64,000 nucleotides of DNA from an uncultured Opitutia bacterium (GTDB lineage Bacteria > Verrucomicrobiota > Verrucomicrobiia > Opitutales > UBA953), in the NCBI GenBank assembly GCA_945957395.1, contig CAMFKE010000009.1:1-64000 (forward strand), read 5' to 3'. A program made the translations under genes and the position numbers. The notes beneath the pieces are model-generated. The model ran no database searches. It was not told the origin of the DNA and saw only the letters and a list, made by a program, of their open reading frames with translations. Below are positions 1 through 64,000 of the stretch, piece by piece; within the stretch, counting starts at the first letter, position 1; every line of letters begins with the position of its first letter.

Positions 1-268
1 ATTTCGAGCTATTCAGCCTTTTTCCGCCTTCCCTCATTCCCCTTGGCAAAACTCACTGGTGTCGATGGTTGAAGTGGTTGCTTTGGTTTCAGGCTTTAAG
101 AGACGGGCGCCAACGGGGGCCCCGGTAATCGCCGTGGGAGCGGCGCCCCGCCGCTCCTCGTGAGACGCCGCCGGCCTTCACGCCGACGCCGTGCAGACCT
201 GCGAAGCCGCATTGAGGGCGGACGGGGGCGCCCGCCCTCCGACCTGGCAGTTTCTTATTTCCGCCCGG
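1..268. other. Left-edge region with no supported gene
   Basis: No convincing coding sequence is seen. Roughly the first 110 bases are less G/C-rich than the rest of the window. Two GC-rich inverted repeats follow (about 138-158 and 213-239). The second lies downstream of ispF on the minus strand but lacks a T-tract, so it is at best a weak terminator. An open frame from base 1 to a stop near 74 could be the tail of a gene cut by the window edge, but nothing in it is recognisable. Confidence 0.4.
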
Positions 269-763
269 TCACTTCAGCGCCACGAGCGCCACGGCGTGCG
301 TGGAGATGCCCAGAGCCGCGCCGATGTCGTCGAGCTTCTCGTTGGTCGTGGCCTTGATGCCCACACAGTCCTCGGGGATGCCGAGGGTCTTCGAGAGGCG
401 CGTCTTCATGGCCGCGATGTGCGGGCCGATCTTCGGTTTCTCCGCGATGATGGCCGCGTCGATGTTCACCAGCCGGTAACCGTGCTTGTCGAGCTCCGCC
501 ACGGCCTTCGCCAGGATGATCTGCGAATCGATGCCCTCGATGGACTTGTCGGTGTTCGGGAAGTGGTGGCCGATGTCGCGCAGGCCGACCGAGCCAAGGA
601 TGGCGTCGGCGAGGGCGTGCGTGAGCACATCGGCGTCCGAATGGCCGTCCGGGCCGATGTCGGAGGGGATCTCGACGCCGCCGAGGATGCATTTGCGGCC
701 GGCCTTGAGGCGGTGCACATCGAAGCCGAGCCCGACGCGGAAGGGAGGTTTCTGATAAGACAT
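269..763 (-). CDS. ispF: 2-C-methyl-D-erythritol 2,4-cyclodiphosphate synthase (IspF)
   Basis: The 164-residue product is the expected size for IspF, the MEP-pathway enzyme that cyclises CDP-methylerythritol 2-phosphate to methylerythritol cyclodiphosphate with release of CMP. The metal-binding GFDVH motif (D15, H17), the following GHSDADV segment and the third ligand in THALADAILG (H49) are all present, as are DIGHHFPNTD and the C-terminal ATTNEKLDDIG stretch. I chose the ATG at 763 (MSYQK) over an in-frame ATG four codons upstream because family members begin just before the FRVGLGFDVH strand. The gene is divergent from coaE across a word-repeat element. dxs, the first pathway gene, lies 26 kb away. 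Confidence 0.97.
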   Translation of the reverse strand: MSYQKPPFRVGLGFDVHRLKAGRKCILGGVEIPSDIGPDGHSDADVLTHALADAILGSVGLRDIGHHFPNTDKSIEGIDSQIILAKAVAELDKHGYRLVNIDAAIIAEKPKIGPHIAAMKTRLSKTLGIPEDCVGIKATTNEKLDDIGAALGISTHAVALVALK

Positions 764-766
764 GCG

Positions 767-873
767 CGAAGGCAAAGGCGGGAAGGCGAAAGAGGAAAGA
801 GGAAAGAGGGAGCAAGACGGACAAGGCGCCGGCGCCTTTAGCCTTTAGTCCCGCGCCATTAGCCTTTTGCCTC
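767..873. repeat. Intergenic word-hairpin element 1 (GGCAAAGGC/GGCTAAAGGC type)
   Basis: The spacer between divergent ispF and coaE consists of iterated AAGGC(A/G)AA and AGGAAAG words on the left. The right half carries the opposite-strand words GCCTTTAGCCTTTAG and TTAGCCTTTTGCC. The two halves form an imperfect inverted repeat around the perfect palindrome AAGGCGCCGGCGCCTT at 824-839. Both start codons lie within a few bases of the element, so any promoters for ispF and coaE must be inside it. Confidence 0.6.
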
Positions 874-879
874 AACGGC

Positions 880-1455
880 ATGAAACTGGGACTGACCGGC
901 GGCATCGGCTGCGGCAAAAGCACCTTTGGAAAAATGTTGGAGCAGCGCGGCTGGCGCCTGGTGCAGGCCGACCTCGTGGCGCGCGACATCCTCAACTCGC
1001 CGGAGGTGGCTGCGCGCGTGGCGGCGATGTTCGGGCCGGGCGTGCTCGGGGCCGACGGGCGCCCGGACCGCGAGGCTCTCGGCAAGATCGTGTTCGCCGA
1101 CAAGGCGGCGCTCGCGGCGCTGGAGGCGGAGATCCACCCGCGCGTGCACGCGCACTGGCAGGCGCTGCTGGCGCGCGAGCCGCAGGTGCGCCGCGTGGTC
1201 GAGATCCCGGTGCTCTTCGAAAAAAGCCTTGAAGGGTTCTTCGATTTGACCGTCTGTGTGCATTGTTCGCTGAACACGCAGTTCGCCCGCCTCGAAAAAC
1301 GGGGGCTGCCCCGGGAATCGGCCCTCGCCCGCATGCAGGCCCAGCTTCCCACGGAGGAAAAAGTCCGCCGCGCGACGCTCGCCGTGTACAACGAGGGCTC
1401 CTTGGACTTTCTCGCCGCCCAGGCCGACCTGCTCACGCGAATCACCGACTCCTGA
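880..1455 (+). CDS. coaE: Dephospho-CoA kinase (CoaE)
   Basis: The 191-residue product catalyses the last step of coenzyme A synthesis, ATP-dependent phosphorylation of the 3'-hydroxyl of dephospho-CoA. It opens with the P-loop GGIGCGKST at residues 7-15, followed by the typical [16 protein letters not shown] segment that contains the substrate-contacting Asp. The central region has HPRVHAHW and the conserved [10 protein letters not shown] strand. The ATG at 880 puts the P-loop at the usual distance from the N-terminus. The gene ends 80 bases before the chosen rho start and is probably co-transcribed with it, as no terminator separates them. Confidence 0.96.
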
Positions 1456-1535
1456 CACCGCCGACCGGCCCTCCGCGACCCACGCCCACCGGCGACGACG
1501 CACCCTTTTCGCCAACCTCCCTTCCCCCGATTCCC

Positions 1536-3944
1536 ATGATGGACTCCGCCGCTGAAATTCCCGCCGAAGACGAAGCGCCGAAGCGCAAGAGCGCCGCGCG
1601 CAAGCCGCGCGCCGCCAAGCCCGCCGAGGAGTCCGCTCCCGAAACGGCGGCGGATGCCGGCGAGGCGAAGTCCGCCAAGGGTGCCGCGCGCAAGCCGCGC
1701 GCCGCCAAGGGCAAGTCGTCCGAAGCCGAGCTGCCCCTCGCCGCCGCGGAGCACAAGGCTCCCGAGGCGCCCGCCCCCGTCCGCGAAGCCGCGCCCGAAG
1801 CGCCGGTTCACACGACCCCCGCCGCCGCCAAGCCGGCCGAACCGGCCCCCGCGCCGGTCGAGGCGCCCAAGGCCGAAGCCGCCCGCACGCCCGTTTCCAT
1901 CAAGGTCGTGGGCGACGAGGTCGAGGCCAAGCCCGGCGAGCCGGTGAAGCGCGACGAGGCCGTGGCCTTCGACCCGAGCGCCATCCTGGCCCGCTTCGCC
2001 CCCAAGCCCGGCGAGGTCCCCGGCGCCGGCAAGGAATACGCCTCCACCCGCGGCTACCGCGAGACGCGCGGCGAAATGACGCCCGGCGAGCCCTTCGTGG
2101 CCTCCCGCGAATCCGGCGAGGGTCTGCCCACGCCGCCCCCCTTCGCCTCCTTCGCGCCCCGCGCCCCGGCACCCGCCCAAGCTCCGGCCGCCTCCCCGGC
2201 TCCGACGGCGGCGCCCACCGAGACACCCGCCGCCCCGGCCGCGCAGGCCGAAGCCGCCGTCGAACCGGAACGCCGGGCGAGCGCCGAAAACGCCGCCCCC
2301 GAGGAGCGCCCGCAGGGCGATAACCGCGAGCGTCGCCTCGGCGAACAGCAGGGCCAGCCGAACCGTCAGCCCCAGCAGGGTCAGCCGCAGGGCAACCGCC
2401 CGCAGCAGCAGCACCAAGGCGGCAACCAGCAGCAGCGCCAGCATCAGGGACAGGGCGGCAACGACCGCAACGGCCGCCAGCAGCAGCCGCAGCAGGGCGC
2501 CCGCCCGGGAGACCGCGGCAACGGCCGCAACCGCCCGCAGGGCAAGGCCTGGCCGGGCCTGGCCGACACCGACACCGCCGAGGACCAGGAACTCGCGCTG
2601 GGCGAAGCCTTTAACTACAACAGCCTGAACGACCCCGCCGTGCTCGCCGAGCAGGCCGCGCTCGTCGCGGAGGGCGAACCGTTCGCGTTCAACGAACTCT
2701 ACGCCGCCCCGGTCAACGAGATCGTGGCCGCCGCCAAGAACCTGGGCATCCGCCTTCACCGCACCCCGCAGCGCCGCGAGCTCGTGGCTCTCGTGCTCGA
2801 TGAGGTGGGCCGCCGGAAGCGTCCCGTGCGCATCACCGGCACGCTCGAACTGCTCGAGGACGGCAACGGCCTGCTCGTGTACGGCTTCGACAACTACCGC
2901 GTGCGCGAGCTCAGCGCCTTCGTGCCCAAGCTGCTCGTCAAGCAGCACGGCCTCCTGCGCGGCCACGAGGTCGAGGCGCTCGCGCTTCCCGCGCGCGCCG
3001 GCGAGACCGCCCCGATGGTCGTGAAGGTGCTCACCGTCATGGGCGCCGATTCGGAGGAGGTCATGCGCCGCACGCCCTTCACCGAGCTCACCCCGTACTA
3101 CCCGACCCGCCGCATCCTTCTGGAAACGGAAAACACGGTCGGCTGGGACAACCTTTCCATGCGTTGCGTGGACCTGCTCTGCCCCATCGGACTGGGTCAG
3201 CGCGGCCTCATCGTCGCCCCGCCCCGCACCGGCAAGACCGTCCTGCTTCAGGCCATCACCAACTCCATCGCGCGCAACAACCCGGATGTGCACCTGATGG
3301 TGCTGCTCGTGGACGAACGCCCCGAGGAAGTGACCGACTTCCGCCGCCACACCAAGGCCGACGAGGTCGTCAGCTCGACCTTCGACGAGAACGCGGAGAG
3401 CCATGTGCACGCCGCCGAGATGGTCATCGAGCGCGCCCGCCGCATGGTCGAGGCCGGCCGCCATGTGGTCATCCTGCTGGACTCCATCACCCGCCTGGCG
3501 CGCGCCTACAACACGATGGTGCCCAGCACCGGCAAGATCCTCTCTGGCGGCGTCGAGGCCGGCGCGCTCACGCGCCCCAAGCGCTTCTTCGGTTCCGCCC
3601 GCAACATCGAGGGCGGAGGCTCGCTCACCATCCTGGGCACCGCGCTCGTGGACACCGGCTCCAAGATGGACGAGGTCATCTTCGAGGAGTTCAAGGGCAC
3701 CGGCAACATGGAGCTCGACCTGGACCGCGACCTGGCGAACAAGCGCATCTTCCCCGCCATCAACTTCGAGCGCTCCGGCACGCGCAAGGAGGAGCTGCTC
3801 TATCATCCCGAAGAGATGGCCAAGGTCTACGCGCTGCGCCGCGCCATGAAGGGCGTGCCCTCCGTGGAGGCCATGGAGATGCTCATCGGCCGCGTGAAGA
3901 AGACCAAGACCAACGCCGAGTTCCTCATGACCCTCAGCCGCTGA
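1536..3944 (+). CDS. rho: Transcription termination factor Rho with long disordered N-terminal extension
   Basis: This is the hexameric RNA-dependent ATPase that ends transcription at unstructured C-rich RNA. The conserved part occupies about residues 385-802: a Rho_N helical segment ([20 protein letters not shown]), the cold-shock-type RNA-binding fold ([20 protein letters not shown]), the Walker A motif APPRTGKT near 561-568, [10 protein letters not shown], and Walker [11 protein letters not shown]. Before it lies an extension of nearly 400 residues: Ala/Lys/Pro-rich repeats with two copies of ARKPRAAK, then a Gln/Asn/Arg/Gly-rich tract at about 259-339. Total length is about 802 versus roughly 420 in E. 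coli. The start is taken at the ATG-ATG pair (1536/1539). A longer open frame would overlap coaE. Confidence 0.95.
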
Positions 3945-3966
3945 GCCCGCACCCCCGCCCCCGAAA

Positions 3967-3995
3967 GCCCCGGCCCGCAAGGTCCGGGGTTTTTC
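3967..3995 (+). terminator. Intrinsic terminator after rho
   Basis: CCCCGG (3968-3973) pairs with CCGGGG (3984-3989), followed by a run of five T at 3990-3994. It lies 23 bases after the rho stop codon. Confidence 0.7.
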
Positions 3996-4230
3996 GCGCT
4001 CGCCTCTCGCGACTCGCGCCGCCGAGGTCCGGGCGCAAAGCCCCCCGACGCCCGGGCCGGACGCCGGGCCCAATTTCCTATCAAGCCCGCCGCACTTCGG
4101 CATTGCGCGACGCCCCCAAGCCGGTTCCCTCTTACGAGGCGACGAACTCCCCCGGCCTCACGGCCTTACAACTTCGTCATCCGCCCCCACCCCACCAGTC
4201 CACCCCACCCTGAGAGCCCGGAGAAGCGTC

Positions 4231-5961
4231 GTGATTTCCGCCGATGATTTCGTTCTGCAACTGATCCAAGACCGAGGCCTTGTCGACCCCGACACGGCCC
4301 GTCTGGCACTCGACCATCTGCGCGCCGAGGATGTGACGGAGAACCTCGAGTCGCACGCCCTGGAGCTGCTCGTCGACAAGGGCTACCTGTCCTGGGATGA
4401 CATCACCGGCGCGCTCGCCGCCGAGTTCGACATGGAGGTCGTCGACCTCGCCCTCGTGCGCCCCACCGACCAGGCCCTGGCCAAGGTCGGCCGCGAGCTG
4501 AGCGAAAAGCACAATGTGCTCGCGCTCGACTTCGACGGCGTGCGCCGACTCACGCTCGCCGTGGGCGACCCGCTCGACACCGAGATGGTGGACGGCCTGT
4601 CGCGCCTGCTGAAGGTCGACATCAAGTCCATGCTCGCCACGCCCAAGGCGCTCAAGGAGGCCATCGCCCACCATTACGCCGGCGAGAACGAGGTCGAAAA
4701 CTCCCTCAGCCAGCAGATCTTCGGCGGCGGCGCCGACGAATCGTCCATCAAGATCGACCTGCCCAACGGCAGCGAAGCGGGCACCAAGGAGGAGGACGCC
4801 CCGATCATCCGCTATGTGAACAGCGTGATCACCCAGGCCATCCTGCGCCGCGCCTCCGACATCCACCTGGAGCCCCTCGAAAAGCGCTTCCGCGTCCGCT
4901 ACCGCATCGACGGCGTGCTGCAGGAGGTGGAAAACCCGCCCAAGCGCCTCCAGGCGTCCATCCTCTCCCGACTGAAGCTCATGGCCGAGGTCTCCCTCGC
5001 CGAGAAGCGCATCCCGCAGGACGGTCGCATCCAGGTGAAGGCCAACGGCAAGGACATCGACCTTCGCGTGTCGGTGCTGCCCACCGTGTACGGCGAATCC
5101 ATCGTCATGCGTATCCTGGACAAGGAGGGCCTGCGTCTGGGCCTTCCCGAACTGGGCTTCTTCTCCGACGACCAGGCCGTCTTCCAGAGCCTCATCACCG
5201 CCGCCGACGGCATCTTCCTGGTGACCGGCCCGACCGGCTCCGGCAAGTCCACCACCCTTTACGCCGCGCTCAACTACATCAACCAGCCCGACCGCAAGAT
5301 CATCACGGTCGAGGACCCGGTCGAGTACCAGATGTTCGGCATCAACCAGGTGCAGGTCCGCCGCGAAATCGGCATGACCTTCTCCGCCGCCCTGCGCGCC
5401 ATGCTGCGTCAGGCGCCCAACATCATCATGGTGGGTGAAATCCGCGACTTGGAGACGGCCGAAATCGCCATCAACGCCTCGCTCACCGGTCACATGGTGT
5501 TCTCCACGCTGCACACCAACGACGCCCCCTCGGCCGTCACGCGTCTCGTGGACATCGGCGTGAAGCCCTTCCTCGTGTCCGCCTCGCTGCGCGGCGTGCT
5601 CGCCCAGCGCCTCATCCGCCGCATCTGCCCGAACTGCTCGGCCCCCTACACCCCGACCTCCAAGGAGCTCACCTCGCTGGGCATGACCGAGAGGGACCTC
5701 GTGGGCGCCGACTTCCGCAAGGGCGCCGGCTGCTCCAAGTGCGGCGGCACCGGATACAAGGGACGCCGCGGCATCTTCGAGATGTTCGTGGTCTCCGAGG
5801 AGATGCAGGAACTCGTCTATCGCGGCGCCTCCCTCGTGGAACTGCGCCACAAGGCGCGCGAACTCGGCATGCGCACCATGCGCGAGGACGGCGTGCGCAA
5901 GGTCGCCTCCGGCATGACCACCACCGAAGAGGTCATCGGAGCCACCGTCGCCGTGGAATAA
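4231..5961 (+). CDS. pilB: PilB/GspE-family secretion ATPase (first copy)
   Basis: The 576-residue product is a hexameric ATPase of the type IV pilus/type II secretion class. It has an N-terminal MshEN-type domain (about 1-150), an N2 domain with [21 protein letters not shown], Walker A GPTGSGKS near 333-340, the His-box [16 protein letters not shown], and a four-cysteine zinc motif (C466, C469, C501, C504). The usual acidic stretch before Walker B reads [14 protein letters not shown] rather than RQDPD. Start: GTG at 4231 with a good Shine-Dalgarno sequence, GGAGAAG at 4220-4226. It heads a four-gene pilus cluster. A GspE role is possible, but the neighbouring pilT and pilC favour pilus assembly. 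Confidence 0.92.
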
Positions 5962-6008
5962 AGCCCGAAAGCATCCCCATAAAAACCCCTTAACCCGATT
6001 ACCCCGCC

Positions 6009-7115
6009 ATGTCCTACGAAATCAACGATCTGCTCCATCTCATGGTCGACGAAGGCGCATCCGACCTTCACCTGCATGTCGGCCAGCCCCCGTGCCTGCG
6101 CATCTCCGGCAACATGACCCCGGTGGACGGCACCCCGCTGCAGCCCGAGGACACCGAGCAGCTGATGATGGCCATCACCCCCGAGGCCAAGCAGGCCAAG
6201 CTCAAGACCGAGGGCAGCGCCGACTTCGCCTTCGCCTTCCTGGACAAGGCGCGCTTCCGCGTGAACACCTTCCGCGCCAAGGGCCACTACGGCATGGTGC
6301 TGCGCCAGATCCCCAACAAGATTTTCGGCCTTCGCGAAGTCGGACTCCCCGACAAGATCAAGGAGCTGCTCGTCCGCCCCCGCGGCCTCGTCCTCGTCAC
6401 CGGCCCCACCGGCTCCGGCAAGTCCACCACCCTCGCCTCCATGATCAACTGGATCAACGAGAACGAGGACGGGCACATCCTCACCATCGAGGACCCCATC
6501 GAGTACTTCCACGACCACAAGCGCTCCATCGTCACCCAGCGCCAGCTCGGTGAGGACGTCCCCGAGTTCTTCAAGGAGGGCAACGAGGTCTCCTCCGGCT
6601 GGGCCATCGCCCTGCGCGCCGCCCTGCGTCAGGACCCCGACGTCATCCTCGTCGGTGAAATGCGCGACCTGGACACCATCCGCGCCGCCGTCTCCGCGGC
6701 CGAGACGGGCCACCTGGTGTTCGGCACCCTGCACACCACCGGCGCCGCGCGCACCGTGGACCGCATCGTCGACGCCTTCCCCGCCGGTGAAAAGGACCAG
6801 ATTCGCACGCAGCTGGCCTCCTCCATCGTGGCCGTCATCTCCCAGGCCCTTTGCCGCAAGATCGGCGGCGGTCGCGTCGCCGCCTACGAGATCATGGTGA
6901 ACACGGACTCCATCTCCGCGCTCATCCGCGACAACAAGACCTTCCGCATCACCTCCGAAATCCAGACCGGCGGACAGCTGGGCATGATGACGCTCGACGC
7001 GCACCTCATGTCGCTGGCCAACCAGAAGGTCATCGCCCCGCAGGAGGCGCTCGCTTACGCGCAGCTGCCCGAAGAGATGCGCAAGAAGTTCCGCGAGCTT
7101 GGCGTCGAGTTCTGA
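6009..7115 (+). CDS. pilT: Type IV pilus retraction ATPase PilT
   Basis: The 368-residue product is of normal PilT length and powers pilus disassembly and twitching. Visible motifs are the N-terminal [19 protein letters not shown], Walker A GPTGSGKS at 132-139, the Asp box [19 protein letters not shown], Walker [13 protein letters not shown], and the His box [16 protein letters not shown]. There is no zinc-finger tetracysteine motif, which separates it from the two PilB-like neighbours. A C-terminal helix with [12 protein letters not shown] corresponds to the PilT-specific AIRNLIRE region. It sits 47 bases downstream of the first pilB copy. Confidence 0.95.
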
Positions 7116-7185
7116 TAAAACGCCCCCGCCGACCCGAGCCAGCCGCCCCCCGAGAGCAACGCCCGCCCCATCGCACCACGCCCCC

Positions 7186-8871
7186 ATGTTCGAGGACCAC
7201 AACGACACCCTCCGCGACATCGTCGCCCATGCCGACCTACTGCCGGCGGCCCAGATCGACGAGCTTTGGGAGGCCCACCTCAACACCGGCAAGTCCTTCG
7301 CCGACACCCTCGTGGATTCCGGTCTGGCCGACCGCTCCGCGGTCCTCGAGGCCATCGCCAGCCACCTGGGCACCGAGTACATGCCCATCCCGCCGGCGCG
7401 CGTGGAGGACACCCTGCTGCGCCTGCTCAAGGCCGACCAGGCCCACAAGTACGGCATCGTCCCGATCGGCGCGGACCCCAACAAGATCCGCTTCCTCGCC
7501 AAGGACCCGCTCAACTTCTCCATCGTCGACGAGCTCTCCTTCCTCCTCGGCCGCGACATCGAGCTGATCGTCTCCGACCCGGAGTACATGGAGGCCACGG
7601 TCCGCCACTTCTACGGCGACCTCAACAACAGCCTCGACGACATCATCCATGAAATCGAGGGCGTGAAGGGCCTCGACGAGAACGCCACCGACAAGGACAT
7701 CTCCGGCGCCGCCAGCCAGGCCCCGATCATCCGCTTCGTCGACCGCGTCATGGAGGAGGCCATCAAGGCCAAGGCCTCCGACGTGCACTTCGAACCGTTC
7801 GAGGACCAGTTCCGCATCCGCTACCGCATCGACGGCGCGCTCTACGAGATGGCCCCGCCGCCCAAGAGCCTCGCCGGCGCCGTGGTCGCCCGCGTGAAGG
7901 TGATGTCCTCGCTCAACATCGCCGAGCGCCGCGTGCCGCAGGACGGCCGCATCAAGACCACCATGGGCGGGCGCCCGGTCGACCTTCGTGTCTCCACCCT
8001 GCCCACGCAGTACGGCGAATCCGTCGTCTGCCGTATCCTGGACAAGACGGTCGTGAACCTGGACCTGGAGAACCTCTCCATGCCCGCGGAAATCAAGGAC
8101 GGCATCCGCGACCTGGTGAACCGCCCCAACGGCATCTTCATCGTCACCGGCCCGACCGGTTCCGGCAAGACCACCACCCTTTACTCCGCCCTGCGCGAGG
8201 TCAACACGCCCGACCTGAAGATCCTCACCGCCGAGGACCCCGTCGAATACGAGGTCGAGGGCATCATGCAGGTGCAGATCAACCACCAGGTCGGCCTCAC
8301 CTTCGCCGGCGCCCTGCGCTCCTTCCTGCGTCAGGACCCGGACACCATCATGGTGGGTGAAATCCGCGACCTGGAGACGGCCCAGATCGCCGTGCAGGCC
8401 TCGCTGACCGGCCACGTCGTGCTCTCCACCCTGCACACCAACGACGCCCCCGGCGCCGTGACGCGTATGCTGGACATGGGCCTGGAGCCCTACCTCATCG
8501 CGGCCTCGCTGGAAGGCGTGCTCGCCCAGCGCCTGCTGCGCAAGGTGTGCAAGACCTGCCGCACGGCGTACGAGCCCGACCGCCAGATGCTCAACATGCT
8601 GCAGGTCGACCCCTTCGCCATCGCCGACAAACAGTTTTACTACGGCAAGGGCTGCCCCGAGTGCAACCGCTCCGGATACAAGGGCCGACAGGGCCTGTTC
8701 GAGCTCATCCGCGTCAACGACGCCATGCGCGAGCTCATCACGGAGAAGGCGCCCACCCTGGTCATCAAGCAAAAGGCCGTCGAAAACGGCATGCGCCCCT
8801 TGCGCGAAGACGGCCTGCGCTGCATCTTCGACGGCCTCACCACCATCGAGGAAGTGCTCAAGTACACCTAA
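7186..8871 (+). CDS. pilB: PilB/GspE-family secretion ATPase (second copy)
   Basis: The 561-residue product has the same architecture as the first copy: MshEN-like N-terminus, N2 domain with [21 protein letters not shown], Walker A GPTGSGKT at 322-329, Walker B region [16 protein letters not shown] with the canonical acidic residues, His box [16 protein letters not shown], and zinc cysteines C455, C458, C490 and C493. I chose the ATG at 7186 (MFEDHND). The longer open frame begins inside the pilT stop region with low-complexity residues. Because its acidic box is intact, this copy is the more likely principal pilus extension motor. Confidence 0.92.
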
Positions 8872-8880
8872 GGACAGCCC

Positions 8881-8948
8881 GTGATTCCGTGTCCGGTTTC
8901 CCGTTTTCCGTGAAAGCCGCGGGCACACGTGACCGGACTCAGAATCAC
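8881..8948. repeat. Intergenic word-hairpin element 2
   Basis: The 16-base left end GTGATTCCGTGTCCGG (8881-8896) is matched by the reverse complement of CCGGACTCAGAATCAC (8933-8948) with two mismatches. The interior repeats the words TTTCC and CCGTG. It lies between the second pilB copy and pilC, 35 bases before the pilC start. Confidence 0.6.
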
Positions 8949-8983
8949 AGATAACCGAATCCCCGAAAACGCCCCTTACCCCC

Positions 8984-10213
8984 ATGCCCAAGTTCAAGTA
9001 CACCGCCATCGACAAAGCCGGAAAGCAGACCTCCGGAAAAATCGACGCCACCAACGAGGAGCAGGCCCGCGTCAAGCTGACGAACAAGGGCCTCATGATT
9101 TCCCAGATGACCGAGCTCGCCTCGGCTCCGGCGGGCGGCAAGGGATTCTCCCTTAACTTCGGCAAGATCATCGACAACGAAGGCCTCACGGTCTTCACGC
9201 GCCAGCTCGCCACGCTGCTGCAGGCCGGCCTTCCCCTGCTCAAGGCCCTGCACATCCTGCGCAACCAGGAGCAGAACCCGCGCTTCAAGCAGGTCATCTC
9301 CGAGGTGTGCGACCAGGTCGAATCCGGCAACACCCTCTCCGACGCCTTCGGCCAGCACCCCAAGGTCTTCGACCGCCTCTTCGTCAACATGATCCGCGCC
9401 GGCGAGGCCGGCGGCGTGCTCGACACGGTGCTCGACCGTCTGGCGAAGTTCTCGGAAAAGTCGCTGAAGATTCAGAAGAAGGTGAAGTCGGCCATGGTGT
9501 ACCCGTCGGTGGTCGTGACCGTGGCGCTGGGCATCGTCTACCTGCTCATGGTGAAGGTCGTGCCGTCCTTCCAGCAGATGATCATGGGCCAGAAGGGCAT
9601 GAGCATGCCCTGGCTCACCGCGCAGGTCATCCGCGCCAGTAACATCCTGACCGAGTACTGGTATGTGCTGCCGCTGGTCATCGCCGCCATCTATGTGGGC
9701 ATGAAGAGCTGGCTCTCCACCCCCGCCGGCAAGCGCGTGTTCGACACGCTGGTGTTCAAGCTGCCCAAGCTCGGCCCGTTCGTGCGCATCGTGGCCGTTT
9801 CCCGTTTCGCCCGCACCTTCGGCACCCTGATGTCCTCGGGCGTGCCCATCCTGCAGGCCGTCACCATCACCAAGGACACCCTTTCCAATGTCGTCATCGC
9901 CGGCGCGCTGGAGAAGGTGCACGACCGCGTGAAGGAAGGCGAACCGCTCTCCGTGCCGCTCGAACAGACCGGCGTGTTCCCGCCCATGGTCGTCTCCATG
10001 ATCCAGGTGGGTGAGGAGACCGGCCAGCTGCCCGAGATGCTCAACCGCGTGGCCGACACCTACGACGAAGAGGTGGACAACACCGTCACCGCGCTGACCT
10101 CCATCATCGAGCCGATCCTCATCGTGTTCCTCGCCGTGGTCGTGGGCACCATCGTCATCGCCATGTTCCAGCCGCTCATCGGCCTCATCCAGAACATGTC
10201 CGGCGGCCGCTAA
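8984..10213 (+). CDS. pilC: Type IV pilus inner-membrane platform protein PilC
   Basis: The 409-residue product is the integral membrane platform that couples the PilB/PilT motors to pilin movement. It shows the N-terminal YTAIDKAGKQTSGKIDA segment typical of PilC/GspF, two T2SF repeats (about 70-195 and 275-400) with TFTRQLATLLQAGLPLLKAL and SRFARTFGTLMSSGVPILQAV, and three hydrophobic segments (about 170-195, 222-242, 378-400). It closes the pilus cluster and is followed by a strong terminator. No pilin, pilM-Q or prepilin peptidase gene is in the window. Confidence 0.95.
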   Translation: MPKFKYTAIDKAGKQTSGKIDATNEEQARVKLTNKGLMISQMTELASAPAGGKGFSLNFGKIIDNEGLTVFTRQLATLLQAGLPLLKALHILRNQEQNPRFKQVISEVCDQVESGNTLSDAFGQHPKVFDRLFVNMIRAGEAGGVLDTVLDRLAKFSEKSLKIQKKVKSAMVYPSVVVTVALGIVYLLMVKVVPSFQQMIMGQKGMSMPWLTAQVIRASNILTEYWYVLPLVIAAIYVGMKSWLSTPAGKRVFDTLVFKLPKLGPFVRIVAVSRFARTFGTLMSSGVPILQAVTITKDTLSNVVIAGALEKVHDRVKEGEPLSVPLEQTGVFPPMVVSMIQVGEETGQLPEMLNRVADTYDEEVDNTVTALTSIIEPILIVFLAVVVGTIVIAMFQPLIGLIQNMSGGR

Positions 10214-10226
10214 ACCGACCGCTCCG

Positions 10227-10262
10227 AAAAAGGCCGACCGGATTTTCCCGGTCGGCCTTTTC
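10227..10262. terminator. Bidirectional terminator between pilC and nusB
   Basis: A perfect stem, GGCCGACCGG (10232-10241) with CCGGTCGGCC (10248-10257), is flanked by an A-tract on the left and a T-tract on the right. It can serve pilC on the plus strand and read-through from nusB on the minus strand. Confidence 0.85.
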
Positions 10263-10301
10263 GCGTCCTGGCTCCGCGCGCAGACGGGACGCGGCGCACC
10301 C

Positions 10302-10338
10302 CAAAACAGAAAGGCCGCCGGGGCATCCGGCGGCCTTT
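10302..10338 (-). terminator. Terminator of the nusB transcript
   Basis: A perfect 9-bp stem, GGCCGCCGG (10313-10321) with CCGGCGGCC (10327-10335), is followed on the minus strand by TTTCTGTTTT. It lies 23 bases after the nusB stop. Confidence 0.8.
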
Positions 10339-10360
10339 CCGACCTTTTCGCGCAGCGCGT

Positions 10361-10849
10361 TCAGTCCTTGGCGGCTTCGCGCAGGGGGCGGTTGAGACGC
10401 TCCTTGATGCGGTCGAGGATGCCGTTGACGAAACGCTTGGACTCGGCGGTGGAGAAGAGCTTGGAGAGCTCGATGGCCTCGTTGATGGAGACGATGGGCG
10501 GGATGTCCCGGCGGTGCATCAGCTCGTAGATGGCCAGGCGCAGGATGGCCAGGTCCACCTTGGCGATGCGATCGAAAGCCCAGTTCTTCGCGCAGTCGCG
10601 GATGATGGTGTCGCTCTCGTCGCGGTGCTCGAGAGCGCCGTGCACGAGCTCCTCGGCGAACGCGTAGTACTCGCGCGGGTGCTCCTGCTCGGAGAAGAAC
10701 TCGGCCACGGCGGACGTGTTGTCCTTGGGCGCGGAAGTCTCCCACGAATAGAGGAATTGCATGGCCGCGATGCGGTTGGCCCGGCGCTTGTTGGCGGGCT
10801 TGTTGGCGTCGCCGGAGGGGGCGGGCGCGGCGGGAGTTTCTTCGGACAT
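10361..10849 (-). CDS. nusB: Transcription antitermination factor NusB
   Basis: The 162-residue product is a NusB-fold RNA-binding protein that pairs with S10 (NusE) at boxA sequences of rRNA operons. After a short Pro/Ala/Lys linker the sequence follows the family: NRIAAMQFLYSWE, FAEELVHGALEHRDESDTII, NWAFDRIAKVDLAILRLAIYEL, VSINEAIELSKLFS and KRFVNGILDRI. I chose the ATG at 10849 (MSEET). The longer open frame begins in a word-repeat element and would add repetitive residues. It lies downstream of ribH, an arrangement common in bacteria. Confidence 0.95.
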   Translation of the reverse strand: MSEETPAAPAPSGDANKPANKRRANRIAAMQFLYSWETSAPKDNTSAVAEFFSEQEHPREYYAFAEELVHGALEHRDESDTIIRDCAKNWAFDRIAKVDLAILRLAIYELMHRRDIPPIVSINEAIELSKLFSTAESKRFVNGILDRIKERLNRPLREAAKD

Positions 10850-10854
10850 GGGGG

Positions 10855-10953
10855 ATGAGATACGGGATGCGAGATGCGAGATGCGAGAAGTAAGTTCGGG
10901 CAGGGCGTGGCGCCCCACTCGGTTCTCGGCTCTCGGATCTCGAGTCTCTCGTC
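10855..10953. repeat. Intergenic word-hairpin element 3 (GATGCGA type)
   Basis: The left half contains three near-identical GATGCGAGA words (10866-10890). The right half contains their rough reverse complement, TTCTCGGCTCTCGGATCTCG and following bases (10923-10950). The element fills the ribH-nusB spacer and ends six bases from the nusB start codon. Confidence 0.6.
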
Positions 10954-10959
10954 TTAAAT

Positions 10960-11568
10960 TCAGTTCTTGTGGAACGGGTTGCGACCGCCCTTGCCGTCGG
11001 AGGCGCCGCCGAAGCCGCCGGTGTCGTCGTCATCCTCGTCCTCACCCATGGCCTCGCGCTCCTCGCGGGCGGCCTCCTCGTCGAGGGCGTCGAGGTAGTC
11101 GCACAGCTGCACGCGGTGCCAGGCCATCTCCAGCGCCGCGTTGGCGAACTCGGCGCCGCGGTCCATCTCGCCGAACACGCGCGCACGCGCCTGCTCGAGG
11201 GAGTTGGCGACGATGATGCCGTTGATCACGGGCACCTCGCTCTGGATGCCGATGCCCTGGAGAGCCACGCCGGTGGAGTGCGCGATGTGCTCGTGGTGGT
11301 TGGTCTCGCCGGCGAGCACCACGCCCAGCGCGATGATGCAGTCGTACTCGTCGGTCTGCGCCAGCATATTGGCCACATACGGGATCTCGTTGGCCCCGGG
11401 CACGCGCAGCAGCTTGATGGAGCCGTTGGCCACCTTGTTCTTGCGCAGCGTCTCGCGCACGCGCTCGACCAGCTTGTCAACGAGCTCGGCGTTGAAGCGC
11501 GAGGCGACGATACCGATGTACAGGTCGGTGCCGTCGACGGTGGGGGCGGAAGGCTTGTCTTGACTCAT
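10960..11568 (-). CDS. ribH: 6,7-dimethyl-8-ribityllumazine synthase with acidic C-terminal tail
   Basis: This enzyme condenses 5-amino-6-ribitylaminouracil with dihydroxybutanone phosphate, the penultimate step of riboflavin synthesis. The core (about 1-160) has the substrate-binding IVASRFNAELVDKL segment, VPGANEIPYVANML, IALGVVLAGETNHHEHI with the catalytic His, and GIIVANSLEQARAR. The total of 202 residues exceeds the usual 150-160 because of a C-terminal tail that is strongly acidic, then Gly-rich, with DEDDDD, ending NPFHKN. It lies between ribB and nusB in a probable ribB-ribH-nusB transcription unit. Confidence 0.95.
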   Translation of the reverse strand: MSQDKPSAPTVDGTDLYIGIVASRFNAELVDKLVERVRETLRKNKVANGSIKLLRVPGANEIPYVANMLAQTDEYDCIIALGVVLAGETNHHEHIAHSTGVALQGIGIQSEVPVINGIIVANSLEQARARVFGEMDRGAEFANAALEMAWHRVQLCDYLDALDEEAAREEREAMGEDEDDDDTGGFGGASDGKGGRNPFHKN

Positions 11569-11570
11569 GG

Positions 11571-11610
11571 CGATAGGCGAAGGGCTAAAGGCGAAGGGCT
11601 AAAGGAAAAA
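11571..11610. repeat. Intergenic word element 4, tandem GGCGAAGGGCTAAA
   Basis: Two perfect tandem copies of the 14-base word GGCGAAGGGCTAAA (11576-11589, 11590-11603) lie immediately upstream of the ribH start codon. The words resemble one arm of element 1, but no clear reverse-complement arm is visible here, so this may be a half-element. Confidence 0.55.
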
Positions 11611-11667
11611 GCGCGACGAAGGCGTTTGTTTTGAAAACGAGCGGCATCCCATCGGGCGGTGCCGACG

Positions 11668-11699
11668 AAAAAGACGCCCCGCAGCGGAGGCGCCTTTCT
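11668..11699 (-). terminator. Probable terminator after ribB
   Basis: On the minus strand a GC-rich stem with one bulged base (within 11673-11696) is followed by GTCTTTTTCG. It lies about 20 bases after the ribB stop. It may only partly separate ribB from ribH. Confidence 0.55.
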
Positions 11700-11716
11700 C
11701 GAAGGGACGCGACGGC

Positions 11717-12814
11717 TCAGAGCGCCACCTGCTCGACGATCTCGAGGCCGTAGCCGTCGAGGCCCACGACCTTGCGGGGCGTGTTGGTGAGCAGGCGGAT
11801 GCGGCGCAGGCCGAGTTCGGAAAGGATCTGGGCGCCGATGCCGTAGTCGCGGTCGTCCATCGCGGGGGCCACGACGGACGCGGCGCCGGAGGCCTCGTCG
11901 TGGCGGATGGCCACGCCGCCGTCGGGGCGCGAGATGTAGAGGACGACGCCGGCGCCGGAGCGCGCGACGAGTTCGAAGGCCCGGTCGAGCTTGGATTCGG
12001 CCGCGGGGGCGCCGGGGCGGAAGAGGTCGGCGAGCAGATTCTGGCGCTGCACGCGCACGAGGGCGGGCGCGTCGGCGTCGGGGGCGCCGAGGGTGAAGGC
12101 GTAGTGCAGGCGGTTGTCCAGGAGGCTGCGGAAGATGTGCAGCGTGAAGTCGGCGCCGTTGCGGCGGAAGGTCGAGGCGGACTCGCGCTCCACAAGCTTG
12201 TCGGTGCGGTGGCGGTAGCGGATGAGCTGCTCGATGGAGATGAGCTTGAGCCCGTGCAGGCGCTTGAACTCCACGAGCTGAGGCAGGCGCGCCATGGTGC
12301 CGTCGTCGTTGAGGATCTCGCAGATCACGCCGGAGGGGTCGTGACCGGCGAGCACCGCGAGGTCCACGGCGGCCTCGGTGTGCCCGGCGCGTTCGAGGAC
12401 GCCGCCGGACTTGGCGCAGAGGGGGAAGATGTGGCCGGGCTGCACGAGCTCCTCGGAGCGAGTGTCGGGGCTGGCCAGCAGCTTGATGGTGCGGCTGCGG
12501 TCGTAGGCGCTGATGCCGGTGGTGATGCCCTCGGCGGCGTCGACCGACACGGTGAAGGCCGTCTTGTGCGATTCGCGGTTGTCCGGGACCATCTGGGCGA
12601 TGCCCAGACGGCGCAGGCGATGCTCGACCGTGGGCACGCAGATGAGCCCGCGCGCGTAGCGGATCATGAAGTTCACCGTCTCCGGGGTGACGGTGGAGGC
12701 GGCCATGACGAGGTCGCCCTCGTTTTCCCGGTTCTCGTCGTCGACGACGATGATGGGCTTGCCGGCGGCGATGTCGGCGATGGCGGCCTCGACGGTGTCA
12801 AAGGGGGAAGACAT
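11717..12814 (-). CDS. ribB: 3,4-dihydroxy-2-butanone 4-phosphate synthase with degenerate GTP cyclohydrolase II domain (RibBX-type)
   Basis: The 365-residue product has a complete DHBP synthase domain (about 1-200): DDENRENEGD, the MIRYARGLICVP segment, DRSRTIKLLA, PGHIFPL and GHTEAAVDLAVLAG. The remaining 160 residues match GTP cyclohydrolase II only at the ends. The C-terminal DYGIGAQILSELGLRRIRLLTNTPRKVVGL is kept. The three zinc cysteines and their surrounding motif are absent, replaced by RVQRQNLLADLF. It should make the four-carbon riboflavin precursor, but not the GTP-derived one. The start is the ATG at 12814; upstream in-frame sequence runs through a word-repeat element. Confidence 0.9.
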   Translation of the reverse strand: MSSPFDTVEAAIADIAAGKPIIVVDDENRENEGDLVMAASTVTPETVNFMIRYARGLICVPTVEHRLRRLGIAQMVPDNRESHKTAFTVSVDAAEGITTGISAYDRSRTIKLLASPDTRSEELVQPGHIFPLCAKSGGVLERAGHTEAAVDLAVLAGHDPSGVICEILNDDGTMARLPQLVEFKRLHGLKLISIEQLIRYRHRTDKLVERESASTFRRNGADFTLHIFRSLLDNRLHYAFTLGAPDADAPALVRVQRQNLLADLFRPGAPAAESKLDRAFELVARSGAGVVLYISRPDGGVAIRHDEASGAASVVAPAMDDRDYGIGAQILSELGLRRIRLLTNTPRKVVGLDGYGLEIVEQVAL

Positions 12815-12823
12815 GGGCGAAGA

Positions 12824-12896
12824 TTCAAGTGTCAGGTTTCCAGTTTCAAGCGGATAGGCGGAGGTTTCTTGAAACTGAAAACTTGAAACCTGAAAC
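12824..12896. repeat. Intergenic word-hairpin element 5 (TTTCAAG/TTTCAGG type)
   Basis: The left arm (12824-12850) is made of TTCAAG, TCAGGTTTCC and AGTTTCAAG. The right arm (12868-12896) is made of CTTGAAAC, TGAAAAC, TTGAAACC and TGAAAC. The arms form an imperfect inverted repeat around a short GC-rich centre. It lies ten bases from the ribB start codon. Elements 7, 10 and 13 use the same words. Confidence 0.75.
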
Positions 12897-12939
12897 GCGG
12901 CGGCGGGCCAACCGCACGCCCCGGGAAATCGCGCCAACG

Positions 12940-13764
12940 CTAGTCGATGAGGGCCTCGGCGCGGTCGATGGTCTCCTCGGAGAGGCCCATGCGCAGGCTG
13001 AGGAAGTCGCGCAGCTCTTGGGTGAGCGGCGCCCAGAAGGTGCGGTTGAGGTGCGGGCCCTTGAACTCCAGCCGCGTGGCGTGCAACGCCTGACGCGGCA
13101 GCGGCAGCATGGCGGCGTGGCGGTCGGACCAGCCGGTCTCGGTGAACTCGAGGTAGAGCGTCTCGTCGGGCCCGTAGAGCTTGTCGCCGACGACGGGGTG
13201 CCCGATGCCCTGGGCGTGCACGCGGATCTGGTGCTTGCGCCCGGTGTGCGGGGAGACGCGCGCGAGGGTGTAGCCGCGCCCGGTGGCGAGCGGCTCGAAA
13301 AGGGTGACGGCGGTCTGAGCGCCCTCCTTGTTGCCCAGGTACTGCTTCACCTTCACGAGGCCCGATTTGTCGGGGCCCATGGGCGCATCCACGGCGTGCG
13401 GTTCAAGCATCTCGCCCTCCAGGATGGCCAGGTAGGTCTTGGTGACCCACCGGCGCTCCATCGCGGTCTGCGCAAGCGAGGCGACCTTGGGGGTCTTGGC
13501 GATGAGGTTCACCCCGGAAGTCTCGCGGTCGAGCCGACTCACGAGGTGCACGGAGGACCAGCCGCGCGCCTCGCTCACGGCGCCGACGAGGCACGACCAA
13601 GGGCCGTGCTTGGCCGGGTGGCACACGACCCAGCCGGGCTTGTTGAAGCAGATGAAGTCCTCGTCCTCCTCCACGATCCAGGAGGCGAGCTCCTCGGGCG
13701 TGATGAGCCGGTCGGGCTTGGCGAAGTCCGCAACGGACAGGGGGGCGGGCGGGATTTCAGACAC
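12940..13764 (-). CDS. RluA-family pseudouridine synthase
   Basis: The 274-residue product belongs to the RluA/RluC/RluD class that isomerises uridine in rRNA or tRNA. It has DFICFNKPGWVVCHP, the catalytic motif VSRLDRETSGV with the conserved Asp, RRWVTKTYLAILEG, and HTGRKHQIRVHAQGIGHPVVGDKLYG. There is no N-terminal S4 domain. Start: I favour the GTG at 13764. A GTG at 13803 is also in frame, but it lies inside word-repeat element 6 and would add residues encoded by the repeat. The exact RNA target cannot be read from the sequence. Confidence 0.88.
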   Translation of the reverse strand: MSEIPPAPLSVADFAKPDRLITPEELASWIVEEDEDFICFNKPGWVVCHPAKHGPWSCLVGAVSEARGWSSVHLVSRLDRETSGVNLIAKTPKVASLAQTAMERRWVTKTYLAILEGEMLEPHAVDAPMGPDKSGLVKVKQYLGNKEGAQTAVTLFEPLATGRGYTLARVSPHTGRKHQIRVHAQGIGHPVVGDKLYGPDETLYLEFTETGWSDRHAAMLPLPRQALHATRLEFKGPHLNRTFWAPLTQELRDFLSLRMGLSEETIDRAEALID

Positions 13765-13776
13765 GGGAAGCTTGGG

Positions 13777-13910
13777 TTTTAGACCACGAAAGGCACGAAG
13801 CACACGAAAGCGGTTACGCGTCGATTGCGCTCAAAAGAACGAAATCCGAGCAACCGAAACGCCGGCTCGTTCGCCGGGCGTTTCGTGTGTTTCGCGTGTT
13901 TCGTGGTTTA
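13777..13910. repeat. Intergenic word-hairpin element 6 (CACGAAA type)
   Basis: The left arm (13783-13809) iterates CCACGAAAGG, CACGAAG and CACACGAAAG. The right arm (13881-13910) iterates TTTCGTGTG, TTTCGCGTG and TTTCGTGGTTTA, a near-exact reverse complement. The arms are separated by about 70 bases. The element lies between the pseudouridine synthase start and the phosphatase stop. Confidence 0.8.
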
Positions 13911-13925
13911 TCTTCAAGGAGAACA

Positions 13926-14375
13926 CTACTGCGCGGCGCGCTCCTCGGCCTGGACGGCCTCCAGAAGCAGGCCGATCTTGAGTTCGATTTCAGGCAACGC
14001 CGCCGCCGGCTCGGCGAAGTCGATGTCGTGCACATGCCAGTACTCCACGCGATTCTCCCAGCCCGGGTGCAGCGCCGTGAGCAGGGGGCGATGCTCGAGC
14101 TCCTTCAGCGCGATGATGCGCGAGGCGACGGCCAGGTCGGTGTTCGAACACTGCACCGGACGGTCCGCCGTGTGGTGCTCGGGGATGCCGCGCGCGGCGA
14201 GGCCCTTGACCGTGTGGGGCGACAGGAAATCCGGAAAATCCTTCACCAGGTGCGTGGCGAGGCCGCGCGAAAAGGCGCGTGCGCGCAACCCGCGCCGCTC
14301 GGCGTGGAAGTTGAAAAGGGCCTCGGAGAACCGGCTGCGGTAGTAGTTGCCCGAGCAAAGGAACAGGATGCGCAT
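13926..14375 (-). CDS. Low-molecular-weight protein tyrosine phosphatase-like protein
   Basis: The 149-residue product opens with ILFLCSGNYYRS, which provides the C-X5-R phosphate-binding loop of low-Mr phosphatases (C7, R13) directly after a hydrophobic first strand. HVHDIDFAEP near residue 122 may supply the general acid, although the usual Asp-Pro pair is not exact. The ATG at 14375 gives the family's usual spacing. An upstream extension would read through a word-repeat element. It may act on phosphotyrosine or a small phosphorylated substrate. No tyrosine kinase gene is nearby. Confidence 0.8.
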   Translation of the reverse strand: MRILFLCSGNYYRSRFSEALFNFHAERRGLRARAFSRGLATHLVKDFPDFLSPHTVKGLAARGIPEHHTADRPVQCSNTDLAVASRIIALKELEHRPLLTALHPGWENRVEYWHVHDIDFAEPAAALPEIELKIGLLLEAVQAEERAAQ

Positions 14376-14403
14376 GCGCGGCACCCTGCGCGGCGCGCCG
14401 GGC

Positions 14404-14479
14404 GTTTCAAGTGTCGGGTTTCCGGTTTCATGCCGGGCACGACGCCTCGCTTGAAACAGAAAACTTGAAACCGGAAACC
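14404..14479. repeat. Intergenic word-hairpin element 7 (TTTCAAG type)
   Basis: The left arm (14404-14432) reads GTTTCAAG, TGTCGGG, TTTCCGG, TTTCATG. The right arm (14450-14479) reads CTTGAAAC, AGAAAAC, TTGAAACCGG, AAACC. It lies between the divergent phosphatase and pyrE genes, 23-28 bases from each start codon. Confidence 0.75.
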
Positions 14480-14502
14480 GCGCGCCCAGCGTTCGCCCCA
14501 CC

Positions 14503-15072
14503 ATGAACCCAGTACAAGAGGAAGTCCTTGGCATTTTCCGCGAGTCCGGCGCGCTGCTCAGCGGCCACTTCATCCTGCGCTCCGGCCTGCGCAGCGCGCA
14601 CTTCTTCCAGTGCGCCCAGGTCTGCCAGTACCTCGACAAGGTCACGCGCCTCGTCGAGCTGCTCCTGCCCAAGCTGAAGGAGCACAAGGTCGATGTCGTG
14701 CTGGCCCCCGCCATGGGCGGCCTCGTCGTCGGCCAGGAAGTCGCCCGTCAGCTCAACAAGCGCTTCATCTTCGTCGAGAAGGAGAACGACAAGCTGGTGC
14801 TGCGCCGCAACTTCAAGATCGCCCCCGGCGAGCGCGTGCTCGTCGTCGAGGATGTCGTGACCCGCGGCGGGCGCATGCAGGAGGCCATCGACATCGTGAA
14901 GGCCTGCGGAGGCGTGCCCGTGCTCGCCGCCGCGCTCGTCGACCGCTCCGAGGGCAAGACCAAGTTCGAATGCCCGTTCGTGTCGCTGCTCGAGCTGAGC
15001 TTCCCCACCTACTCTCCCGACGCCCTCCCGCCCGAGCTGGCCAAGCTCCCCGCCATCAAGCCCGGCAGCTAG
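14503..15072 (+). CDS. pyrE: Orotate phosphoribosyltransferase (PyrE)
   Basis: The 189-residue product converts orotate and PRPP to OMP in pyrimidine synthesis. It has the type I PRTase PRPP loop VLVVEDVVTRGG (about 114-125), the orotate-site region FILRSGLRSAHFF near residue 25, and the flexible loop VEKENDKLVLRRNF. The length fits the shorter PyrE subclass found in many bacteria. It is a single-gene unit, divergent from the phosphatase and closed by a bidirectional terminator. Confidence 0.95.
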   Translation: MNPVQEEVLGIFRESGALLSGHFILRSGLRSAHFFQCAQVCQYLDKVTRLVELLLPKLKEHKVDVVLAPAMGGLVVGQEVARQLNKRFIFVEKENDKLVLRRNFKIAPGERVLVVEDVVTRGGRMQEAIDIVKACGGVPVLAAALVDRSEGKTKFECPFVSLLELSFPTYSPDALPPELAKLPAIKPGS

Positions 15073-15108
15073 GCGATTCATCCGCCCGCCCGGCTCCGCC
15101 GGAAACGA

Positions 15109-15150
15109 GAAAAGCCGCCACGCCTTCCCGGCGCGGCGGCTTTCGCTTTT
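15109..15150. terminator. Bidirectional terminator between pyrE and queD
   Basis: AAAGCCGCCACGCC (15111-15124) pairs with GGCGCGGCGGCTTT (15130-15143) with one mismatch around a five-base loop. It sits between two convergent genes and can serve both. Confidence 0.8.
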
Positions 15151-15159
15151 GGCCCCCCG

Positions 15160-15591
15160 TCAGTTCTTGCGGTAGGTGACGAAGTTGCGCGAGTCCTCGT
15201 CCAGCCTCAGCTCGACGACCCAGGCGCGGCCGCCGGTGTGCCGGCGCACCATCTCGTCGAAAACGCCGAACACATGGGCGGCGAGCCCCTCGGCCGAGGC
15301 GCACGGCAGGATGTAGGGTTTGAACAAATACGGGAACGCCGCGAGAAGCTTGTCCTTCTCCGGGTCGCTCTCCGCGAACACGCAGGCGTGGTCGAGGTTC
15401 TCGTCCAGCCAGCGCTTCAGGTACTTGAGTTCGCCGAAATCCACCACGAACCCGTTGGCGTCGAGTTTCTCGCAGGCGAAGGTGACGGTGAAATCCCAGT
15501 TGTGCCCGTGGATGAGCGCGCAATGCCCGCCGTGGCGCGGCTGGCGGTGCGCGAACGGCACATCCCGGTAGGTCTTGGAGCAGGTCAGCAT
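15160..15591 (-). CDS. queD: 6-carboxy-5,6,7,8-tetrahydropterin synthase (QueD) / 6-pyruvoyltetrahydropterin synthase family
   Basis: The 143-residue product has the T-fold signature of the family: the zinc ligands in [20 protein letters not shown], with the active-site Cys between them, then [20 protein letters not shown] and the C-terminal VVELRLDED strand with a substrate-binding Glu. In bacteria this reaction converts dihydroneopterin triphosphate to carboxytetrahydropterin, the second step toward queuosine. No other que genes are adjacent. The ATG at 15591 begins the domain directly ([15 protein letters not shown]). Confidence 0.87.
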
Positions 15592-15795
15592 GGTCTTCTT
15601 TGTTGGCGCCCGAGGCGCGTGTCGCCCGGCACCCATGGGGCAACGCCGACTCTTGGCAAGCGCCGGAGACTTCCGGGGCCGGCGCGCGAACCCCCGGCCG
15701 TCGGCGTAAGAGCGCGGTGAATCCGGCGCCAAGGCGCGCCCCGGCACGCCCGGGAATTCGCCGCGCGGCGCATTTCCGGAAACACTGACAGGTCT

Positions 15796-16872
15796 ATGTC
15801 GAACACGATTACCTTCATTGCCGCCGGATCCCTGGCCTTGGGCTGCGTCCTCCTCGCAACGGGTTGCAGCTCCCCTGAAACGACCGAAAACATCAGGGAA
15901 GTCGCCCGCTGCGATCGCCGATGGACCGGCGTGGCGGTCACCCCGGACAACCGGATTTTCGTCAACTTCCCCAGATGGGCGAAGCAACACACCTTCAGCG
16001 TCGCCGAGCTGCATCCCGACGGCTCGCTGACGCCCTTCCCCTCCCCGGAAATGAACGCCTGGGCCCCTGGCGAGGCGCCCGCCGACAAATTCGTCTGCGT
16101 GCAGAGCGTGGTGGCCCGCGCGGACGGAACCCTGTGGGTGCTCGACCCGGCCAATCCCCAATTCCAAGGCGTCGTGCCCGGCGGACCCAAGCTGATGCAG
16201 TTCGACGCGAGCACCCGCAAGCTGCTGCGCACCTACCGCTTCGACGCGGCGGCGGCCCCCGCCAACAGCTACCTCAACGATGTCCGGTTCCACCCCGGCC
16301 GCCCACTCGCCTTCCTTTCCGAATCCGGCACCGGCGCGCTGCTCGTGCTGGACCTCGACTCCGGCAAGGTGCTTCGCCGGTTCGACTCGCACCCGTCCCT
16401 GAAGGCCGAGGACATCACGCTGAAAATCGGCGGCCGCCCGTGGCTGCAGGCGGGCAAACGGCCCGTCGTACACGCCGACGGCATAGCCGTCGACCCGGTC
16501 GGAACCCATGTGTACTATCAGGCGCTTACCGGCCGCACGCTCTACCGCGTGCCCGCCGCCGCCCTCGCCGACCCCGCAGTTTCCGACGAGGAACTCGGCC
16601 GCATGGTGGAGCGCCTCGGCGAATCCGGAGCCTCCGACGGCTTGGAATTCGCCCCCGACGGAACCCTGTACCTCTCGTCGCTGGAATTCGACGCCGTGCG
16701 CGAATGGAAAGGCATGCCCGTCGTCGTGGCGACCTCCCCCGACCTTTCCTGGCCGGACAGCTTCGCCATCGGCGCGGACGGCTCGGTCTATGTGACCTCG
16801 GCTCGCATCCACGAAGGCGACGCCCCCGCCGCCCCGTTCCGACTCTTCCGCATCAGCCCGAAAACCCGCTGA
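15796..16872 (+). CDS. Lipoprotein with major-royal-jelly/yellow-like beta-propeller
   Basis: The 358-residue product begins with a lipoprotein signal (hydrophobic 5-22, lipobox LATGC with Cys24). The mature part looks like the MRJP/yellow beta-propeller family: [72 protein letters not shown] and [17 protein letters not shown]. Bacterial members are exported and poorly characterised, and a ligand-binding or sugar-acid lactonase-like role is conceivable. It is followed within 60 bases each by a VOC protein and an FMN reductase, suggesting one unit. Confidence 0.75.
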
Positions 16873-16914
16873 GCCGGCCCCTGACTTCACCCAAGAACCA
16901 AAACCAATACCACC

Positions 16915-17409
16915 ATGACTTATCCTCGCGCATTCTCCCACATCGGATTGTCCGTTCCCGACCTCGACCGGGCCGTCAAATTCTACACCGAAGTCATGGG
17001 TTGGTATGTGCTCATGCCGCCCACCACCATCACCGAGGACGACTCCGCCATCGGCGTCATGTGCCGCGATGTCTTCGGCCCCGGCTGGAAGTCCTTCCGC
17101 ATCGCGCACCTGTCGACGCCCGACAAGGTGGGCGTCGAAATCTTCCAGTTCGAGGGAGCGTACACGCCCAAGGACAATTTCGACTACCGCCGCTCAGGCG
17201 TCTTCCACTTCTGCGTGCAGGACCCGGATGTGGAGGGCCTCGTGAAGCGCATCGTCGAAAACGGCGGCAAGCAGCGCATGCCCGTTCGCGAATACTACCC
17301 GGGTGAAAAGCCGTACCGCATGGTCTACGCCGAGGACCCCTTCGGCAACATCCTCGAGATCTACAGCCACAGCTACGAACTCACCTACTCCGCCGGCGCC
17401 TACAAATAA
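16915..17409 (+). CDS. VOC-superfamily (glyoxalase/dioxygenase-like) protein
   Basis: The 164-residue product begins [25 protein letters not shown], the classic opening of a vicinal-oxygen-chelate module. [24 protein letters not shown] opens the second half, and [17 protein letters not shown] supplies the terminal metal-ligand Glu. The candidate metal ligands are H9, the His in GVFHF and the Glu in ILEIYSH. The substrate cannot be deduced. It sits between the lipoprotein and the FMN reductase in the same orientation. Confidence 0.85.
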
Positions 17410-17465
17410 CCCCCCGAAGCGTCCCGTCCATTCGCCCGAATAATTCCAGCCAGGAGAAAACCGCC

Positions 17466-18041
17466 ATGACACCCCGCCTTATCGCCTTTGCCGGAAGCAC
17501 GCGTGAAGGCTCCTACAACCGGACCATCCTCGAATACGCCGTCCAAGGGGCGAGAGATGCGGGTGCGCAGGTGACAGTCATCGACCTGCGCGAGTACTCG
17601 CTCCCCGTATACAATGCGGAATCTGAGGCCGCCACGGGAATCCCCGAAGCCGCGCTGCGCCTGCAGGACTTGTTCGCGAAAGCGCACGGGGTCCTCATCG
17701 CGTCGCCTGAATACAACGGATTCTTCCCCGCCCTGCTCAAGACGACGCTCGACTGGGTGAGCAGACCGCGCGCGGACGGCTCGCATGGCCTCGAATGCCT
17801 GCGAGGCAAGGTCGCGGGTGTCATGGCGGCATCCCCGGGCCCGCTGGGCGGCGTGCGCTCCCTGCCCATGCTGCGGCTCCAGCTGGAGTTGCTGGGCATG
17901 ATGGTGGTCCCGCGACAGGTCGGCGTGGGCTCCGTGCACACGCAGCTTAAGGACGGGCGGTTGTCCGAAGAGAAAACGGTGCAATCGCTTCGGCTTATCG
18001 GAGCGGATGTGACGACGGCGGCCGCCAAGCTTCATGGGTAA
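17466..18041 (+). CDS. NAD(P)H-dependent FMN reductase-like flavoprotein
   Basis: The 191-residue product has the flavodoxin-like fold of the NADPH-dependent FMN reductase family: the phosphate loop AFAGSTREGSYNRTIL, IDLREYSLPVYNAE, and ASPEYNGFFPALLKTTLDWVSRP with the signature PEYN. Such enzymes reduce FMN, quinones or azo compounds. The ATG at 17466 is preceded by a clear AGGAGA Shine-Dalgarno sequence eight bases upstream, unusual in this window. It ends the lipoprotein/VOC/reductase group and is followed by a bidirectional terminator. Confidence 0.88.
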   Translation: MTPRLIAFAGSTREGSYNRTILEYAVQGARDAGAQVTVIDLREYSLPVYNAESEAATGIPEAALRLQDLFAKAHGVLIASPEYNGFFPALLKTTLDWVSRPRADGSHGLECLRGKVAGVMAASPGPLGGVRSLPMLRLQLELLGMMVVPRQVGVGSVHTQLKDGRLSEEKTVQSLRLIGADVTTAAAKLHG

Positions 18042-18071
18042 ATGCGCCCCGCCGCCAAATTCCGGGGCATG

Positions 18072-18112
18072 AAAAAGGCACGGGAGCTTTCGCTTCCGTG
18101 CCTTTTCTTTTT
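18072..18112. terminator. Bidirectional terminator between FMN reductase and galE
   Basis: GGCACGG (18077-18083) pairs with CCGTGCC (18096-18102), extended by AGC/GCT inside. There is an A-tract on one side and a T-rich tract on the other. The flanking genes are convergent. Confidence 0.85.
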
Positions 18113-18127
18113 CAAGGACGACGACGA

Positions 18128-19141
18128 TTATTCGCGGTAGCCCTTGGGGTTCTGTTCCTGCCAGCGCCAGGAGTCGGCGATCATGTCCTGCAGGTCGTAC
18201 TTGGCCTTCCACTTCAGGACCTTCTCGGCGTAGGCGGGGTTGCCGACCACATTGGCCACATCGCCCGGGCGGCGGGGGCCGACCACGGCGGGGATGGCCT
18301 TGCCGGAGACCTTGCGGAAGGTCTCGACCACTTCCTTCACGGAGTAGCCGCGACCGGTTCCGACATTCGGGTTGATCACGCAGGGTTCGTTCCAGATGGC
18401 CTTCAATGCGGCCACATGGGCGTCGGCGAGGTCGAGCACATGGATGTAGTCGCGCACGCCGGAGCCGTCCGGAGTGGGCCAGTCGCCACCGAAGATGGTG
18501 ACCTTTTCGCGCATGCCGACGGCCACCTGGGCGACGAAGGGCACGAGGTTGTTCGGGGTGCCGACGGGGTCTTCGCCGATGCGGCCGGACTTGTGGGCGC
18601 CGACGGGGTTGAAGTAACGCAGGCTGGCGAGGTGCCACTTCTCGGCGCGGGCGGTGTCGGCGAGAATCTGCTCCATCATGGCCTTGGTCTGGCCGTAGGG
18701 GTTGGTGGCCTTGATGGGCTCGTCTTCGGTGACGGGCACCTTGAGCGGGTCGCCGTACACGGTGGCGGAGGACGAGAACACGATGCGCTTCACGCCGTGC
18801 TTCTTCATCGCCTTGGCCAGCTCGATGGAGCCGTTGATGTTGTTTTCGTAGTAGCGCAGCGGCTGCGCCACGGATTCGCCGACGGCCTTGAGCGCGGCGA
18901 AGTGGATGACGGCGTCAAACGGGCCGTACTTGGTGAAGGCTTCGTCGACGGCCTTGGCGTCGCACAGGTCGGCCTTGACGAAGGGAATCTTCTTGCCGGC
19001 GAGTTCCTCGGTGCGGGCGAGGGCGACGGGGCTGGAGTTGCAGAAGTTGTCGAGGATGACGACTTCGTAGCCGGAAGCCAGAAGGGCGAGAGTGGTGTGG
19101 GAGCCGATGTAGCCGGCGCCGCCGGTGACGAGTACGCGCAT
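18128..19141 (-). CDS. galE: UDP-glucose 4-epimerase (GalE)
   Basis: The 337-residue product interconverts UDP-glucose and UDP-galactose with tightly bound NAD. It is an extended short-chain dehydrogenase with GGAGYIGSH at residues 7-15, the LDNFCNSS segment, HFAALKAVGESV, the catalytic FSSSATVYG and NPYGQTK (Tyr-X3-Lys), and RYFNPVGAH. GSGVRDYIHVLDLADAHVAAL is the usual substrate-side motif. It is a single-gene unit with no other galactose genes nearby, so a role in surface polysaccharide precursors is likely. Confidence 0.96.
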   Translation of the reverse strand: MRVLVTGGAGYIGSHTTLALLASGYEVVILDNFCNSSPVALARTEELAGKKIPFVKADLCDAKAVDEAFTKYGPFDAVIHFAALKAVGESVAQPLRYYENNINGSIELAKAMKKHGVKRIVFSSSATVYGDPLKVPVTEDEPIKATNPYGQTKAMMEQILADTARAEKWHLASLRYFNPVGAHKSGRIGEDPVGTPNNLVPFVAQVAVGMREKVTIFGGDWPTPDGSGVRDYIHVLDLADAHVAALKAIWNEPCVINPNVGTGRGYSVKEVVETFRKVSGKAIPAVVGPRRPGDVANVVGNPAYAEKVLKWKAKYDLQDMIADSWRWQEQNPKGYRE

Positions 19142-19295
19142 GGTGGTATAGCGGTGGTTTAAAAAACGGAGTGGAAGCCACCTTGGTGCCCCATGCCGCC
19201 CGTGCGCGCAAGCGCGATGTCGGCCTGCGCCGCCCCGATATTAGCGGAGCTGGCGGAGTGCCGGGCATTCGCGAATGCCCGTCGTCGGGCGCGAA

Positions 19296-19571
19296 TCACG
19301 CGGCCATATCGGAGGAAACCTCCAAGGGCTGGGGCCGTTCGATCCGCCCGCCCTTCGAAATCTCAAACAAACGCTCCTCTTCAACATGCCAGGAGTCGAC
19401 GAGGAGGTAGACATCGCGCGTCTTGGAATAACCGACGAAATCAAATCCCATGTAGGCGCGGTCATACGGCTTGCCGCCAAAATCACCGGGGGAACGGGCG
19501 GCACCGAAGAGTTCGAAATCCATATAGGAGGAATCTCGTCCCAGCTTCAGAAGTAGGTGCGACTTGGTCAT
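19296..19571 (-). CDS. Small protein of unknown function (91 residues)
   Basis: I do not recognise this protein. The 91-residue frame has balanced composition and reads like a genuine globular domain (MTKSHLLLKLGRDSSYMDFE, then YDRAYMGFDFVGYSKTRDVY), unlike the Arg/Ala/Pro-rich noise of other frames. Codon use is less G/C-biased than in neighbouring genes. There is no signal peptide or membrane segment. It lies in a stretch (about 19,300-19,860) with lower GC than its surroundings, which hints at acquisition. No terminator follows before galE. Confidence 0.55.
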   Translation of the reverse strand: MTKSHLLLKLGRDSSYMDFELFGAARSPGDFGGKPYDRAYMGFDFVGYSKTRDVYLLVDSWHVEEERLFEISKGGRIERPQPLEVSSDMAA

Positions 19572-19861
19572 TCGGGGTGGTCAGTGGAGGTGCGGGCTTG
19601 AAAACCGCAGGCGTTCACGCGTCGCCCCAGGATTCTCAAACCCGGCCCCGCAAAAGGGCTTAAGCAAACGGTGACATGTGTCGCCCAAACCGCAACAGGG
19701 GTATTACCACCGGATTGCCCTTTACCTAAGCGTAACGAATGCAGCGCCATCACTGCATCAGAAACGCTAACGCCAAAGCACCCGGCGGGCATGAAGGCCG
19801 GAACGAGCGGGGCGGCGAACCTCGACCTTCATTCCGAACTCAGGCCGGCCATGCCCCCCGG
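19572..19861. other. Non-coding stretch of lower GC, no supported gene
   Basis: This 290-base interval between two minus-strand genes of unknown function holds short open frames on both strands (for example 19568-19792 minus and 19671-19868 plus). None has a convincing protein-like composition. Base composition is closer to balanced around 19,660-19,790. No terminator, tRNA or word-repeat element is seen. Confidence 0.4.
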
Positions 19862-20746
19862 TCACTGATGACGGCCCGCCAGGCTTTCGATTTTCTGGCG
19901 GGCGGTCTCGACCTCCCGCAACGCGCGCACGATGGCCTCGGCGCGCGACTTCAGGTCGGCTTCGCGCCGGAACAGGTCGATTTCACGCGACTCCAGCTCT
20001 TCATTGAGCCGCATGGCCTCCTGCCGCAACTCATCCCGTTCCTTGCCCGTGCGCTCGACATGCTCAGCCACCTCCCGCTCGCGTTCGGCCAACGCCTGCT
20101 CGCGACGGACCACCTCGGCCTCTCGCTCGGCCAGGTTGCGCTCGATGTCCTGCAGACTCTTGGCGAGCATCGCGGCGAGCGACCCCGCCTCCGCGGGAGC
20201 AGAGGCTCCTGCGGAAACATTGGTCGCGGCGGGCGGCTGCGGCGGCAACGCCGGCTTGGCCGGGGCTTTTGTGACCGGAGGCGGCAACGGGGCGCGCGGC
20301 GAAACAAAGTGCATCGAGCCGCTCGCAGCAGGTACCGGCTCAGGCTCCTCCACCGGCTCCGATTTCTCGTCGGCCTTGGCGGGCGTCTCGACAAAACCTT
20401 CAGGGGGCGCGGACAGCGGCGCCAGCGACACGGGCAGCGCGGTGACCGGGAGCCCCTTGGGCAAGGCGTAGGGAGGGCATTGCGCGCACGGCACGATGTA
20501 GCGCGCGGAAAGTCCGGCGGGACCGTTCGCCAAGGCCTGCTTCAGGTCGTGCAGGGCGGCGCCGGGCCCGACCTCCAGGATCACGACATAACGCTCCTGC
20601 TCGTCGCAAAACAGGACCAGCAAATGATTGCCGGGATTGTCGCACTGAGCGCGCAAAAGCGCGTGGCCCCTGCGTTCGACGGCGGACAAAAAGCCTTCGC
20701 GCTCGATGACGCGCAGGTTCCTCGGAAGCTGTAAGGGCGCTTTCAT
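19862..20746 (-). CDS. Unknown protein with N-terminal cysteine-pair domain and C-terminal coiled coil
   Basis: I do not recognise the family of this 294-residue protein. Residues 1-95 form a compact domain with strands such as HLLVLFCDEQERYVVILEVGPG and a CAQCPPY pair near 87-93 that could bind metal. Residues about 105-180 are a Pro/Ala-rich linker. From about 185 to the end runs a long charged coiled coil (AKSLQDIERNLAEREAEVVR and following heptads). No membrane segment or signal is visible. It stands alone on the minus strand, divergent from the pyrophosphatase gene. Confidence 0.75.
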   Translation of the reverse strand: MKAPLQLPRNLRVIEREGFLSAVERRGHALLRAQCDNPGNHLLVLFCDEQERYVVILEVGPGAALHDLKQALANGPAGLSARYIVPCAQCPPYALPKGLPVTALPVSLAPLSAPPEGFVETPAKADEKSEPVEEPEPVPAASGSMHFVSPRAPLPPPVTKAPAKPALPPQPPAATNVSAGASAPAEAGSLAAMLAKSLQDIERNLAEREAEVVRREQALAEREREVAEHVERTGKERDELRQEAMRLNEELESREIDLFRREADLKSRAEAIVRALREVETARQKIESLAGRHQ

Positions 20747-20964
20747 GAAGCTTTTCTACAAATGCCACCCGGGGATTCCAAGCCTCGGTTCATGGCTTTT
20801 TTTAAAACCAACAAAACCCGACCGTTTCGCCCCGAAATCACGCCGGCGGAGACGCCGCGGCCCCGCAGCCGGACAACTCAGGAAGCCACCATAAGAAAGG
20901 CTTTGCCGTTGAATAAGCCCCACGGGAGGGCCAGCATCGCCACGCTTTTCCGCTATCCTCGAAA

Positions 20965-22626
20965 ATGGACGCCCCCACTTATATCATCGGCCACAAAAAC
21001 CCCGACGCCGACGCCATCTGCTCCGCCATCGCCTATGCGGCCTTCAAGGACGCCCTGGGCATCCCCGGGCACATCCCCGCCCGCTGCGGCAACTCCAACG
21101 CCCGCATCGACGCCATCCTCGACCGCTTCGGCGTCCCCCTGCCCATGTTTCTGGGCGATGTCACGCCGCGCGCGCGCGACATCATGCGACGCGACATCTT
21201 CTCGGTCAAAACCTCCGGCACTTGCTCCGAGGCGCTGGAGATATTCGACACGCACAATGTCCGCATGCTGCCGGTCATAGGCGACGACGCCAGGCTCGCC
21301 GGACAGGTCAGCATCTTCGATTTGGGCGACTATTTCATCCCGCGAGCCTCCTCCCCCAAGAAGCTGCGCCATGTGCACGCCTCGGTCGCCGACATCGTGC
21401 GCGCCATCAACGGCCTGCCGCTCACCGGGTGCGACAACGACGAGATCGCGGAACTCTATGTGCGCGTGGGCGCCATGGATGTTAACACCTTCGACAAAAC
21501 CCCCACCGCCCGCGGCATCCCGCCCGCGCAGACGGTCATCGTGGTGGGCGACCGCGCCGATGTGCAGCGGCGCGCCATCGAGATGGGCGTGCGCATGATC
21601 GTGGTCACCGGCGGCCTCCCGGTCACCGACGACATCCTCGGTTTCGCCGCCGAGCGCGGCGTGGCGGTCGCCGGGTGCCCGATGGACAGCGCGACCACCG
21701 CTTGGGTGATCCGTGCGGCCGCCCGCATCGACACTCTCATCGCCAAAGTCGACCTGACCTTTTCGCCCACCGAAAAGCTGTCCGGACTGAGACGCCGCCT
21801 GGCCAACGAGCCGGACCTCGTGAACTGCGTGGTCGACGAGGAGAACCGCGTGCTCGGAGTGTTCACCAAGTCCGACCTGCTCAACCCGGTGAAAACACGG
21901 CTCGTGCTGGTCGACCACAACGAGCTTTCGCAGGCCGTGGACGGGGCGGGCGAGGTGAACATCAGCGAGGTGGTCGACCACCACAGGCTGGGCAACCCGC
22001 CCACGCATTCACCCATCCTTTTCATCAACAGGCCCGTCGGCTCCACCTGCACCATCGTGGCCGACTTCTACCGCATGCACGGGCTTCGCCCCTCGCCCGC
22101 CATCGCCGGCATCATGATGTCCGGACTCATCTCCGACACGCTGCTGCTGCGCAGCCCCACCACCACGGACACGGACGCCGAGTTGCTCGACTGGCTCTCC
22201 GGCATCGCCGGAGTGAAGCCCGCGGAACTCTCCGAGGTGATTTTCAACGCCGGCAGCGTGCTGCTCTCCGGCACCCCCGCCGGCGCCGTCCGCAGCGACT
22301 GCAAACACTACGAGGAATGCGGCCGCACCTTCTCCGTCTCGCAGATCGAGGAACTCGGATTCGATGTGTTCTTCGAGAAATCCGACGCCCTGCTGGCGGC
22401 GCTGGAGGCCTACCGCGCCGAACACGCCCTGCATTTTTCGGCCCTGCTGGTCACCGACATCAACACCCAGAACTCGCTGCTCCTCGTCAAGGGAGCGCGC
22501 GATGTGCTCGACTCCATCTCCTACGCCTCGCGCGAACCCGAGATTTTCGACCTGCCCGGCATCGTCTCGCGCAAAAAGCAGCTCATCCCCTACCTTTCGG
22601 GAATCCTCGCGCCGAAGGGCCGCTGA
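20965..22626 (+). CDS. ppaC: Manganese-dependent inorganic pyrophosphatase with CBS and DRTGG domains
   Basis: The 553-residue product is a family II pyrophosphatase of the DHH superfamily. The N-terminal GHKNPDADAICSAIAYA carries metal ligands. It is interrupted by a CBS domain (about 68-130), a DRTGG-like segment (about 145-240) and a second CBS repeat (about 243-305). The catalytic part then resumes with VLVDHNELSQ, VVDHHRLG and RPVGSTCTIVADFY, followed by the DHHA2 domain. In characterised CBS-type enzymes adenine nucleotides bind these inserts and regulate activity, and the same is inferred here. It removes pyrophosphate made in biosynthesis. Confidence 0.94.
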   Translation: MDAPTYIIGHKNPDADAICSAIAYAAFKDALGIPGHIPARCGNSNARIDAILDRFGVPLPMFLGDVTPRARDIMRRDIFSVKTSGTCSEALEIFDTHNVRMLPVIGDDARLAGQVSIFDLGDYFIPRASSPKKLRHVHASVADIVRAINGLPLTGCDNDEIAELYVRVGAMDVNTFDKTPTARGIPPAQTVIVVGDRADVQRRAIEMGVRMIVVTGGLPVTDDILGFAAERGVAVAGCPMDSATTAWVIRAAARIDTLIAKVDLTFSPTEKLSGLRRRLANEPDLVNCVVDEENRVLGVFTKSDLLNPVKTRLVLVDHNELSQAVDGAGEVNISEVVDHHRLGNPPTHSPILFINRPVGSTCTIVADFYRMHGLRPSPAIAGIMMSGLISDTLLLRSPTTTDTDAELLDWLSGIAGVKPAELSEVIFNAGSVLLSGTPAGAVRSDCKHYEECGRTFSVSQIEELGFDVFFEKSDALLAALEAYRAEHALHFSALLVTDINTQNSLLLVKGARDVLDSISYASREPEIFDLPGIVSRKKQLIPYLSGILAPKGR

Positions 22627-22707
22627 CGCCCGCGGGCATCTCCCGTCTCGCGTTTTCCGAATCCCCGGACACTTCGCATCACTCCAACCCTAACAATCGC
22701 GCCCCAC

Positions 22708-23190
22708 ATGCCCTCCCTCAACGCCGCCCAAAAGCAGCAGGTCGCCACCTGGGTGAACGAAGGCCTCTCACTTTCCGATGTGCAGAAGCGCCTCTCTTCC
22801 GAATTCGGCATCTCCATGACTTACATGGATGTGCGCTTCCTCGTCGACGACCTCGACCTCACGCTCGCCGACAAGACGCCCCCCGAGCCCCCGGCTGCGC
22901 CCGCCGCCGACGCGCCCGAGCAGGGCAACACCGCCCCGACTCCGGCGCCCGCCGACCCCGCCGCGCCCGCCGCGGGCTCCGTCAAGGTGACGGTGGACCC
23001 CATCCAGCGCCCCGGCGTGCTGGTGGGCGGCTCGGTCAGCTTCTCCGACGGGCAGACCGCCCAATGGATGATGGACGAATCCGGCCGACTCGGCTTCGTG
23101 CCGCCCTTCCCCGGATACAAGCCGGCGCCCGCCGATGTGCAGCAGTTCCAGACCGCCCTCGACGCGGAACTGCGCAAACTGGGATTCTGA
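22708..23190 (+). CDS. Unknown two-domain protein with Pro/Ala linker
   Basis: I do not recognise a named family for this 160-residue protein. Residues 1-50 (LNAAQKQQVATWVNEGLSLS, SDVQKRLSSEFGISMTYMD) resemble a helix-turn-helix-like segment. Residues about 55-90 are a Pro/Ala linker. Residues 90-160 form a beta-rich domain (VKVTVDPIQRPGVLVGGSVS, WMMDESGRLGFVPPFPGYKP). No export signal is present. It follows the pyrophosphatase by 81 bases in the same direction and may be co-transcribed. A hairpin with a T-tract follows. Confidence 0.75.
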   Translation: MPSLNAAQKQQVATWVNEGLSLSDVQKRLSSEFGISMTYMDVRFLVDDLDLTLADKTPPEPPAAPAADAPEQGNTAPTPAPADPAAPAAGSVKVTVDPIQRPGVLVGGSVSFSDGQTAQWMMDESGRLGFVPPFPGYKPAPADVQQFQTALDAELRKLGF

Positions 23191-23210
23191 AACACCCCCA
23201 TTCCTCTCGA

Positions 23211-23239
23211 CGGCGCGGGTAACCCCGGGCCGTTTTTTT
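23211..23239 (+). terminator. Probable terminator after the 160-residue unknown gene
   Basis: An imperfect GC-rich hairpin (CGGCGCGGG with CCCCGGGCCG) is followed by seven T at 23233-23239. Confidence 0.6.
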
Positions 23240-23354
23240 GCGCCCGGTGCAAAATGCCTCGTCACCTCGCGCTCCAGCGAACAAGAAAATGGGGCGGCGC
23301 CGGACGCCCTATCGGCGAAACACCCCGCTCGCCGCTCGCAACCCCGACCACCCC

Positions 23355-23867
23355 ATGAAATCCATCATCATCGCCGTGATCGTCCTCGCCCTGTGCGCCT
23401 ACGGCTTCCACTCCCGCCTCACCGACGGCGAAGCCAAAATAGCCGCCGCCGAATCGCGCACCAAACGCGCCAACGACGAGAAAGCCTCGCTCGAACGCGA
23501 TATCGCCGCCGTCGAAGCGAAAATCACGACCGCCCGGGCCACCCTCGAATCGCTCAAAAAATCCCTCGCCGAGACCGCCCGGACGGCGCCCGAAAAGGCC
23601 CTGACCGAAGCCTTGGCGCCCCTGCAGAAGGAGCTTGAGGCGAAGACGGCGGAACTTTCCGCCGAGCTCGAAAAGGCCGCCGCCGCCGGCAAGCCGCCCG
23701 AGGAACTCGCCGCCAGCCTCAAGGAGGCCCGGCTGAAAATGGACGAGCTGCAGGCCAAGATGGCGAAGCTCACCGCCGAATTGCCCGCACTCCTCAAGTA
23801 CAAGGCGGCCGAGGAAGCCGCCGCGCTCAAGACCCCGACGAGCAAAACCCGCATCAACCGACTCTAA
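23355..23867 (+). CDS. Membrane-anchored coiled-coil protein of unknown function
   Basis: The 170-residue product has one N-terminal hydrophobic helix (SIIIAVIVLALCAYGF) and then an almost continuous charged coiled coil rich in Ala, Glu and Lys to the C-terminus. There is no lipobox. The start is the ATG at 23355 (MKSII). Upstream in-frame codons encode an unlikely Arg-rich leader. It is followed 20 bases later by a gene for a second protein with one membrane helix and a coiled coil, so the two are probably one operon. Function is not identifiable. Confidence 0.75.
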   Translation: MKSIIIAVIVLALCAYGFHSRLTDGEAKIAAAESRTKRANDEKASLERDIAAVEAKITTARATLESLKKSLAETARTAPEKALTEALAPLQKELEAKTAELSAELEKAAAAGKPPEELAASLKEARLKMDELQAKMAKLTAELPALLKYKAAEEAAALKTPTSKTRINRL

Positions 23868-23887
23868 CTCCCCGGGAGCCCAAGACC

Positions 23888-24553
23888 ATGAGCGACAACC
23901 AGCCCGACGCCCCCAAACCCGACTCCCCCAAGCCGACCCTGCGCATGCGCAAGGACGACGCCCCGCCCGCGTTCCAACCCGTCGAGACCCCCGACCGGCC
24001 GGCGCCCGTCATCTCCCATTACAAGCCCGTCAAGCCCGCCTCTTCCGCCTTCAACATCCTTCCCCTGCTCGCCCCCCTGCTGGTGACCGCGGCGATAGGC
24101 GGCCTCGCCTACTTCGGCTACACCAAGGTGTCCGAACAGAACGCGCGCATCACCCAAGCCCAGACGGCCGCCACCGAGGCGGAAGCCGCGCGCGAATCCA
24201 CCCGCCGCATGCTCTCCGACAAGGAGTCGGCCGGCCGCGAAGTCGAACGGGCCTGCGCCGCAACCGAACGCGACATCGAAAGCGAAAAGGTGAAGGCCGT
24301 GAACGAGGCGCCAGGACGCGCCGAGGCCGAACTCCGCCCCAAGATCGACGAAGTCATCCGCAAGATCGACGCCGCCAAAAACGGCATGGCCGAAGCCGAC
24401 CGCACCGCGGAAAGCCAGGCGCGCGAAGCGGTCTACACCGCACAGCGACAGGTCGCCGAGCTCGAGCCCAAGGTGGCCGAGCTCGAAAGGCAGGTCGCCG
24501 ACCTCAAGACCTGGCTCAACGCCAACAACAAGACACTGCATCCGAAGTTCTGA
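23888..24553 (+). CDS. Single-span membrane coiled-coil protein of unknown function
   Basis: The 221-residue product has a Pro-rich, probably cytoplasmic N-terminus (1-50), a membrane helix at about 55-77 (ILPLLAPLLVTAAIGGLAYF) and a long coiled coil from about 80 to 210 (ARITQAQTAATEAEAAREST, AELEPKVAELERQVADLKTW). The topology resembles bitopic envelope spacers or scaffold proteins. Its gene starts 20 bases after the preceding coiled-coil gene and is followed by a strong terminator, which supports a two-gene operon. Confidence 0.75.
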   Translation: MSDNQPDAPKPDSPKPTLRMRKDDAPPAFQPVETPDRPAPVISHYKPVKPASSAFNILPLLAPLLVTAAIGGLAYFGYTKVSEQNARITQAQTAATEAEAARESTRRMLSDKESAGREVERACAATERDIESEKVKAVNEAPGRAEAELRPKIDEVIRKIDAAKNGMAEADRTAESQAREAVYTAQRQVAELEPKVAELERQVADLKTWLNANNKTLHPKF

Positions 24554-24556
24554 TAC

Positions 24557-24607
24557 GAAACACGGAAATAACGACGAAGCCCCGCCAACCGGCGGGGCTT
24601 CCGTGTT
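24557..24607. terminator. Bidirectional terminator before rlmN
   Basis: AAGCCCCGCC (24577-24586) pairs perfectly with GGCGGGGCTT (24591-24600) around AACC. Outer ACACGGAA/TTCCGTGT arms can extend the stem. It lies between convergent genes. Confidence 0.85.
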
Positions 24608-24639
24608 ATCAGCACCCGGCGATGCGGGACGCCGACAGG

Positions 24640-25770
24640 CTAACCCGCGGCGGGCTGCGCGGCGCGCAGTTCCTTCTCCGTCTTGAGGCGCAACTGGCCG
24701 CAGGCGGCGTCGATGTCGTGGCCCTTCTCCCGGCGAAGCGTGGCGGAGACGCGGCGGTCCTTGAGCTCCTTGAGGAACCGGTCCTGGCGCGTGATGCTGG
24801 GGCGCTCCCACGGGAGGCCCTCGACCTTGTTGTACGGGATGAGGTTCACATGCGCATGCAGGTCGTTGGCGATGCCGGCGAGCGCGCGCGCCTGGTCGAG
24901 CGAGTCGTTCACGTCCTTGATGAGGATGAACTCGAGCGTGAGCATGCGCCCGTGCTTCTTGGCGAACTCCTTGCAGGCCGGGAGCAGCTTCTCGAGCGGG
25001 TAGGCCCGGTTCACCGGCATGATCTGCTCGCGCACCTCGTTGGTCGCGCCGTGCAGGGAGATGGCGAGACGGAAGCCCAGCGGCTCGTCGGCGAGCTTGA
25101 GGATTTTGGGCACCACGCCGGAAGTGGAGATGGTCACGCGGCGCGCGCCGAAGTTCAGGCCCCAGTCGGCGTTGAGCGTGCGCAGGGCGTCCATGAGCGC
25201 CTCGTAGTTGGCCATGGGTTCGCCCATGCCCATCACCACGATGTTGTCGAACGACGCCAGCCCCGCGGCCGCCTTGTCCGGGGCGTGCTCGTCCTCAAGC
25301 CGGCACACATGCAGGATCTGCGCGACGATCTCGCCGGCGCTGAGGTTGCGCTTGAGGCCCTCGAGCCCGGAGGCGCAGAACTTGCACCCCATGGCGCAGC
25401 CGACCTGCGTGGAGATGCAGATGGTCTTGCGCGAGTGATCCAGGCCCACGCCCTCCTGCGGCGCGCGGATGATGACGGTCTCGATGAGCGAACCGTCGCG
25501 CAGGCGCTGGAGCAGCTTGCTCGTCACATCGTTGGAGCGCTTGTTCAGGATGAGCTCGTTGGCCGAGAAATCGAAGGTCTCGCCCAGCCACGCGCGCAGC
25601 TTGGCGGACAGGTTCGTCATCACCTCCGGCGATGCGGCGCGGCGCTTGTACACCCACTCCAGAATCTGACCCGCGCGGAAGGCGGATTCGCCGATCAGCG
25701 CGAGGCGCGCGACGAGCGATTCCTTGGTTTCGCCGTGGATGGGCGGTTTCTCGGGGGTGAAGGTGGCCAT
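24640..25770 (-). CDS. rlmN: Dual-specificity RNA methyltransferase RlmN
   Basis: The 376-residue product is a radical SAM enzyme that methylates C2 of A2503 in 23S rRNA and A37 in some tRNAs. The iron-sulfur motif CAMGCKFC has C125, C129 and C132. Family features include STQVGCAMGCKFCASG, NIVVMGMGEPMANY, VTISTSGVVPKI and LAISLHGATNEVREQIMPVN. The C-terminal Cys in HDIDAACGQL is the expected methyl-carrying residue partner. The length matches the family. It is convergent with the coiled-coil operon and divergent from the BFN-domain gene. Confidence 0.96.
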   Translation of the reverse strand: MATFTPEKPPIHGETKESLVARLALIGESAFRAGQILEWVYKRRAASPEVMTNLSAKLRAWLGETFDFSANELILNKRSNDVTSKLLQRLRDGSLIETVIIRAPQEGVGLDHSRKTICISTQVGCAMGCKFCASGLEGLKRNLSAGEIVAQILHVCRLEDEHAPDKAAAGLASFDNIVVMGMGEPMANYEALMDALRTLNADWGLNFGARRVTISTSGVVPKILKLADEPLGFRLAISLHGATNEVREQIMPVNRAYPLEKLLPACKEFAKKHGRMLTLEFILIKDVNDSLDQARALAGIANDLHAHVNLIPYNKVEGLPWERPSITRQDRFLKELKDRRVSATLRREKGHDIDAACGQLRLKTEKELRAAQPAAG

Positions 25771-25991
25771 GGGTTCGCGCGCGAATGAGGCGCGCCCGAA
25801 CGAAAAGGCAAGCGCCGCAGCCCGAAGACTTCGGCGCCGACAGGTTCTCCCTCAGCAAATTCGCGCTCGTCGGGAGCGCGCCAAACCCAGGCCGGTCCAT
25901 TTGAGAATTTTGCGTCTTTTTGCGCCCAGCCGCCCCCTCCAAACCGCCTGAAATGTTGCCGCCGGGGCCGCACTCTGAAATCCTGGACGAC

Positions 25992-26432
25992 ATGGAAATC
26001 GTCCCCATCGAGCTGAAGATTCTCGTCCCGACCCCCAACGGCACCGCCATCTTCGTGGGCAACGACGAGAAGGTCTTTGTCATCTATGTGGATAACGCCG
26101 CCGGAACGACGCTGGCCGACACGCTCGCGGGCGTGGACAAGGAGCGCCCGATGACGCACGACCTCATCGGCCACATCTTCACCGGCTTCGGCGTCGGCGT
26201 GGAACGCGTGGTGATCAACCACGCCGACAACGGCATCTTCCACGCCAGACTCATCCTCTCCATGCGCAACGAAATCGGCACGAAGCTCGTGGAGCTCGAC
26301 GCGCGCCCTTCGGACGCCTTCATCCTGGCCGTCCGTGACAAGAAGCCCCTGTTCGTGACCCGTGAGGTCTTCGAGGCGCTCGAGGACATGAGCGAGGTCC
26401 TGCGCAAAATCACGGAGCAGCAGAAGCCCTGA
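25992..26432 (+). CDS. Bifunctional nuclease (BFN/DUF151) domain protein
   Basis: The 146-residue product matches the BFN/DUF151 domain: EIVPIELKILVPTPNGTAIFV, then HDLIGHIFTGFGVGVERVVI, HARLILSMRNEIGTKLVELDARPSDAFILAV and a final helix. Most bacterial members are uncharacterised. DNase/RNase activity was reported for some plant members, so the name does not prove nuclease function here. I chose the ATG at 25992. Earlier in-frame ATGs would add a Pro-rich leader. It is a single gene, followed by a bidirectional terminator shared with convergent dxs. Confidence 0.88.
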   Translation: MEIVPIELKILVPTPNGTAIFVGNDEKVFVIYVDNAAGTTLADTLAGVDKERPMTHDLIGHIFTGFGVGVERVVINHADNGIFHARLILSMRNEIGTKLVELDARPSDAFILAVRDKKPLFVTREVFEALEDMSEVLRKITEQQKP

Positions 26433-26448
26433 CGGGCCGCGCCGCTGT

Positions 26449-26492
26449 CGGAAAATGAAAACGCCGCCGGAGCATCTCCGGCGGCGTTTTCG
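26449..26492. terminator. Bidirectional terminator between BFN gene and dxs
   Basis: A perfect 11-bp stem, ACGCCGCCGGA (26461-26471) with TCCGGCGGCGT (26477-26487), has A-rich and T-rich flanks on the two sides. Confidence 0.88.
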
Positions 26493-26511
26493 TTTCCCTC
26501 GGCTGTTCGTC

Positions 26512-28407
26512 TCAGACGAGCGACTTCAGGCGGGTGTCCACCTTGGTGAAAACCTGCTCGGGCGAGAGTCCGTTCTCGGCGCGCAGGCCGGCCACGGAGT
26601 TGCCGTGGTGGATGAACTTGTCGGGCCAGCCGATGCGCACCACCGGCGTGGTGACTCCGGCGTCGGCCAGCGCCTCGACCACGGCGGAGCCGAAACCGCC
26701 GACGACGGTGTGGTCCTCCAGAGTCACGATGAGCTTGGCGGACTTGGCCTGGGCGGCGAGCAGGGCGGTGTCGAGCGGCTTGGCGAAGCGGGCGTTCACC
26801 ACGCCGACCTTCAGGCCCGGGTGCGCGGCCTCGAGCTCGGCGGCGAGCTTGCGGGCGTCTTCACACCAGGTGCCGAGCGCCCAAAGCTGGACCTCCGCGC
26901 CGGGCTTGAGCACCTCGGCCTTGCCGATCTCCAGCAGGGCGGGCTCGGCCTTGATGGTCGCGCCGACGGCGGCGCCGCGCGGGTAACGCACAAAGGCGGG
27001 TCCGTTGTGCTGCACGGCGGTGTGCACCATGTCGGCGAGCTCGTCCTCGTCCTTCGGCTGCATCACGACGGTGCGCGGCAGGCAACGCAGGTAGGCGATG
27101 TCGAAGAGACCGTGGTGCGTGGCGCCGTCGTTGGGCGAAAGCCCGGCTCGGTCCATGCAGAAGGTGACATCCAGATTCTGGAGACACACGTCGTGCATGA
27201 TCATGTCGAACGCGCGCTGCAGGAAGGTGGAGTAGATGGCGACGACGGGCTTCAAGCCCTTGGTGGCCATGCCGGCCGCGAAGATGACGGCGTGCTCCTC
27301 GGCGATGCCGACATCGAAGTACTGGCCGGGCAGCTTGTCGCGCATCACGGACAGCGAGGTGCCCGAGGGCATGGCGCCGGTGATGCCGACGATGCGCGGG
27401 TCCTTGCGGGCGTACTTCTCAAGCGACTTGCCGAACACATCCTGCCAGTTGGGCGGCGTGCCGGGCTTCACGGGGCTCTTGGCCTCGCCGGTCTCGATGA
27501 CGAAAGGCGAGCAGCCGTGGAACTTCTCGGGGTTCTTCAGAGCGACCTCGCAGCCCTTGCCCTTGATGGTGCGCACATGCAGCAGCACCGGGCCTTCCTG
27601 ATTCTTGCAGAACTCCAGGTAGCGCGTGAGCAGCTCGAGATTGTGGCCGTCCACCGGACCGATGTAGCGCACGCCGAACTTCTCAAAGAGAGAGGCCTGG
27701 CCGGTGACGAAGTCCTTCGTCTCCTGCTTGATGCGCGAACCGATGCGGATGAGGTGCTCGCCGCCGGGCACGCCCTTGAGGAACTGCTCCAGGTCGTGAT
27801 TGGCCCGATTGTACATCGGGTTGGTGATGAGTTGGCTGAGGTAATCCGGGATGGCGCCCACGTTCTTGTCGATGGAGCGCTCATTATCATTGAGGATGAT
27901 GATGAGCCGCTTGCAGGACGTGGCGATGTTGTTGAGCGCCTCCATGGTGACGCCGCAGGTGAGCGCGGCGTCGCCGATGAGGGCGACCACATGCTCCTTG
28001 CCGCCGCGCAGATCGCGCGCGGCCGCCATGCCCACGGCGGCCGAAAGCGCGGTGCCGGCGTGGCCGGCGCCGAAGGCGTCGTGCTCGCTCTCGTCGCGCT
28101 TCAGGAAGCCGTTGAGGCCGCCCGTCAGGCGGATTTTGTCGAACTCGGGGCCGTTGCGGCCGGTGAGCAGCTTGTGCACATAGCCCTGGTGGGCCACGTC
28201 GAAGGTGAAGCTGTCCTCCGGCGTGGTGAACACCCGGTGCAGGGCGAGGGTCAGTTCGACCACGCCGAGATTGGGGCCGATGTGGCCGCCGTTGTCAGCG
28301 CAGGCGCGGATGATGCGCTCGCGGATTTCCTCAGCGAGAGCGGGAAGCTGCTCGGCGGGGAGCCGCTTCACGTCGGCGGGACCCTTGATGGTGTCGAGAA
28401 TGGCCAT
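26512..28407 (-). CDS. dxs: 1-deoxy-D-xylulose-5-phosphate synthase (Dxs)
   Basis: The 631-residue product is the thiamine-diphosphate enzyme that condenses pyruvate and glyceraldehyde 3-phosphate in the first step of the MEP isoprenoid pathway. It shows GGHIGPNLGVVELTLALH, DVAHQGYVHKLLTGR, the ThDP motif GDAALTCG...NNIATSCKRLIIILNDN, and EEHAVIFAAGMATKGLKPVVAIYSTFLQRAFD. The transketolase C-terminal domain is complete. It lies 64 bases after xseB in the same direction, a pairing seen in many bacteria. ispF at the left end of the window is the other MEP gene present. Confidence 0.97.
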   Translation of the reverse strand: MAILDTIKGPADVKRLPAEQLPALAEEIRERIIRACADNGGHIGPNLGVVELTLALHRVFTTPEDSFTFDVAHQGYVHKLLTGRNGPEFDKIRLTGGLNGFLKRDESEHDAFGAGHAGTALSAAVGMAAARDLRGGKEHVVALIGDAALTCGVTMEALNNIATSCKRLIIILNDNERSIDKNVGAIPDYLSQLITNPMYNRANHDLEQFLKGVPGGEHLIRIGSRIKQETKDFVTGQASLFEKFGVRYIGPVDGHNLELLTRYLEFCKNQEGPVLLHVRTIKGKGCEVALKNPEKFHGCSPFVIETGEAKSPVKPGTPPNWQDVFGKSLEKYARKDPRIVGITGAMPSGTSLSVMRDKLPGQYFDVGIAEEHAVIFAAGMATKGLKPVVAIYSTFLQRAFDMIMHDVCLQNLDVTFCMDRAGLSPNDGATHHGLFDIAYLRCLPRTVVMQPKDEDELADMVHTAVQHNGPAFVRYPRGAAVGATIKAEPALLEIGKAEVLKPGAEVQLWALGTWCEDARKLAAELEAAHPGLKVGVVNARFAKPLDTALLAAQAKSAKLIVTLEDHTVVGGFGSAVVEALADAGVTTPVVRIGWPDKFIHHGNSVAGLRAENGLSPEQVFTKVDTRLKSLV

Positions 28408-28471
28408 GGACTGCTTTAAAACAGGAGTGCGTGCGTTGTGGGGATGCGGACGGGGCGAACAAGGTAAATCA

Positions 28472-28723
28472 TTACCCGCCTTTTGAAGACTCGTCGGCCG
28501 GGGCGACCGCGCCGCCGGACTTCAGCTGCTCCAAACGCAATTCGGCGTCGGACAGAAATTCCCGACACGATTTCAGGTGCCGCATGCCGTCCTCATACCG
28601 CGCGACGAGCTCGGCCAGAGGCACCTCACCGGATTCCAGCGCGTTCACGACCTCCTCCAGTCGGGCGAGTTCGCTTTCAAAGGTGGACTTGGCCCCGGCT
28701 CGGGCCCGCTTTTCGCTCATCAT
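28472..28723 (-). CDS. xseB: Exodeoxyribonuclease VII small subunit (XseB)
   Basis: The 83-residue product matches XseB: TFESELARLEEVVNALESGE followed by LAELVARYEDGMRHLKSCREFLSDAELRLEQL, the two-helix region that wraps the large subunit. The ATG-ATG pair at 28723/28720 gives normal length, while a longer open frame adds an unlikely leader. The large-subunit gene xseA is not in the window. It is upstream of dxs, probably in one transcript. Confidence 0.9.
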   Translation of the reverse strand: MMSEKRARAGAKSTFESELARLEEVVNALESGEVPLAELVARYEDGMRHLKSCREFLSDAELRLEQLKSGGAVAPADESSKGG

Positions 28724-28844
28724 GCGAGCTTCGAATGATTCCAAATTTCCGGCGCACAAGCGGAATCCTTTGGGGTCACAACCCGACTCACGATCATTCC
28801 GGCTTCCGTGCAAACGGCTCGCGCCGAACACCCCTCGGGGGCGA

Positions 28845-28885
28845 AAAACAAAGAGGCCGTCCGGGGTTACCGGACGGCCATTCTT
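28845..28885 (-). terminator. Terminator of tRNA-Leu
   Basis: On the minus strand a perfect 10-bp stem, GGCCGTCCGG with CCGGACGGCC (28855-28864 and 28870-28879), is followed by CTCTTTGTTTTTCG. It lies 12 bases after the tRNA 3' end. Confidence 0.75.
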
Positions 28886-28890
28886 TTAAA

Positions 28891-28974
28891 TGGTGCTCGA
28901 GGGGGGACTTGAACCCCCACGCCTCGCGGCACATGCACCTCAAGCATGCGTGTCTGCCATTTCACCACCCGAGC
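28891..28974 (-). tRNA. tRNA-Leu (anticodon GAG)
   Basis: On the minus strand the sequence folds into a class II tRNA. The acceptor arms GCTCGGG and CTCGAGC pair with one G-U. The anticodon stem CATGC/GCATG encloses the loop TTGAGGT, giving anticodon GAG. A long variable arm follows, then the T arm GGGGG-TTCAAGT-CCCCC. The 3' CCA is encoded at 28893-28891. It reads CUC and CUU, and CUC is abundant in the genes here. It is 84 nt long. Confidence 0.95.
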
Positions 28975-29136
28975 AGGGCCTCGTTGCCGTTTCCGGCGGC
29001 GAGGTCAGCGAAACTGCATATACGCCCCTTTTCGTCGAGGTTTTTTTTCAGGATTTTAAAAAAATGTTTCCGGGCCGTGCTTGCAGCGCGGGGCAAAGCC
29101 GCCGAACTTCCCCGCCCTCACCGTTTTACGGCTACT

Positions 29137-30942
29137 ATGACCGCTTCCGTCGACCCCGTCGATCCCGCCAAGAACCCCGACGCCCTCAGCGCCGACGCCT
29201 TGCGCTCCCTCAATTTCGGCCCCGCATGGGCCTCAGGCAAGGCCGAGCAGCCCAAGCCGCAGACGCGCCCCGATCGCGACGACGATCGCGGCCCGCGCCG
29301 CGACTTCGGCGGCGCCGAACGCCGCGACCGCCGCGGCTTCGACCGCCCGCGTCGCGAGTTCCCCGCCGGCACGACCCCGGGCGACGCCCCGCAGGCCGCC
29401 CCCTCCGGCGACCGCGCCCCGCGCGGCGAACCCCGCCGCTTCGACGGCCCCCGGCCCGAAGGCCGCCGTGACTTCTCCGGCGCCCCCGGCCCGCGCCGCG
29501 ACTTCCAGGGTGACCGCGGACCCCGTCGCGATGGCGGCGAGCGCGGCCCGCGCCCCGAAGGCCGCCGCGAGTTTTCCGGCGACCGCGGCCCGCGCCGTGA
29601 GGGCGGCGACCGCCGCCATGAAGGCCACCATCGCGGCGAACCGCGCCAGCAGTTCCGCCCCGTGGTCGAGGTCGACATCTACCCGGAAGAGAAGCCCTTC
29701 GGCGTGCTGCTCAAGGCCGTGAAGGCCTCCTGCCGCACCTACGAGCTCTTCGAAATCGCCAAGACCATCCTGGAGAAGAATGAGCGCTTCGTGGTCTCCG
29801 TGCGTCCGCTCGACGCCGAGAAGAACCCCGAGGCCCGCCTCTGGCAGTCCGTCCCGGACCAGCTTCCCTTCCTCAGCGAGGCCGACGCCGTCGCCCACGC
29901 CCTGAAGACGCACGCCGACGCCTTCTTCACCACCGAGACCGTTGAGGTCGAGCCCCCCAAGGGCGCCTTCACCGCCATCGCCCGCTGCGGCTTCACCGGC
30001 GAGTTCCTCGCCCCGCCCAACTACCACGGCTACCAGAAGACCCTGCGCGAGCACTTCGCCGGCAAGATCGGCGAACAGCACATGTCTTTCGAGCGCTTCC
30101 TCTCGCGCGTGGAGACCGTGAAGGACGAGGCCGCCGTGGCCGCCTGGCTCGAATCGAAGAAGAAGATCGTGCGCTTCGCGCTGAAGGAGCGCGCCGAAGG
30201 CGAGCCCGAGCACTTCGAGAGCCTCGAGGCCGTGAAGGCCCACCTGCTCGCCACCCGCAAGGACAAGCTCGTGAAGGCGCTGCCCTTCGTGCGCTTCTCC
30301 GGCAAGGACATCGCCAAGCTCCCCTCCGGCGGCATCCGCGCCGGCATCGAGCACGAGATCACCTTCCAGCGTAAGTTCCCGCTGGATACCGCCAACGCCA
30401 TCCGCGGCCGCCTGCGCAAGGCCGGCTTCTCCCTCTACAAGCGCGGCGCCAAGGGCGTCACCTACCTGTGCGGGGTGAAGCGCAAGTTCCGCACGCCCTC
30501 CACCCCGCCCTTCTCCGACGACATCCAGCGCGTGTTCGACCACATCGAGCGCACGCAGGACATCGCCAACAACAAGTACGCGCACCTCTCCGAGCTCCCC
30601 GAGAAGCTCCTGGGCATCAAGCCCGCCGAGGCCCCCGCGCCCGCTCCGGCCGACGAAGGCGCGGAAGCCGCCCCCGAGGCGCCCGCTCCCGCCGCCCCGG
30701 CGCACACGCCCGAGGAGAGCGCCAAGCTCTCCCTGCTCGCGCAGAACATCCGCTGGCTGGTCACCGAAGGCTATGTCACCGAGTTCTCCGACGGCCGCCT
30801 CTTCGCGCTGCCCGTGATGAGCGAGGCGCAGGCAAAGGCCGCCGCCGCCGAGGAGGAGTCGAACAACAGGCCCGCGAAGCCCGCCGGCGAGGCACCCGCC
30901 GCGGAAATCCCGTTCGAGGCCCCCGAAGAGCCCGAAGCGTAA
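29137..30942 (+). CDS. Unknown protein with Arg/Gly/Asp-rich N-terminus and large conserved-looking core
   Basis: I do not recognise the family of this 601-residue protein. Residues about 40-170 are low complexity with iterated GDRGPRR, RREFSG and RRDF units, like RGG-type RNA-binding tails. Residues about 180-490 read as well-folded domains (VDIYPEEKPFGVLLKAVKAS, TAIARCGFTGEFLAPPNYHG, FVRFSGKDIAKLPSGGIRAG, FPLDTANAIRGRLRKAGFSL). The C-terminal part has an Ala/Pro linker and a segment resembling a winged helix (LAQNIRWLVTEGYVTEFSDG). RNA binding is plausible from composition only. The ATG at 29137 follows a non-coding, T-rich leader. Confidence 0.8.
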   Translation: MTASVDPVDPAKNPDALSADALRSLNFGPAWASGKAEQPKPQTRPDRDDDRGPRRDFGGAERRDRRGFDRPRREFPAGTTPGDAPQAAPSGDRAPRGEPRRFDGPRPEGRRDFSGAPGPRRDFQGDRGPRRDGGERGPRPEGRREFSGDRGPRREGGDRRHEGHHRGEPRQQFRPVVEVDIYPEEKPFGVLLKAVKASCRTYELFEIAKTILEKNERFVVSVRPLDAEKNPEARLWQSVPDQLPFLSEADAVAHALKTHADAFFTTETVEVEPPKGAFTAIARCGFTGEFLAPPNYHGYQKTLREHFAGKIGEQHMSFERFLSRVETVKDEAAVAAWLESKKKIVRFALKERAEGEPEHFESLEAVKAHLLATRKDKLVKALPFVRFSGKDIAKLPSGGIRAGIEHEITFQRKFPLDTANAIRGRLRKAGFSLYKRGAKGVTYLCGVKRKFRTPSTPPFSDDIQRVFDHIERTQDIANNKYAHLSELPEKLLGIKPAEAPAPAPADEGAEAAPEAPAPAAPAHTPEESAKLSLLAQNIRWLVTEGYVTEFSDGRLFALPVMSEAQAKAAAAEEESNNRPAKPAGEAPAAEIPFEAPEEPEA

Positions 30943-30960
30943 GCGGTTTCCTCCTACGCC

Positions 30961-31000
30961 AAAACGCCCCGCTCCGGATTTCCGGCGCGGGGCGTTCCAT
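30961..31000. terminator. Hairpin terminator between convergent unknown gene and recD2
   Basis: ACGCCCCGC (30964-30972) pairs with GCGGGGCGT (30987-30995). The minus strand continues into TTTTGG, the plus strand into TTCCATTT. Confidence 0.7.
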
Positions 31001-31025
31001 TTGCGAACCGGGCGGCGCCCCGACC

Positions 31026-33233
31026 TTATGCCAAACGCGGCCTCAGGCCGGTCACGCGGCGCGAGTCGTCCACATTGCGCACGGCCATCGCGTAGGCGGC
31101 GGGGTCGCCGACCAGGAACACCTTTTTGCGGCCGCGTGTGAGCGCCGTGTAGACGAGGTTGCGCCGCAGCATCACGAAGTGCGACTTGAGCACCGGGATG
31201 ACCACGACGGGGAATTCGCTGCCCTGCGACTTGTGCACGGTGATCGCATACGCGAGCTGCACCTCGTTCATGTCGGCGCGGTCGTACTCCGCCGGCGTGC
31301 CGTCGAAATCCGCCGCCAGCGCGCCGGCCTCGGGGTTCACGGAGGTCACGCGCCCCAGGTCGCCGTTGAACACGCCCTTGTCGTAGTTGTTTCGCGACTG
31401 GATGACCTTGTCGCCCTCCTCGAAGCGCAGACCGTCGTGCCCGGGCACGCCGCGCGCGCCCGACGGCTTCAGCGACGCCTGCAGCGCGGCGTTGAACGCG
31501 CGGATGCCGGCGGCGCCCTTGTGCATGGGCGCGAGCACCTGGATGTCGCCGAACGCGTCCACGCCGAACTTGCGCGGGATGTGCGTGCGGCACAGGTCGG
31601 TCACCGCGCGCACACACGCCTCCGGCTCCGGCGCATGGATGAAGAAAAGGTCCTTCTCGGGGTCGATGTCGCCGGGGTTTTCCAACGGCGTGGGCATGGC
31701 GGCCTTGCCCTGCAGAATGTCGTGCGCGGTGAGCACGATGGCGCTGCGCCGCCCCTGGCGGAACACCGCGGTCAGCTCGGTGACCGCCACGCGCTTCGAG
31801 GCGATGAGGTCGCGCAGCACATCGCCGGCGCCGACCGACGGCAGCTGGTTCACGTCGCCCACGAGCACGAGCCGCGTGTGCGCGTGGACCGCGCGCAGCA
31901 GCGCGGCGGCCAGCCGATTATCGAGCATCGAGGCCTCGTCCACCACCAGCAGGTCGGCGTTCAGCGGGTTGTTCGCGCCGTGCGTGAAGCCGCCCTTCTC
32001 CGGGTCGAACTTCAGCAACCGGTGCAGCGTACTCGCGAAGTGGCCGGACGCCTCGCTCATGCGGCGCGCCGCGCGTCCGGTGGGCGCGGCGAGCACGACG
32101 CGCGCCTTCTTCGCCAACGCGATGGCGACGAGAGCGCGCAGGATGGTCGTCTTGCCGGTGCCGGGGCCGCCGGTGATGACGGAAAACTTTTCGGCGAGCG
32201 CCATGCGCAGCGCCTCGGACTGAGCCGGAGCGAACGCGAAACCCGCCTTGTCCTGCGCCCACGCCACTGCGGCGTCCACCTTCACCGGCGCCATGGACGC
32301 CGGGTGCGACAGGATGCGCTCCACCGAGTCCACGATGGCGCGCTCGGCGTTCTCGTGCGCGGTGAGCTGCACGAGGCGTCCCGCATCCGTGTCGAGGGCG
32401 ACAATCGAGCGGCTCGCGAGCATGGCGTCGAGCCGGGCGCGCACGATGTCCTGCGACACCTCGAGAGTCTGAGCGGCGCGCGCGATGAAGGCCTCCTCGG
32501 GAAACGCGGTGTGCCCCTCCTCCTCGCACTCGCCGAGCACGAACTCGATGCCGGCATCCACGCGCACCGGACCCTCGGTGGGAAGACCCAGGTTGCGCGC
32601 GATCTTGTCGGCGGTGCGGAAGCCCACGCCGTCGATCTCGCGCGCCACGCGGTACGGGTCGCTGCGCAGCAGTTCGCCGGCGAGCGGGCCGTAGTGGCGG
32701 ATGAGGCGCAGGCACACGGCGTTGCCCACGCCGTAGGTCTGCAGAAAAATCATCACCTCGCGCAGGGTGACCTGCTCCTCCCACGCCTGCTTGATCTTCT
32801 TCGCGCGGCCGGGGCCGATGCCCTCCACCTCGCGCAGACGCCCCGACTGCTCCGAAATGACCTTGAGCGTCTCGGCGCCGAACTTCGCCACGATCTTTTC
32901 CGCATAGGTCTTGCCGATGCCGGGTACGAGGCCGCTGCCGAGGTATTTGCGGATGCCATACACCGACGACGGCAGCTTCGACCGGAATCCGGAAATCTTA
33001 AACTGGTCGCCGTACTTGGCGTTGCGCGTCCAAACGCCCGTCAGTTCGAGCGTCTCGCCGCACTGCACGCCCGGCAGACCGCCGGTCACCGTGACCACCG
33101 CGCCGCCTTCCTCCGGGCGCAACTCGCCGATGGTGTAATGGTTCTCCTCGTTGAAAAAGACGATGCGCTCCAACACGCCGGTCAGGCGGTCGCTCGGCGC
33201 AGGGACTTTCTCGGCAAAACTCACGCCACGCAT
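31026..33233 (-). CDS. recD2: RecD2-type 5'-3' DNA helicase
   Basis: The 735-residue product is a superfamily 1B helicase of the RecD2/YrrC group found in bacteria without RecBC partnership. It has an N-terminal OB-like region, tandem helix-hairpin-helix segments (SGLVPGIGKTYAEKIVAKFG, LREVEGIGPGRAKKIKQAW), Walker A GGPGTGKTT near residue 353-361, VVDEASMLD, LVLVGDVNQLPSVGAGDVL, and the C-terminal AYAITVHKSQGSEFPVVV with TALTRGRKKV. It likely acts in repair or replication fork processing. It is a single gene, convergent with the Arg/Gly-rich unknown. Confidence 0.95.
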   Translation of the reverse strand: MRGVSFAEKVPAPSDRLTGVLERIVFFNEENHYTIGELRPEEGGAVVTVTGGLPGVQCGETLELTGVWTRNAKYGDQFKISGFRSKLPSSVYGIRKYLGSGLVPGIGKTYAEKIVAKFGAETLKVISEQSGRLREVEGIGPGRAKKIKQAWEEQVTLREVMIFLQTYGVGNAVCLRLIRHYGPLAGELLRSDPYRVAREIDGVGFRTADKIARNLGLPTEGPVRVDAGIEFVLGECEEEGHTAFPEEAFIARAAQTLEVSQDIVRARLDAMLASRSIVALDTDAGRLVQLTAHENAERAIVDSVERILSHPASMAPVKVDAAVAWAQDKAGFAFAPAQSEALRMALAEKFSVITGGPGTGKTTILRALVAIALAKKARVVLAAPTGRAARRMSEASGHFASTLHRLLKFDPEKGGFTHGANNPLNADLLVVDEASMLDNRLAAALLRAVHAHTRLVLVGDVNQLPSVGAGDVLRDLIASKRVAVTELTAVFRQGRRSAIVLTAHDILQGKAAMPTPLENPGDIDPEKDLFFIHAPEPEACVRAVTDLCRTHIPRKFGVDAFGDIQVLAPMHKGAAGIRAFNAALQASLKPSGARGVPGHDGLRFEEGDKVIQSRNNYDKGVFNGDLGRVTSVNPEAGALAADFDGTPAEYDRADMNEVQLAYAITVHKSQGSEFPVVVIPVLKSHFVMLRRNLVYTALTRGRKKVFLVGDPAAYAMAVRNVDDSRRVTGLRPRLA

Positions 33234-33427
33234 ATCAACCGACGCCCGGCGTCAATCAACGCGAATGCGCGAGCGCGACGACACGCCGAGGCTACGGCGA
33301 ACCCCCGTCGCCGGGAGCGCGATTGCGCAAGCCGCGAATCCACCGTCATGCCGGCACGCGCAAGCGCGCGCCCTACGGCGTAAGCCAGCCCCCCCCCGTC
33401 GGATTGAGCGCGGCGCAGCGCGCCGGC

Positions 33428-33724
33428 CTACATCCAGGCGGAGAGGTGCAGGAGGTTCTTATCGGCGTCGGTCGGGTGCTCGGCCACATAGACGGCCAGG
33501 CGGAAGGCGGCGAGACGGTCGGCCGGGGTATCGGGGCGCCGCTTTCGGATCTCGGCGAAGAGGGTCTCGGGCGAACGCCCGGCGATCTGGTAGGGCTGGC
33601 TGAAGCCGAGGTCGAGCAGGTCGCGCGCGGCCTCCACGGGCAGGCGCGGGATGCGCATGAAGGCGCTCGAGAGCGCCTCCTGGTCGGCCTTCTTTTTCTT
33701 GGGCTGCCCGTCGAGGAAATCCAT
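33428..33724 (-). CDS. Small helix-hairpin-helix protein, Cdd1-like
   Basis: The 98-residue product resembles the Cdd1 ('pathogenicity locus') family of small helix-hairpin-helix proteins: IPRLPVEAARDLLDLGFSQP, PETLFAEIRKRRPDTPADRL and FRLAVYVAEHP. The usual Gly of the first hairpin is replaced, so DNA binding is uncertain. The ATG at 33724 begins MDFLDGQPKKKK. Upstream in-frame sequence runs into word-repeat element 8. No function is established for the family. Confidence 0.7.
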   Translation of the reverse strand: MDFLDGQPKKKKADQEALSSAFMRIPRLPVEAARDLLDLGFSQPYQIAGRSPETLFAEIRKRRPDTPADRLAAFRLAVYVAEHPTDADKNLLHLSAWM

Positions 33725-33745
33725 GGCGGGCGGCGTAGCCGCCCG

Positions 33746-33927
33746 AAGGCATATTGCAAAAGGCAAAATGCAAAAGTGGCCGCAACCGGGCCCTGCGGGC
33801 CCTATGCAAAAAGCAGATTGAAAAAGGCAAAAGTTGGGCTGACCTGCGGCCGGCCCGGCAGATGACCTATCCGAAAAGGTTCCTCACGCGCCGAGCGCTG
33901 CGAGGCCACTTCTGCCTTTTGCCTTGG
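33746..33927. repeat. Intergenic word-hairpin element 8 (GCAAAAGGC type, with shared core)
   Basis: The left arm (33746-33781) iterates GCAAAAGGC and GCAAAATGC and ends AAAAGTGGCC. The right arm (33904-33927) is GGCCACTTCTGCCTTTTGCC followed by TTGG. A third, internal copy of the words lies at 33803-33832. The core at 33871-33910 matches element 14 (60061-60100) at 30 of 40 positions without gaps. It starts 22 bases from the Cdd1-like start codon. Confidence 0.8.
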
Positions 33928-33941
33928 CGGCGAAGCGGCCC

Positions 33942-35234
<1,293 letters not shown>

Positions 35235-35244
35235 GGGAAAAGTC

Positions 35245-35335
35245 GGGAGTCAGAGTGCAGAATGCAAAATGGCGACCCTTGGCTTCGGCATTTTTTCAAA
35301 ACGCGAAGCGGGCCGCCATTTTTCACGCTGCAAAC
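35245..35335. repeat. Intergenic word-hairpin element 9 (related core)
   Basis: Words AGTGCAG, AATGCAAAATGGC on the left face GCCGCCATTTTTCACGCTGC on the right. The interior TTTTTT...CG...GAAGCGGGCCGCC (35291-35316) resembles the reverse complement of element 14's left core (TTTTTT...CG...GAAGCGGGTCGGC). It lies between sufT and hflX, ten bases from the hflX start codon. Confidence 0.6.
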
Positions 35336-35347
35336 AGCGCCTTGGAC

Positions 35348-35965
35348 TCAGATGAGGCCGAGCTCCATCTTGCCGTCCTCGGAGATCATGGCCTGGGTCC
35401 AGGGCGGGTCCCACACGATGGAAACATCGGCGTAGTGGACGCCGGGCACGGCGAGCACGCGATTGCGCGCGTCCTCGGCGATGGTGGGGCCCATGCCGCA
35501 ACCGGGAGCGGTGAGGGTCATGGCGATGTCCACCTTGAACTGGTCGGCGCGGTCCTCGATGGGGGAAACGGTGAGGGAGTAGACGAGGCCGAGGTCCACG
35601 ATGTTCACGGGGATCTCGGGGTCGAAGACGGTCTTGAGGCTGGCCCAGATGGCGTCCTGGTCGGGAGCGCCGGTGTGCCCGGGGTGTTCGGCTGCGCCGC
35701 GCGAGCCGCGCTCGTCGGTGGAACCGGCGGAGGAGGCGGTCTCGGAGGGAGGCTGCTCGCCGAGAGCGTCGGCGTCGGCGCCCTGGATGCGGAACATGCC
35801 GTAGTCGCACACCACGGTGAAATTGCCGCCGAGGCGGTGCGTGATGTTGACCTTGGTGCCGGCCGGCAGGGCGACGCTGTCGCCGGCGGGGATGACGGTC
35901 GCCTTGACCTCGCGCGTGAGCGTGCGGTCGTTGGAGTCGGGCTCTCCGGAGCGGTAGTTGAACAT
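35348..35965 (-). CDS. sufT: SufT-family iron-sulfur assembly protein
   Basis: The 205-residue product combines an N-terminal beta-rich segment ([39 protein letters not shown]) with a C-terminal MIP18/DUF59 domain ([37 protein letters not shown] with the conserved Cys, SIVWDPPW). This order is characteristic of SufT, an accessory factor in Fe-S protein maturation. A Ser/Gly/Glu-rich linker (about 65-100) separates the halves. No sufBCDS genes are in the window. The gene is preceded by word-repeat element 10. Confidence 0.9.
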
Positions 35966-36018
35966 GAGGTCGTGGAGGTAAGCGGGAACGGGGTCGTGGC
36001 AAACCGGAACGCAGGCGC

Positions 36019-36093
36019 AGTTTCAGGTTTCATGTTTTGGGCCGCAAGCAGAGGCGCGGGAGGGCCGGAAACTGAAAACCTGAAACTTGAAAC
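36019..36093. repeat. Intergenic word-hairpin element 10 (TTTCAGG type)
   Basis: The left arm AGTTTCAGGTTTCATGTTTT (36019-36038) is matched by the right arm (36067-36093) GGAAACTGAAAACC, TGAAAC, TTGAAAC, around a short GC-rich centre. It lies between the cyclase stop and the sufT start. Confidence 0.75.
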
Positions 36094-36112
36094 ACCCCGC
36101 GGTGCCGGATCC

Positions 36113-38332
36113 TCACTTGGACTTCATCGCGTGCACGCCGTCCCAACCGGCGGGCGGAGGCGCGGCGAGGTATTCGGCGCAACGCGCGGCGAGAATTTCG
36201 GAAGGGCAGTGCTCCACGCCGGGGTCGCGACCGGGGAGCAGGGGCTCCAGCGGCATGGCGGCCTCGAAGCGTTCGCGCGCGGCGGCGAAATCCCGGCGCC
36301 AATAGAGGGCGAGCCCCTCCTCGTAGAGCCGCACGCACTCGCGCACGCCCGGCGCGGCCTCGTCGTCAAAGCAGACGGCCTCATAAAGGGCGACCGGGGC
36401 GGAACGCCCTTTCACGCGCCAAAGGTCGAGCTTGCGAAACAGGATGGGGCGGCCGGCGGAGCGGCGCGCGGCCTCGACGGTCTCGCCGGTCACGAGGGTG
36501 TAGACGCCGGCGGACTTGGCGCCGGACTCGCAACGCGCGGCGAGGTTCACGGTGTCGCCCATCATGGTGTAGTTGAAGCGCTTGGCGGAGCCCATGTTGC
36601 CCACCGTGGCCGGGCCTGTGTTGAGGCCGATGCGCATGCGCATGGCGTGAATCCGCACGGGCCACCTGGCACCCTGAGCCTTCCACCGCTCGCGCAGCTC
36701 GCCGAGGCGTTTCTGCATGCGCAGCGCGCAGGCGACGGCGCGGTGGGCGTGGTCGTCCAGGGGGACCGGGGCGCCGAACATGGCGACGATGGCGTCGCCG
36801 ATGTACTTGTCCAAGGTGCCCTCGTCGGCCTCCAGAATCTCGGTCATCGCGCCGAGGTACTCGTTCATGATCTCCACGAGCTGCTCCGGCGTGAGCACCT
36901 CGGAGAAGGAGGAGAAGCTCTGGATGTCGGAGAAAAACGCGGTGAGGGAAACCTGCTCGCCGCCGAGCCTGGGCTCCTCTCCGGCGGCGACCATCCTGTC
37001 GACGATGGCCGGGGCCAGGTAGGCGCCGAACATGCCCTTGATGCGGGCCTTCTCGTACTGCGCGTGAATGAAATCCAGCAGCACGAAGACCGCTGACAAC
37101 CCGAGCCCGTAGAGGACCGGCAGCAGCGGCAGGAACAGGTTGGCGCGGCCGAAAAGAAGCACCGCCGCGGCCAGATAGGCCAGGGGCACTCCGAACATGA
37201 GCGCCAGCCGCAGGGTCGAACGATGGTAGCGAGCCGGCGCTCCGACGGCGAAGGCGAAGACCAGGAACGCGCCGGCGAGGGCGAGCACCCACGGCCCCTC
37301 CAGCGGCCGGCGCAGCCACGAACCGTCCAGGAGATTGCGCAGGCAGTTGGCCTGGACCTCGACCCCCAGCATGCGACCAACGGGCGTGGGGAAACTGTCC
37401 TTGTAATGAACCTCCGAATACGGACCGACGATGACGGGCCGCCCCCGGAAACGCCCCCCACCGCGAAGCGCCCCGCTCCACCGATCGGGCGTGAAAAGGT
37501 CCTGCACCGGAGTCATGGGGAAGGTGCGGTCCTTGCCGGCGAAATTGATGATGCGCATGCGGTTGTCGTCGGGCACCGCGACGCCGAGCTTGGACGCGGC
37601 GCGCGCGACGAGCGACATGTCGGAGAACGAGGGGAAGCCAGCAGACAGGGAGGGCTTGGCCAGGGTCAGGCAGTCCTCGCGGAACGCCATGTGGGAGATG
37701 CCCCCGTCGGGATCAGGCCAGACGGTGACGAAGCCCAGCACGGACTCCGGACGCTCCTCGGGCAAAAGCGGCTCGTACGGGTCGCGCAACTCCACGACGC
37801 TCTCGGCGCGACCGGGGGCCGTCGCGCGCTCGACGAACTTGTAGTCGAAGCCGATGACCACCTTGTCCCGATGCCTGCGAATCGCTTCGGCAAACGCCCT
37901 GTCGCCGGACTCCGAGGGGCCGGGCCCGTCGAAGAAAAAGTCGAACACGACGACCGAGGCGCCGGCCTCCACGAGCCGGTCGAGCACGGCGGCGTACACC
38001 GCGCGGTCATACGCGAGGCCCTTGGGTTCCGACAGGAGTCGCAGAGCGGGCGAAGACTCCAACAGGCCGGCATAGTTCCCGGCCTTCATGGAGTGGTCGA
38101 AGCCGACGATTTCGACGCCGAGCTCGCGCGGGTCGTCTCCGCGGGTCTTGAACAGCCAGTGAAGCCAGTCGCCCACCTCGATGCCCTCGTGAACGGGGAC
38201 ATTCCTCTCGTTCTGCCGAAACTCGCCTTCGACAAAGGCGCCGAAAGCCAGGAGCGTCAGCAGAACGAAAAGCGCCCGACGCCGGCGGGCGTACAGGCGC
38301 ATGAGGGAGGCGGTGAACGAAACGCCGGCCAT
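36113..38332 (-). CDS. CHASE2-domain class III adenylate/guanylate cyclase
   Basis: The 739-residue product has an N-terminal membrane helix (about 19-36), a large extracytoplasmic CHASE2 sensor domain (about 40-340), a cluster of membrane helices (about 345-435) and a cytoplasmic class III cyclase domain (about 455-640). Both metal Asp residues are present (FSDIQSF and GDAIVAMFG), as is the adenine-selecting Lys in LDKYIGDA, plus MMGDTVNLAARCE with the Asn and Arg transition-state residues. The set predicts active cAMP synthesis. A short TPR-like tail follows. It is the third gene of an operon, 10 bases after the beta-barrel gene. Confidence 0.93.
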   Translation of the reverse strand: MAGVSFTASLMRLYARRRRALFVLLTLLAFGAFVEGEFRQNERNVPVHEGIEVGDWLHWLFKTRGDDPRELGVEIVGFDHSMKAGNYAGLLESSPALRLLSEPKGLAYDRAVYAAVLDRLVEAGASVVVFDFFFDGPGPSESGDRAFAEAIRRHRDKVVIGFDYKFVERATAPGRAESVVELRDPYEPLLPEERPESVLGFVTVWPDPDGGISHMAFREDCLTLAKPSLSAGFPSFSDMSLVARAASKLGVAVPDDNRMRIINFAGKDRTFPMTPVQDLFTPDRWSGALRGGGRFRGRPVIVGPYSEVHYKDSFPTPVGRMLGVEVQANCLRNLLDGSWLRRPLEGPWVLALAGAFLVFAFAVGAPARYHRSTLRLALMFGVPLAYLAAAVLLFGRANLFLPLLPVLYGLGLSAVFVLLDFIHAQYEKARIKGMFGAYLAPAIVDRMVAAGEEPRLGGEQVSLTAFFSDIQSFSSFSEVLTPEQLVEIMNEYLGAMTEILEADEGTLDKYIGDAIVAMFGAPVPLDDHAHRAVACALRMQKRLGELRERWKAQGARWPVRIHAMRMRIGLNTGPATVGNMGSAKRFNYTMMGDTVNLAARCESGAKSAGVYTLVTGETVEAARRSAGRPILFRKLDLWRVKGRSAPVALYEAVCFDDEAAPGVRECVRLYEEGLALYWRRDFAAARERFEAAMPLEPLLPGRDPGVEHCPSEILAARCAEYLAAPPPAGWDGVHAMKSK

Positions 38333-38342
38333 GAAAGCGGCC

Positions 38343-39395
38343 TCAGAAGGTGAGCGAGACGAGGGCGCCCGCCCCGGCGTTGTAGTTGGCGTAATCGGAG
38401 GCCTCGTCGGATTCGCGGAACTCGCAGGAGCCGAACACGCGCGCGGAGAGGTTCCTGTTGAAGAAGTAGGCGGCGGTCAGCGAGAGCGTGTGCAGGAAGT
38501 CATCGCGCCCGTTGGAAGGCCGGATGATGGAACCGCCCTCGGTGAAGTCCGAATACTGGAAGCGATACGCCGGGCGCAGCAGGAAGCTCGTGCCGAACAC
38601 ATGCGTGTACGCGAAGGTCGCGCCGAGGTCGTAGCGGTCGTAGCGGTCGCCCTCAACGGAGAGACCGGCGACGGACCTGGGCGTGCTCGTGAAGCGGTAG
38701 TCGGCGTCGAAGTCGGCGGAGATGAAATCGCGCTCGGAGAGTGTGAAGCGGTAGCCGCCGTGAAGGGCGGGGACCCACTCGGAATAGGTGGAAGAATAGT
38801 CGGCGAACGCGAAGTAGGCGGAGTAGCGAGCGGAGACGCCCGCGAACCATCCGCCGTGAGTCCACTCGGCCTCGAGGTGGCCCGTGTGCGTGTCGAAATC
38901 CAGACGGTCGAGCTTCACGCCGGCGGAATTGGCGATGTCGTGGTTCGTACGGCCCGAAAGCCAGCCGTACTTGAAAGTCTGATACCGGTAGCCGCCGGAG
39001 ACGGCGAGCTTGCCGTCGGCGAACGAGAAGGGCCCGGCGTTCACGCCGGCCTCGGCGGTGAACACGGAGACATCCGACCAGGTGGCGGTCTCGTCGAGCG
39101 CGGCGTTGCTGGTGTAGTAGTTCTGAAGGTCGGCCGCGGCGAAAAACCAGTCATGCGGAGGACGCTCCATCAAAAGCATCTGCGGGCCCACATCCTCAAG
39201 CTCGCCCTCGTAGAGCGAGGGCACTCGGGCGGTCGAGCCCACCGCCTCCACCGCCGAAGCGCCACGCTCGGCCTCCAGCCGGCGCCTGAAATCGGCGTCG
39301 GAGGCGGAGGCGGCGCGGTCGGCGGCGGACTGGGCGTGAAGGGCGCCGCAGGCGAAGGACGCCAGCGCGAGTACGGAAAGGAGGCGGGGAGTCAT
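38343..39395 (-). CDS. Exported outer-membrane beta-barrel protein of unknown function
   Basis: The 350-residue product has a Sec signal peptide (MTPRLLSVLALASFACGALHAQ), a helical spacer (about 24-60), then alternating aromatic beta-strands typical of an outer-membrane barrel: FFAAADLQNYYTSNAALDE, LAVSGGYRYQTFKYGWLSGR, FAGVSARYSAYFAFADYSST and a final strand GAGALVSLTF ending in Phe, as outer-membrane proteins usually do. An alternative start lies five codons upstream (39410). It sits between the FecR-domain protein (47 bases) and the cyclase (10 bases) in one operon and has no other recognisable domain. Confidence 0.85.
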   Translation of the reverse strand: MTPRLLSVLALASFACGALHAQSAADRAASASDADFRRRLEAERGASAVEAVGSTARVPSLYEGELEDVGPQMLLMERPPHDWFFAAADLQNYYTSNAALDETATWSDVSVFTAEAGVNAGPFSFADGKLAVSGGYRYQTFKYGWLSGRTNHDIANSAGVKLDRLDFDTHTGHLEAEWTHGGWFAGVSARYSAYFAFADYSSTYSEWVPALHGGYRFTLSERDFISADFDADYRFTSTPRSVAGLSVEGDRYDRYDLGATFAYTHVFGTSFLLRPAYRFQYSDFTEGGSIIRPSNGRDDFLHTLSLTAAYFFNRNLSARVFGSCEFRESDEASDYANYNAGAGALVSLTF

Positions 39396-39442
39396 GTCTA
39401 CCAAAGGCATTGTGTGTTTCTGACGGATACGGGTCGGACGGG

Positions 39443-42400
39443 TCAGTTGAACTTGCCCGCCGCATTGGAGGCGCCGACGGCCTGAATGTGCACGGGCGCC
39501 TCGGCGGAGGTCGCCGTGCCGGCGGCGCCGGACAGGGGTGCGCCCTGCAGGGTGATGGCGCCGCCCTGCACCCACACATGCGAGTTGATGCCATCGGCCG
39601 TCATGAGGCTCACCACGCCGCCCGCGGCGCCGGCGTCGCGCACATTCACGTTGTTCACGAAGTTCACGGCGCCCAGCACCGAGGAGCCGACATTGAGCAC
39701 GCCGTCGCGCGAATTGAGCCGCACCTGCACCCGGTCGGGGAAGGTCAGGTTTTGCAGGTTGATGGTGTTGGCCTCCATCAGGAGGCCGACATTGCCCGCC
39801 GTGGGCGACATGACGAAGTTCACGCCGTCGATGTCGATGCGATCCAGAGGCGGAATGGTGGGCGAGCCGATGACGGAGGCGATGAAGATATCGGAAGCCA
39901 CGAGCCGCCCGCCGTCGATGCGCACGGCGGTGGAGCCGACGATGCGGATCTCGCCGCTGGCGGCGTACTCGCCCGCGGCCACCGGCACATCGCCATCGCG
40001 GTCGTGATTGACCGTAGGAAGTTCGGCGCGCAGGGCGCTGCGCAACTCGACCGACGACAGTCGCACGGTGGCGGCCTCCAGGCGAATCCCCTCAAAGCCG
40101 TCGAAAGCATGGGCGCGGTACGAGCCGCCGGTCAGCGCCAGGTTTGCTCCGGGGGAGGCGGCGCCGAGAACGAGGGAACCGGGACGAAGGTCCGTGGACA
40201 CAAGGGCGCCACCGGTGTCGAAGACCTGAATGTGCGTGCCGGCGCTGACGAGCGTGCCCGCGCCGGAAAGGAGGATGTCCCCGCCGGTGGCGTAAACTTT
40301 GAGGTCGCCGGAGCGATGGTCCAGAGTGAGGCCGTCGGCCGTGATGCCCGAGAAGGAAACGAGGGTGAGCGAGCCGGGCGCGTCGGGATTGTAAGCGGGA
40401 TCCCAGACGACGGAGGAAGCCGGGCCGAAAGCGAAGCGGGCGGCCCGTATTTCCAAAGTGTTCAGCAGCTCAAGGCCGGTCAGCGTGAGCGAGCCGGAGA
40501 GGGCGAACTCGCCCGTGGCCACGACATCGGCGCGGGCGAGCGGAGCGACATCCGCAGAGTAAGCGCCGACCGGCCCCAGGTTGAGCGTGGTGGCTCCGCT
40601 GAAAACAATGTTGCGCGCGAGCAGTCCCGACACGGCGAGCGAGGCCGGGGAGCCGTCGGGCAGCACGGGATCGGCCGCCAGCCCGAAATCGGCGGCAGTC
40701 AAGGTGACTCCCGGCAACATCTTGTGGCTGTTCGGGAGCTCCAGCGGGAAACGGGTCACCGCGAAGCTGTCGAGGTCGTGGGTCTTGGCGTAATCGACCT
40801 TGCTCCCGCGGAAATCGGCCACGCCGGGCTTGAGCACATGCAAGGGCGCCGTGACGTCGCCGATGTTCTGCTCGGGCACCCACAGCAGGTTGTCGGTACC
40901 GACGGCGAAAATGTCCGTCCCGTTGATCATCACGCCCGACGCGTTGAAGCTGCCGGCCTGCGCCGTCGCGCCGGTGGCGGTGTTCACGGAAAGCCCCGTA
41001 TCCACCACGATGGTCACCGGGTTGGCCTGCGGGAAAATCACATTGGTCAAATCCACCCGACCGGCGCTCAGATGAACTTCGGCCGCGGAAACGGTGACGC
41101 CGTCGAGGGCGATGGTTTGGACGAGCGGGGCTCCGCCCAGGGAAATGCTGCCTGCGGCGGTGAGACTTCCCCCGGTCCACACGAGGCTGTCGACCGCCTG
41201 CATCGATATCTGAGCGGCGTTGAGGGTCACGCCTCGCGCGTTCAGCGCGGAACCGCGCAGCAGGGCGACGCCTCCGGCGGCCAAAGCCGAATCCGAAAGC
41301 GTCAGGGCGCCTCCGGCGGTAAGCGAGAGGTCCTGCGCGGCGCTCAGGTTGACCGCATCGGCGGTAATCGCGGTGGCGGCGGTCCATTCGAGCGCCCCGG
41401 CGGTGGACTCCATTACGGTCTCCGAAAGCGTCACGAAACCCGACGCGGCGTTCACCGACACCGAGCCGGCGGACACGGAGACGGCACCGGACACGGTGAC
41501 GCCCGCTGGGCCGACCAGCGAGAGCACGCCGGCTCCCGCATCCCATTCGCCGCCCAAGGCGAGAATGGTCTGCGTGGGACGATCGTACGAACCGCCCTCG
41601 CCGACCAGGGTCACCGTCCCCGTGGCGCCGGCGAAGCCGCTCCCGGAGGTGATGAAGCTGTTGCGCAACTCGACATCGCCGGCGGAGGCGGTGAAGGAGG
41701 CGCGGCCCGGAGTGGTCACAGTCGTGCCGGTGGAAAGCGACACGGCGGCGCCGGTCATGACGACCGAGTTGAGCGAAGAGCCGTTGAGCGTGGTCGAGGC
41801 CACGGTGACGGCCCCGCCGGAGTTCAGCTCCAGATGGGCGCCGTCGAGCGTGGAAGCGGTGACCGTCACGGACTGCGAGCCGTCCACGGTGATATTTCCC
41901 GGCGCCGTGATGGTGACGCCCGAAAGGGTAACTGCGCCCGACGGGGCCTGCAGCAGGGCCTCACCGGCGAGCGGGGGAGTCGACCCGCCCGCCGCAACCG
42001 CGCCGCCGGTCATGGAAAGGCCTCCCGTGGTGGCTTCGAGGAGGAGCGAGCCGGAAGGATTGGAAAGCGACACATCGGTGAGCGAGACGCCCGAAAAGCC
42101 GACAAAGCTGGCCTCGGTCGGCGCGGTGGTCGCGGTCGAAGCATCCAGCGTCGTGACGACGGTCGAGCCGGAGGCGATGTTGAGAGAATCCCCGGCGACA
42201 CGCAGCGCGGTGATGCCCGCGCCGGTCCGGAAATCCATGGAGCCGAAGGAAATGGCGTTGAGGCCGATGACATCGGTGCGCCCCGAGGGATCGCCGGACA
42301 GGTAGGACAGATCGAACACGCCGCCGGTCACGGTCAGATTTCCGGCCAGCACGCCGCGCACGGATAGGGGCGCTGAGGCGCTCAACGAGGCGGGCGCCAG

Positions 42401-43348
42401 ATCGACCGGGATGACCACCGGCGTCCTGAAAATGAAAGAGCCGGGCACGGGCGTCGTTCCCGGCTGGACCAGAGAAAGCCCGGCCGCGGTCGAAAGCGGA
42501 TCGGGCACCGCGGGCGAGGTCGGTCCGGAAACCAGGTTGGAAGCCGTGGCGAACTGGTCGGCGGCCTGCCTGATGACGGAGGAATCCACGACCAGGAAAT
42601 CGGTCTCACCGGCGGCGCCGACGATTGCCAGCCCGGTGGGGACCAGATCGCCATCCTCCACCTGCTGCCGCTGCACCCTCGCGGCCTGGCGAATCTTATC
42701 GCGCGAAGGCAACTCGGAGCGGAACCCGCCGATCAGTCCGGATTCCGACCGGAGGGCGCCCAAGTCGAAATTGAGCACCGGGCCGGGCTCGCCGCCGCCC
42801 TCCTCGGATGAGGGCCGGACAAAGGTCATCTGGCCGGCCGTGAGCGTCAGCGTGCGCCCGTCGGAAAAGCCGACCGTGGCCACGCCCTCCAGGATGAGCA
42901 GTTTGAAGCCGCCGTCGGCGGTGGCCGCCACGATGATCGTGGTGCCCACGACCGATGCCGTCGCCGAGTTGGTCACGATGGTCCCTCCGCCCTTGCCGGT
43001 GGGCGAATGGAAGAGCACCGATCCGCTCTCCAGGTTGATCGTGCGGCTCGACTTGTCGAAATGGAACACGGAGCTGGACCCCACCCGCGTGATGGTCCCG
43101 TCCGGCGCGGTGAGCTGCGCGCGCGACTTGCGTCCGGTCCGCACCAGGTCGGGCGCAAGCAGTCGGTCGTTGGCGGCGGCCTTGACGGCCTTGCGGGACT
43201 CCGGAGAGACGACCTGCACCTCGTTGACCACCTCGGTGAACACGGCCTCGGCGAACGGCGTCGGAGACTCCCCGGCCTGCGCGGCGTGACCCGCGCAAAG
43301 CGCGGCGCAGGAAATCAGAAAGGGAAGTCGTAGGGGGCGATGCATCAT
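39443..43348 (-). CDS. Giant exported FecR-domain protein with beta-helix-like repeats
   Basis: The 1301-residue product has a signal peptide (about 1-26), then a FecR domain (about 40-180) with RAQLTAPDGTITRVGSSSVF, ESGSVLFHSPTGKGGGTIVT, TASVVGTTIIV and LEGVATVGFSDGRTLTLTAG. The remaining 1100 residues are repetitive Ser/Thr/Gly/Ala/Val-rich strands (GAVTLSGVTITAPGNITVDG is typical), like beta-helical adhesin passengers. There is no C-terminal autotransporter barrel, and the protein ends NAAGKFN. It heads the operon with a barrel protein and a CHASE2 cyclase. Start: ATG at 43348 or 43345. Surface sensing or adhesion is inferred only. Confidence 0.85.
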   Translation of the reverse strand: MMHRPLRLPFLISCAALCAGHAAQAGESPTPFAEAVFTEVVNEVQVVSPESRKAVKAAANDRLLAPDLVRTGRKSRAQLTAPDGTITRVGSSSVFHFDKSSRTINLESGSVLFHSPTGKGGGTIVTNSATASVVGTTIIVAATADGGFKLLILEGVATVGFSDGRTLTLTAGQMTFVRPSSEEGGGEPGPVLNFDLGALRSESGLIGGFRSELPSRDKIRQAARVQRQQVEDGDLVPTGLAIVGAAGETDFLVVDSSVIRQAADQFATASNLVSGPTSPAVPDPLSTAAGLSLVQPGTTPVPGSFIFRTPVVIPVDLAPASLSASAPLSVRGVLAGNLTVTGGVFDLSYLSGDPSGRTDVIGLNAISFGSMDFRTGAGITALRVAGDSLNIASGSTVVTTLDASTATTAPTEASFVGFSGVSLTDVSLSNPSGSLLLEATTGGLSMTGGAVAAGGSTPPLAGEALLQAPSGAVTLSGVTITAPGNITVDGSQSVTVTASTLDGAHLELNSGGAVTVASTTLNGSSLNSVVMTGAAVSLSTGTTVTTPGRASFTASAGDVELRNSFITSGSGFAGATGTVTLVGEGGSYDRPTQTILALGGEWDAGAGVLSLVGPAGVTVSGAVSVSAGSVSVNAASGFVTLSETVMESTAGALEWTAATAITADAVNLSAAQDLSLTAGGALTLSDSALAAGGVALLRGSALNARGVTLNAAQISMQAVDSLVWTGGSLTAAGSISLGGAPLVQTIALDGVTVSAAEVHLSAGRVDLTNVIFPQANPVTIVVDTGLSVNTATGATAQAGSFNASGVMINGTDIFAVGTDNLLWVPEQNIGDVTAPLHVLKPGVADFRGSKVDYAKTHDLDSFAVTRFPLELPNSHKMLPGVTLTAADFGLAADPVLPDGSPASLAVSGLLARNIVFSGATTLNLGPVGAYSADVAPLARADVVATGEFALSGSLTLTGLELLNTLEIRAARFAFGPASSVVWDPAYNPDAPGSLTLVSFSGITADGLTLDHRSGDLKVYATGGDILLSGAGTLVSAGTHIQVFDTGGALVSTDLRPGSLVLGAASPGANLALTGGSYRAHAFDGFEGIRLEAATVRLSSVELRSALRAELPTVNHDRDGDVPVAAGEYAASGEIRIVGSTAVRIDGGRLVASDIFIASVIGSPTIPPLDRIDIDGVNFVMSPTAGNVGLLMEANTINLQNLTFPDRVQVRLNSRDGVLNVGSSVLGAVNFVNNVNVRDAGAAGGVVSLMTADGINSHVWVQGGAITLQGAPLSGAAGTATSAEAPVHIQAVGASNAAGKFN

Positions 43349-43567
43349 CGGAAATATCCTCAGGTCGGGGGCTAGCGGTCCCCCCGGCTCGTTCAACCGA
43401 GAAAACTTAAAAAAACCTCGCAGACGGGAAGAATTTCACCCCGACAAAACCCGGCTCAAAAATCAGCCCGGACAGGCCGCTTTCGCCCATTCGATGCGGC
43501 CGGACGGCGCACCCCTTGCGCCGCAACGACTTACCTTCCGGCACGCGTGAAACAGGTTCGCCGCGCC

Positions 43568-43948
43568 TTACTCCACCGCCTCTTCGACCCTGGAATAGGC
43601 GCGCGCGATGGCGTCCCAATTGAAGCGGACCACCTCGTGCCGCTGACGGTGCCGCTTCCTCAATTCCACATGGCCCCCCGGCAGCAGATGGCACTCGTCG
43701 TACCAGGCCGCGAAGCTGTGGCACAACACTCCGGCCGAGGTGCAAACCCGCCAGCCGGCCACCGTGCGCAAAACATAGGCCGGGGCATGCTCGCACACGG
43801 GCTTTGCCTGCGGCGGTGCGGAGCGAAGCCGGCGAACCAGGCCGACGAAGCCGGGCGGCAGAGAAAACCTTGAACGACCCTCAGGGCTGCTTCCCGTGAG
43901 TTTGGAAAACAGGCTGTTTTTCGGACGGCGATGCGGGTGCGCTCCCAT
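43568..43948 (-). CDS. Small protein of unknown function (126 residues)
   Basis: I do not recognise this protein. It has a basic N-terminus (MGAHPHRRPKNSLFSKL), then a globular-looking region with VCEHAPAYVLRTVAGWRVCT, HSFAAWYDECHLLPGGHVEL and RHEVVRFNWDAIARAYSRVE. The region contains three Cys and several His that could bind metal. The composition is protein-like and unlike frame noise. The ATG at 43948 is favoured over an upstream ATG at 44014. It lies between ubiB-like and the FecR operon, same strand, with about 100 bases to the former. Confidence 0.6.
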   Translation of the reverse strand: MGAHPHRRPKNSLFSKLTGSSPEGRSRFSLPPGFVGLVRRLRSAPPQAKPVCEHAPAYVLRTVAGWRVCTSAGVLCHSFAAWYDECHLLPGGHVELRKRHRQRHEVVRFNWDAIARAYSRVEEAVE

Positions 43949-44050
43949 GTTCAATAATCTCACCAAGGAAAACACCCGGAAGTCCAAAAATGGCAAACAC
44001 CCACCGACGAACATTATTCACCCCGGCCATCGGCGGGCATACACGGGCGA

Positions 44051-45709
44051 CTATCGGTGCCGCCCGTGACGGACAATGTCCCAAAGCAGGTAGAGAGTGA
44101 ACCCGAAGGCGATGCCATACCCGACGATGCCCACCCCGGAGGGGAACGCCCAGACATCGCCGCCTTTTTGCACAAGCAGGGAGGACCCCACCAGCAAAGC
44201 CGCCACAATGATGGCGAACACCAGTCGGTTCACACCCGTGTTGATCGTATCCCGAAAGTCCTCGAGCCCCTTGTGCTCCACCACGAGCCCCGCCGCGCCC
44301 GATTCGATGCGCCGCAACAGTCTCGCCAGCAGCACGGGGGCGTCCGCCAGAGCGTTGCCCCCGGCGGCGACATCGCGCAGGAGCTCGCGCCCCCACCGGA
44401 CCGGGTTGAGCCGTTCGCGCCCAAGCCGCCGGAGGAATTCGCGCGCGTGGGTGGCGATGTCGAACGAAGGGTCGAGCGCGCGGCAGGAGTTCTCCAGGGT
44501 CAGCACGGCCTTCGCCAGCAGCGTGTAGTCGCGCGCCAGACGCAGCCCGTTCGCCCCGAATACGCGCAAAAGGTCGAGCATAAGCCGCCCCACCCCGCCG
44601 GATACGGTCGAGAAGTCGCGATGGCGCCGCAGCACCCCCGCCACCTCGGCCTCCAGCCGTGTGGCATCCACCCGCGCCGCGAGCGCCGAGGGGTCGCTCA
44701 AAACCACGGCCACCAGCCGCTCGGCATCCTGCGCGTCGACCGCCGAAAAAATGGCCGCCAGAAAACGACGCATGCGGCGGGTGAGCTGGCCGGCGAGACC
44801 CCAGTCGAGAAACGCCAGACGCCCGTCCGGAGTCACGCGCAAGTTCCCGGGATGCGGGTCGGCGTGGAAAAAGCCGGATACGAGAATCTGCTGAAAGACC
44901 GCCTCGCCCCCGGCCTTGGCGAGACGCTTGCCGACCTGCTCGGGAACCGCGGATGAACCGGGCGCCAGGCCTTCGATCCATTCCGACACCAACACCGCCT
45001 CCGACGACAACGCGGCGTGCACGCGCGGCGCGAACACCAAACCGCCCCGGGTTAGAGAATTGAACTCCTCGGCGTTACGCGCCTCGTTCCTGAAATCCAA
45101 TTCGCGTAGAAGACCCGCCCCGGCTTCGGCGACCACGCTCGGCAGATCGTAGGGGCGCAGGTCGGGGATGTTCTCGTGCGCCGCCTCGGCGAGCCACAGA
45201 AGGATGTCCAGGTCCGCGCGCACCGCCCGCGTGATGCCGGGGCGGCGCACTTTCACGGCCACGGCCGAGCCATCCTCGAGTTGCGCGCGATAAACCTGCC
45301 CGAGCGAGCCGCAGGCGACCGGCTCGGTGTCGAAGCCCTTGAAATGCGTCTCGGGCGCGCCGGGCAGCTCGGCCGCCAGCACCGGCGCCATGACCTGCCA
45401 GGCGGCGGGCTTCACCGACTCGCGAAGTTTGCGCAACTCCGCCACCAAGGGCTCGGGCAAAGTCCCCTCGCGCGTGGCGGCAAGCTGCCCGAGCTTGACG
45501 AAGGTGGGGCCGAGATCTTCCAGCACCAGTCGCACGCGCACCCACAGCGAACGGCCGGGGTCGCTCCCTTCTGGCTCCGGCGTGAGCCTCGCGATCCACC
45601 GCCGCTCGCCGTCCACCTTCGAGGCGACATCCCAGAAGCCATGCCGAACCAGCGTGCGCAGGATATCCCTGGCGCGCGCCGCATTCTTTATCCATTGGAC
45701 GGAGGGCAT
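44051..45709 (-). CDS. UbiB/AarF/ABC1 atypical kinase-like protein
   Basis: The 552-residue product belongs to the UbiB/ADCK family, linked to ubiquinone or other lipid metabolism. It has the family-specific KxGQ segment FVKLGQLAATREGTLP, the Ala-rich nucleotide loop ACGSLGQVYRAQLEDGSAVAVKVRRPG, the ExD-type region, HADPHPGNLRVTPDGRLAFLDWG (catalytic and metal loops) and two C-terminal membrane helices (about 495-540). No quinone synthesis genes are adjacent. The next gene downstream of its start, divided by word element 11, encodes a phasin-like protein. The two are often neighbours in bacteria. Confidence 0.92.
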   Translation of the reverse strand: MPSVQWIKNAARARDILRTLVRHGFWDVASKVDGERRWIARLTPEPEGSDPGRSLWVRVRLVLEDLGPTFVKLGQLAATREGTLPEPLVAELRKLRESVKPAAWQVMAPVLAAELPGAPETHFKGFDTEPVACGSLGQVYRAQLEDGSAVAVKVRRPGITRAVRADLDILLWLAEAAHENIPDLRPYDLPSVVAEAGAGLLRELDFRNEARNAEEFNSLTRGGLVFAPRVHAALSSEAVLVSEWIEGLAPGSSAVPEQVGKRLAKAGGEAVFQQILVSGFFHADPHPGNLRVTPDGRLAFLDWGLAGQLTRRMRRFLAAIFSAVDAQDAERLVAVVLSDPSALAARVDATRLEAEVAGVLRRHRDFSTVSGGVGRLMLDLLRVFGANGLRLARDYTLLAKAVLTLENSCRALDPSFDIATHAREFLRRLGRERLNPVRWGRELLRDVAAGGNALADAPVLLARLLRRIESGAAGLVVEHKGLEDFRDTINTGVNRLVFAIIVAALLVGSSLLVQKGGDVWAFPSGVGIVGYGIAFGFTLYLLWDIVRHGRHR

Positions 45710-45710
45710 G

Positions 45711-45800
45711 GGGAGCGGGGAAAGAGATAGGATTGAAGAGGAATGGTCCGGGCAGGTGAGCGCCCCCGGCCCCTTTCAACCGCCGCTCTTCAATCTCCCG
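45711..45800. repeat. Intergenic word-hairpin element 11 (GATTGAAGAG type)
   Basis: GATTGAAGAG (45731-45740) has a perfect reverse complement, CTCTTCAATC (45786-45795). The flanking words GGGGAAAGAGATAG and GAGGAATGG on the left have looser counterparts on the right. It begins one base upstream of the ubiB-like start codon. Confidence 0.6.
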
Positions 45801-45812
45801 GCGCAAGGCGGG

Positions 45813-46139
45813 CTATGCGCCGCCCACGCCGGCGTCGCGCTCATCGGCGTCGAGCCGCTTTTCCAAAGAGGCCACGCGGGCCTCCAGCGACTCGATGCGG
45901 GAACGCGTGGCGACATTCGCCGCGGAGAGGAGCTCCTCCATGCGCCCGGCGAGCGCGTCGCGAGTCTCGTCCCAACGGGAATGCCCGGCGTGCACAAGCT
46001 TGTCGCTGAAGAGGCGCGCCTCGTCGGGGGTGATTTTGCCCTTTTCCACCCACTCGCGCAACGCGTGGTCGACGGCGTCCTTGGTGATCACGGCGGCTCC
46101 GAGGCCGGCGTACAGCGTGCGTTTAACGGTCTCAATCAT
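45813..46139 (-). CDS. Phasin-like / PhaI-type small helical protein
   Basis: The 108-residue product starts with an amphipathic segment (MIETVKRTLYAGLGAAVITK) and continues as a charged helix ending in a coiled coil (RIESLEARVASLEKRLDADE). The pattern ITPDEARLFSDKLVHAGHSR resembles phasin-superfamily proteins that coat polyhydroxyalkanoate granules or act as small regulators. No PHA synthase gene is in the window, so granule association is not shown. It lies upstream of the ubiB-like kinase in the same direction. Confidence 0.75.
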   Translation of the reverse strand: MIETVKRTLYAGLGAAVITKDAVDHALREWVEKGKITPDEARLFSDKLVHAGHSRWDETRDALAGRMEELLSAANVATRSRIESLEARVASLEKRLDADERDAGVGGA

Positions 46140-46152
46140 GGCGGCATGGGGT

Positions 46153-46818
46153 TCAGGGTTTTACGGAGAACACGGTGCCGCCCAGGCGGCTCACCGTGAG
46201 TTTGGAGGAAGAGGTGCCCAAGGAGGCGCCGGCGCCCGAGACGCTGTCGCCCTCGCCGGCGGCGACCTCCTTGCCGGTGAAAAGGTCGCGGAAGCGCTTG
46301 AAGAAAGCGACGAGCTCGGCGCGGTCGCGCACGAGGTACTCGACGGTATGAGCGTGCGTGGCGAACGGGTACGCCTTGGCGGGACGCTGCGGCAGATAGG
46401 CCTGCGCCGTGTTCAGCTTCTCCTGCGCCTTCACGATTTGCGACGGCAGCACGGCCGCCGCCGGAGCCTCCGCCCCGCGCACTGCGTTGGACGCGCCCCG
46501 GGCGCCGTTGAGTGCCTCCGCGGCGTCGTCGGAGGAAAGGGGCCGCAAGGAATAAAGGCGAAGCTGCTGCGAGGAGTTCGCCATGTCCACGACCACCTCG
46601 GTGACGATGAAAGCCTCGGTCGAATACTCCTGAAGGGAAACCGAGACCACATGGTCGGCCCGGCCGTAAAACTGGCGCTCCTGATCGAGCTCGATGCCGA
46701 AGACGCCCCGGTTGGGGACCCTGTCGGGCTGCACATTCACGGCCCTCGCGGCGGGGGCCGGGGCGAGCGCTCCGAGAAGCGCGGCGCAGACAATGACGGC
46801 TGGGAATCTCAGGCTCAT
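46153..46818 (-). CDS. Exported protein of unknown function
   Basis: The 221-residue product has a Sec signal peptide (FPAVIVCAALLGALAPAPAARA) and a mature region with NRGVFGIELDQERQFYGRAD, VSVSLQEYSTEAFIVTEVVV, QLRLYSLRPLSSDD and a C-terminal beta-rich end (KLTVSRLGGTVFSVKP). I do not recognise the family. It lies 13 bases upstream of the phasin-like gene and is divergent from the ABC transporter gene, with only 47 bases between start codons. Confidence 0.7.
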   Translation of the reverse strand: MSLRFPAVIVCAALLGALAPAPAARAVNVQPDRVPNRGVFGIELDQERQFYGRADHVVSVSLQEYSTEAFIVTEVVVDMANSSQQLRLYSLRPLSSDDAAEALNGARGASNAVRGAEAPAAAVLPSQIVKAQEKLNTAQAYLPQRPAKAYPFATHAHTVEYLVRDRAELVAFFKRFRDLFTGKEVAAGEGDSVSGAGASLGTSSSKLTVSRLGGTVFSVKP

Positions 46819-46865
46819 GGCGTTTGCATTTTGACCGAACGGAGCGATGAAGCCAGACCAAAGCC

Positions 46866-48542
46866 ATGCTTCGCTGCGATGACATGACCGTGCGCGCCGG
46901 CCCCGACGGGCCCGTCATCCTCAACGCCGCGAGCGCGCGCTTCGCACCGGGCCGGCTGCACGCGGTGATCGGCCCCTCCGGGTGCGGCAAGACGACGATG
47001 ATGAAGGCCATGCTCGGGCTCATCCCCGCCTCCGGCTCGGCCGGCTTCGACGGCGAGCCGCTCAACGAGAACACGGGCATCGCGGGCCGGGTGGGATTCG
47101 CCCCCCAGTTCACCACGGCGCACCCGCAGCTCACCGTGGACGAGGCGCTTTCTTTCCAGCTGCGCCTCGCCGTCGCCGACCGGCGCGAACGCGCCCGCCG
47201 GCTGGAAAGCGTCCTTGAAACGACAGGCCTGGCCGCTCACCGCGAAAAGCGGGTGGGCTCGCTCTCGGGCGGGCAGCTGCGCCGGCTCTCCCTCGCCCTC
47301 GAACTCACGCTGGACCCTCCGGCGTTGGTGTGCGACGAGGTGACCTCCGGCCTCGACCCCAACTCCGAGGCGGCGATTTTGCGAATGCTCTGCGAGCTCT
47401 GCCACGGCGAGGGGCGCACGGTCGTCTGCATCATCCACAACCTCGCGGCGCTGGACGCCTTCGACTCGGTGACGGTGGTGTACAAAGGGCACGTCGTCTT
47501 CCGCGGCACGCTGCCCGCCCTGCTCGAGCACTTCGGCATACCGGACGCCCTCAAGCTGTACGCCACACTGGAAGAACAACCGGTCGGGCACTGGCTCGCC
47601 CGACTCGCCGACAACCCCCAACCCGAGGACGCCTCCCCGGCCCCGGCGGGCCAACGGGCGGACGCAGCGACGCGAAACGCCCGCCCGGGCGCGGCGGCCC
47701 AGCTCGCCACGCTGCTCGCCCGACGGTCACTTCTGATGGTGCGCGACCACGGCTACCTTTCGCTGACGCTGGCCATCACCTTCGGGTTCCCGGTCATGGT
47801 CGTGATTTTCGCGCTCCAAGGGCTGCCCGAGGTGCCGCTGCTGCCACTGGAGCGGCTCGCCGGGTCCGTGGCGCAGATGGAGAGCGCCCTGCGCGTGCAG
47901 ATCGAGCGCGCCAACATCGCCTCGCTGGGCAGCGGGCTGATCATGTTCCAAGTCATCCTGCTCACCCTGATGGGCGCGAACAACGGGGGCCGCGAAATCG
48001 CCGCGGAGCGCGCGCTGTACGAGAAGGAGCGGCTGACCGGGCTGCGCCCCGGCGCCTACGCGCTGAGCAAACTCCTGTTCACGGGGGGGCTGGCGGTGAT
48101 GCAGGGCGTGTGGATGGCCGCCTTCGTCAAGGTGATCTGCGGCTTCCCCGGCCCCTGGCTCGACCAGTGCTCGGTGATGGCGGCGTGCGCCCTGGCCATG
48201 ACCTGGGTGTGCCTCGGCTTCTCCGCGCTGCTCGCCTCCCCCGAGAAGGCCTCCCTGCTTTCCATCTACCTCGTCGGCTTCCAACTGCCGCTCTCCGGCG
48301 TCGTGCTCGCCCTGCCCGCCTCGCTCGAATGGGTGTGCCGCCCCTTCGTCAACGCCTACTGGAGCTGGTCGGGAACCATGCGCTCCCTCGACGGACACCG
48401 GCTCTACGACGCCTACCGCGAGACCGCCTCGCCCGACCTGATCATCGCGGCGCCGAGCGTGGCGCTCGTCGCGCTCGCCATCCATGCGACCGCCGGGGCG
48501 GTGATGACCGGAGTCGGCTGCCGCAAGCGGCGCCCCCTCTGA
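46866..48542 (+). CDS. ABCG-like ABC transporter with fused ATPase and membrane domains
   Basis: The 558-residue product has an N-terminal ATP-binding domain (Walker A GPSGCGKTT near 38-46, signature LSGGQLRRLSLAL, Walker B PALVCDEVTSGLDPNS, switch His in IIHNLAALD) and a C-terminal ABC2-type membrane domain with about six helices (about 300-550), including the YEKERLTGLRPGAYALSKL coupling region. This nucleotide-domain-first order is that of eukaryotic ABCG half-transporters. Substrates of bacterial homologues are mostly unknown. It is a single gene with a strong terminator. Confidence 0.9.
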   Translation: MLRCDDMTVRAGPDGPVILNAASARFAPGRLHAVIGPSGCGKTTMMKAMLGLIPASGSAGFDGEPLNENTGIAGRVGFAPQFTTAHPQLTVDEALSFQLRLAVADRRERARRLESVLETTGLAAHREKRVGSLSGGQLRRLSLALELTLDPPALVCDEVTSGLDPNSEAAILRMLCELCHGEGRTVVCIIHNLAALDAFDSVTVVYKGHVVFRGTLPALLEHFGIPDALKLYATLEEQPVGHWLARLADNPQPEDASPAPAGQRADAATRNARPGAAAQLATLLARRSLLMVRDHGYLSLTLAITFGFPVMVVIFALQGLPEVPLLPLERLAGSVAQMESALRVQIERANIASLGSGLIMFQVILLTLMGANNGGREIAAERALYEKERLTGLRPGAYALSKLLFTGGLAVMQGVWMAAFVKVICGFPGPWLDQCSVMAACALAMTWVCLGFSALLASPEKASLLSIYLVGFQLPLSGVVLALPASLEWVCRPFVNAYWSWSGTMRSLDGHRLYDAYRETASPDLIIAAPSVALVALAIHATAGAVMTGVGCRKRRPL

Positions 48543-48564
48543 GTGAAAGGACGACCTCCGGAAA

Positions 48565-48600
48565 ACAAAAAGGCCGCCCGGCGAAGGGCGGCCTTTTTTC
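48565..48600. terminator. Bidirectional terminator after the ABC transporter
   Basis: A perfect 8-bp stem, GGCCGCCC (48572-48579) with GGGCGGCC (48586-48593), has T6 on the plus strand and T5 on the minus strand. It serves two convergent genes. Confidence 0.9.
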
Positions 48601-48622
48601 GTATCCGAAAACCGGCGACGGC

Positions 48623-49300
48623 TTAGAAGCCGCGGTAGTCGGGGGAGCCGATGATGACGCCTTCGCGCGAGCCGCGGTTCTTGAGGGCGGCCAGCTCGGC
48701 CTGAAGCTTGGCGATCTGGGCGTTGGCCTTGTCGAGCTCGGCGGAGGTGGCGGCGCCGGAAGCCTTGGCTTCGGCGAGGGCGGACTGGGTCTTGGCGAGC
48801 TCGGCCTTCACGGTTTCGAGTTCGGCGGCCAGCTTCTTGTACTCGGTGTTGTCCTTGAGCTGGGCGATCTGGGCCTTGAGCTCCTCGGCGGCGGCGCGCT
48901 GCTCGGTGAGCTTGCGCTCGAACTCGGCGGCGTTGGATTCGGCGCGCTTGGCCTTGGCGGCGGCACCGGCGGAGGCGGCGAGCGCCTTGTCCAGGGCGGC
49001 CTGCAGCTCGGCGATCTTGGCGGCGGAGGCGGAGCCGGCCTCCTTGGCTTCGGCGGCTTCCTTCTGGGCGGCGGCCAGCTTGGCGGTGAGGGCCTTCACC
49101 TGGTCGGAGGACTTGGCGGCATCGGCCTTGGCGGCTTCCAGGGCGGACTTGGCCTCGGCGGCGTCCTTTTGCGCGGCGGCGGCGTCGGAGGAGGCCTTGG
49201 TGGCCTTGTCGGCGCTGGAGGAGCTTTCGCTCCAGAAGAACACGGCGACAGCGAGGAGGACTGCGACGATGACGCCGAGGATGATGGACAGCTTGTTCAT
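48623..49300 (-). CDS. Membrane-anchored coiled-coil protein of unknown function
   Basis: The 225-residue product begins with an uncleaved-looking membrane anchor (LSIILGVIVAVLLAVAVFFW) followed by an almost unbroken coiled coil rich in Ala, Glu and Lys (about 30-205). A short tail with GSREGVIIGSPDYRGF ends the protein. The architecture is the same as in the pair at 23355-24553. Function is unknown; a periplasmic spacer or envelope scaffold would fit. It is divergent from gpmI. Confidence 0.75.
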   Translation of the reverse strand: MNKLSIILGVIVAVLLAVAVFFWSESSSSADKATKASSDAAAAQKDAAEAKSALEAAKADAAKSSDQVKALTAKLAAAQKEAAEAKEAGSASAAKIAELQAALDKALAASAGAAAKAKRAESNAAEFERKLTEQRAAAEELKAQIAQLKDNTEYKKLAAELETVKAELAKTQSALAEAKASGAATSAELDKANAQIAKLQAELAALKNRGSREGVIIGSPDYRGF

Positions 49301-49337
49301 GGACGAATTCAGGTTGGTTTAAACGCCGGGGTTAGAA

Positions 49338-49350
49338 ACAGTTGAACTGT
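49338..49350. promoter_or_regulatory. Perfect short palindrome in the gpmI divergent promoter region
   Basis: ACAGTT-G-AACTGT is an exact inverted repeat with a one-base centre, located in the 150-base spacer between the divergent coiled-coil gene and gpmI. Its position suggests a dimeric regulator site, but no second copy or bound factor is evident. Confidence 0.3.
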
Positions 49351-49450
49351 CACTGGTCAAGAGCCGACCCGAAATCCGGCGCCCCAGGAAATTTTCACCT
49401 TTCCAACAGAAACGACGCCGGCAAAAATCCGCGCCTCCCTTTTTATATCC

Positions 49451-51043
49451 ATGAGCAAGCCCGTCCTCCTCATCATTCGCGACGGTTGGGGTGAAAACCA
49501 CAACGCCGCCGAAGACCAATACAACGCCCTGAAGCAGGCCAACATCCCGGTGGCCCGCCGCATCAGCAAGGAATGCCCGCGCACCGAGATCCTCGCGCAC
49601 GGCCTCGATGTGGGTCTGCCCGTGGGCATCATGGGCAACTCCGAAGTCGGCCACCAGAACATCGGCGCTGGCCGCATCGTGGACCAGGAGATCGTCCGCA
49701 TCGACAAGGGCATCGAAGCCCCCGAGTTCAAGCAGAACCCCGCCTGGCGCGGCGCAGTCGAGTCGGTGAAGAAGACCGGCGGCACCCTGCACTTCTTCGG
49801 CCTCGCCTCCGACGCCGGCGTGCACTCCACCCTGCCCCACCTCTACGCGCTCCTGCGCACCGCCAAGGCCGAAGGCATCACCAAGGTCCTCGTCCACGCC
49901 TTCATGGACGGCCGTGACGCGCCCCCCACCTCGGGCGTCGGCTTCATCAAGCAGATGGAGGCCGAAATCGCCAAGATCGGCGTGGGAGCCATCGCCTCCG
50001 TCGCCGGCCGCTTCTGGGCCATGGACCGCGACAACCGCTGGGAACGCGTCGAGAAGGCCTACAAGGCCCTCACCGGCGGCGAAGCCCTCGAGGCCGCCTC
50101 CGCCGAGGCCGCCGTGCAGGCCTACTACGACAAGCCGCTCTCCGCCAACCAGACCGGCGACGAGTTCGTGCTGCCCACCCGCGTGGTGAAGAACGGCAAG
50201 CCCGTCGGCATCATCCAGGACGGCGACGCCGTGGTGTTCTTCAACTTCCGCGGCGACCGCCCCCGCGAGATCACCCGCGCCTTCATCGACCCGGCCTTCG
50301 CCGGCTTCCCGCGCGCCAAGAAGCTCGACCTCTTCTACGTCTGCATGACCGAGTACGAAAAGGGCCTGTGCCCCAACGTGCTCTTCCGCAAGCCCGCCAA
50401 GATGGTGAACATCCTCGGCGAATGGGTCGCCAAGCAGGGCATCAAGCAGTTCCGCACCGCCGAGACCGAGAAGTTCCCGCATGTGACCTTCTTCTTCAAC
50501 GACTACCGCGAAGAACCCTTCGCCGGCGAAGAGCGCGGCCTGGCGCCCAGCCCGAAGGACGTGGCCACCTACGACCTCAAGCCCGAGATGGCCGCCGCCC
50601 AGGTGACCGAGCTCGCCAAGAAGGCCATCCTCTCCGGCGAATACGGCCTCATCGTCGTCAACTACGCCAACCCCGACATGGTCGGCCACACCGGCAACAT
50701 CCCCGCCGTCGTGAAGGCCTGCGAAGCCGTCGACGTCGGCGTGGGCGAGCTGCTCAAGGCCATCGACCAGGTGAGCGGCAAGGCCCTCGTGACCGCCGAC
50801 CACGGCAACTGCGACCTGCTCTGGGAAGTCGCGGAAAACTGCGCGCACACCCGCCACACCCTCAACCCCGTGGAAGTCGTCATCTACGGCGAAGGCACCA
50901 AGTCCGCCAAACTGCGCCCCACCGGCCGTCTGGCCGACATCGCGCCCACCGTGCTCGACCTCATGGGCCTGCCCAAGCCGGCCGAAATGACCGGCGAGTC
51001 GCTCATCGCCTCCTGCGGCAGCAACTGCGGCTGCAAGAAGTAA
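49451..51043 (+). CDS. gpmI: 2,3-bisphosphoglycerate-independent phosphoglycerate mutase with cysteine-rich tail
   Basis: The 530-residue product interconverts 3- and 2-phosphoglycerate in glycolysis using two metals and a phosphoserine. It has [13 protein letters not shown] (first metal Asp), the nucleophile Ser in [61 protein letters not shown], and [10 protein letters not shown] with [15 protein letters not shown]. Length is typical except for the C-terminus, which ends [10 protein letters not shown], a four-residue-spaced cysteine tail not normally part of the enzyme. It is a single gene, followed by a strong terminator. Confidence 0.96.
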
Positions 51044-51069
51044 GCAACCGCCTCAGGCGATTGCCCCCA

Positions 51070-51101
51070 AGGCCGCTCCGGGAAACCGGGGCGGCTTTTT
51101 C
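51070..51101 (+). terminator. Intrinsic terminator after gpmI
   Basis: GCCGCTCCGG (51072-51081) pairs with CCGGGGCGGC (51086-51095) with one G-U around a GAAA tetraloop, followed by five T. Confidence 0.88.
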
Positions 51102-51293
51102 GCGCCGCACGCGGGCCCCGGGGCGAAATTTTTGGGAGACGGTCGCCGGCTGCGAAAACCGACCGACCCCAGCGCGGACAAGGGAAACGCCGGCGCAGTC
51201 AGAAGCGCAGCTGAAGGCGAAACATGCCGCGCTAATGTAATCTTGCCGAGCCGGACAGTCACAGTACCCCCGTATGCGACAACCCACCCCTCC

Positions 51294-52652
51294 ATGGAAT
51301 CCGACTCCCTAGTCCTGCTATCGCGAATACAATTCGCCCTCACCGTATCGTTCCACTACATCTACCCGCCCCTGAGCATCGGCCTGGGCGTGCTGCTGGT
51401 GTTCATGGAAGGCATGTGGCTGAAGACCGGCGACGCCATCTACCACCAGCTTTCGCGCTTCTGGACCAAGGTCTTCGCGCTGACCTTCGCCTTCGGCGTG
51501 GCCACCGGCATCGTGATGGAGTTCGAATTCGGCACGAACTGGGCGGCGTACTCGCGCTTCGTGGGCGATGTGTTCGGCAGCCCGCTCGCGGCCGAAGGCA
51601 TCTTCGCGTTCTTCCTCGAATCCGGCTTCCTCGCCGTGCTGCTCTTCGGCTGGGACAAGGTGAGCCGCAAGCTGCACTTCTTCTCGACCCTCATGGTCTG
51701 CCTCGGCGCGCACTTCAGCGCCGTGTGGATCGTGGTGGCCAACTCCTGGATGCAGACCCCGGCCGGATACCACCTGGTGGGCGAAGGCATCAACAAGCGC
51801 GCCGAGATCACCGACTTCTGGGCCATGGTGTTCAACCCCTCCTCGGTCGACCGCATCCTGCATGTGCTCTGCGGCGCCTGGCAGGCCGGCGCCTTCCTCG
51901 TGGCCGGCGTGAGCGCCTGGTACCTGCTGAAGAAGCAGCATCAGCGCTTCGCGCGCACCGGACTGAAGCTCGCTCTCATCATCGCGCTGTTCTCCTCCCT
52001 CTTCCAACTGCACAGCGGCCACAGCAGCGCCAAGCTCGTGGCTGAGCACCAGCCCGAGAAGTTCGCCGCCATGGAAGGCCACTTCCGCAGCGGCCCCGCC
52101 GGCCTCGTGCCCTTCGGCTATGTCGACGTGGCCAACGAGCGCGTCATCGGCCCCGAACTTCCCGGCATGATCAGCTGGATGCTGCACGGCGACACCAAGG
52201 CCCCGGTGATGGGACTCGACCAGGTGCCCAAGGAGGACCGCGCGCCGATTCAGATGACCTTCCAGTTCTACCACATCATGGTGGGCATCGGCATGGGCCT
52301 CATCGCCATGTCCATCCTGGGCTGCTTCTACTACTGGCGCGGCACCATCGAGCAGAAGCCCTGGCTGCTCTGGGGCCTCGTGCTCGCCGCCCTCGGCCCG
52401 CAGATCGCCAACCAGGCCGGCTGGTTCGCCGCCGAGATCGGCCGTCAGCCGTGGATCGTGTGGAAGCTGATGCGCACCTCCGAAGGCGTGTCGGCCGTGG
52501 TGAAGGCCGAGGTCGTGCTGGCCTCCCTCATCCTCTTCACCCTGGTCTACACCCTGCTCTTCGCCGTGTTCATCTTCCTCTTCCGCGAGAAGATCGTGCA
52601 CGGTCCCGACGAGGCCGACCTCACCCCCACCGGCAAGCTCGCCCAAGCCTAA
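51294..52652 (+). CDS. cydA: Cytochrome bd-type quinol oxidase subunit I (CydA)
   Basis: The 452-residue product is the haem-bearing subunit of cytochrome bd, a high-affinity terminal oxidase in the inner membrane. Expected features are seen: FHYIYPPLSIGLGVLLV with the haem b595 His, FAFGVATGIVMEFEFGTNW, AEGIFAFFLESGFLAVLLFGWDKVS, LGAHFSAVWIVVANSWMQTP, and GRQPWIV near the end. The Q-loop region is short, giving a CydA smaller than the E. coli long-Q-loop form. I chose the ATG at 51294, as upstream frame residues are not family-like. cydB follows after 18 bases. Confidence 0.95.
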   Translation: MESDSLVLLSRIQFALTVSFHYIYPPLSIGLGVLLVFMEGMWLKTGDAIYHQLSRFWTKVFALTFAFGVATGIVMEFEFGTNWAAYSRFVGDVFGSPLAAEGIFAFFLESGFLAVLLFGWDKVSRKLHFFSTLMVCLGAHFSAVWIVVANSWMQTPAGYHLVGEGINKRAEITDFWAMVFNPSSVDRILHVLCGAWQAGAFLVAGVSAWYLLKKQHQRFARTGLKLALIIALFSSLFQLHSGHSSAKLVAEHQPEKFAAMEGHFRSGPAGLVPFGYVDVANERVIGPELPGMISWMLHGDTKAPVMGLDQVPKEDRAPIQMTFQFYHIMVGIGMGLIAMSILGCFYYWRGTIEQKPWLLWGLVLAALGPQIANQAGWFAAEIGRQPWIVWKLMRTSEGVSAVVKAEVVLASLILFTLVYTLLFAVFIFLFREKIVHGPDEADLTPTGKLAQA

Positions 52653-52670
52653 CCTCAGCCCGCAACCACC

Positions 52671-53702
52671 ATGCTTTTTGAAGGTCTTGACCTGCCCACC
52701 GTCTGGTTCGCCCTCGTCGCCGTGCTCTTCACCGGCTACGCGCTGCTGGACGGATTCGACCTCGGCGTCGGCGCCATCCACCTGAGCGCGCGCACCGACG
52801 AGGAACGCCGCGTGCACCTCAACGCCATCGGCCCCGTGTGGGACGGCAACGAGGTGTGGCTGCTCACCGGCGGCGGAGCGCTCTTCGCGGCGTTCCCCTC
52901 GGTGTACGCCACGGTGTTTTCCGGCTTCTACCTCGCGCTGATCCTGGTGCTCATGGCGCTGATCTTCCGCGCCGTCTCCATCGAGGTGCGCAGCAAGCAC
53001 GCCTCCCCCGTCTGGCGCTCCGCCTGGGACATCGCGTTCTCCGTGGGCTCCGGCCTGGCGGCGCTGCTGTTCGGCGTGGCCATGGGCAACCTCCTGCGGG
53101 GCATCCCGCTGGACGCCAGCCGCGAGTACGCCGGAAGCTTCTTCGACCTGCTCAACCCGTTTTCGCTGATCCTGGGCGTGATCGCCCTGGGGCACAGCGC
53201 CCTGCACGGCGCGCTCTTCGCCGCGCTGAAGACGGAGGGCGAACACCGCACGCGCCTGAGCGCGCTGGCCGCCAAGCTGAGCCTGCCGGTGCTGGGCGCC
53301 TACATCGCCTTCGCCGTCGCCACGCCCTTCCTGGCGCCGCACCTGAGCGACCGCGTGCGCGAGCACCCCGCGCTGGCCGCGCTTCCGCTGATCACCTTCG
53401 CCGCGCTGGCCGCCATCCGCGGCAGCCTGAACAAGGAAAAGCGCGGGCGCGCCTTCGGCCTCTCGTGCGTGGCCATGGCCTCCACCATGGTGCTGTTCGC
53501 CCTGCTGATGTTCCCCGCCCTGGTGCGCAACAGCGCCGACCCGGCGGCCAGCATGACGGCCGCCAACGCCTGCTCGTCGCCCAAGACGCTCAACAACATG
53601 CTGATCATCGCCCTCATCGGCATGCCCCTGGTCATCGGCTACACGGTGTTCATCTACCGCATCTTCCACGGCAAGGTGACGCTCAACAAGACCAGCTACT
53701 AA
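52671..53702 (+). CDS. cydB: Cytochrome bd-type quinol oxidase subunit II (CydB)
   Basis: The 343-residue, multi-span membrane product is the structural partner of CydA. It has the typical start LPTVWFALVAVLFTGYALLDGFDLGVGAI, IGPVWDGNEVWLLTGGGALFAAFP, FSGFYLALILVLMALIFRAVSIE and a closing NNMLIIALIGMPLVIGYTVFIYRIF. No small third subunit gene (cydX/cydS type) is visible before the terminator, and no cydDC genes are present. It forms a two-gene operon with cydA. Confidence 0.95.
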   Translation: MLFEGLDLPTVWFALVAVLFTGYALLDGFDLGVGAIHLSARTDEERRVHLNAIGPVWDGNEVWLLTGGGALFAAFPSVYATVFSGFYLALILVLMALIFRAVSIEVRSKHASPVWRSAWDIAFSVGSGLAALLFGVAMGNLLRGIPLDASREYAGSFFDLLNPFSLILGVIALGHSALHGALFAALKTEGEHRTRLSALAAKLSLPVLGAYIAFAVATPFLAPHLSDRVREHPALAALPLITFAALAAIRGSLNKEKRGRAFGLSCVAMASTMVLFALLMFPALVRNSADPAASMTAANACSSPKTLNNMLIIALIGMPLVIGYTVFIYRIFHGKVTLNKTSY

Positions 53703-53725
53703 GGGACGCCTCGCGCGAACCTAAC

Positions 53726-53765
53726 AAAGAAGGCCGGCCGGGGGATTTCCCCGCCGGCCTTTTTG
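53726..53765 (+). terminator. Intrinsic terminator after cydB
   Basis: AGGCCGGC with the inner GGGG (53731-53744) pairs with CCCCGCCGGCCT (53749-53760), followed by five T. Confidence 0.88.
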
Positions 53766-53829
53766 TTCGGGAACCCCTCGCCTGCGGGGTTGTCTCGCCA
53801 CAGCGTCGCCCCATCCTGCCGCGCTTCCG

Positions 53830-55395
53830 ATGACCCTCGCCGACATACTCACCTGGACATTCGTCGTCTTCGCCGCCGTCGCCTTCGGCTTCGTCGTGCG
53901 CAACTACGCCAAGGGCCTCGCCGGATCGCCCCGCGAACTGTGGCTGCTTTACGGCTACAAGTTTTCCGAGCTGCTCGGGTACAAGCTGGTGTCGCTGTCC
54001 GTGGTGCTGTGGCTCTCGCACGACTGCGGCCTCAGCGATGTGAAAGCCGGCAGCCTCTACTCCGGCTACTCGATCCTGGCTTCGGCCATGGGCATCGCCG
54101 TCGGCGCGCTCATCGACACGGCGGGCATCCGCAAGGTGATGCTCGCGTCCATCGGCCTGCTGCTGTTCTCGCGCTTCTCGATGATCTGGGTGACCTCGCC
54201 CGCGCTGGCGTTCATCCTCGGCCTGGCCCCCATGGCGCTGGGCTTCGCCATGGTGTCGCCGCTGACCTCCGTGGCCATCAAGCGCTACACCAACACCGCC
54301 GGCGCCGCCTACGGCTTCTCGCTGTTCTATGTGCTGATGAACCTCGGGTTCACCTTCGGCAACTCCCTCTACGACAAGGCCACCGAGGCCTTCGCCCTGC
54401 GCGACGCCGCCGGGAAGAACATCGACCAGAGCTACGGCATGGTCATCGCCGGCCACCATTTCTCCACCTACCAACTGCTCTTCGCCGGCGCCTGCTGCGC
54501 GACCCTGGTGAGCCTGCTTCTCACCCTGCCCATCCGCGACGGCGTCGAACGCGACGACGACGGCGTCAAAGTCACTCCGCCCAAGCCCGCCGGAAGCGCC
54601 CTCAAGTCCATCCGCGACACGGCGGCGGGCACCTGGGATACCATCCGCGGCGTGGCGGGCGAGCGCTTCTTCTGGGTGTTCCTGTGCATGATCGGCATCC
54701 TGTTGTTCGTGAAGTCGGTCTTCGTTCAGTGGGATCTGATCCTGCCGAAGTACTGCCCGCGCGTCATGGGTGAAGGTGCCAAGGTGGGCGCCATCAACAA
54801 TGTGAACACGGTGCTCATCCTGTTCTTCGTGCCGGTGGTCACCCTGCTGACCGCGCGCATGAAGTCGTACACGCTCATGCTCGTGGGTTCGGCCATCTCC
54901 ACCCTGGCCTGCTTCATCACCGCCCTCCCCGCGGAGGTCTTCGCCCCGCTGACCCAGACCACGCTGGGCGAAATGGTCTTCATCAACTGGCTCGGGCTGG
55001 CCAAGGACGCCGCCGACCTGGCGGCAAACCCGCCCTCGCCCTTCTACTGGGCGCTCATCCTTTCCTTCATCGTGTTCACCGCCGGCGAGGCGATCTGGTC
55101 CCCCAGGTTCTATCAGTTCACCGCTGAAATCGCCCCCAAGGGCAAGGAGGCCACCTACCTTTCGCTTTCCATCCTGCCCACCTTCGCCTCCAAGTTCTTC
55201 GTGGGGCCGCTCTCCGGATTCCTCCTGGCCACCTACGCCCCGGTGGATGCGCAAAACCGGCCGCTCCCGCACGACAACCATTACATGATCTGGGTTTGGA
55301 TCGGCCTCAGCGCCGCGATCACCCCCATCGGCCTCCTCATCAGCCGTCGCTGGTTCCACACCGAGACCGTGCGCGCCCAGGCGAACGCCAACTGA
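53830..55395 (+). CDS. MFS transporter, weakly POT-like
   Basis: The 521-residue product has about 12-14 membrane helices arranged as a major facilitator. The segment YGYKFSELLGYKLVSLSVVLWLSHDCGLS and ALIDTAGIRKVMLASIGLLLF (motif A-like) recall proton-dependent oligopeptide transporters, but the classic ExxERFxYYG motif is not present, so the substrate is unassigned. A cytoplasmic loop near 240-265 is charged. It is followed by a strong hairpin and the next transporter gene. Confidence 0.8.
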   Translation: MTLADILTWTFVVFAAVAFGFVVRNYAKGLAGSPRELWLLYGYKFSELLGYKLVSLSVVLWLSHDCGLSDVKAGSLYSGYSILASAMGIAVGALIDTAGIRKVMLASIGLLLFSRFSMIWVTSPALAFILGLAPMALGFAMVSPLTSVAIKRYTNTAGAAYGFSLFYVLMNLGFTFGNSLYDKATEAFALRDAAGKNIDQSYGMVIAGHHFSTYQLLFAGACCATLVSLLLTLPIRDGVERDDDGVKVTPPKPAGSALKSIRDTAAGTWDTIRGVAGERFFWVFLCMIGILLFVKSVFVQWDLILPKYCPRVMGEGAKVGAINNVNTVLILFFVPVVTLLTARMKSYTLMLVGSAISTLACFITALPAEVFAPLTQTTLGEMVFINWLGLAKDAADLAANPPSPFYWALILSFIVFTAGEAIWSPRFYQFTAEIAPKGKEATYLSLSILPTFASKFFVGPLSGFLLATYAPVDAQNRPLPHDNHYMIWVWIGLSAAITPIGLLISRRWFHTETVRAQANAN

Positions 55396-55439
55396 CGCCC
55401 GTCCCGATATCTCCGCCAATGGAGGCGGAGGTATGGGCG
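55396..55439. repeat. Large inverted repeat immediately after the MFS stop codon
   Basis: Nested complementary blocks CGCCC/GGGCG, ATA/TAT and CTCCGCC/GGCGGAG (55411-55417 with 55424-55430) form a long hairpin with no T-tract. It could stabilise the transcript end or aid Rho-dependent 3' end formation. Confidence 0.5.
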
Positions 55440-55468
55440 CGGCGCATACGGCGCTCCAGGATTCGTGA

Positions 55469-55508
55469 TAACCCAATCCGGTTATTTTCCGGACCTTGAC
55501 CGGGGTTA
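55469..55508. repeat. Inverted repeat upstream of the sodium:solute symporter gene
   Basis: TAACCC (55469-55474) is matched by GGGTTA (55503-55508), with nested CCGG blocks (55478-55481, 55489-55492). It lies about 80 bases before the symporter start and could be a leader hairpin or operator. No factor is evident. Confidence 0.3.
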
Positions 55509-55587
55509 AAAAAGCGAAGACAAGAGCGCCCCCCGCACATTCCGCAGGGGATATTTCCCATAACCCACCCCAAACCCCACGCACCCC

Positions 55588-57621
55588 ATGTCTCTCGCCC
55601 TTGGCGGACACCTTGCGGAGGCCGCCGCCGCCGCCTCCCGCGTATCCCTGCACCCGCTCGATTACTCGATCATGGCGCTCTACTGCCTGTTCGTCATCGG
55701 CATCGGATTCGCCCTCAAGAAACAGATGAAGAGCTCCGCCGACTTCTTCCTCTCCGGTCGCTCCATTCCGGCGTGGGTGACCGGCCTGGCCTTCATCTCC
55801 GCCAACCTCGGCGCGCTCGAAGTCATGGGCATGGCCGCCCAGGGCGCCAAGTACGGCATGCTCACCACGCACTTCTACTGGCTGGGCGCCATCCCCGCCA
55901 TGGTGTTCCTGGCCATCTTCATGATGCCGTTCTACTACGGCTCGAAGGCCCGCTCCGCCCCCGAATACCTGAAACTGCGCTTCGACGAGAAGACCCGCTG
56001 CCTCAACTCCATCAGCTTCGCGCTCATGACGCTGCTGGGCTCCGGCATCTCCATGCATGTGCTGGCCGACACGCTCCGCCAGCTCCTCGGCTGGCAGTAT
56101 GACACCAGCCTGTGGGTGTCGTCCGTCGTGGTGCTCGCCTATGTGCTCAAGGGCGGCCTCACCTCGGCCATCTACACCGAAGTGCTCCAGTTCTTCCTCA
56201 TCATCTTCGGCTTCGCCCCCGTGGTCATCCTCGGCCTCAAGGAAATCGGCGGCTTCTCCGGCCTGACCGAAGGCCTCAAGCAGGTGGGCGCCCGGTCCGC
56301 CGAACTCGGCCTGGCCGACAAGAACCTGGGCGAAGGCGCCTGGCTTTCCATCTGGAGCAACATGGGCTCCACCGACACCAACCCGATGGGCATCGAGTGG
56401 GCCGGCATGGTCTTCGGCCTGGGCTTCGTGCTCTCCTTCGGCTACTGGTGCACCAACTTCCTCGTCGTCCAGCGCGCCATGGCCGCCGACTCGATGAAGT
56501 CCGCCCGCCGCACCCCCATCATCGCCGCCATGCCGAAGATGGTCTTCCCCCTCCTCGTCATCGTCCCCGGCCTCATCGCCATCGTGCTGCACTCGCAGTC
56601 CGACAAGTTCAAGTACGAGATCCCCGGCAAGGAAGTGAAGCTCGAGGCCGCCGCCTGGCCCAAGGTCGCCACCGCCCTCAAGGAGGCCGCCGCCATCGAA
56701 GGCAAGGACGCCATCGAAACCCGCAAGGCGCAGACCGCCGTCCTCAACAAGGCCGTCGGCGCCACGCTCGACGAGGTGAAGGTCGCCAAGATCGTCGCCG
56801 CCGCCAAGGAAACCGGCCTGCCCGAAGCCGCCGACAAGCAGGAGGTCGTCCTGACCTCCATCCGCAACGCCGGTGAGCGCGACTACAACAACGTCATCTC
56901 CTCGCTCGTCTTCAAGTACTGCCCGACCGGTCTGCTCGGACTGGCCCTCACCGCCCTGATGGCGTCCTTCATGTCCGGCATGGCCGGCAACGTGACCGCC
57001 TTCAACACCGTGTGGACCTACGACATCTACCAGTCCTACTTCGGCAAGAACAAGTCCGACGAGCACTACATGTGGATGGGCCGCGTGGCCACCACCGTGG
57101 GCATCGTGCTCTCCATCGCCCTGGCCTATGTCGCCAAGCAGTTCAACAATGTCATGGACATGGCGCAGCTCGTGTTCGGCTTCGTGAACGCCCCGATCTT
57201 CGCCACCTTCCTCATGGGCATGTTCTGGAAGCGCGCCACCGGCCACGGCGCCTTCGTCGGCCTGCTCTGCGGCACCATGACCTCCGCCCTCTTCCACGGC
57301 TGCACCCTCGTGTCCGGCGGCACCCCCGGCGTGAAGGGCGGCTGGCTCGCCGCCATCGCCGGCAAGGAGCCCGTGCGCTTCGCCTCCGAGATGGCCCAGA
57401 ACTTCTGGCTCGCCTCGTTCGCCTTCAGCGTCGGCCTCATCGTCACCATCGTCGTCTCCCTCGCCACCAAGCAGAAGAAGACCGACGAGGAGCTCACCGG
57501 CCTGGTGTACTCGCTCACCCCCAAGCAGAAGACCGCCGACGAAGCCTGGATCATGCGCCCCGCCGTCGCCGGCCCCATCCTCCTGCTCGTCGCCGCCGCG
57601 CTCAACCTGTACTTCTGGTAA
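55588..57621 (+). CDS. Sodium:solute symporter (SSS/SGLT family) with central insertion
   Basis: The 677-residue product matches sodium:solute symporters: LDYSIMALYCLFVIGIGFAL, SSADFFLSGRSIPAWVTGLAFISANLGALE, a sodium-site helix region and ALTALMASFMSGMAGNVTAFNTVW. The sugar-type (SGLT) branch is the best fit. Between two membrane helices lies a Lys/Ala/Glu-rich hydrophilic insertion of about 95 residues (about 336-430), which makes the protein longer than usual. A tiny two-helix membrane protein is encoded next in the same direction and may be associated. Confidence 0.9.
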   Translation: MSLALGGHLAEAAAAASRVSLHPLDYSIMALYCLFVIGIGFALKKQMKSSADFFLSGRSIPAWVTGLAFISANLGALEVMGMAAQGAKYGMLTTHFYWLGAIPAMVFLAIFMMPFYYGSKARSAPEYLKLRFDEKTRCLNSISFALMTLLGSGISMHVLADTLRQLLGWQYDTSLWVSSVVVLAYVLKGGLTSAIYTEVLQFFLIIFGFAPVVILGLKEIGGFSGLTEGLKQVGARSAELGLADKNLGEGAWLSIWSNMGSTDTNPMGIEWAGMVFGLGFVLSFGYWCTNFLVVQRAMAADSMKSARRTPIIAAMPKMVFPLLVIVPGLIAIVLHSQSDKFKYEIPGKEVKLEAAAWPKVATALKEAAAIEGKDAIETRKAQTAVLNKAVGATLDEVKVAKIVAAAKETGLPEAADKQEVVLTSIRNAGERDYNNVISSLVFKYCPTGLLGLALTALMASFMSGMAGNVTAFNTVWTYDIYQSYFGKNKSDEHYMWMGRVATTVGIVLSIALAYVAKQFNNVMDMAQLVFGFVNAPIFATFLMGMFWKRATGHGAFVGLLCGTMTSALFHGCTLVSGGTPGVKGGWLAAIAGKEPVRFASEMAQNFWLASFAFSVGLIVTIVVSLATKQKKTDEELTGLVYSLTPKQKTADEAWIMRPAVAGPILLLVAAALNLYFW

Positions 57622-57637
57622 CCCCGCGCGAAGCGCG

Positions 57638-57733
57638 GAGAGGAAAGATGAAAGTTTGAAGAGGAAAGCCACGCGCCACCTTCCACCTTTCATCGTCCGC
57701 CTCCCACCTCGCCCCCAACACCTCCCACCTCCT
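57638..57733. repeat. Intergenic word-hairpin element 12 (GAAAGATG/CCACCTTTCATC type)
   Basis: The left half repeats AGGAAAG, ATGAAAG and AGGAAAG. The right half repeats CCACCTTCCACCTTTCATC, CTCCCACCTC and CTCCCACCTCC, the opposite-strand words, with one side longer. It fills the spacer before the 83-residue gene, nine bases from its start. Confidence 0.5.
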
Positions 57734-57741
57734 TTATCCCC

Positions 57742-57993
57742 ATGGATATCCGCAATCCCATCGGTCTCATGTTCCTCATCCTCGGCCTGCTCATGGCCGG
57801 CTGGGGCCTGATCACCAACGACAACGCCGAGATGTACGCCAAGTCCGCCGGCACCAACATCAACCTCTGGTGGGGCCTTTTGATGGCCGCCTTCGGCGCC
57901 TTCATGCTCGGCCTCGCCATCTGCGCCGCCAGGAAAAAGGCCGCCGCCTCCGGCGACAAATCCTGCGGCTCCGGCTGCGGCTGCTCCAAGTGA
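57742..57993 (+). CDS. Tiny two-helix membrane protein with cysteine-rich C-terminus
   Basis: The 83-residue product has two hydrophobic segments (about 5-24 PIGLMFLILGLLMAGWGLIT, and about 43-62 WWGLLMAAFGAFMLGLAICA) separated by a short loop containing NAEMYAKSAGTNIN. It ends KSCGSGCGCSK, probably in the cytoplasm and possibly metal binding. I do not know a named family. It follows the sodium symporter gene and could be a small symporter partner, as is known for some other transporter families, but here that is inference from position only. Confidence 0.75.
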   Translation: MDIRNPIGLMFLILGLLMAGWGLITNDNAEMYAKSAGTNINLWWGLLMAAFGAFMLGLAICAARKKAAASGDKSCGSGCGCSK

Positions 57994-58017
57994 GCCGCCT
58001 CGCGGCGTTCCGGGATT

Positions 58018-58084
58018 CCGGTTTCAAGCTTTCCGCCGGCCACCGCCGGCCGCTTGAAACTTGAAACAGGAAACCTGAAACCGG
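58018..58084. repeat. Intergenic word-hairpin element 13 (TTTCAAG type)
   Basis: The left arm CCGGTTTCAAGC (58018-58029) is matched by the right arm (58052-58084) GCTTGAAAC, TTGAAAC, AGGAAACC, TGAAACCGG. The right arm has more word copies than the left. It lies downstream of the 83-residue gene. Confidence 0.7.
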
Positions 58085-58098
58085 CCTCGCCCATAAGA

Positions 58099-58132
58099 CG
58101 CCCCGCCTCCTCCCGAGCGCGGGGCTTTTTTG
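58099..58132 (+). terminator. Intrinsic terminator after the tiny membrane protein gene
   Basis: GCCCCGC (58100-58106) pairs with GCGGGGC (58119-58125), followed by six T. Confidence 0.85.
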
Positions 58133-58202
58133 CGCCCGGTGAGCCGAAAACACCATTGCTCGCCACCTCCCCCACCGTACGGTCGCCCCCGCCATTTTTT
58201 CT

Positions 58203-59936
58203 ATGAACACCCCCGCTGAAACCCCCAACGCCGCCATTCGCCGCTATACCACGCTCCTGCTGGGTATCGCGGGCATGGGCGGTCTCCTCTACGGTATCGA
58301 CATCGGCATCATCTCGCCGGCGCTGACCTACCTCGAAAAAACCATCAGCCTCTCCGAGCAGCAGCTGTCACTCATCGTGGCCGCCGTGCTCGCCGGCTCC
58401 GCAGTGTCGTCCGTCGTGGCCGGCGCCCTCGCCGACCTCTTCGGCCGCAAGCCGATGATGATCATCTCGGCCATCATGTTCGTGCTGTCCGTCGCCATCA
58501 TCTACGTCTCGAACAGCTTCGTTCCGCTCCTGCTCGGCCGCCTGCTTCAGGGCGCCTCCGGCGGCTTCATCGCCGTGGTGGTCCCCCTCTACCTCGCCGA
58601 GTGCCTTCCCGCCTCCTCGCGCGGCCGCGGCACCTCGCTCTTCCAGCTCTTCCTCACCATCGGCATCGTGCTCGCCGCCGTCGCCGGCGGATTCTATGTG
58701 AAGCAAGCCGAATCGGCCATCGAAGCCGCCGCCGGCAACAAGGAGGCCATCTTCGCCGCCGCCGACCACGCCTGGCGCTCCATGTTCCTCTTCGTCATGT
58801 GGCCCGGCCTCGTCTTCCTCGCCGGCACCTTCGTCCTCGCCGAATCGCCCCGCTGGCTCTTCGGCAAGGGCAAGTCCGACGCCGCCAAGGCCGCCCTGCT
58901 CAAGTCGCGCACCGAGGCTGAAGCCGAAATCGAACTGAAGGAAATGGCCGAGCACACCGACAAGGCCAACGCCAAGACCGACACCGGCGCCTCCGCCCAC
59001 GGTTCGATTCTCCAGCGCAAGTACATCATCCCGTTCGTGCTCGCCTGCGTCATCCTCGGCTGCAACCAGGCCACCGGCATCAACTCCGTGCTGCAGTTCC
59101 TCGGCGTCATCTTCCAGAAGGCCGGCCTCTCCGCCTCCTTCGCCGCCGACGCCGACATCGGCGTGAAACTGCTCAATGTCTTCGCCACCCTCATCGGCGT
59201 GGCGCTCGTGGACAAGATGGGCCGCAAGTTCCTGCTCAAGACCGGCACCGCCGTCATCATCACCGCGCTGTGCCTGGGAGCCGGCATCTTCTACTCCTTC
59301 GAATCCAAGCGCGTCGACAAGGACGCCGTGGTCACCGCCGCCATCAAGGACGGCGCCATCACCCTGCCGGTGACGGAGGAAACCCTCGGCGCCGCCGTGG
59401 AAGGCCGCCCGATGGAACTCGCCGTGCTGTACAAGCAGGGCGACAAGGAAGGCGTCATCTCCGCCTTCTCCAACCAGCTCGACAAGGAGGGCAAGCTCGT
59501 CCCCCTGACCATCGAAGCCGCCAAGGACAAGGAAACCGGCGCCATCATCCCGCTGGAAATCAAGCGCGCCAAGTACGGCCCCGTGCCGACCGTGCAGACC
59601 GGCTACGCCATGATCGGCGCCCTGATGCTGTTCATCATCGGCTTCGCCATGGGACCCGGCGTGTGCGTGTGGCTCGCCCTCTCCGAGCTGATGCCCACCC
59701 GCATCCGCTCCATGGGCATGGGCGTCGCGCTCGTGATCAACCAGGGCGTGGCCACCGGCATCGCCGCGTTCTTCCTGCCCATCGTCGGCAACTTCGGCTA
59801 CTCCGCCATGTTCCTGTTCTGGGCCTCCTGCACCCTCGTCTACTTCATCACCGCCGCGTTCTTCCTGCCCGAAACCAAGGGCAAGACGCTCGAGGAGATC
59901 GAGGACCACTTCGAAGGCAAAAAGAAGCACGCGTAA
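58203..59936 (+). CDS. Sugar-porter-family MFS transporter with extracytoplasmic insertion
   Basis: The 577-residue product is a sugar/proton symporter-like protein: GLLYGIDIGIISPALTYLEK (helix 1), ALADLFGRKPMMI (motif A), GRLLQGASGGFIAVVVPLYLAECLPASSRG, AESPRWLFGKGK, the QATGINSVLQF motif that contacts sugar in this family, and a closing PETKGKTLEEIEDHF. Between helices near residues 366-462 there is an unusual hydrophilic insertion of about 95 residues rich in Lys, Glu and Ala. The substrate is likely a sugar, identity unknown. It is a single gene with a terminator after it. Confidence 0.9.
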   Translation: MNTPAETPNAAIRRYTTLLLGIAGMGGLLYGIDIGIISPALTYLEKTISLSEQQLSLIVAAVLAGSAVSSVVAGALADLFGRKPMMIISAIMFVLSVAIIYVSNSFVPLLLGRLLQGASGGFIAVVVPLYLAECLPASSRGRGTSLFQLFLTIGIVLAAVAGGFYVKQAESAIEAAAGNKEAIFAAADHAWRSMFLFVMWPGLVFLAGTFVLAESPRWLFGKGKSDAAKAALLKSRTEAEAEIELKEMAEHTDKANAKTDTGASAHGSILQRKYIIPFVLACVILGCNQATGINSVLQFLGVIFQKAGLSASFAADADIGVKLLNVFATLIGVALVDKMGRKFLLKTGTAVIITALCLGAGIFYSFESKRVDKDAVVTAAIKDGAITLPVTEETLGAAVEGRPMELAVLYKQGDKEGVISAFSNQLDKEGKLVPLTIEAAKDKETGAIIPLEIKRAKYGPVPTVQTGYAMIGALMLFIIGFAMGPGVCVWLALSELMPTRIRSMGMGVALVINQGVATGIAAFFLPIVGNFGYSAMFLFWASCTLVYFITAAFFLPETKGKTLEEIEDHFEGKKKHA

Positions 59937-59962
59937 GCGCACTTCCCCCGAAGCACCTTCGG

Positions 59963-60000
59963 GAAAACAAAGCCCCGGCGCCGCAAGGCCCGGGGCTTTC
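59963..60000 (+). terminator. Intrinsic terminator after the sugar porter
   Basis: AAAGCCCCGG (59969-59978) pairs with CCGGGGCTTT (59990-59999) around a ten-base loop. The following bases are CTTCATC. Confidence 0.7.
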
Positions 60001-60017
60001 TTCATCCCCGGGAGCGC

Positions 60018-60130
60018 CAAGGCTAAAGGCGAAAGTGGAGCCGACCCGCTTCCTGAACGCTTAAAAAAGTCCTTCACTCGCTGAGCGCAGCGAAGCCACT
60101 TTTGCCTTTTGCAATATGCCTTTTGCCTTG
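60018..60130. repeat. Intergenic word-hairpin element 14 (GGCAAAAGGC type, with shared core)
   Basis: The left arm CCAAGGCTAAAGGCGAAAGT (60017-60036) faces the right arm CCACTTTTGCCTTTTGCAAT, ATGCCTTTTGCCTTGG (60097-60130). The core 60061-60100 matches element 8's core at 30 of 40 ungapped positions. It lies between the convergent sugar porter and uvrC genes, the only such element away from any start codon. Confidence 0.8.
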
Positions 60131-60139
60131 GGCGTGGGC

Positions 60140-61615
60140 CTATCCGACCAAGCCCTTCAGGTACTCGGCGATCTCCGCCGCCAGTTTGGGACCGATGCCC
60201 TCCACCCGCGCGATGCGCTCCACCGACGCGCGACGTAGGGATTGAAGTGAACCGAACTCGGCCATCAGCAGCTCGCGCCGTTTCGGGCCCAGCCCGGGCA
60301 CCTCGTCGAGCACCGACTCGCGGATCTTCTTCGAGCGCAGGTCGGCGTTGAAGGTGTTGGAGAAACGGTGCGCCTCGTCGCGGATGCGCTGCAGCAGACG
60401 CAGGGCCGGGTCGTGCTTGGGCAACACCAGCGGCGGACGCCCGTCGGGGAAGATGATGTGCTCGTCGCGCTTCGCCAGCCCGACCATCGGCGGCGGCGTG
60501 GCGCCCAGCGCCTCGATCGCCTCGCGCGCCGCGCGCACCTGGCCCAACCCGCCGTCGATGACGAGCAGACGCGGAAACTCCGCGCCCTCCTCCATCAGCC
60601 GGCGGTAGCGCCGCGAGACCACCTCGGCCATGGCTCGGAAGTCGTCGTTGCCCGTGAAACTCTGTATCCGGAACTTGCGATACTCCGCCTTGTCGGGGCG
60701 CCCGTCGCGGAAGAACGGCATGGCCGCCACGCAGAAGGTGCCGGAGATGTGCGAGATGTCGAAGCACTCCATGGTGCGCGGCGGCTCGTCCAGCCCCAGC
60801 GCCGCCTGAAGCGCCCGCACGGCGTCCTTGTCCTCGCGCTCCGGCAGCGCGTCGCCCCGGTCGAACCGGCGCGCCTTCTCCGCCACCACCTCGATGGCCG
60901 CGATGGTGTCGCGCAGGTACGCGGCGCGCTCGAAGTCATGAGCCGCGGCCGCCTTCGCCATCTCCTCGCGCAGCGCGGCCACGCCCTGCTTCACGCGCCC
61001 GTCGAGCCACTCGCACGCCGACTCCACGCGGGCGTGGTACTCCGCCTCCGTCACCTCGTTCGGGTGCCCGGCGATCTCCGCGCGCGCATCGTCGTACAGT
61101 TTCCACCGGCCGTCCTCCAACCGCACCGGACGCGCGTCGCCGGCGAGCACGCCGAACCGTCGCTTCATCTCGTGCAACACGCGGCGCACCTCCGGCGCAT
61201 GCGGGAACGGGCCGTAGTAAAGCGCGGCGTCCGGCAACCTCTCGCGCACCACGCGAAAGCGCGGCAGGGGCGCCGCGATGTCCACGCGCACGCGCATGAA
61301 CTGTTTGTCGTCGCGGAAGAGGACATTGTACTTCGGGCGCCGGTCCTTGATCAGGCGTCCCTCCAGAAGCAGCGCCTCCGTCTCGTTGCGCACCTCGTGA
61401 AACTCGAAGTCGCGGATGAGCGACACCATGGCCGCCACCTTCGCGTCGTGCCTCGCCCCGCTCCGGAAGTACGACGACACCCGGTTTTTCAGGTCCTTGG
61501 CCTTGCCCACATAGATGACGAGCCCCGCGGCGTCCTTCATCAGATAGACCCCCGGCCGGTGCGGCAGACGACGCACCTTCTCTTTTAGGCTCAAATCCTC
61601 TTGTGGCGGTTGCAT
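60140..61615 (-). CDS. uvrC: Excinuclease ABC subunit C (UvrC), short form
   Basis: This is the nuclease that makes both incisions in nucleotide excision repair. It has the GIY-YIG domain (PGVYLMKDAAGLVIYVGKAKDLKNRVSSYF), a UVR motif (MAKAAAAHDFERAAYLRDTI), the RNase H-like domain (MECFDISHISGTFCVAAMPFF, LLVIDGGLGQVRAA, DEAHRFSNTFNADLRSKK) and C-terminal tandem helix-hairpin-helix (VPGLGPKRRELLMAEFGSLQ). At 491 residues it is shorter than the usual 590-610. The four-cysteine region expected between the GIY-YIG and UVR parts has no cysteines here. Confidence 0.93.
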   Translation of the reverse strand: MQPPQEDLSLKEKVRRLPHRPGVYLMKDAAGLVIYVGKAKDLKNRVSSYFRSGARHDAKVAAMVSLIRDFEFHEVRNETEALLLEGRLIKDRRPKYNVLFRDDKQFMRVRVDIAAPLPRFRVVRERLPDAALYYGPFPHAPEVRRVLHEMKRRFGVLAGDARPVRLEDGRWKLYDDARAEIAGHPNEVTEAEYHARVESACEWLDGRVKQGVAALREEMAKAAAAHDFERAAYLRDTIAAIEVVAEKARRFDRGDALPEREDKDAVRALQAALGLDEPPRTMECFDISHISGTFCVAAMPFFRDGRPDKAEYRKFRIQSFTGNDDFRAMAEVVSRRYRRLMEEGAEFPRLLVIDGGLGQVRAAREAIEALGATPPPMVGLAKRDEHIIFPDGRPPLVLPKHDPALRLLQRIRDEAHRFSNTFNADLRSKKIRESVLDEVPGLGPKRRELLMAEFGSLQSLRRASVERIARVEGIGPKLAAEIAEYLKGLVG

Positions 61616-61661
61616 TTCAGTCAGGTTACGACAACGGGTTTGCCCTTATTCTTCACACCCC

Positions 61662-62258
61662 ATGCAAACGCAAGGCATGACGACGCGCAAGCCGGCCGCC
61701 CGGGCCGCCACCCCTCCCCGGGATAACTTCGCCCCTGCCGACAAGGCCTCGCTCGCCGCCGCCGTGCTCGACCACCTGCGGCTCGCCGGCAAGACCCTCG
61801 CCGTCGCCGAGTCCTGCACCGGCGGACTCCTCGCCGCCGCACTCACCGACATCCCCGGCGCCTCCAAGGTCTTCGCCGGCGGCGCCGTCACCTATTCCAA
61901 CGAAATCAAGTGTGAGCTCCTCGGCATCCCCGAGTGCCTCGTCGCCCAGCATGGCGCCGTGAGCGCCGAGGTCGCCGCCGCCATGGCCGCCGGCGTGGCC
62001 GAAAAATTCGGCACCGACTACGGCCTGGCCACCACCGGCTTCGCCGGCCCCGACGGCGGCACTCCGGCCGACCCCGTGGGCACCGTCTACATCGGCTACC
62101 ATTCACCCGGCGGCCTGTGGGCCTGCCGCGTTCACATCGACGGCGACCGCGCCGCGGTGCGCGAACGCGCCGTGCTCCACGCACTCGACTGGATGCGCCG
62201 CAAACTCAAGAAATACGCCGTCGAGGACATCCGCATCGGCGACCTCCACTGCGACTGA
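61662..62258 (+). CDS. CinA C-terminal-type nicotinamide-nucleotide amidohydrolase
   Basis: The 198-residue product matches the stand-alone CinA C-terminal domain (PncC type), which deamidates NMN to nicotinate mononucleotide. It shows TLAVAESCTGGLLAAALTDIPGASKVFAGGAVTYSN with the catalytic Ser/Thr region, VSAEVAAAMAAG, and GLATTGFAGPDGGTPADPVGTVYIG. An N-terminal extension of about 25 residues is Ala/Pro-rich. An alternative ATG six codons in (61677) is equally possible. It is divergent from uvrC. Confidence 0.9.
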   Translation: MQTQGMTTRKPAARAATPPRDNFAPADKASLAAAVLDHLRLAGKTLAVAESCTGGLLAAALTDIPGASKVFAGGAVTYSNEIKCELLGIPECLVAQHGAVSAEVAAAMAAGVAEKFGTDYGLATTGFAGPDGGTPADPVGTVYIGYHSPGGLWACRVHIDGDRAAVRERAVLHALDWMRRKLKKYAVEDIRIGDLHCD

Positions 62259-62264
62259 GCGACC

Positions 62265-62406
62265 AAAGTAAGAAAGAAAAACGATGAACTAAGAAGTGGC
62301 CGAGCCGATGGCTCGGCGCGTGGGTAACCTTTTTCGAATCGATCAATATTCGGACCAACCTCAGGACGGCCTCACTTCGCACATCTTCGTTTTTCGTTCT
62401 TACTTT
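62265..62406. repeat. Intergenic word-hairpin element 15 (AAAGTAAGAA type, with shared core)
   Basis: The left arm AAAGTAAGAAAGAAAAACGA (62265-62284) matches the reverse complement of the right arm TCGTTTTTCGTTCTTACTTT (62387-62406) at 19 of 20 positions. Inside, AAGTGGCC and GCTCGGCGCGTG (62311-62322) followed by AACCTTTT match the reverse complement of the element 8 core. The arms are unrelated to those of elements 8 and 14. It lies between the CinA-like gene and the acyltransferase gene. Confidence 0.8.
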
Positions 62407-62486
62407 CATTCGGAGTCACTCCCTCCGAAACCCTGCAAAATAACTGACCAAGGAACCGCCGGCTCCGGCCGCGGTAATGATGCACC

Positions 62487-63620
62487 ATGGAAAACACCGC
62501 CCCCGCGTCCCCCGAGCGAATACAGTGGCTGGACACCGTCCGCGTGCTCGCCTGCTTCCTCGTCATCCTCTGCCATTGCACCGACCCGGCCGTACCCGGC
62601 GAAGGCGTGAACACCGGCGACACGGCGGGCATGCTCATCATCACCTTCGTGCGCGCCTGCGTGCCGCTGTTCGTGATGATTTCTGGAGCGCTGCTGCTGC
62701 CGATGCGCGGCACGCCGGCGGAATTTTTCAAGAAAAGGTTCACCCGCATCCTGTGGCCCTTCGCGATCTGGGGCGTCCTGCTCGCCCTGCTCCCCCTGCC
62801 CGGCCCCGCGCCGGCCTGGGCGCCCGGCAACGCGCTCAAGGATCTCGTCGCGTCGGGCGGCCTGCATCCGACGCTCTACAATGTGGTGATGCTGCCGTTC
62901 AACTTCACCGACACGAACATCCACTTCTGGTTCCTCTACATCATCATCGGGCTGTACCTGTTCACGCCCGTCATTTCCCCCTGGATACGCCAGGCGTCCG
63001 ACAAGGCGCTCGCGGCGTTCCTCGGCGTGTGGGCGTTCACGCTGTTCCTGCCGTACATCAGCAACTGGCCCGGCCACGCGATTTTCCCGCAGCTTCACGG
63101 CCAGTGCGACTGGAACAAGCACGACATGACGCACTACTTCGGCGGCTACCTCGGCTACTTCGTGCTCGGCCACGCCATGACCCGCATGCGGGCCCTGCGC
63201 CCGTCTCTTGAGCTCGGCGCCGGCGTCGCGCTGTTCCTCGCCGGCTGGGCGCTCACCCACATCGGCTTCATCTCCACGGTGGTGCACCGCGGCGCGCAGA
63301 AGGAACTCGAGTTCTTCATCGAATTCCTCTCGCCCAATGTGGCGATGATGACGATCGGCACATTCATGGCCTGCCGTGCTATCACGCTGCCCGGCTGGCT
63401 CCAAAAGCCGATGGCGCGACTCTCGGCGCTGAGCTTCGGCATCTTCCTCGTGCACTACTGGGTGATCACCTGGGTGCGCGACGGGCTGCTCAAGGAGCAA
63501 CTGCACCAGATGCCCGTCGGCGCCGGCATCGCGCTCACGGCCGTCAGCACGGTCGTCATCAGCACGCTCATCGCCCTCGCCCTGTCCAAGCTGCCCGGGA
63601 AAAAGTGGCTGCTCGGGTAG
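62487..63620 (+). CDS. Acyltransferase family 3 membrane protein
   Basis: The 377-residue product is a ten-helix membrane protein of the acyltransferase 3 family (OafA/WecH-like). It has the N-terminal IQWLDTVRVLACFLVILCHC with the motif R and H, an ISGALLLP segment, a KKRFTRILWPFAIW loop with Arg pairs, and NIHFWFLYIIIGLYLFTPVI. Such proteins acetylate or otherwise acylate extracytoplasmic sugars. WecH-like O-acetylation of a surface glycan is the closest guess. It is a single gene with no glycosyltransferases nearby. Confidence 0.9.
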   Translation: MENTAPASPERIQWLDTVRVLACFLVILCHCTDPAVPGEGVNTGDTAGMLIITFVRACVPLFVMISGALLLPMRGTPAEFFKKRFTRILWPFAIWGVLLALLPLPGPAPAWAPGNALKDLVASGGLHPTLYNVVMLPFNFTDTNIHFWFLYIIIGLYLFTPVISPWIRQASDKALAAFLGVWAFTLFLPYISNWPGHAIFPQLHGQCDWNKHDMTHYFGGYLGYFVLGHAMTRMRALRPSLELGAGVALFLAGWALTHIGFISTVVHRGAQKELEFFIEFLSPNVAMMTIGTFMACRAITLPGWLQKPMARLSALSFGIFLVHYWVITWVRDGLLKEQLHQMPVGAGIALTAVSTVVISTLIALALSKLPGKKWLLG

Positions 63621-63645
63621 CAGACCCGGACCAAGCCTGCCCCCA

Positions 63646-63684
63646 AAAAAGCCAAGGGCCCGCATCGAAAGACGCGGGCCCTTG
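63646..63684 (-). terminator. Terminator of the RNA methyltransferase gene
   Basis: AAGGGCCCGC (63654-63663) pairs with GCGGGCCCTT (63674-63683). On the minus strand it is followed by GGCTTTTTTGG, placing the T-tract on the methyltransferase side. Confidence 0.85.
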
Positions 63685-63722
63685 CCGTATCCGGGAATGC
63701 GTGACGCATCACGCCACCGGAG

Positions 63723-64000
63723 TTACTTTTCCAGCACCGCGATGTTCTCGATGTGGCGAGTCTGCGGGAAGAGGTCGAACGGCTGCACCTTCACGAGGCG
63801 GTAGCCGGCGGCCAGCAGGTACTTCAAATCGCGCGCCTGGGTGTCCGGTCCGCACGACACATACACGAGGCGCTTCGGACCGAACGCCACGAGCTGGGCG
63901 AGGAACACCTCGTCGCAGCCCTTGCGGGGCGGGTCGATGATCACGGCGGTCTCCGCCGGCGCGAAGTCGGCCTTCGAGAAGATGTGCTCGGCGCTGTCGG
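63723..64000 (-). CDS. RNA uracil-5-methyltransferase (TrmA/RlmCD family), C-terminal part only
   Basis: About the last 92 residues of a class I SAM methyltransferase run off the right edge of the window. Visible motifs are the family's catalytic-domain end: VIIDPPRKGCDE, then PKRLVYVSCGPDTQARDLKYLL with the catalytic Cys in SCGP, and YRLVKVQPFDLFPQTRHIENIAVLEK. These identify the TrmA/RlmC/RlmD group, which methylates C5 of uridine in tRNA or 23S rRNA. The member cannot be told apart without the N-terminal part. Confidence 0.9.
   Translation of the reverse strand, partial: DSAEHIFSKADFAPAETAVIIDPPRKGCDEVFLAQLVAFGPKRLVYVSCGPDTQARDLKYLLAAGYRLVKVQPFDLFPQTRHIENIAVLEK

Follow-up and report, generated by a model that had tools for sequence, protein, structure and literature searches.

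The window, a 64,000-nucleotide stretch of contig CAMFKE010000009.1 from an uncultured Opitutia bacterium, carries three co-directional and tightly spaced genes on the minus strand (positions 36113–43348; ORF list). The first (P0001; 39443..43348, minus; start Met at 43348) was identified by its open reading frame, translation and Pfam match as encoding a 1301-aa FecR-domain protein. It is followed by a gene for a 355-aa outer-membrane barrel with a C-terminal Phe (P0002; 38343..39410, minus; alternative start 39395) and by a gene that encodes, according to ORF and Pfam analyses, a 739-aa CHASE2 class III nucleotide cyclase (P0003; 36113..38332, minus). Open reading frames, translations and Pfam searches thus agree with the gene content given in the first-pass annotation, and its gaps of 47 and 10 bases hold as well: the FecR and barrel genes are separated by 47 nt when the barrel is read from Met 39395 (32 nt from the first Met at 39410), and 10 nt lie between the barrel stop and P0003. 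The eight flanking genes scanned are unrelated housekeeping or transport genes, including those for a UbiB-like ABC1 kinase, FeS assembly, an HflX GTPase and an ABC transporter; none encodes an ECF sigma factor, a cAMP phosphodiesterase or a TPR protein. A promoter scan at the locus found no sigma-70-like site and was uninformative.

P0001 has a signal-peptide-like N terminus (MMHRPLRLPFLISCAALCAGHAAQA), and hydropathy analysis revealed no strongly hydrophobic 19-residue stretch. The FecR domain (residues 68–156; 42881..43147, minus; PF04773, E 6e-9) is the only Pfam domain above cut-off. The N-terminal 350 aa show 37–49% identity to nine relatives, and TGRxSRA, GGG and GT motifs are invariant in the FecR domain alignment of P0001 with these nine. 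The conserved core of the family comprises the FecR domain together with the stretch that follows; the tail accounts for the variation in length among relatives (258 to about 1590 aa). The 'giant' protein of the first-pass annotation does reach 1301 aa, yet giant size is not an essential trait, given that relatives start at 258 aa. In a model of an orthologue (625 residues; pLDDT 85, pTM 0.61), the FecR domain and a few helices are followed by an all-beta, solenoid-like tail with high local confidence. Structure comparison matched the FecR part to 4m0n, an anti-sigma factor, and to 6ovk, the signalling domain of PupR; the tail had no significant match in the structure library, and the FecR family profile had no match among PDB sequences. 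The P0001 tail is long and repetitive and probably beta-helical. The 'beta-helix' of the earlier description is a model-based reading, since significant PDB matches are confined to the FecR part.

The barrel protein P0002 ends in ALVSLTF, and its final Phe is invariant among the 32 members of the barrel family. An AlphaFold model built on 32 homologues (pLDDT 84, pTM 0.81) has 12 strands and resembles outer-membrane barrels, with Z scores of about 20 to 12-stranded autotransporter beta-domains. The best structural matches are the autotransporter translocators EspP (Z 21), NalP and EstA, along with the FapF secretion barrel; the channels CymA, OmpG and KdgM are also matched. Sequence, predicted structure and fold matches all agree with the outer-membrane barrel and C-terminal Phe recorded for this gene at first pass. 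No Pfam family matched P0002 up to E 1, including Autotransporter, ShlB and POTRA, the family profile matched no PDB sequence and the model contains no plug-size domain. The most conserved stretch (PxLYxGExxDVGPQxLL) lies just before strand 1, where the mean share of the commonest residue is 0.60, versus 0.37–0.56 in the strands and 0.22 in the leader. On the basis of this conservation, the pre-barrel segment PSLYEGELEDVGPQMLLMERPPH (residues 64–86; 39153..39221, minus) is a candidate docking or plug segment.

P0003 is the only class III cyclase and the only CHASE2 gene that a Pfam search found in the genome. Its CHASE2 domain (residues 59–355; 37268..38158, minus; PF05226, E 6e-29) is predicted to be periplasmic; it is flanked by hydrophobic segments at residues 20–38 and 349–419, and hydropathy indicates one transmembrane segment before the domain and a cluster of about three after it. 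The catalytic domain (36404..36946, minus; PF00211, Guanylate_cyc, residues 463–643, E 3e-23) aligned to adenylate cyclases in the PDB with a best E value of 1e-34 and retains the metal-binding aspartates D469 and D513, the adenine-type pair K509/D593 and N596/R600, so the full catalytic set attributed to this CHASE2 cyclase was recovered alongside the predicted membrane layout. The product is presumably cAMP. Five cNMP-domain matches were found in the genome. The CRP/HTH-like protein L109 lacks the usual cAMP-type pocket motif; a small cNMP-binding-domain protein with no HTH (L110; G000:C1:136682-136945) is the only one of the five to carry it, making L110 a candidate cAMP receptor.

The gene set recurs widely within the phylum. 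Scanning 84,980 species genomes with two short peptide patterns from the FecR N-terminal alignment recovered 37 loci, all titled Verrucomicrobiota, although carriers elsewhere are not excluded by patterns this short. Profiles derived from the window proteins recovered FecR and barrel genes jointly at 49 loci, counting the window, all from Verrucomicrobiota and a few of them sharing a genus. The two genes adjoin in 48 of these (1.4 kb lies between them in L045), and a CHASE2 gene, in 35 cases a cyclase, lies beside the pair in 36. Five arrangements occur: cyclase–FecR–barrel (21 loci), FecR–barrel–cyclase (4, including the window), a divergent CHASE2 gene with barrel–FecR (6) or with FecR–barrel (4), and a convergent form (1); start/stop overlaps are common among the CHASE2-bearing loci. 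In the other 13 loci the sequence examined contains no CHASE2 gene, some of these loci lying at contig ends. When the search was seeded with the barrel alignment instead (388 genomes of the phylum, 23 of which matched), FecR adjoined the barrel gene in all 19 neighbourhoods examined and CHASE2 was present in 16. At the level of the order, a FecR domain occurs within 7 kb of at least 28 CHASE2 genes, spread over at least 24 genomes. Each genome has between one and three CHASE2 genes and a handful of FecR genes, so that chance, roughly estimated at about 2 percent for each CHASE2 gene, should produce only a few such pairs. The gene set is real, conserved and beyond chance, and the association of FecR with CHASE2 cyclases across gene neighbourhoods, which the first-pass annotation had proposed to survey, does recur.

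The module varies in composition at some loci. In L115, L116 and L117, a second small FecR gene (280–326 aa) follows the divergent CHASE2 cyclase, giving two FecR genes, a barrel and a cyclase. One locus (L122:4303-14921) has four FecR genes (258–1588 aa) around the barrel gene but lacks a CHASE2 gene within its stretch, and at another (L119:9138-11135), the one of the 36 CHASE2-bearing loci that does not have a cyclase, a 665-aa CHASE2 protein with no cyclase match is divergent from a barrel–FecR pair.

Among the window's closest relatives, the genes occur as a set and not as an operon. Within the family, the cyclase was found only in the window's genome (G000), G007 and G015 among the genomes searched, and FecR and barrel genes, tested in 13 genomes, were confined to the same three. 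The three genes are conserved together in relatives in general, as the first-pass annotation required of its reading, yet in G007 and G015, the two nearest carriers, they stand at separate places among unrelated genes; the operon arrangement itself is not conserved there. That the genes co-occur even when scattered argues for function over hitch-hiking. In a quick, midpoint-rooted tree, module cyclases split into well-separated clades. The window cyclase groups with that of G015 and, with f24 genomes, falls in a part of the tree made up mostly of CHASE2 cyclases without a barrel; the other part holds the majority of module cyclases. The separate clades suggest that the association persisted while the cyclase itself was recruited anew or exchanged, and repeated recruitment or exchange seems the simplest reading of the tree. 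Pairwise distances correlate more closely between FecR and barrel (r 0.80) than between either and the cyclase (r 0.60 and 0.53); shared species history would also produce such correlation.

A second variant joins FecR and a barrel in a single polypeptide. In the same order, FecR–TPR–TonB-dependent-receptor-type barrel proteins of 1146–1215 aa are encoded at L049:5291-8731, L052:2252-5713, L053:3340-6873, L054:3097-6672, L055:4766-8413 and L059:6180-9704. The fusion gene lies directly beside a CHASE2 cyclase in L049, beside a CHASE2 hybrid histidine kinase in L052, and about 3.2 kb upstream of a CHASE2 cyclase in L053 and L054. Placing FecR and barrel on one chain, with a variable CHASE2 output, supports the view that FecR/barrel and CHASE2 are coupled parts. 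In L053, a 1053-aa exported-looking protein (L053:6896-10057) is encoded between the fusion and the cyclase. An apparent CHASE2–cyclase–FecR single chain (L063:3049-7068, 1339 aa; same contig as L099), which would have been direct evidence of contact, was rejected as a frameshift, since the cyclase C terminus continues in another frame that overlaps the FecR start.

We consider it probable that the three genes form one trans-envelope sensing module that converts a surface signal into cAMP. The 12-stranded outer-membrane barrel and the exported FecR protein would sense a cue at the surface or close to it; in the periplasm, the FecR domain would then act on the cyclase in the inner membrane through its CHASE2 domain and so change cAMP synthesis. 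A chain from barrel and FecR to cyclase is the leading model because the genes are conserved in many arrangements and co-occur. Counting against it, 13 FecR–barrel loci show no CHASE2 gene, the genes stand apart in G007 and G015, and on the effector side the CRP-like L109 lacks the cAMP-type pocket motif. The conservation and co-occurrence give good support to the functional link in the chain from surface protein through barrel to cAMP that was first proposed for this locus; contact of FecR with the barrel and with CHASE2, the direction of signalling, cAMP as the product and the ligand are inferred.

Type V secretion typically involves beta-helical passengers, and P0001 could be one, exported or anchored by the barrel in the manner of a split autotransporter, with the cyclase controlling expression of the adhesin. 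The barrel's best structural matches, autotransporter translocators and FapF, fit this explanation; however, CymA and OmpG are matched as well, the fold being a generic one of 12 to 14 strands, and no Autotransporter, ShlB or POTRA family was matched. Moreover, the FecR partners in L090, L091, L098, L106, L127 and L128 are only about 260–300 aa long, which leaves hardly any space, if any, for a beta-helix, so passenger export cannot be the shared core. We regard a secretion pair as unlikely. The matches to CymA, OmpG and KdgM would also suit a substrate-specific nutrient channel whose uptake, or the state of the envelope, is reported by periplasmic FecR and CHASE2 with no surface receptor, and the LysM–FecR proteins of Burkholderia suggest a function at the cell wall (PMC5192318); no transporter or catabolic gene, nor any other fourth gene, recurs beside the module across the loci compared, and we hold this reading to be distinctly improbable. 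The scattered genes of G007 and G015 would fit a neighbourhood without functional coupling, but the many arrangements across classes, the barrel-seeded recovery of FecR and CHASE2 and the all-or-none co-occurrence within the family make that explanation very hard to sustain.

The trans-envelope sensing module resembles several described systems, and the earlier statement that it could not be linked to any was too strong: related but different gene sets are already known in Sinorhizobium, Campylobacterota and Burkholderia (PMC13001267, PMC9239204, PMC5192318). In Sinorhizobium meliloti, the barrel NsrA is reported to feed the CHASE2 cyclases CyaD1, CyaD2 and CyaK, with Clr as the regulator (PMC13001267, PMC5498481). 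That pathway resembles the proposed module in placing an outer-membrane beta-barrel upstream of cAMP-making CHASE2 class III cyclases; the window shares the cyclase with intact catalytic residues, and its barrel is genetically linked to that cyclase. Perception in S. meliloti is described with no FecR/beta-helix partner, in contrast to the module here, and the FecR protein SMc02177 is reported as a Clr target that is dispensable for perception (PMC13001267, PMC5498481). A CHASE2 adenylate cyclase is clustered with a FecR-domain outer-membrane protein in Campylobacterota (PMC9239204), and in the window the genes for an exported FecR protein, the barrel and the CHASE2 cyclase likewise stand side by side; that cluster also includes a phosphodiesterase and a TPR protein, of which the window module has neither, whereas the window has a separate 12-stranded barrel protein. 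The Burkholderia BiofilmReg operon, comprising an exported LysM–FecR protein, a CHASE2 histidine kinase and a response regulator (PMC5192318), likewise sets an exported FecR-domain protein directly beside a CHASE2 receptor but has no cyclase and no barrel. At the MtxA locus of magnetotactic bacteria, the gene for an exported protein precedes one that resembles the CHASE2 and adenylate cyclase families; unlike for the module here, the description cited mentions no FecR domain or barrel (PMC4439547).

The FecA–FecR–FecI and PupB–PupR systems share with the module the FecR fold and the logic of an outer-membrane barrel acting on periplasmic FecR. Three of their defining features were tested and none was found: P0002 has no TonB plug or N-terminal STN domain (Pfam to E 1; model), P0001 has no transmembrane or anti-sigma part, and no ECF sigma gene lies among the eight flanking genes, the output being a cyclase. 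The module is therefore not a FecA–FecR–FecI system. No paper joining FecR, adenylate cyclase and Verrucomicrobia was found in the literature searched, which covers few subscription journals.

With this module, outer-membrane-to-cAMP signalling would reach into Verrucomicrobiota, a phylum where the literature searched describes none. What CHASE2 domains sense has been stated as unknown (PMC5192318), and the compact, recurring set of FecR, barrel and CHASE2 cyclase genes offers a testable receptor chain for this domain. More tentatively, and at somewhat less than even chances, FecR-domain proteins may be direct periplasmic ligands of CHASE2 receptors, in which case a single outer-membrane-to-CHASE2 signalling principle would unite the Verrucomicrobiota module, the FecR–TPR–TonB-receptor fusions next to CHASE2 cyclases and kinases, and the pairs seen in Burkholderia and Campylobacterota. 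If true, this reading would say what CHASE2 senses.
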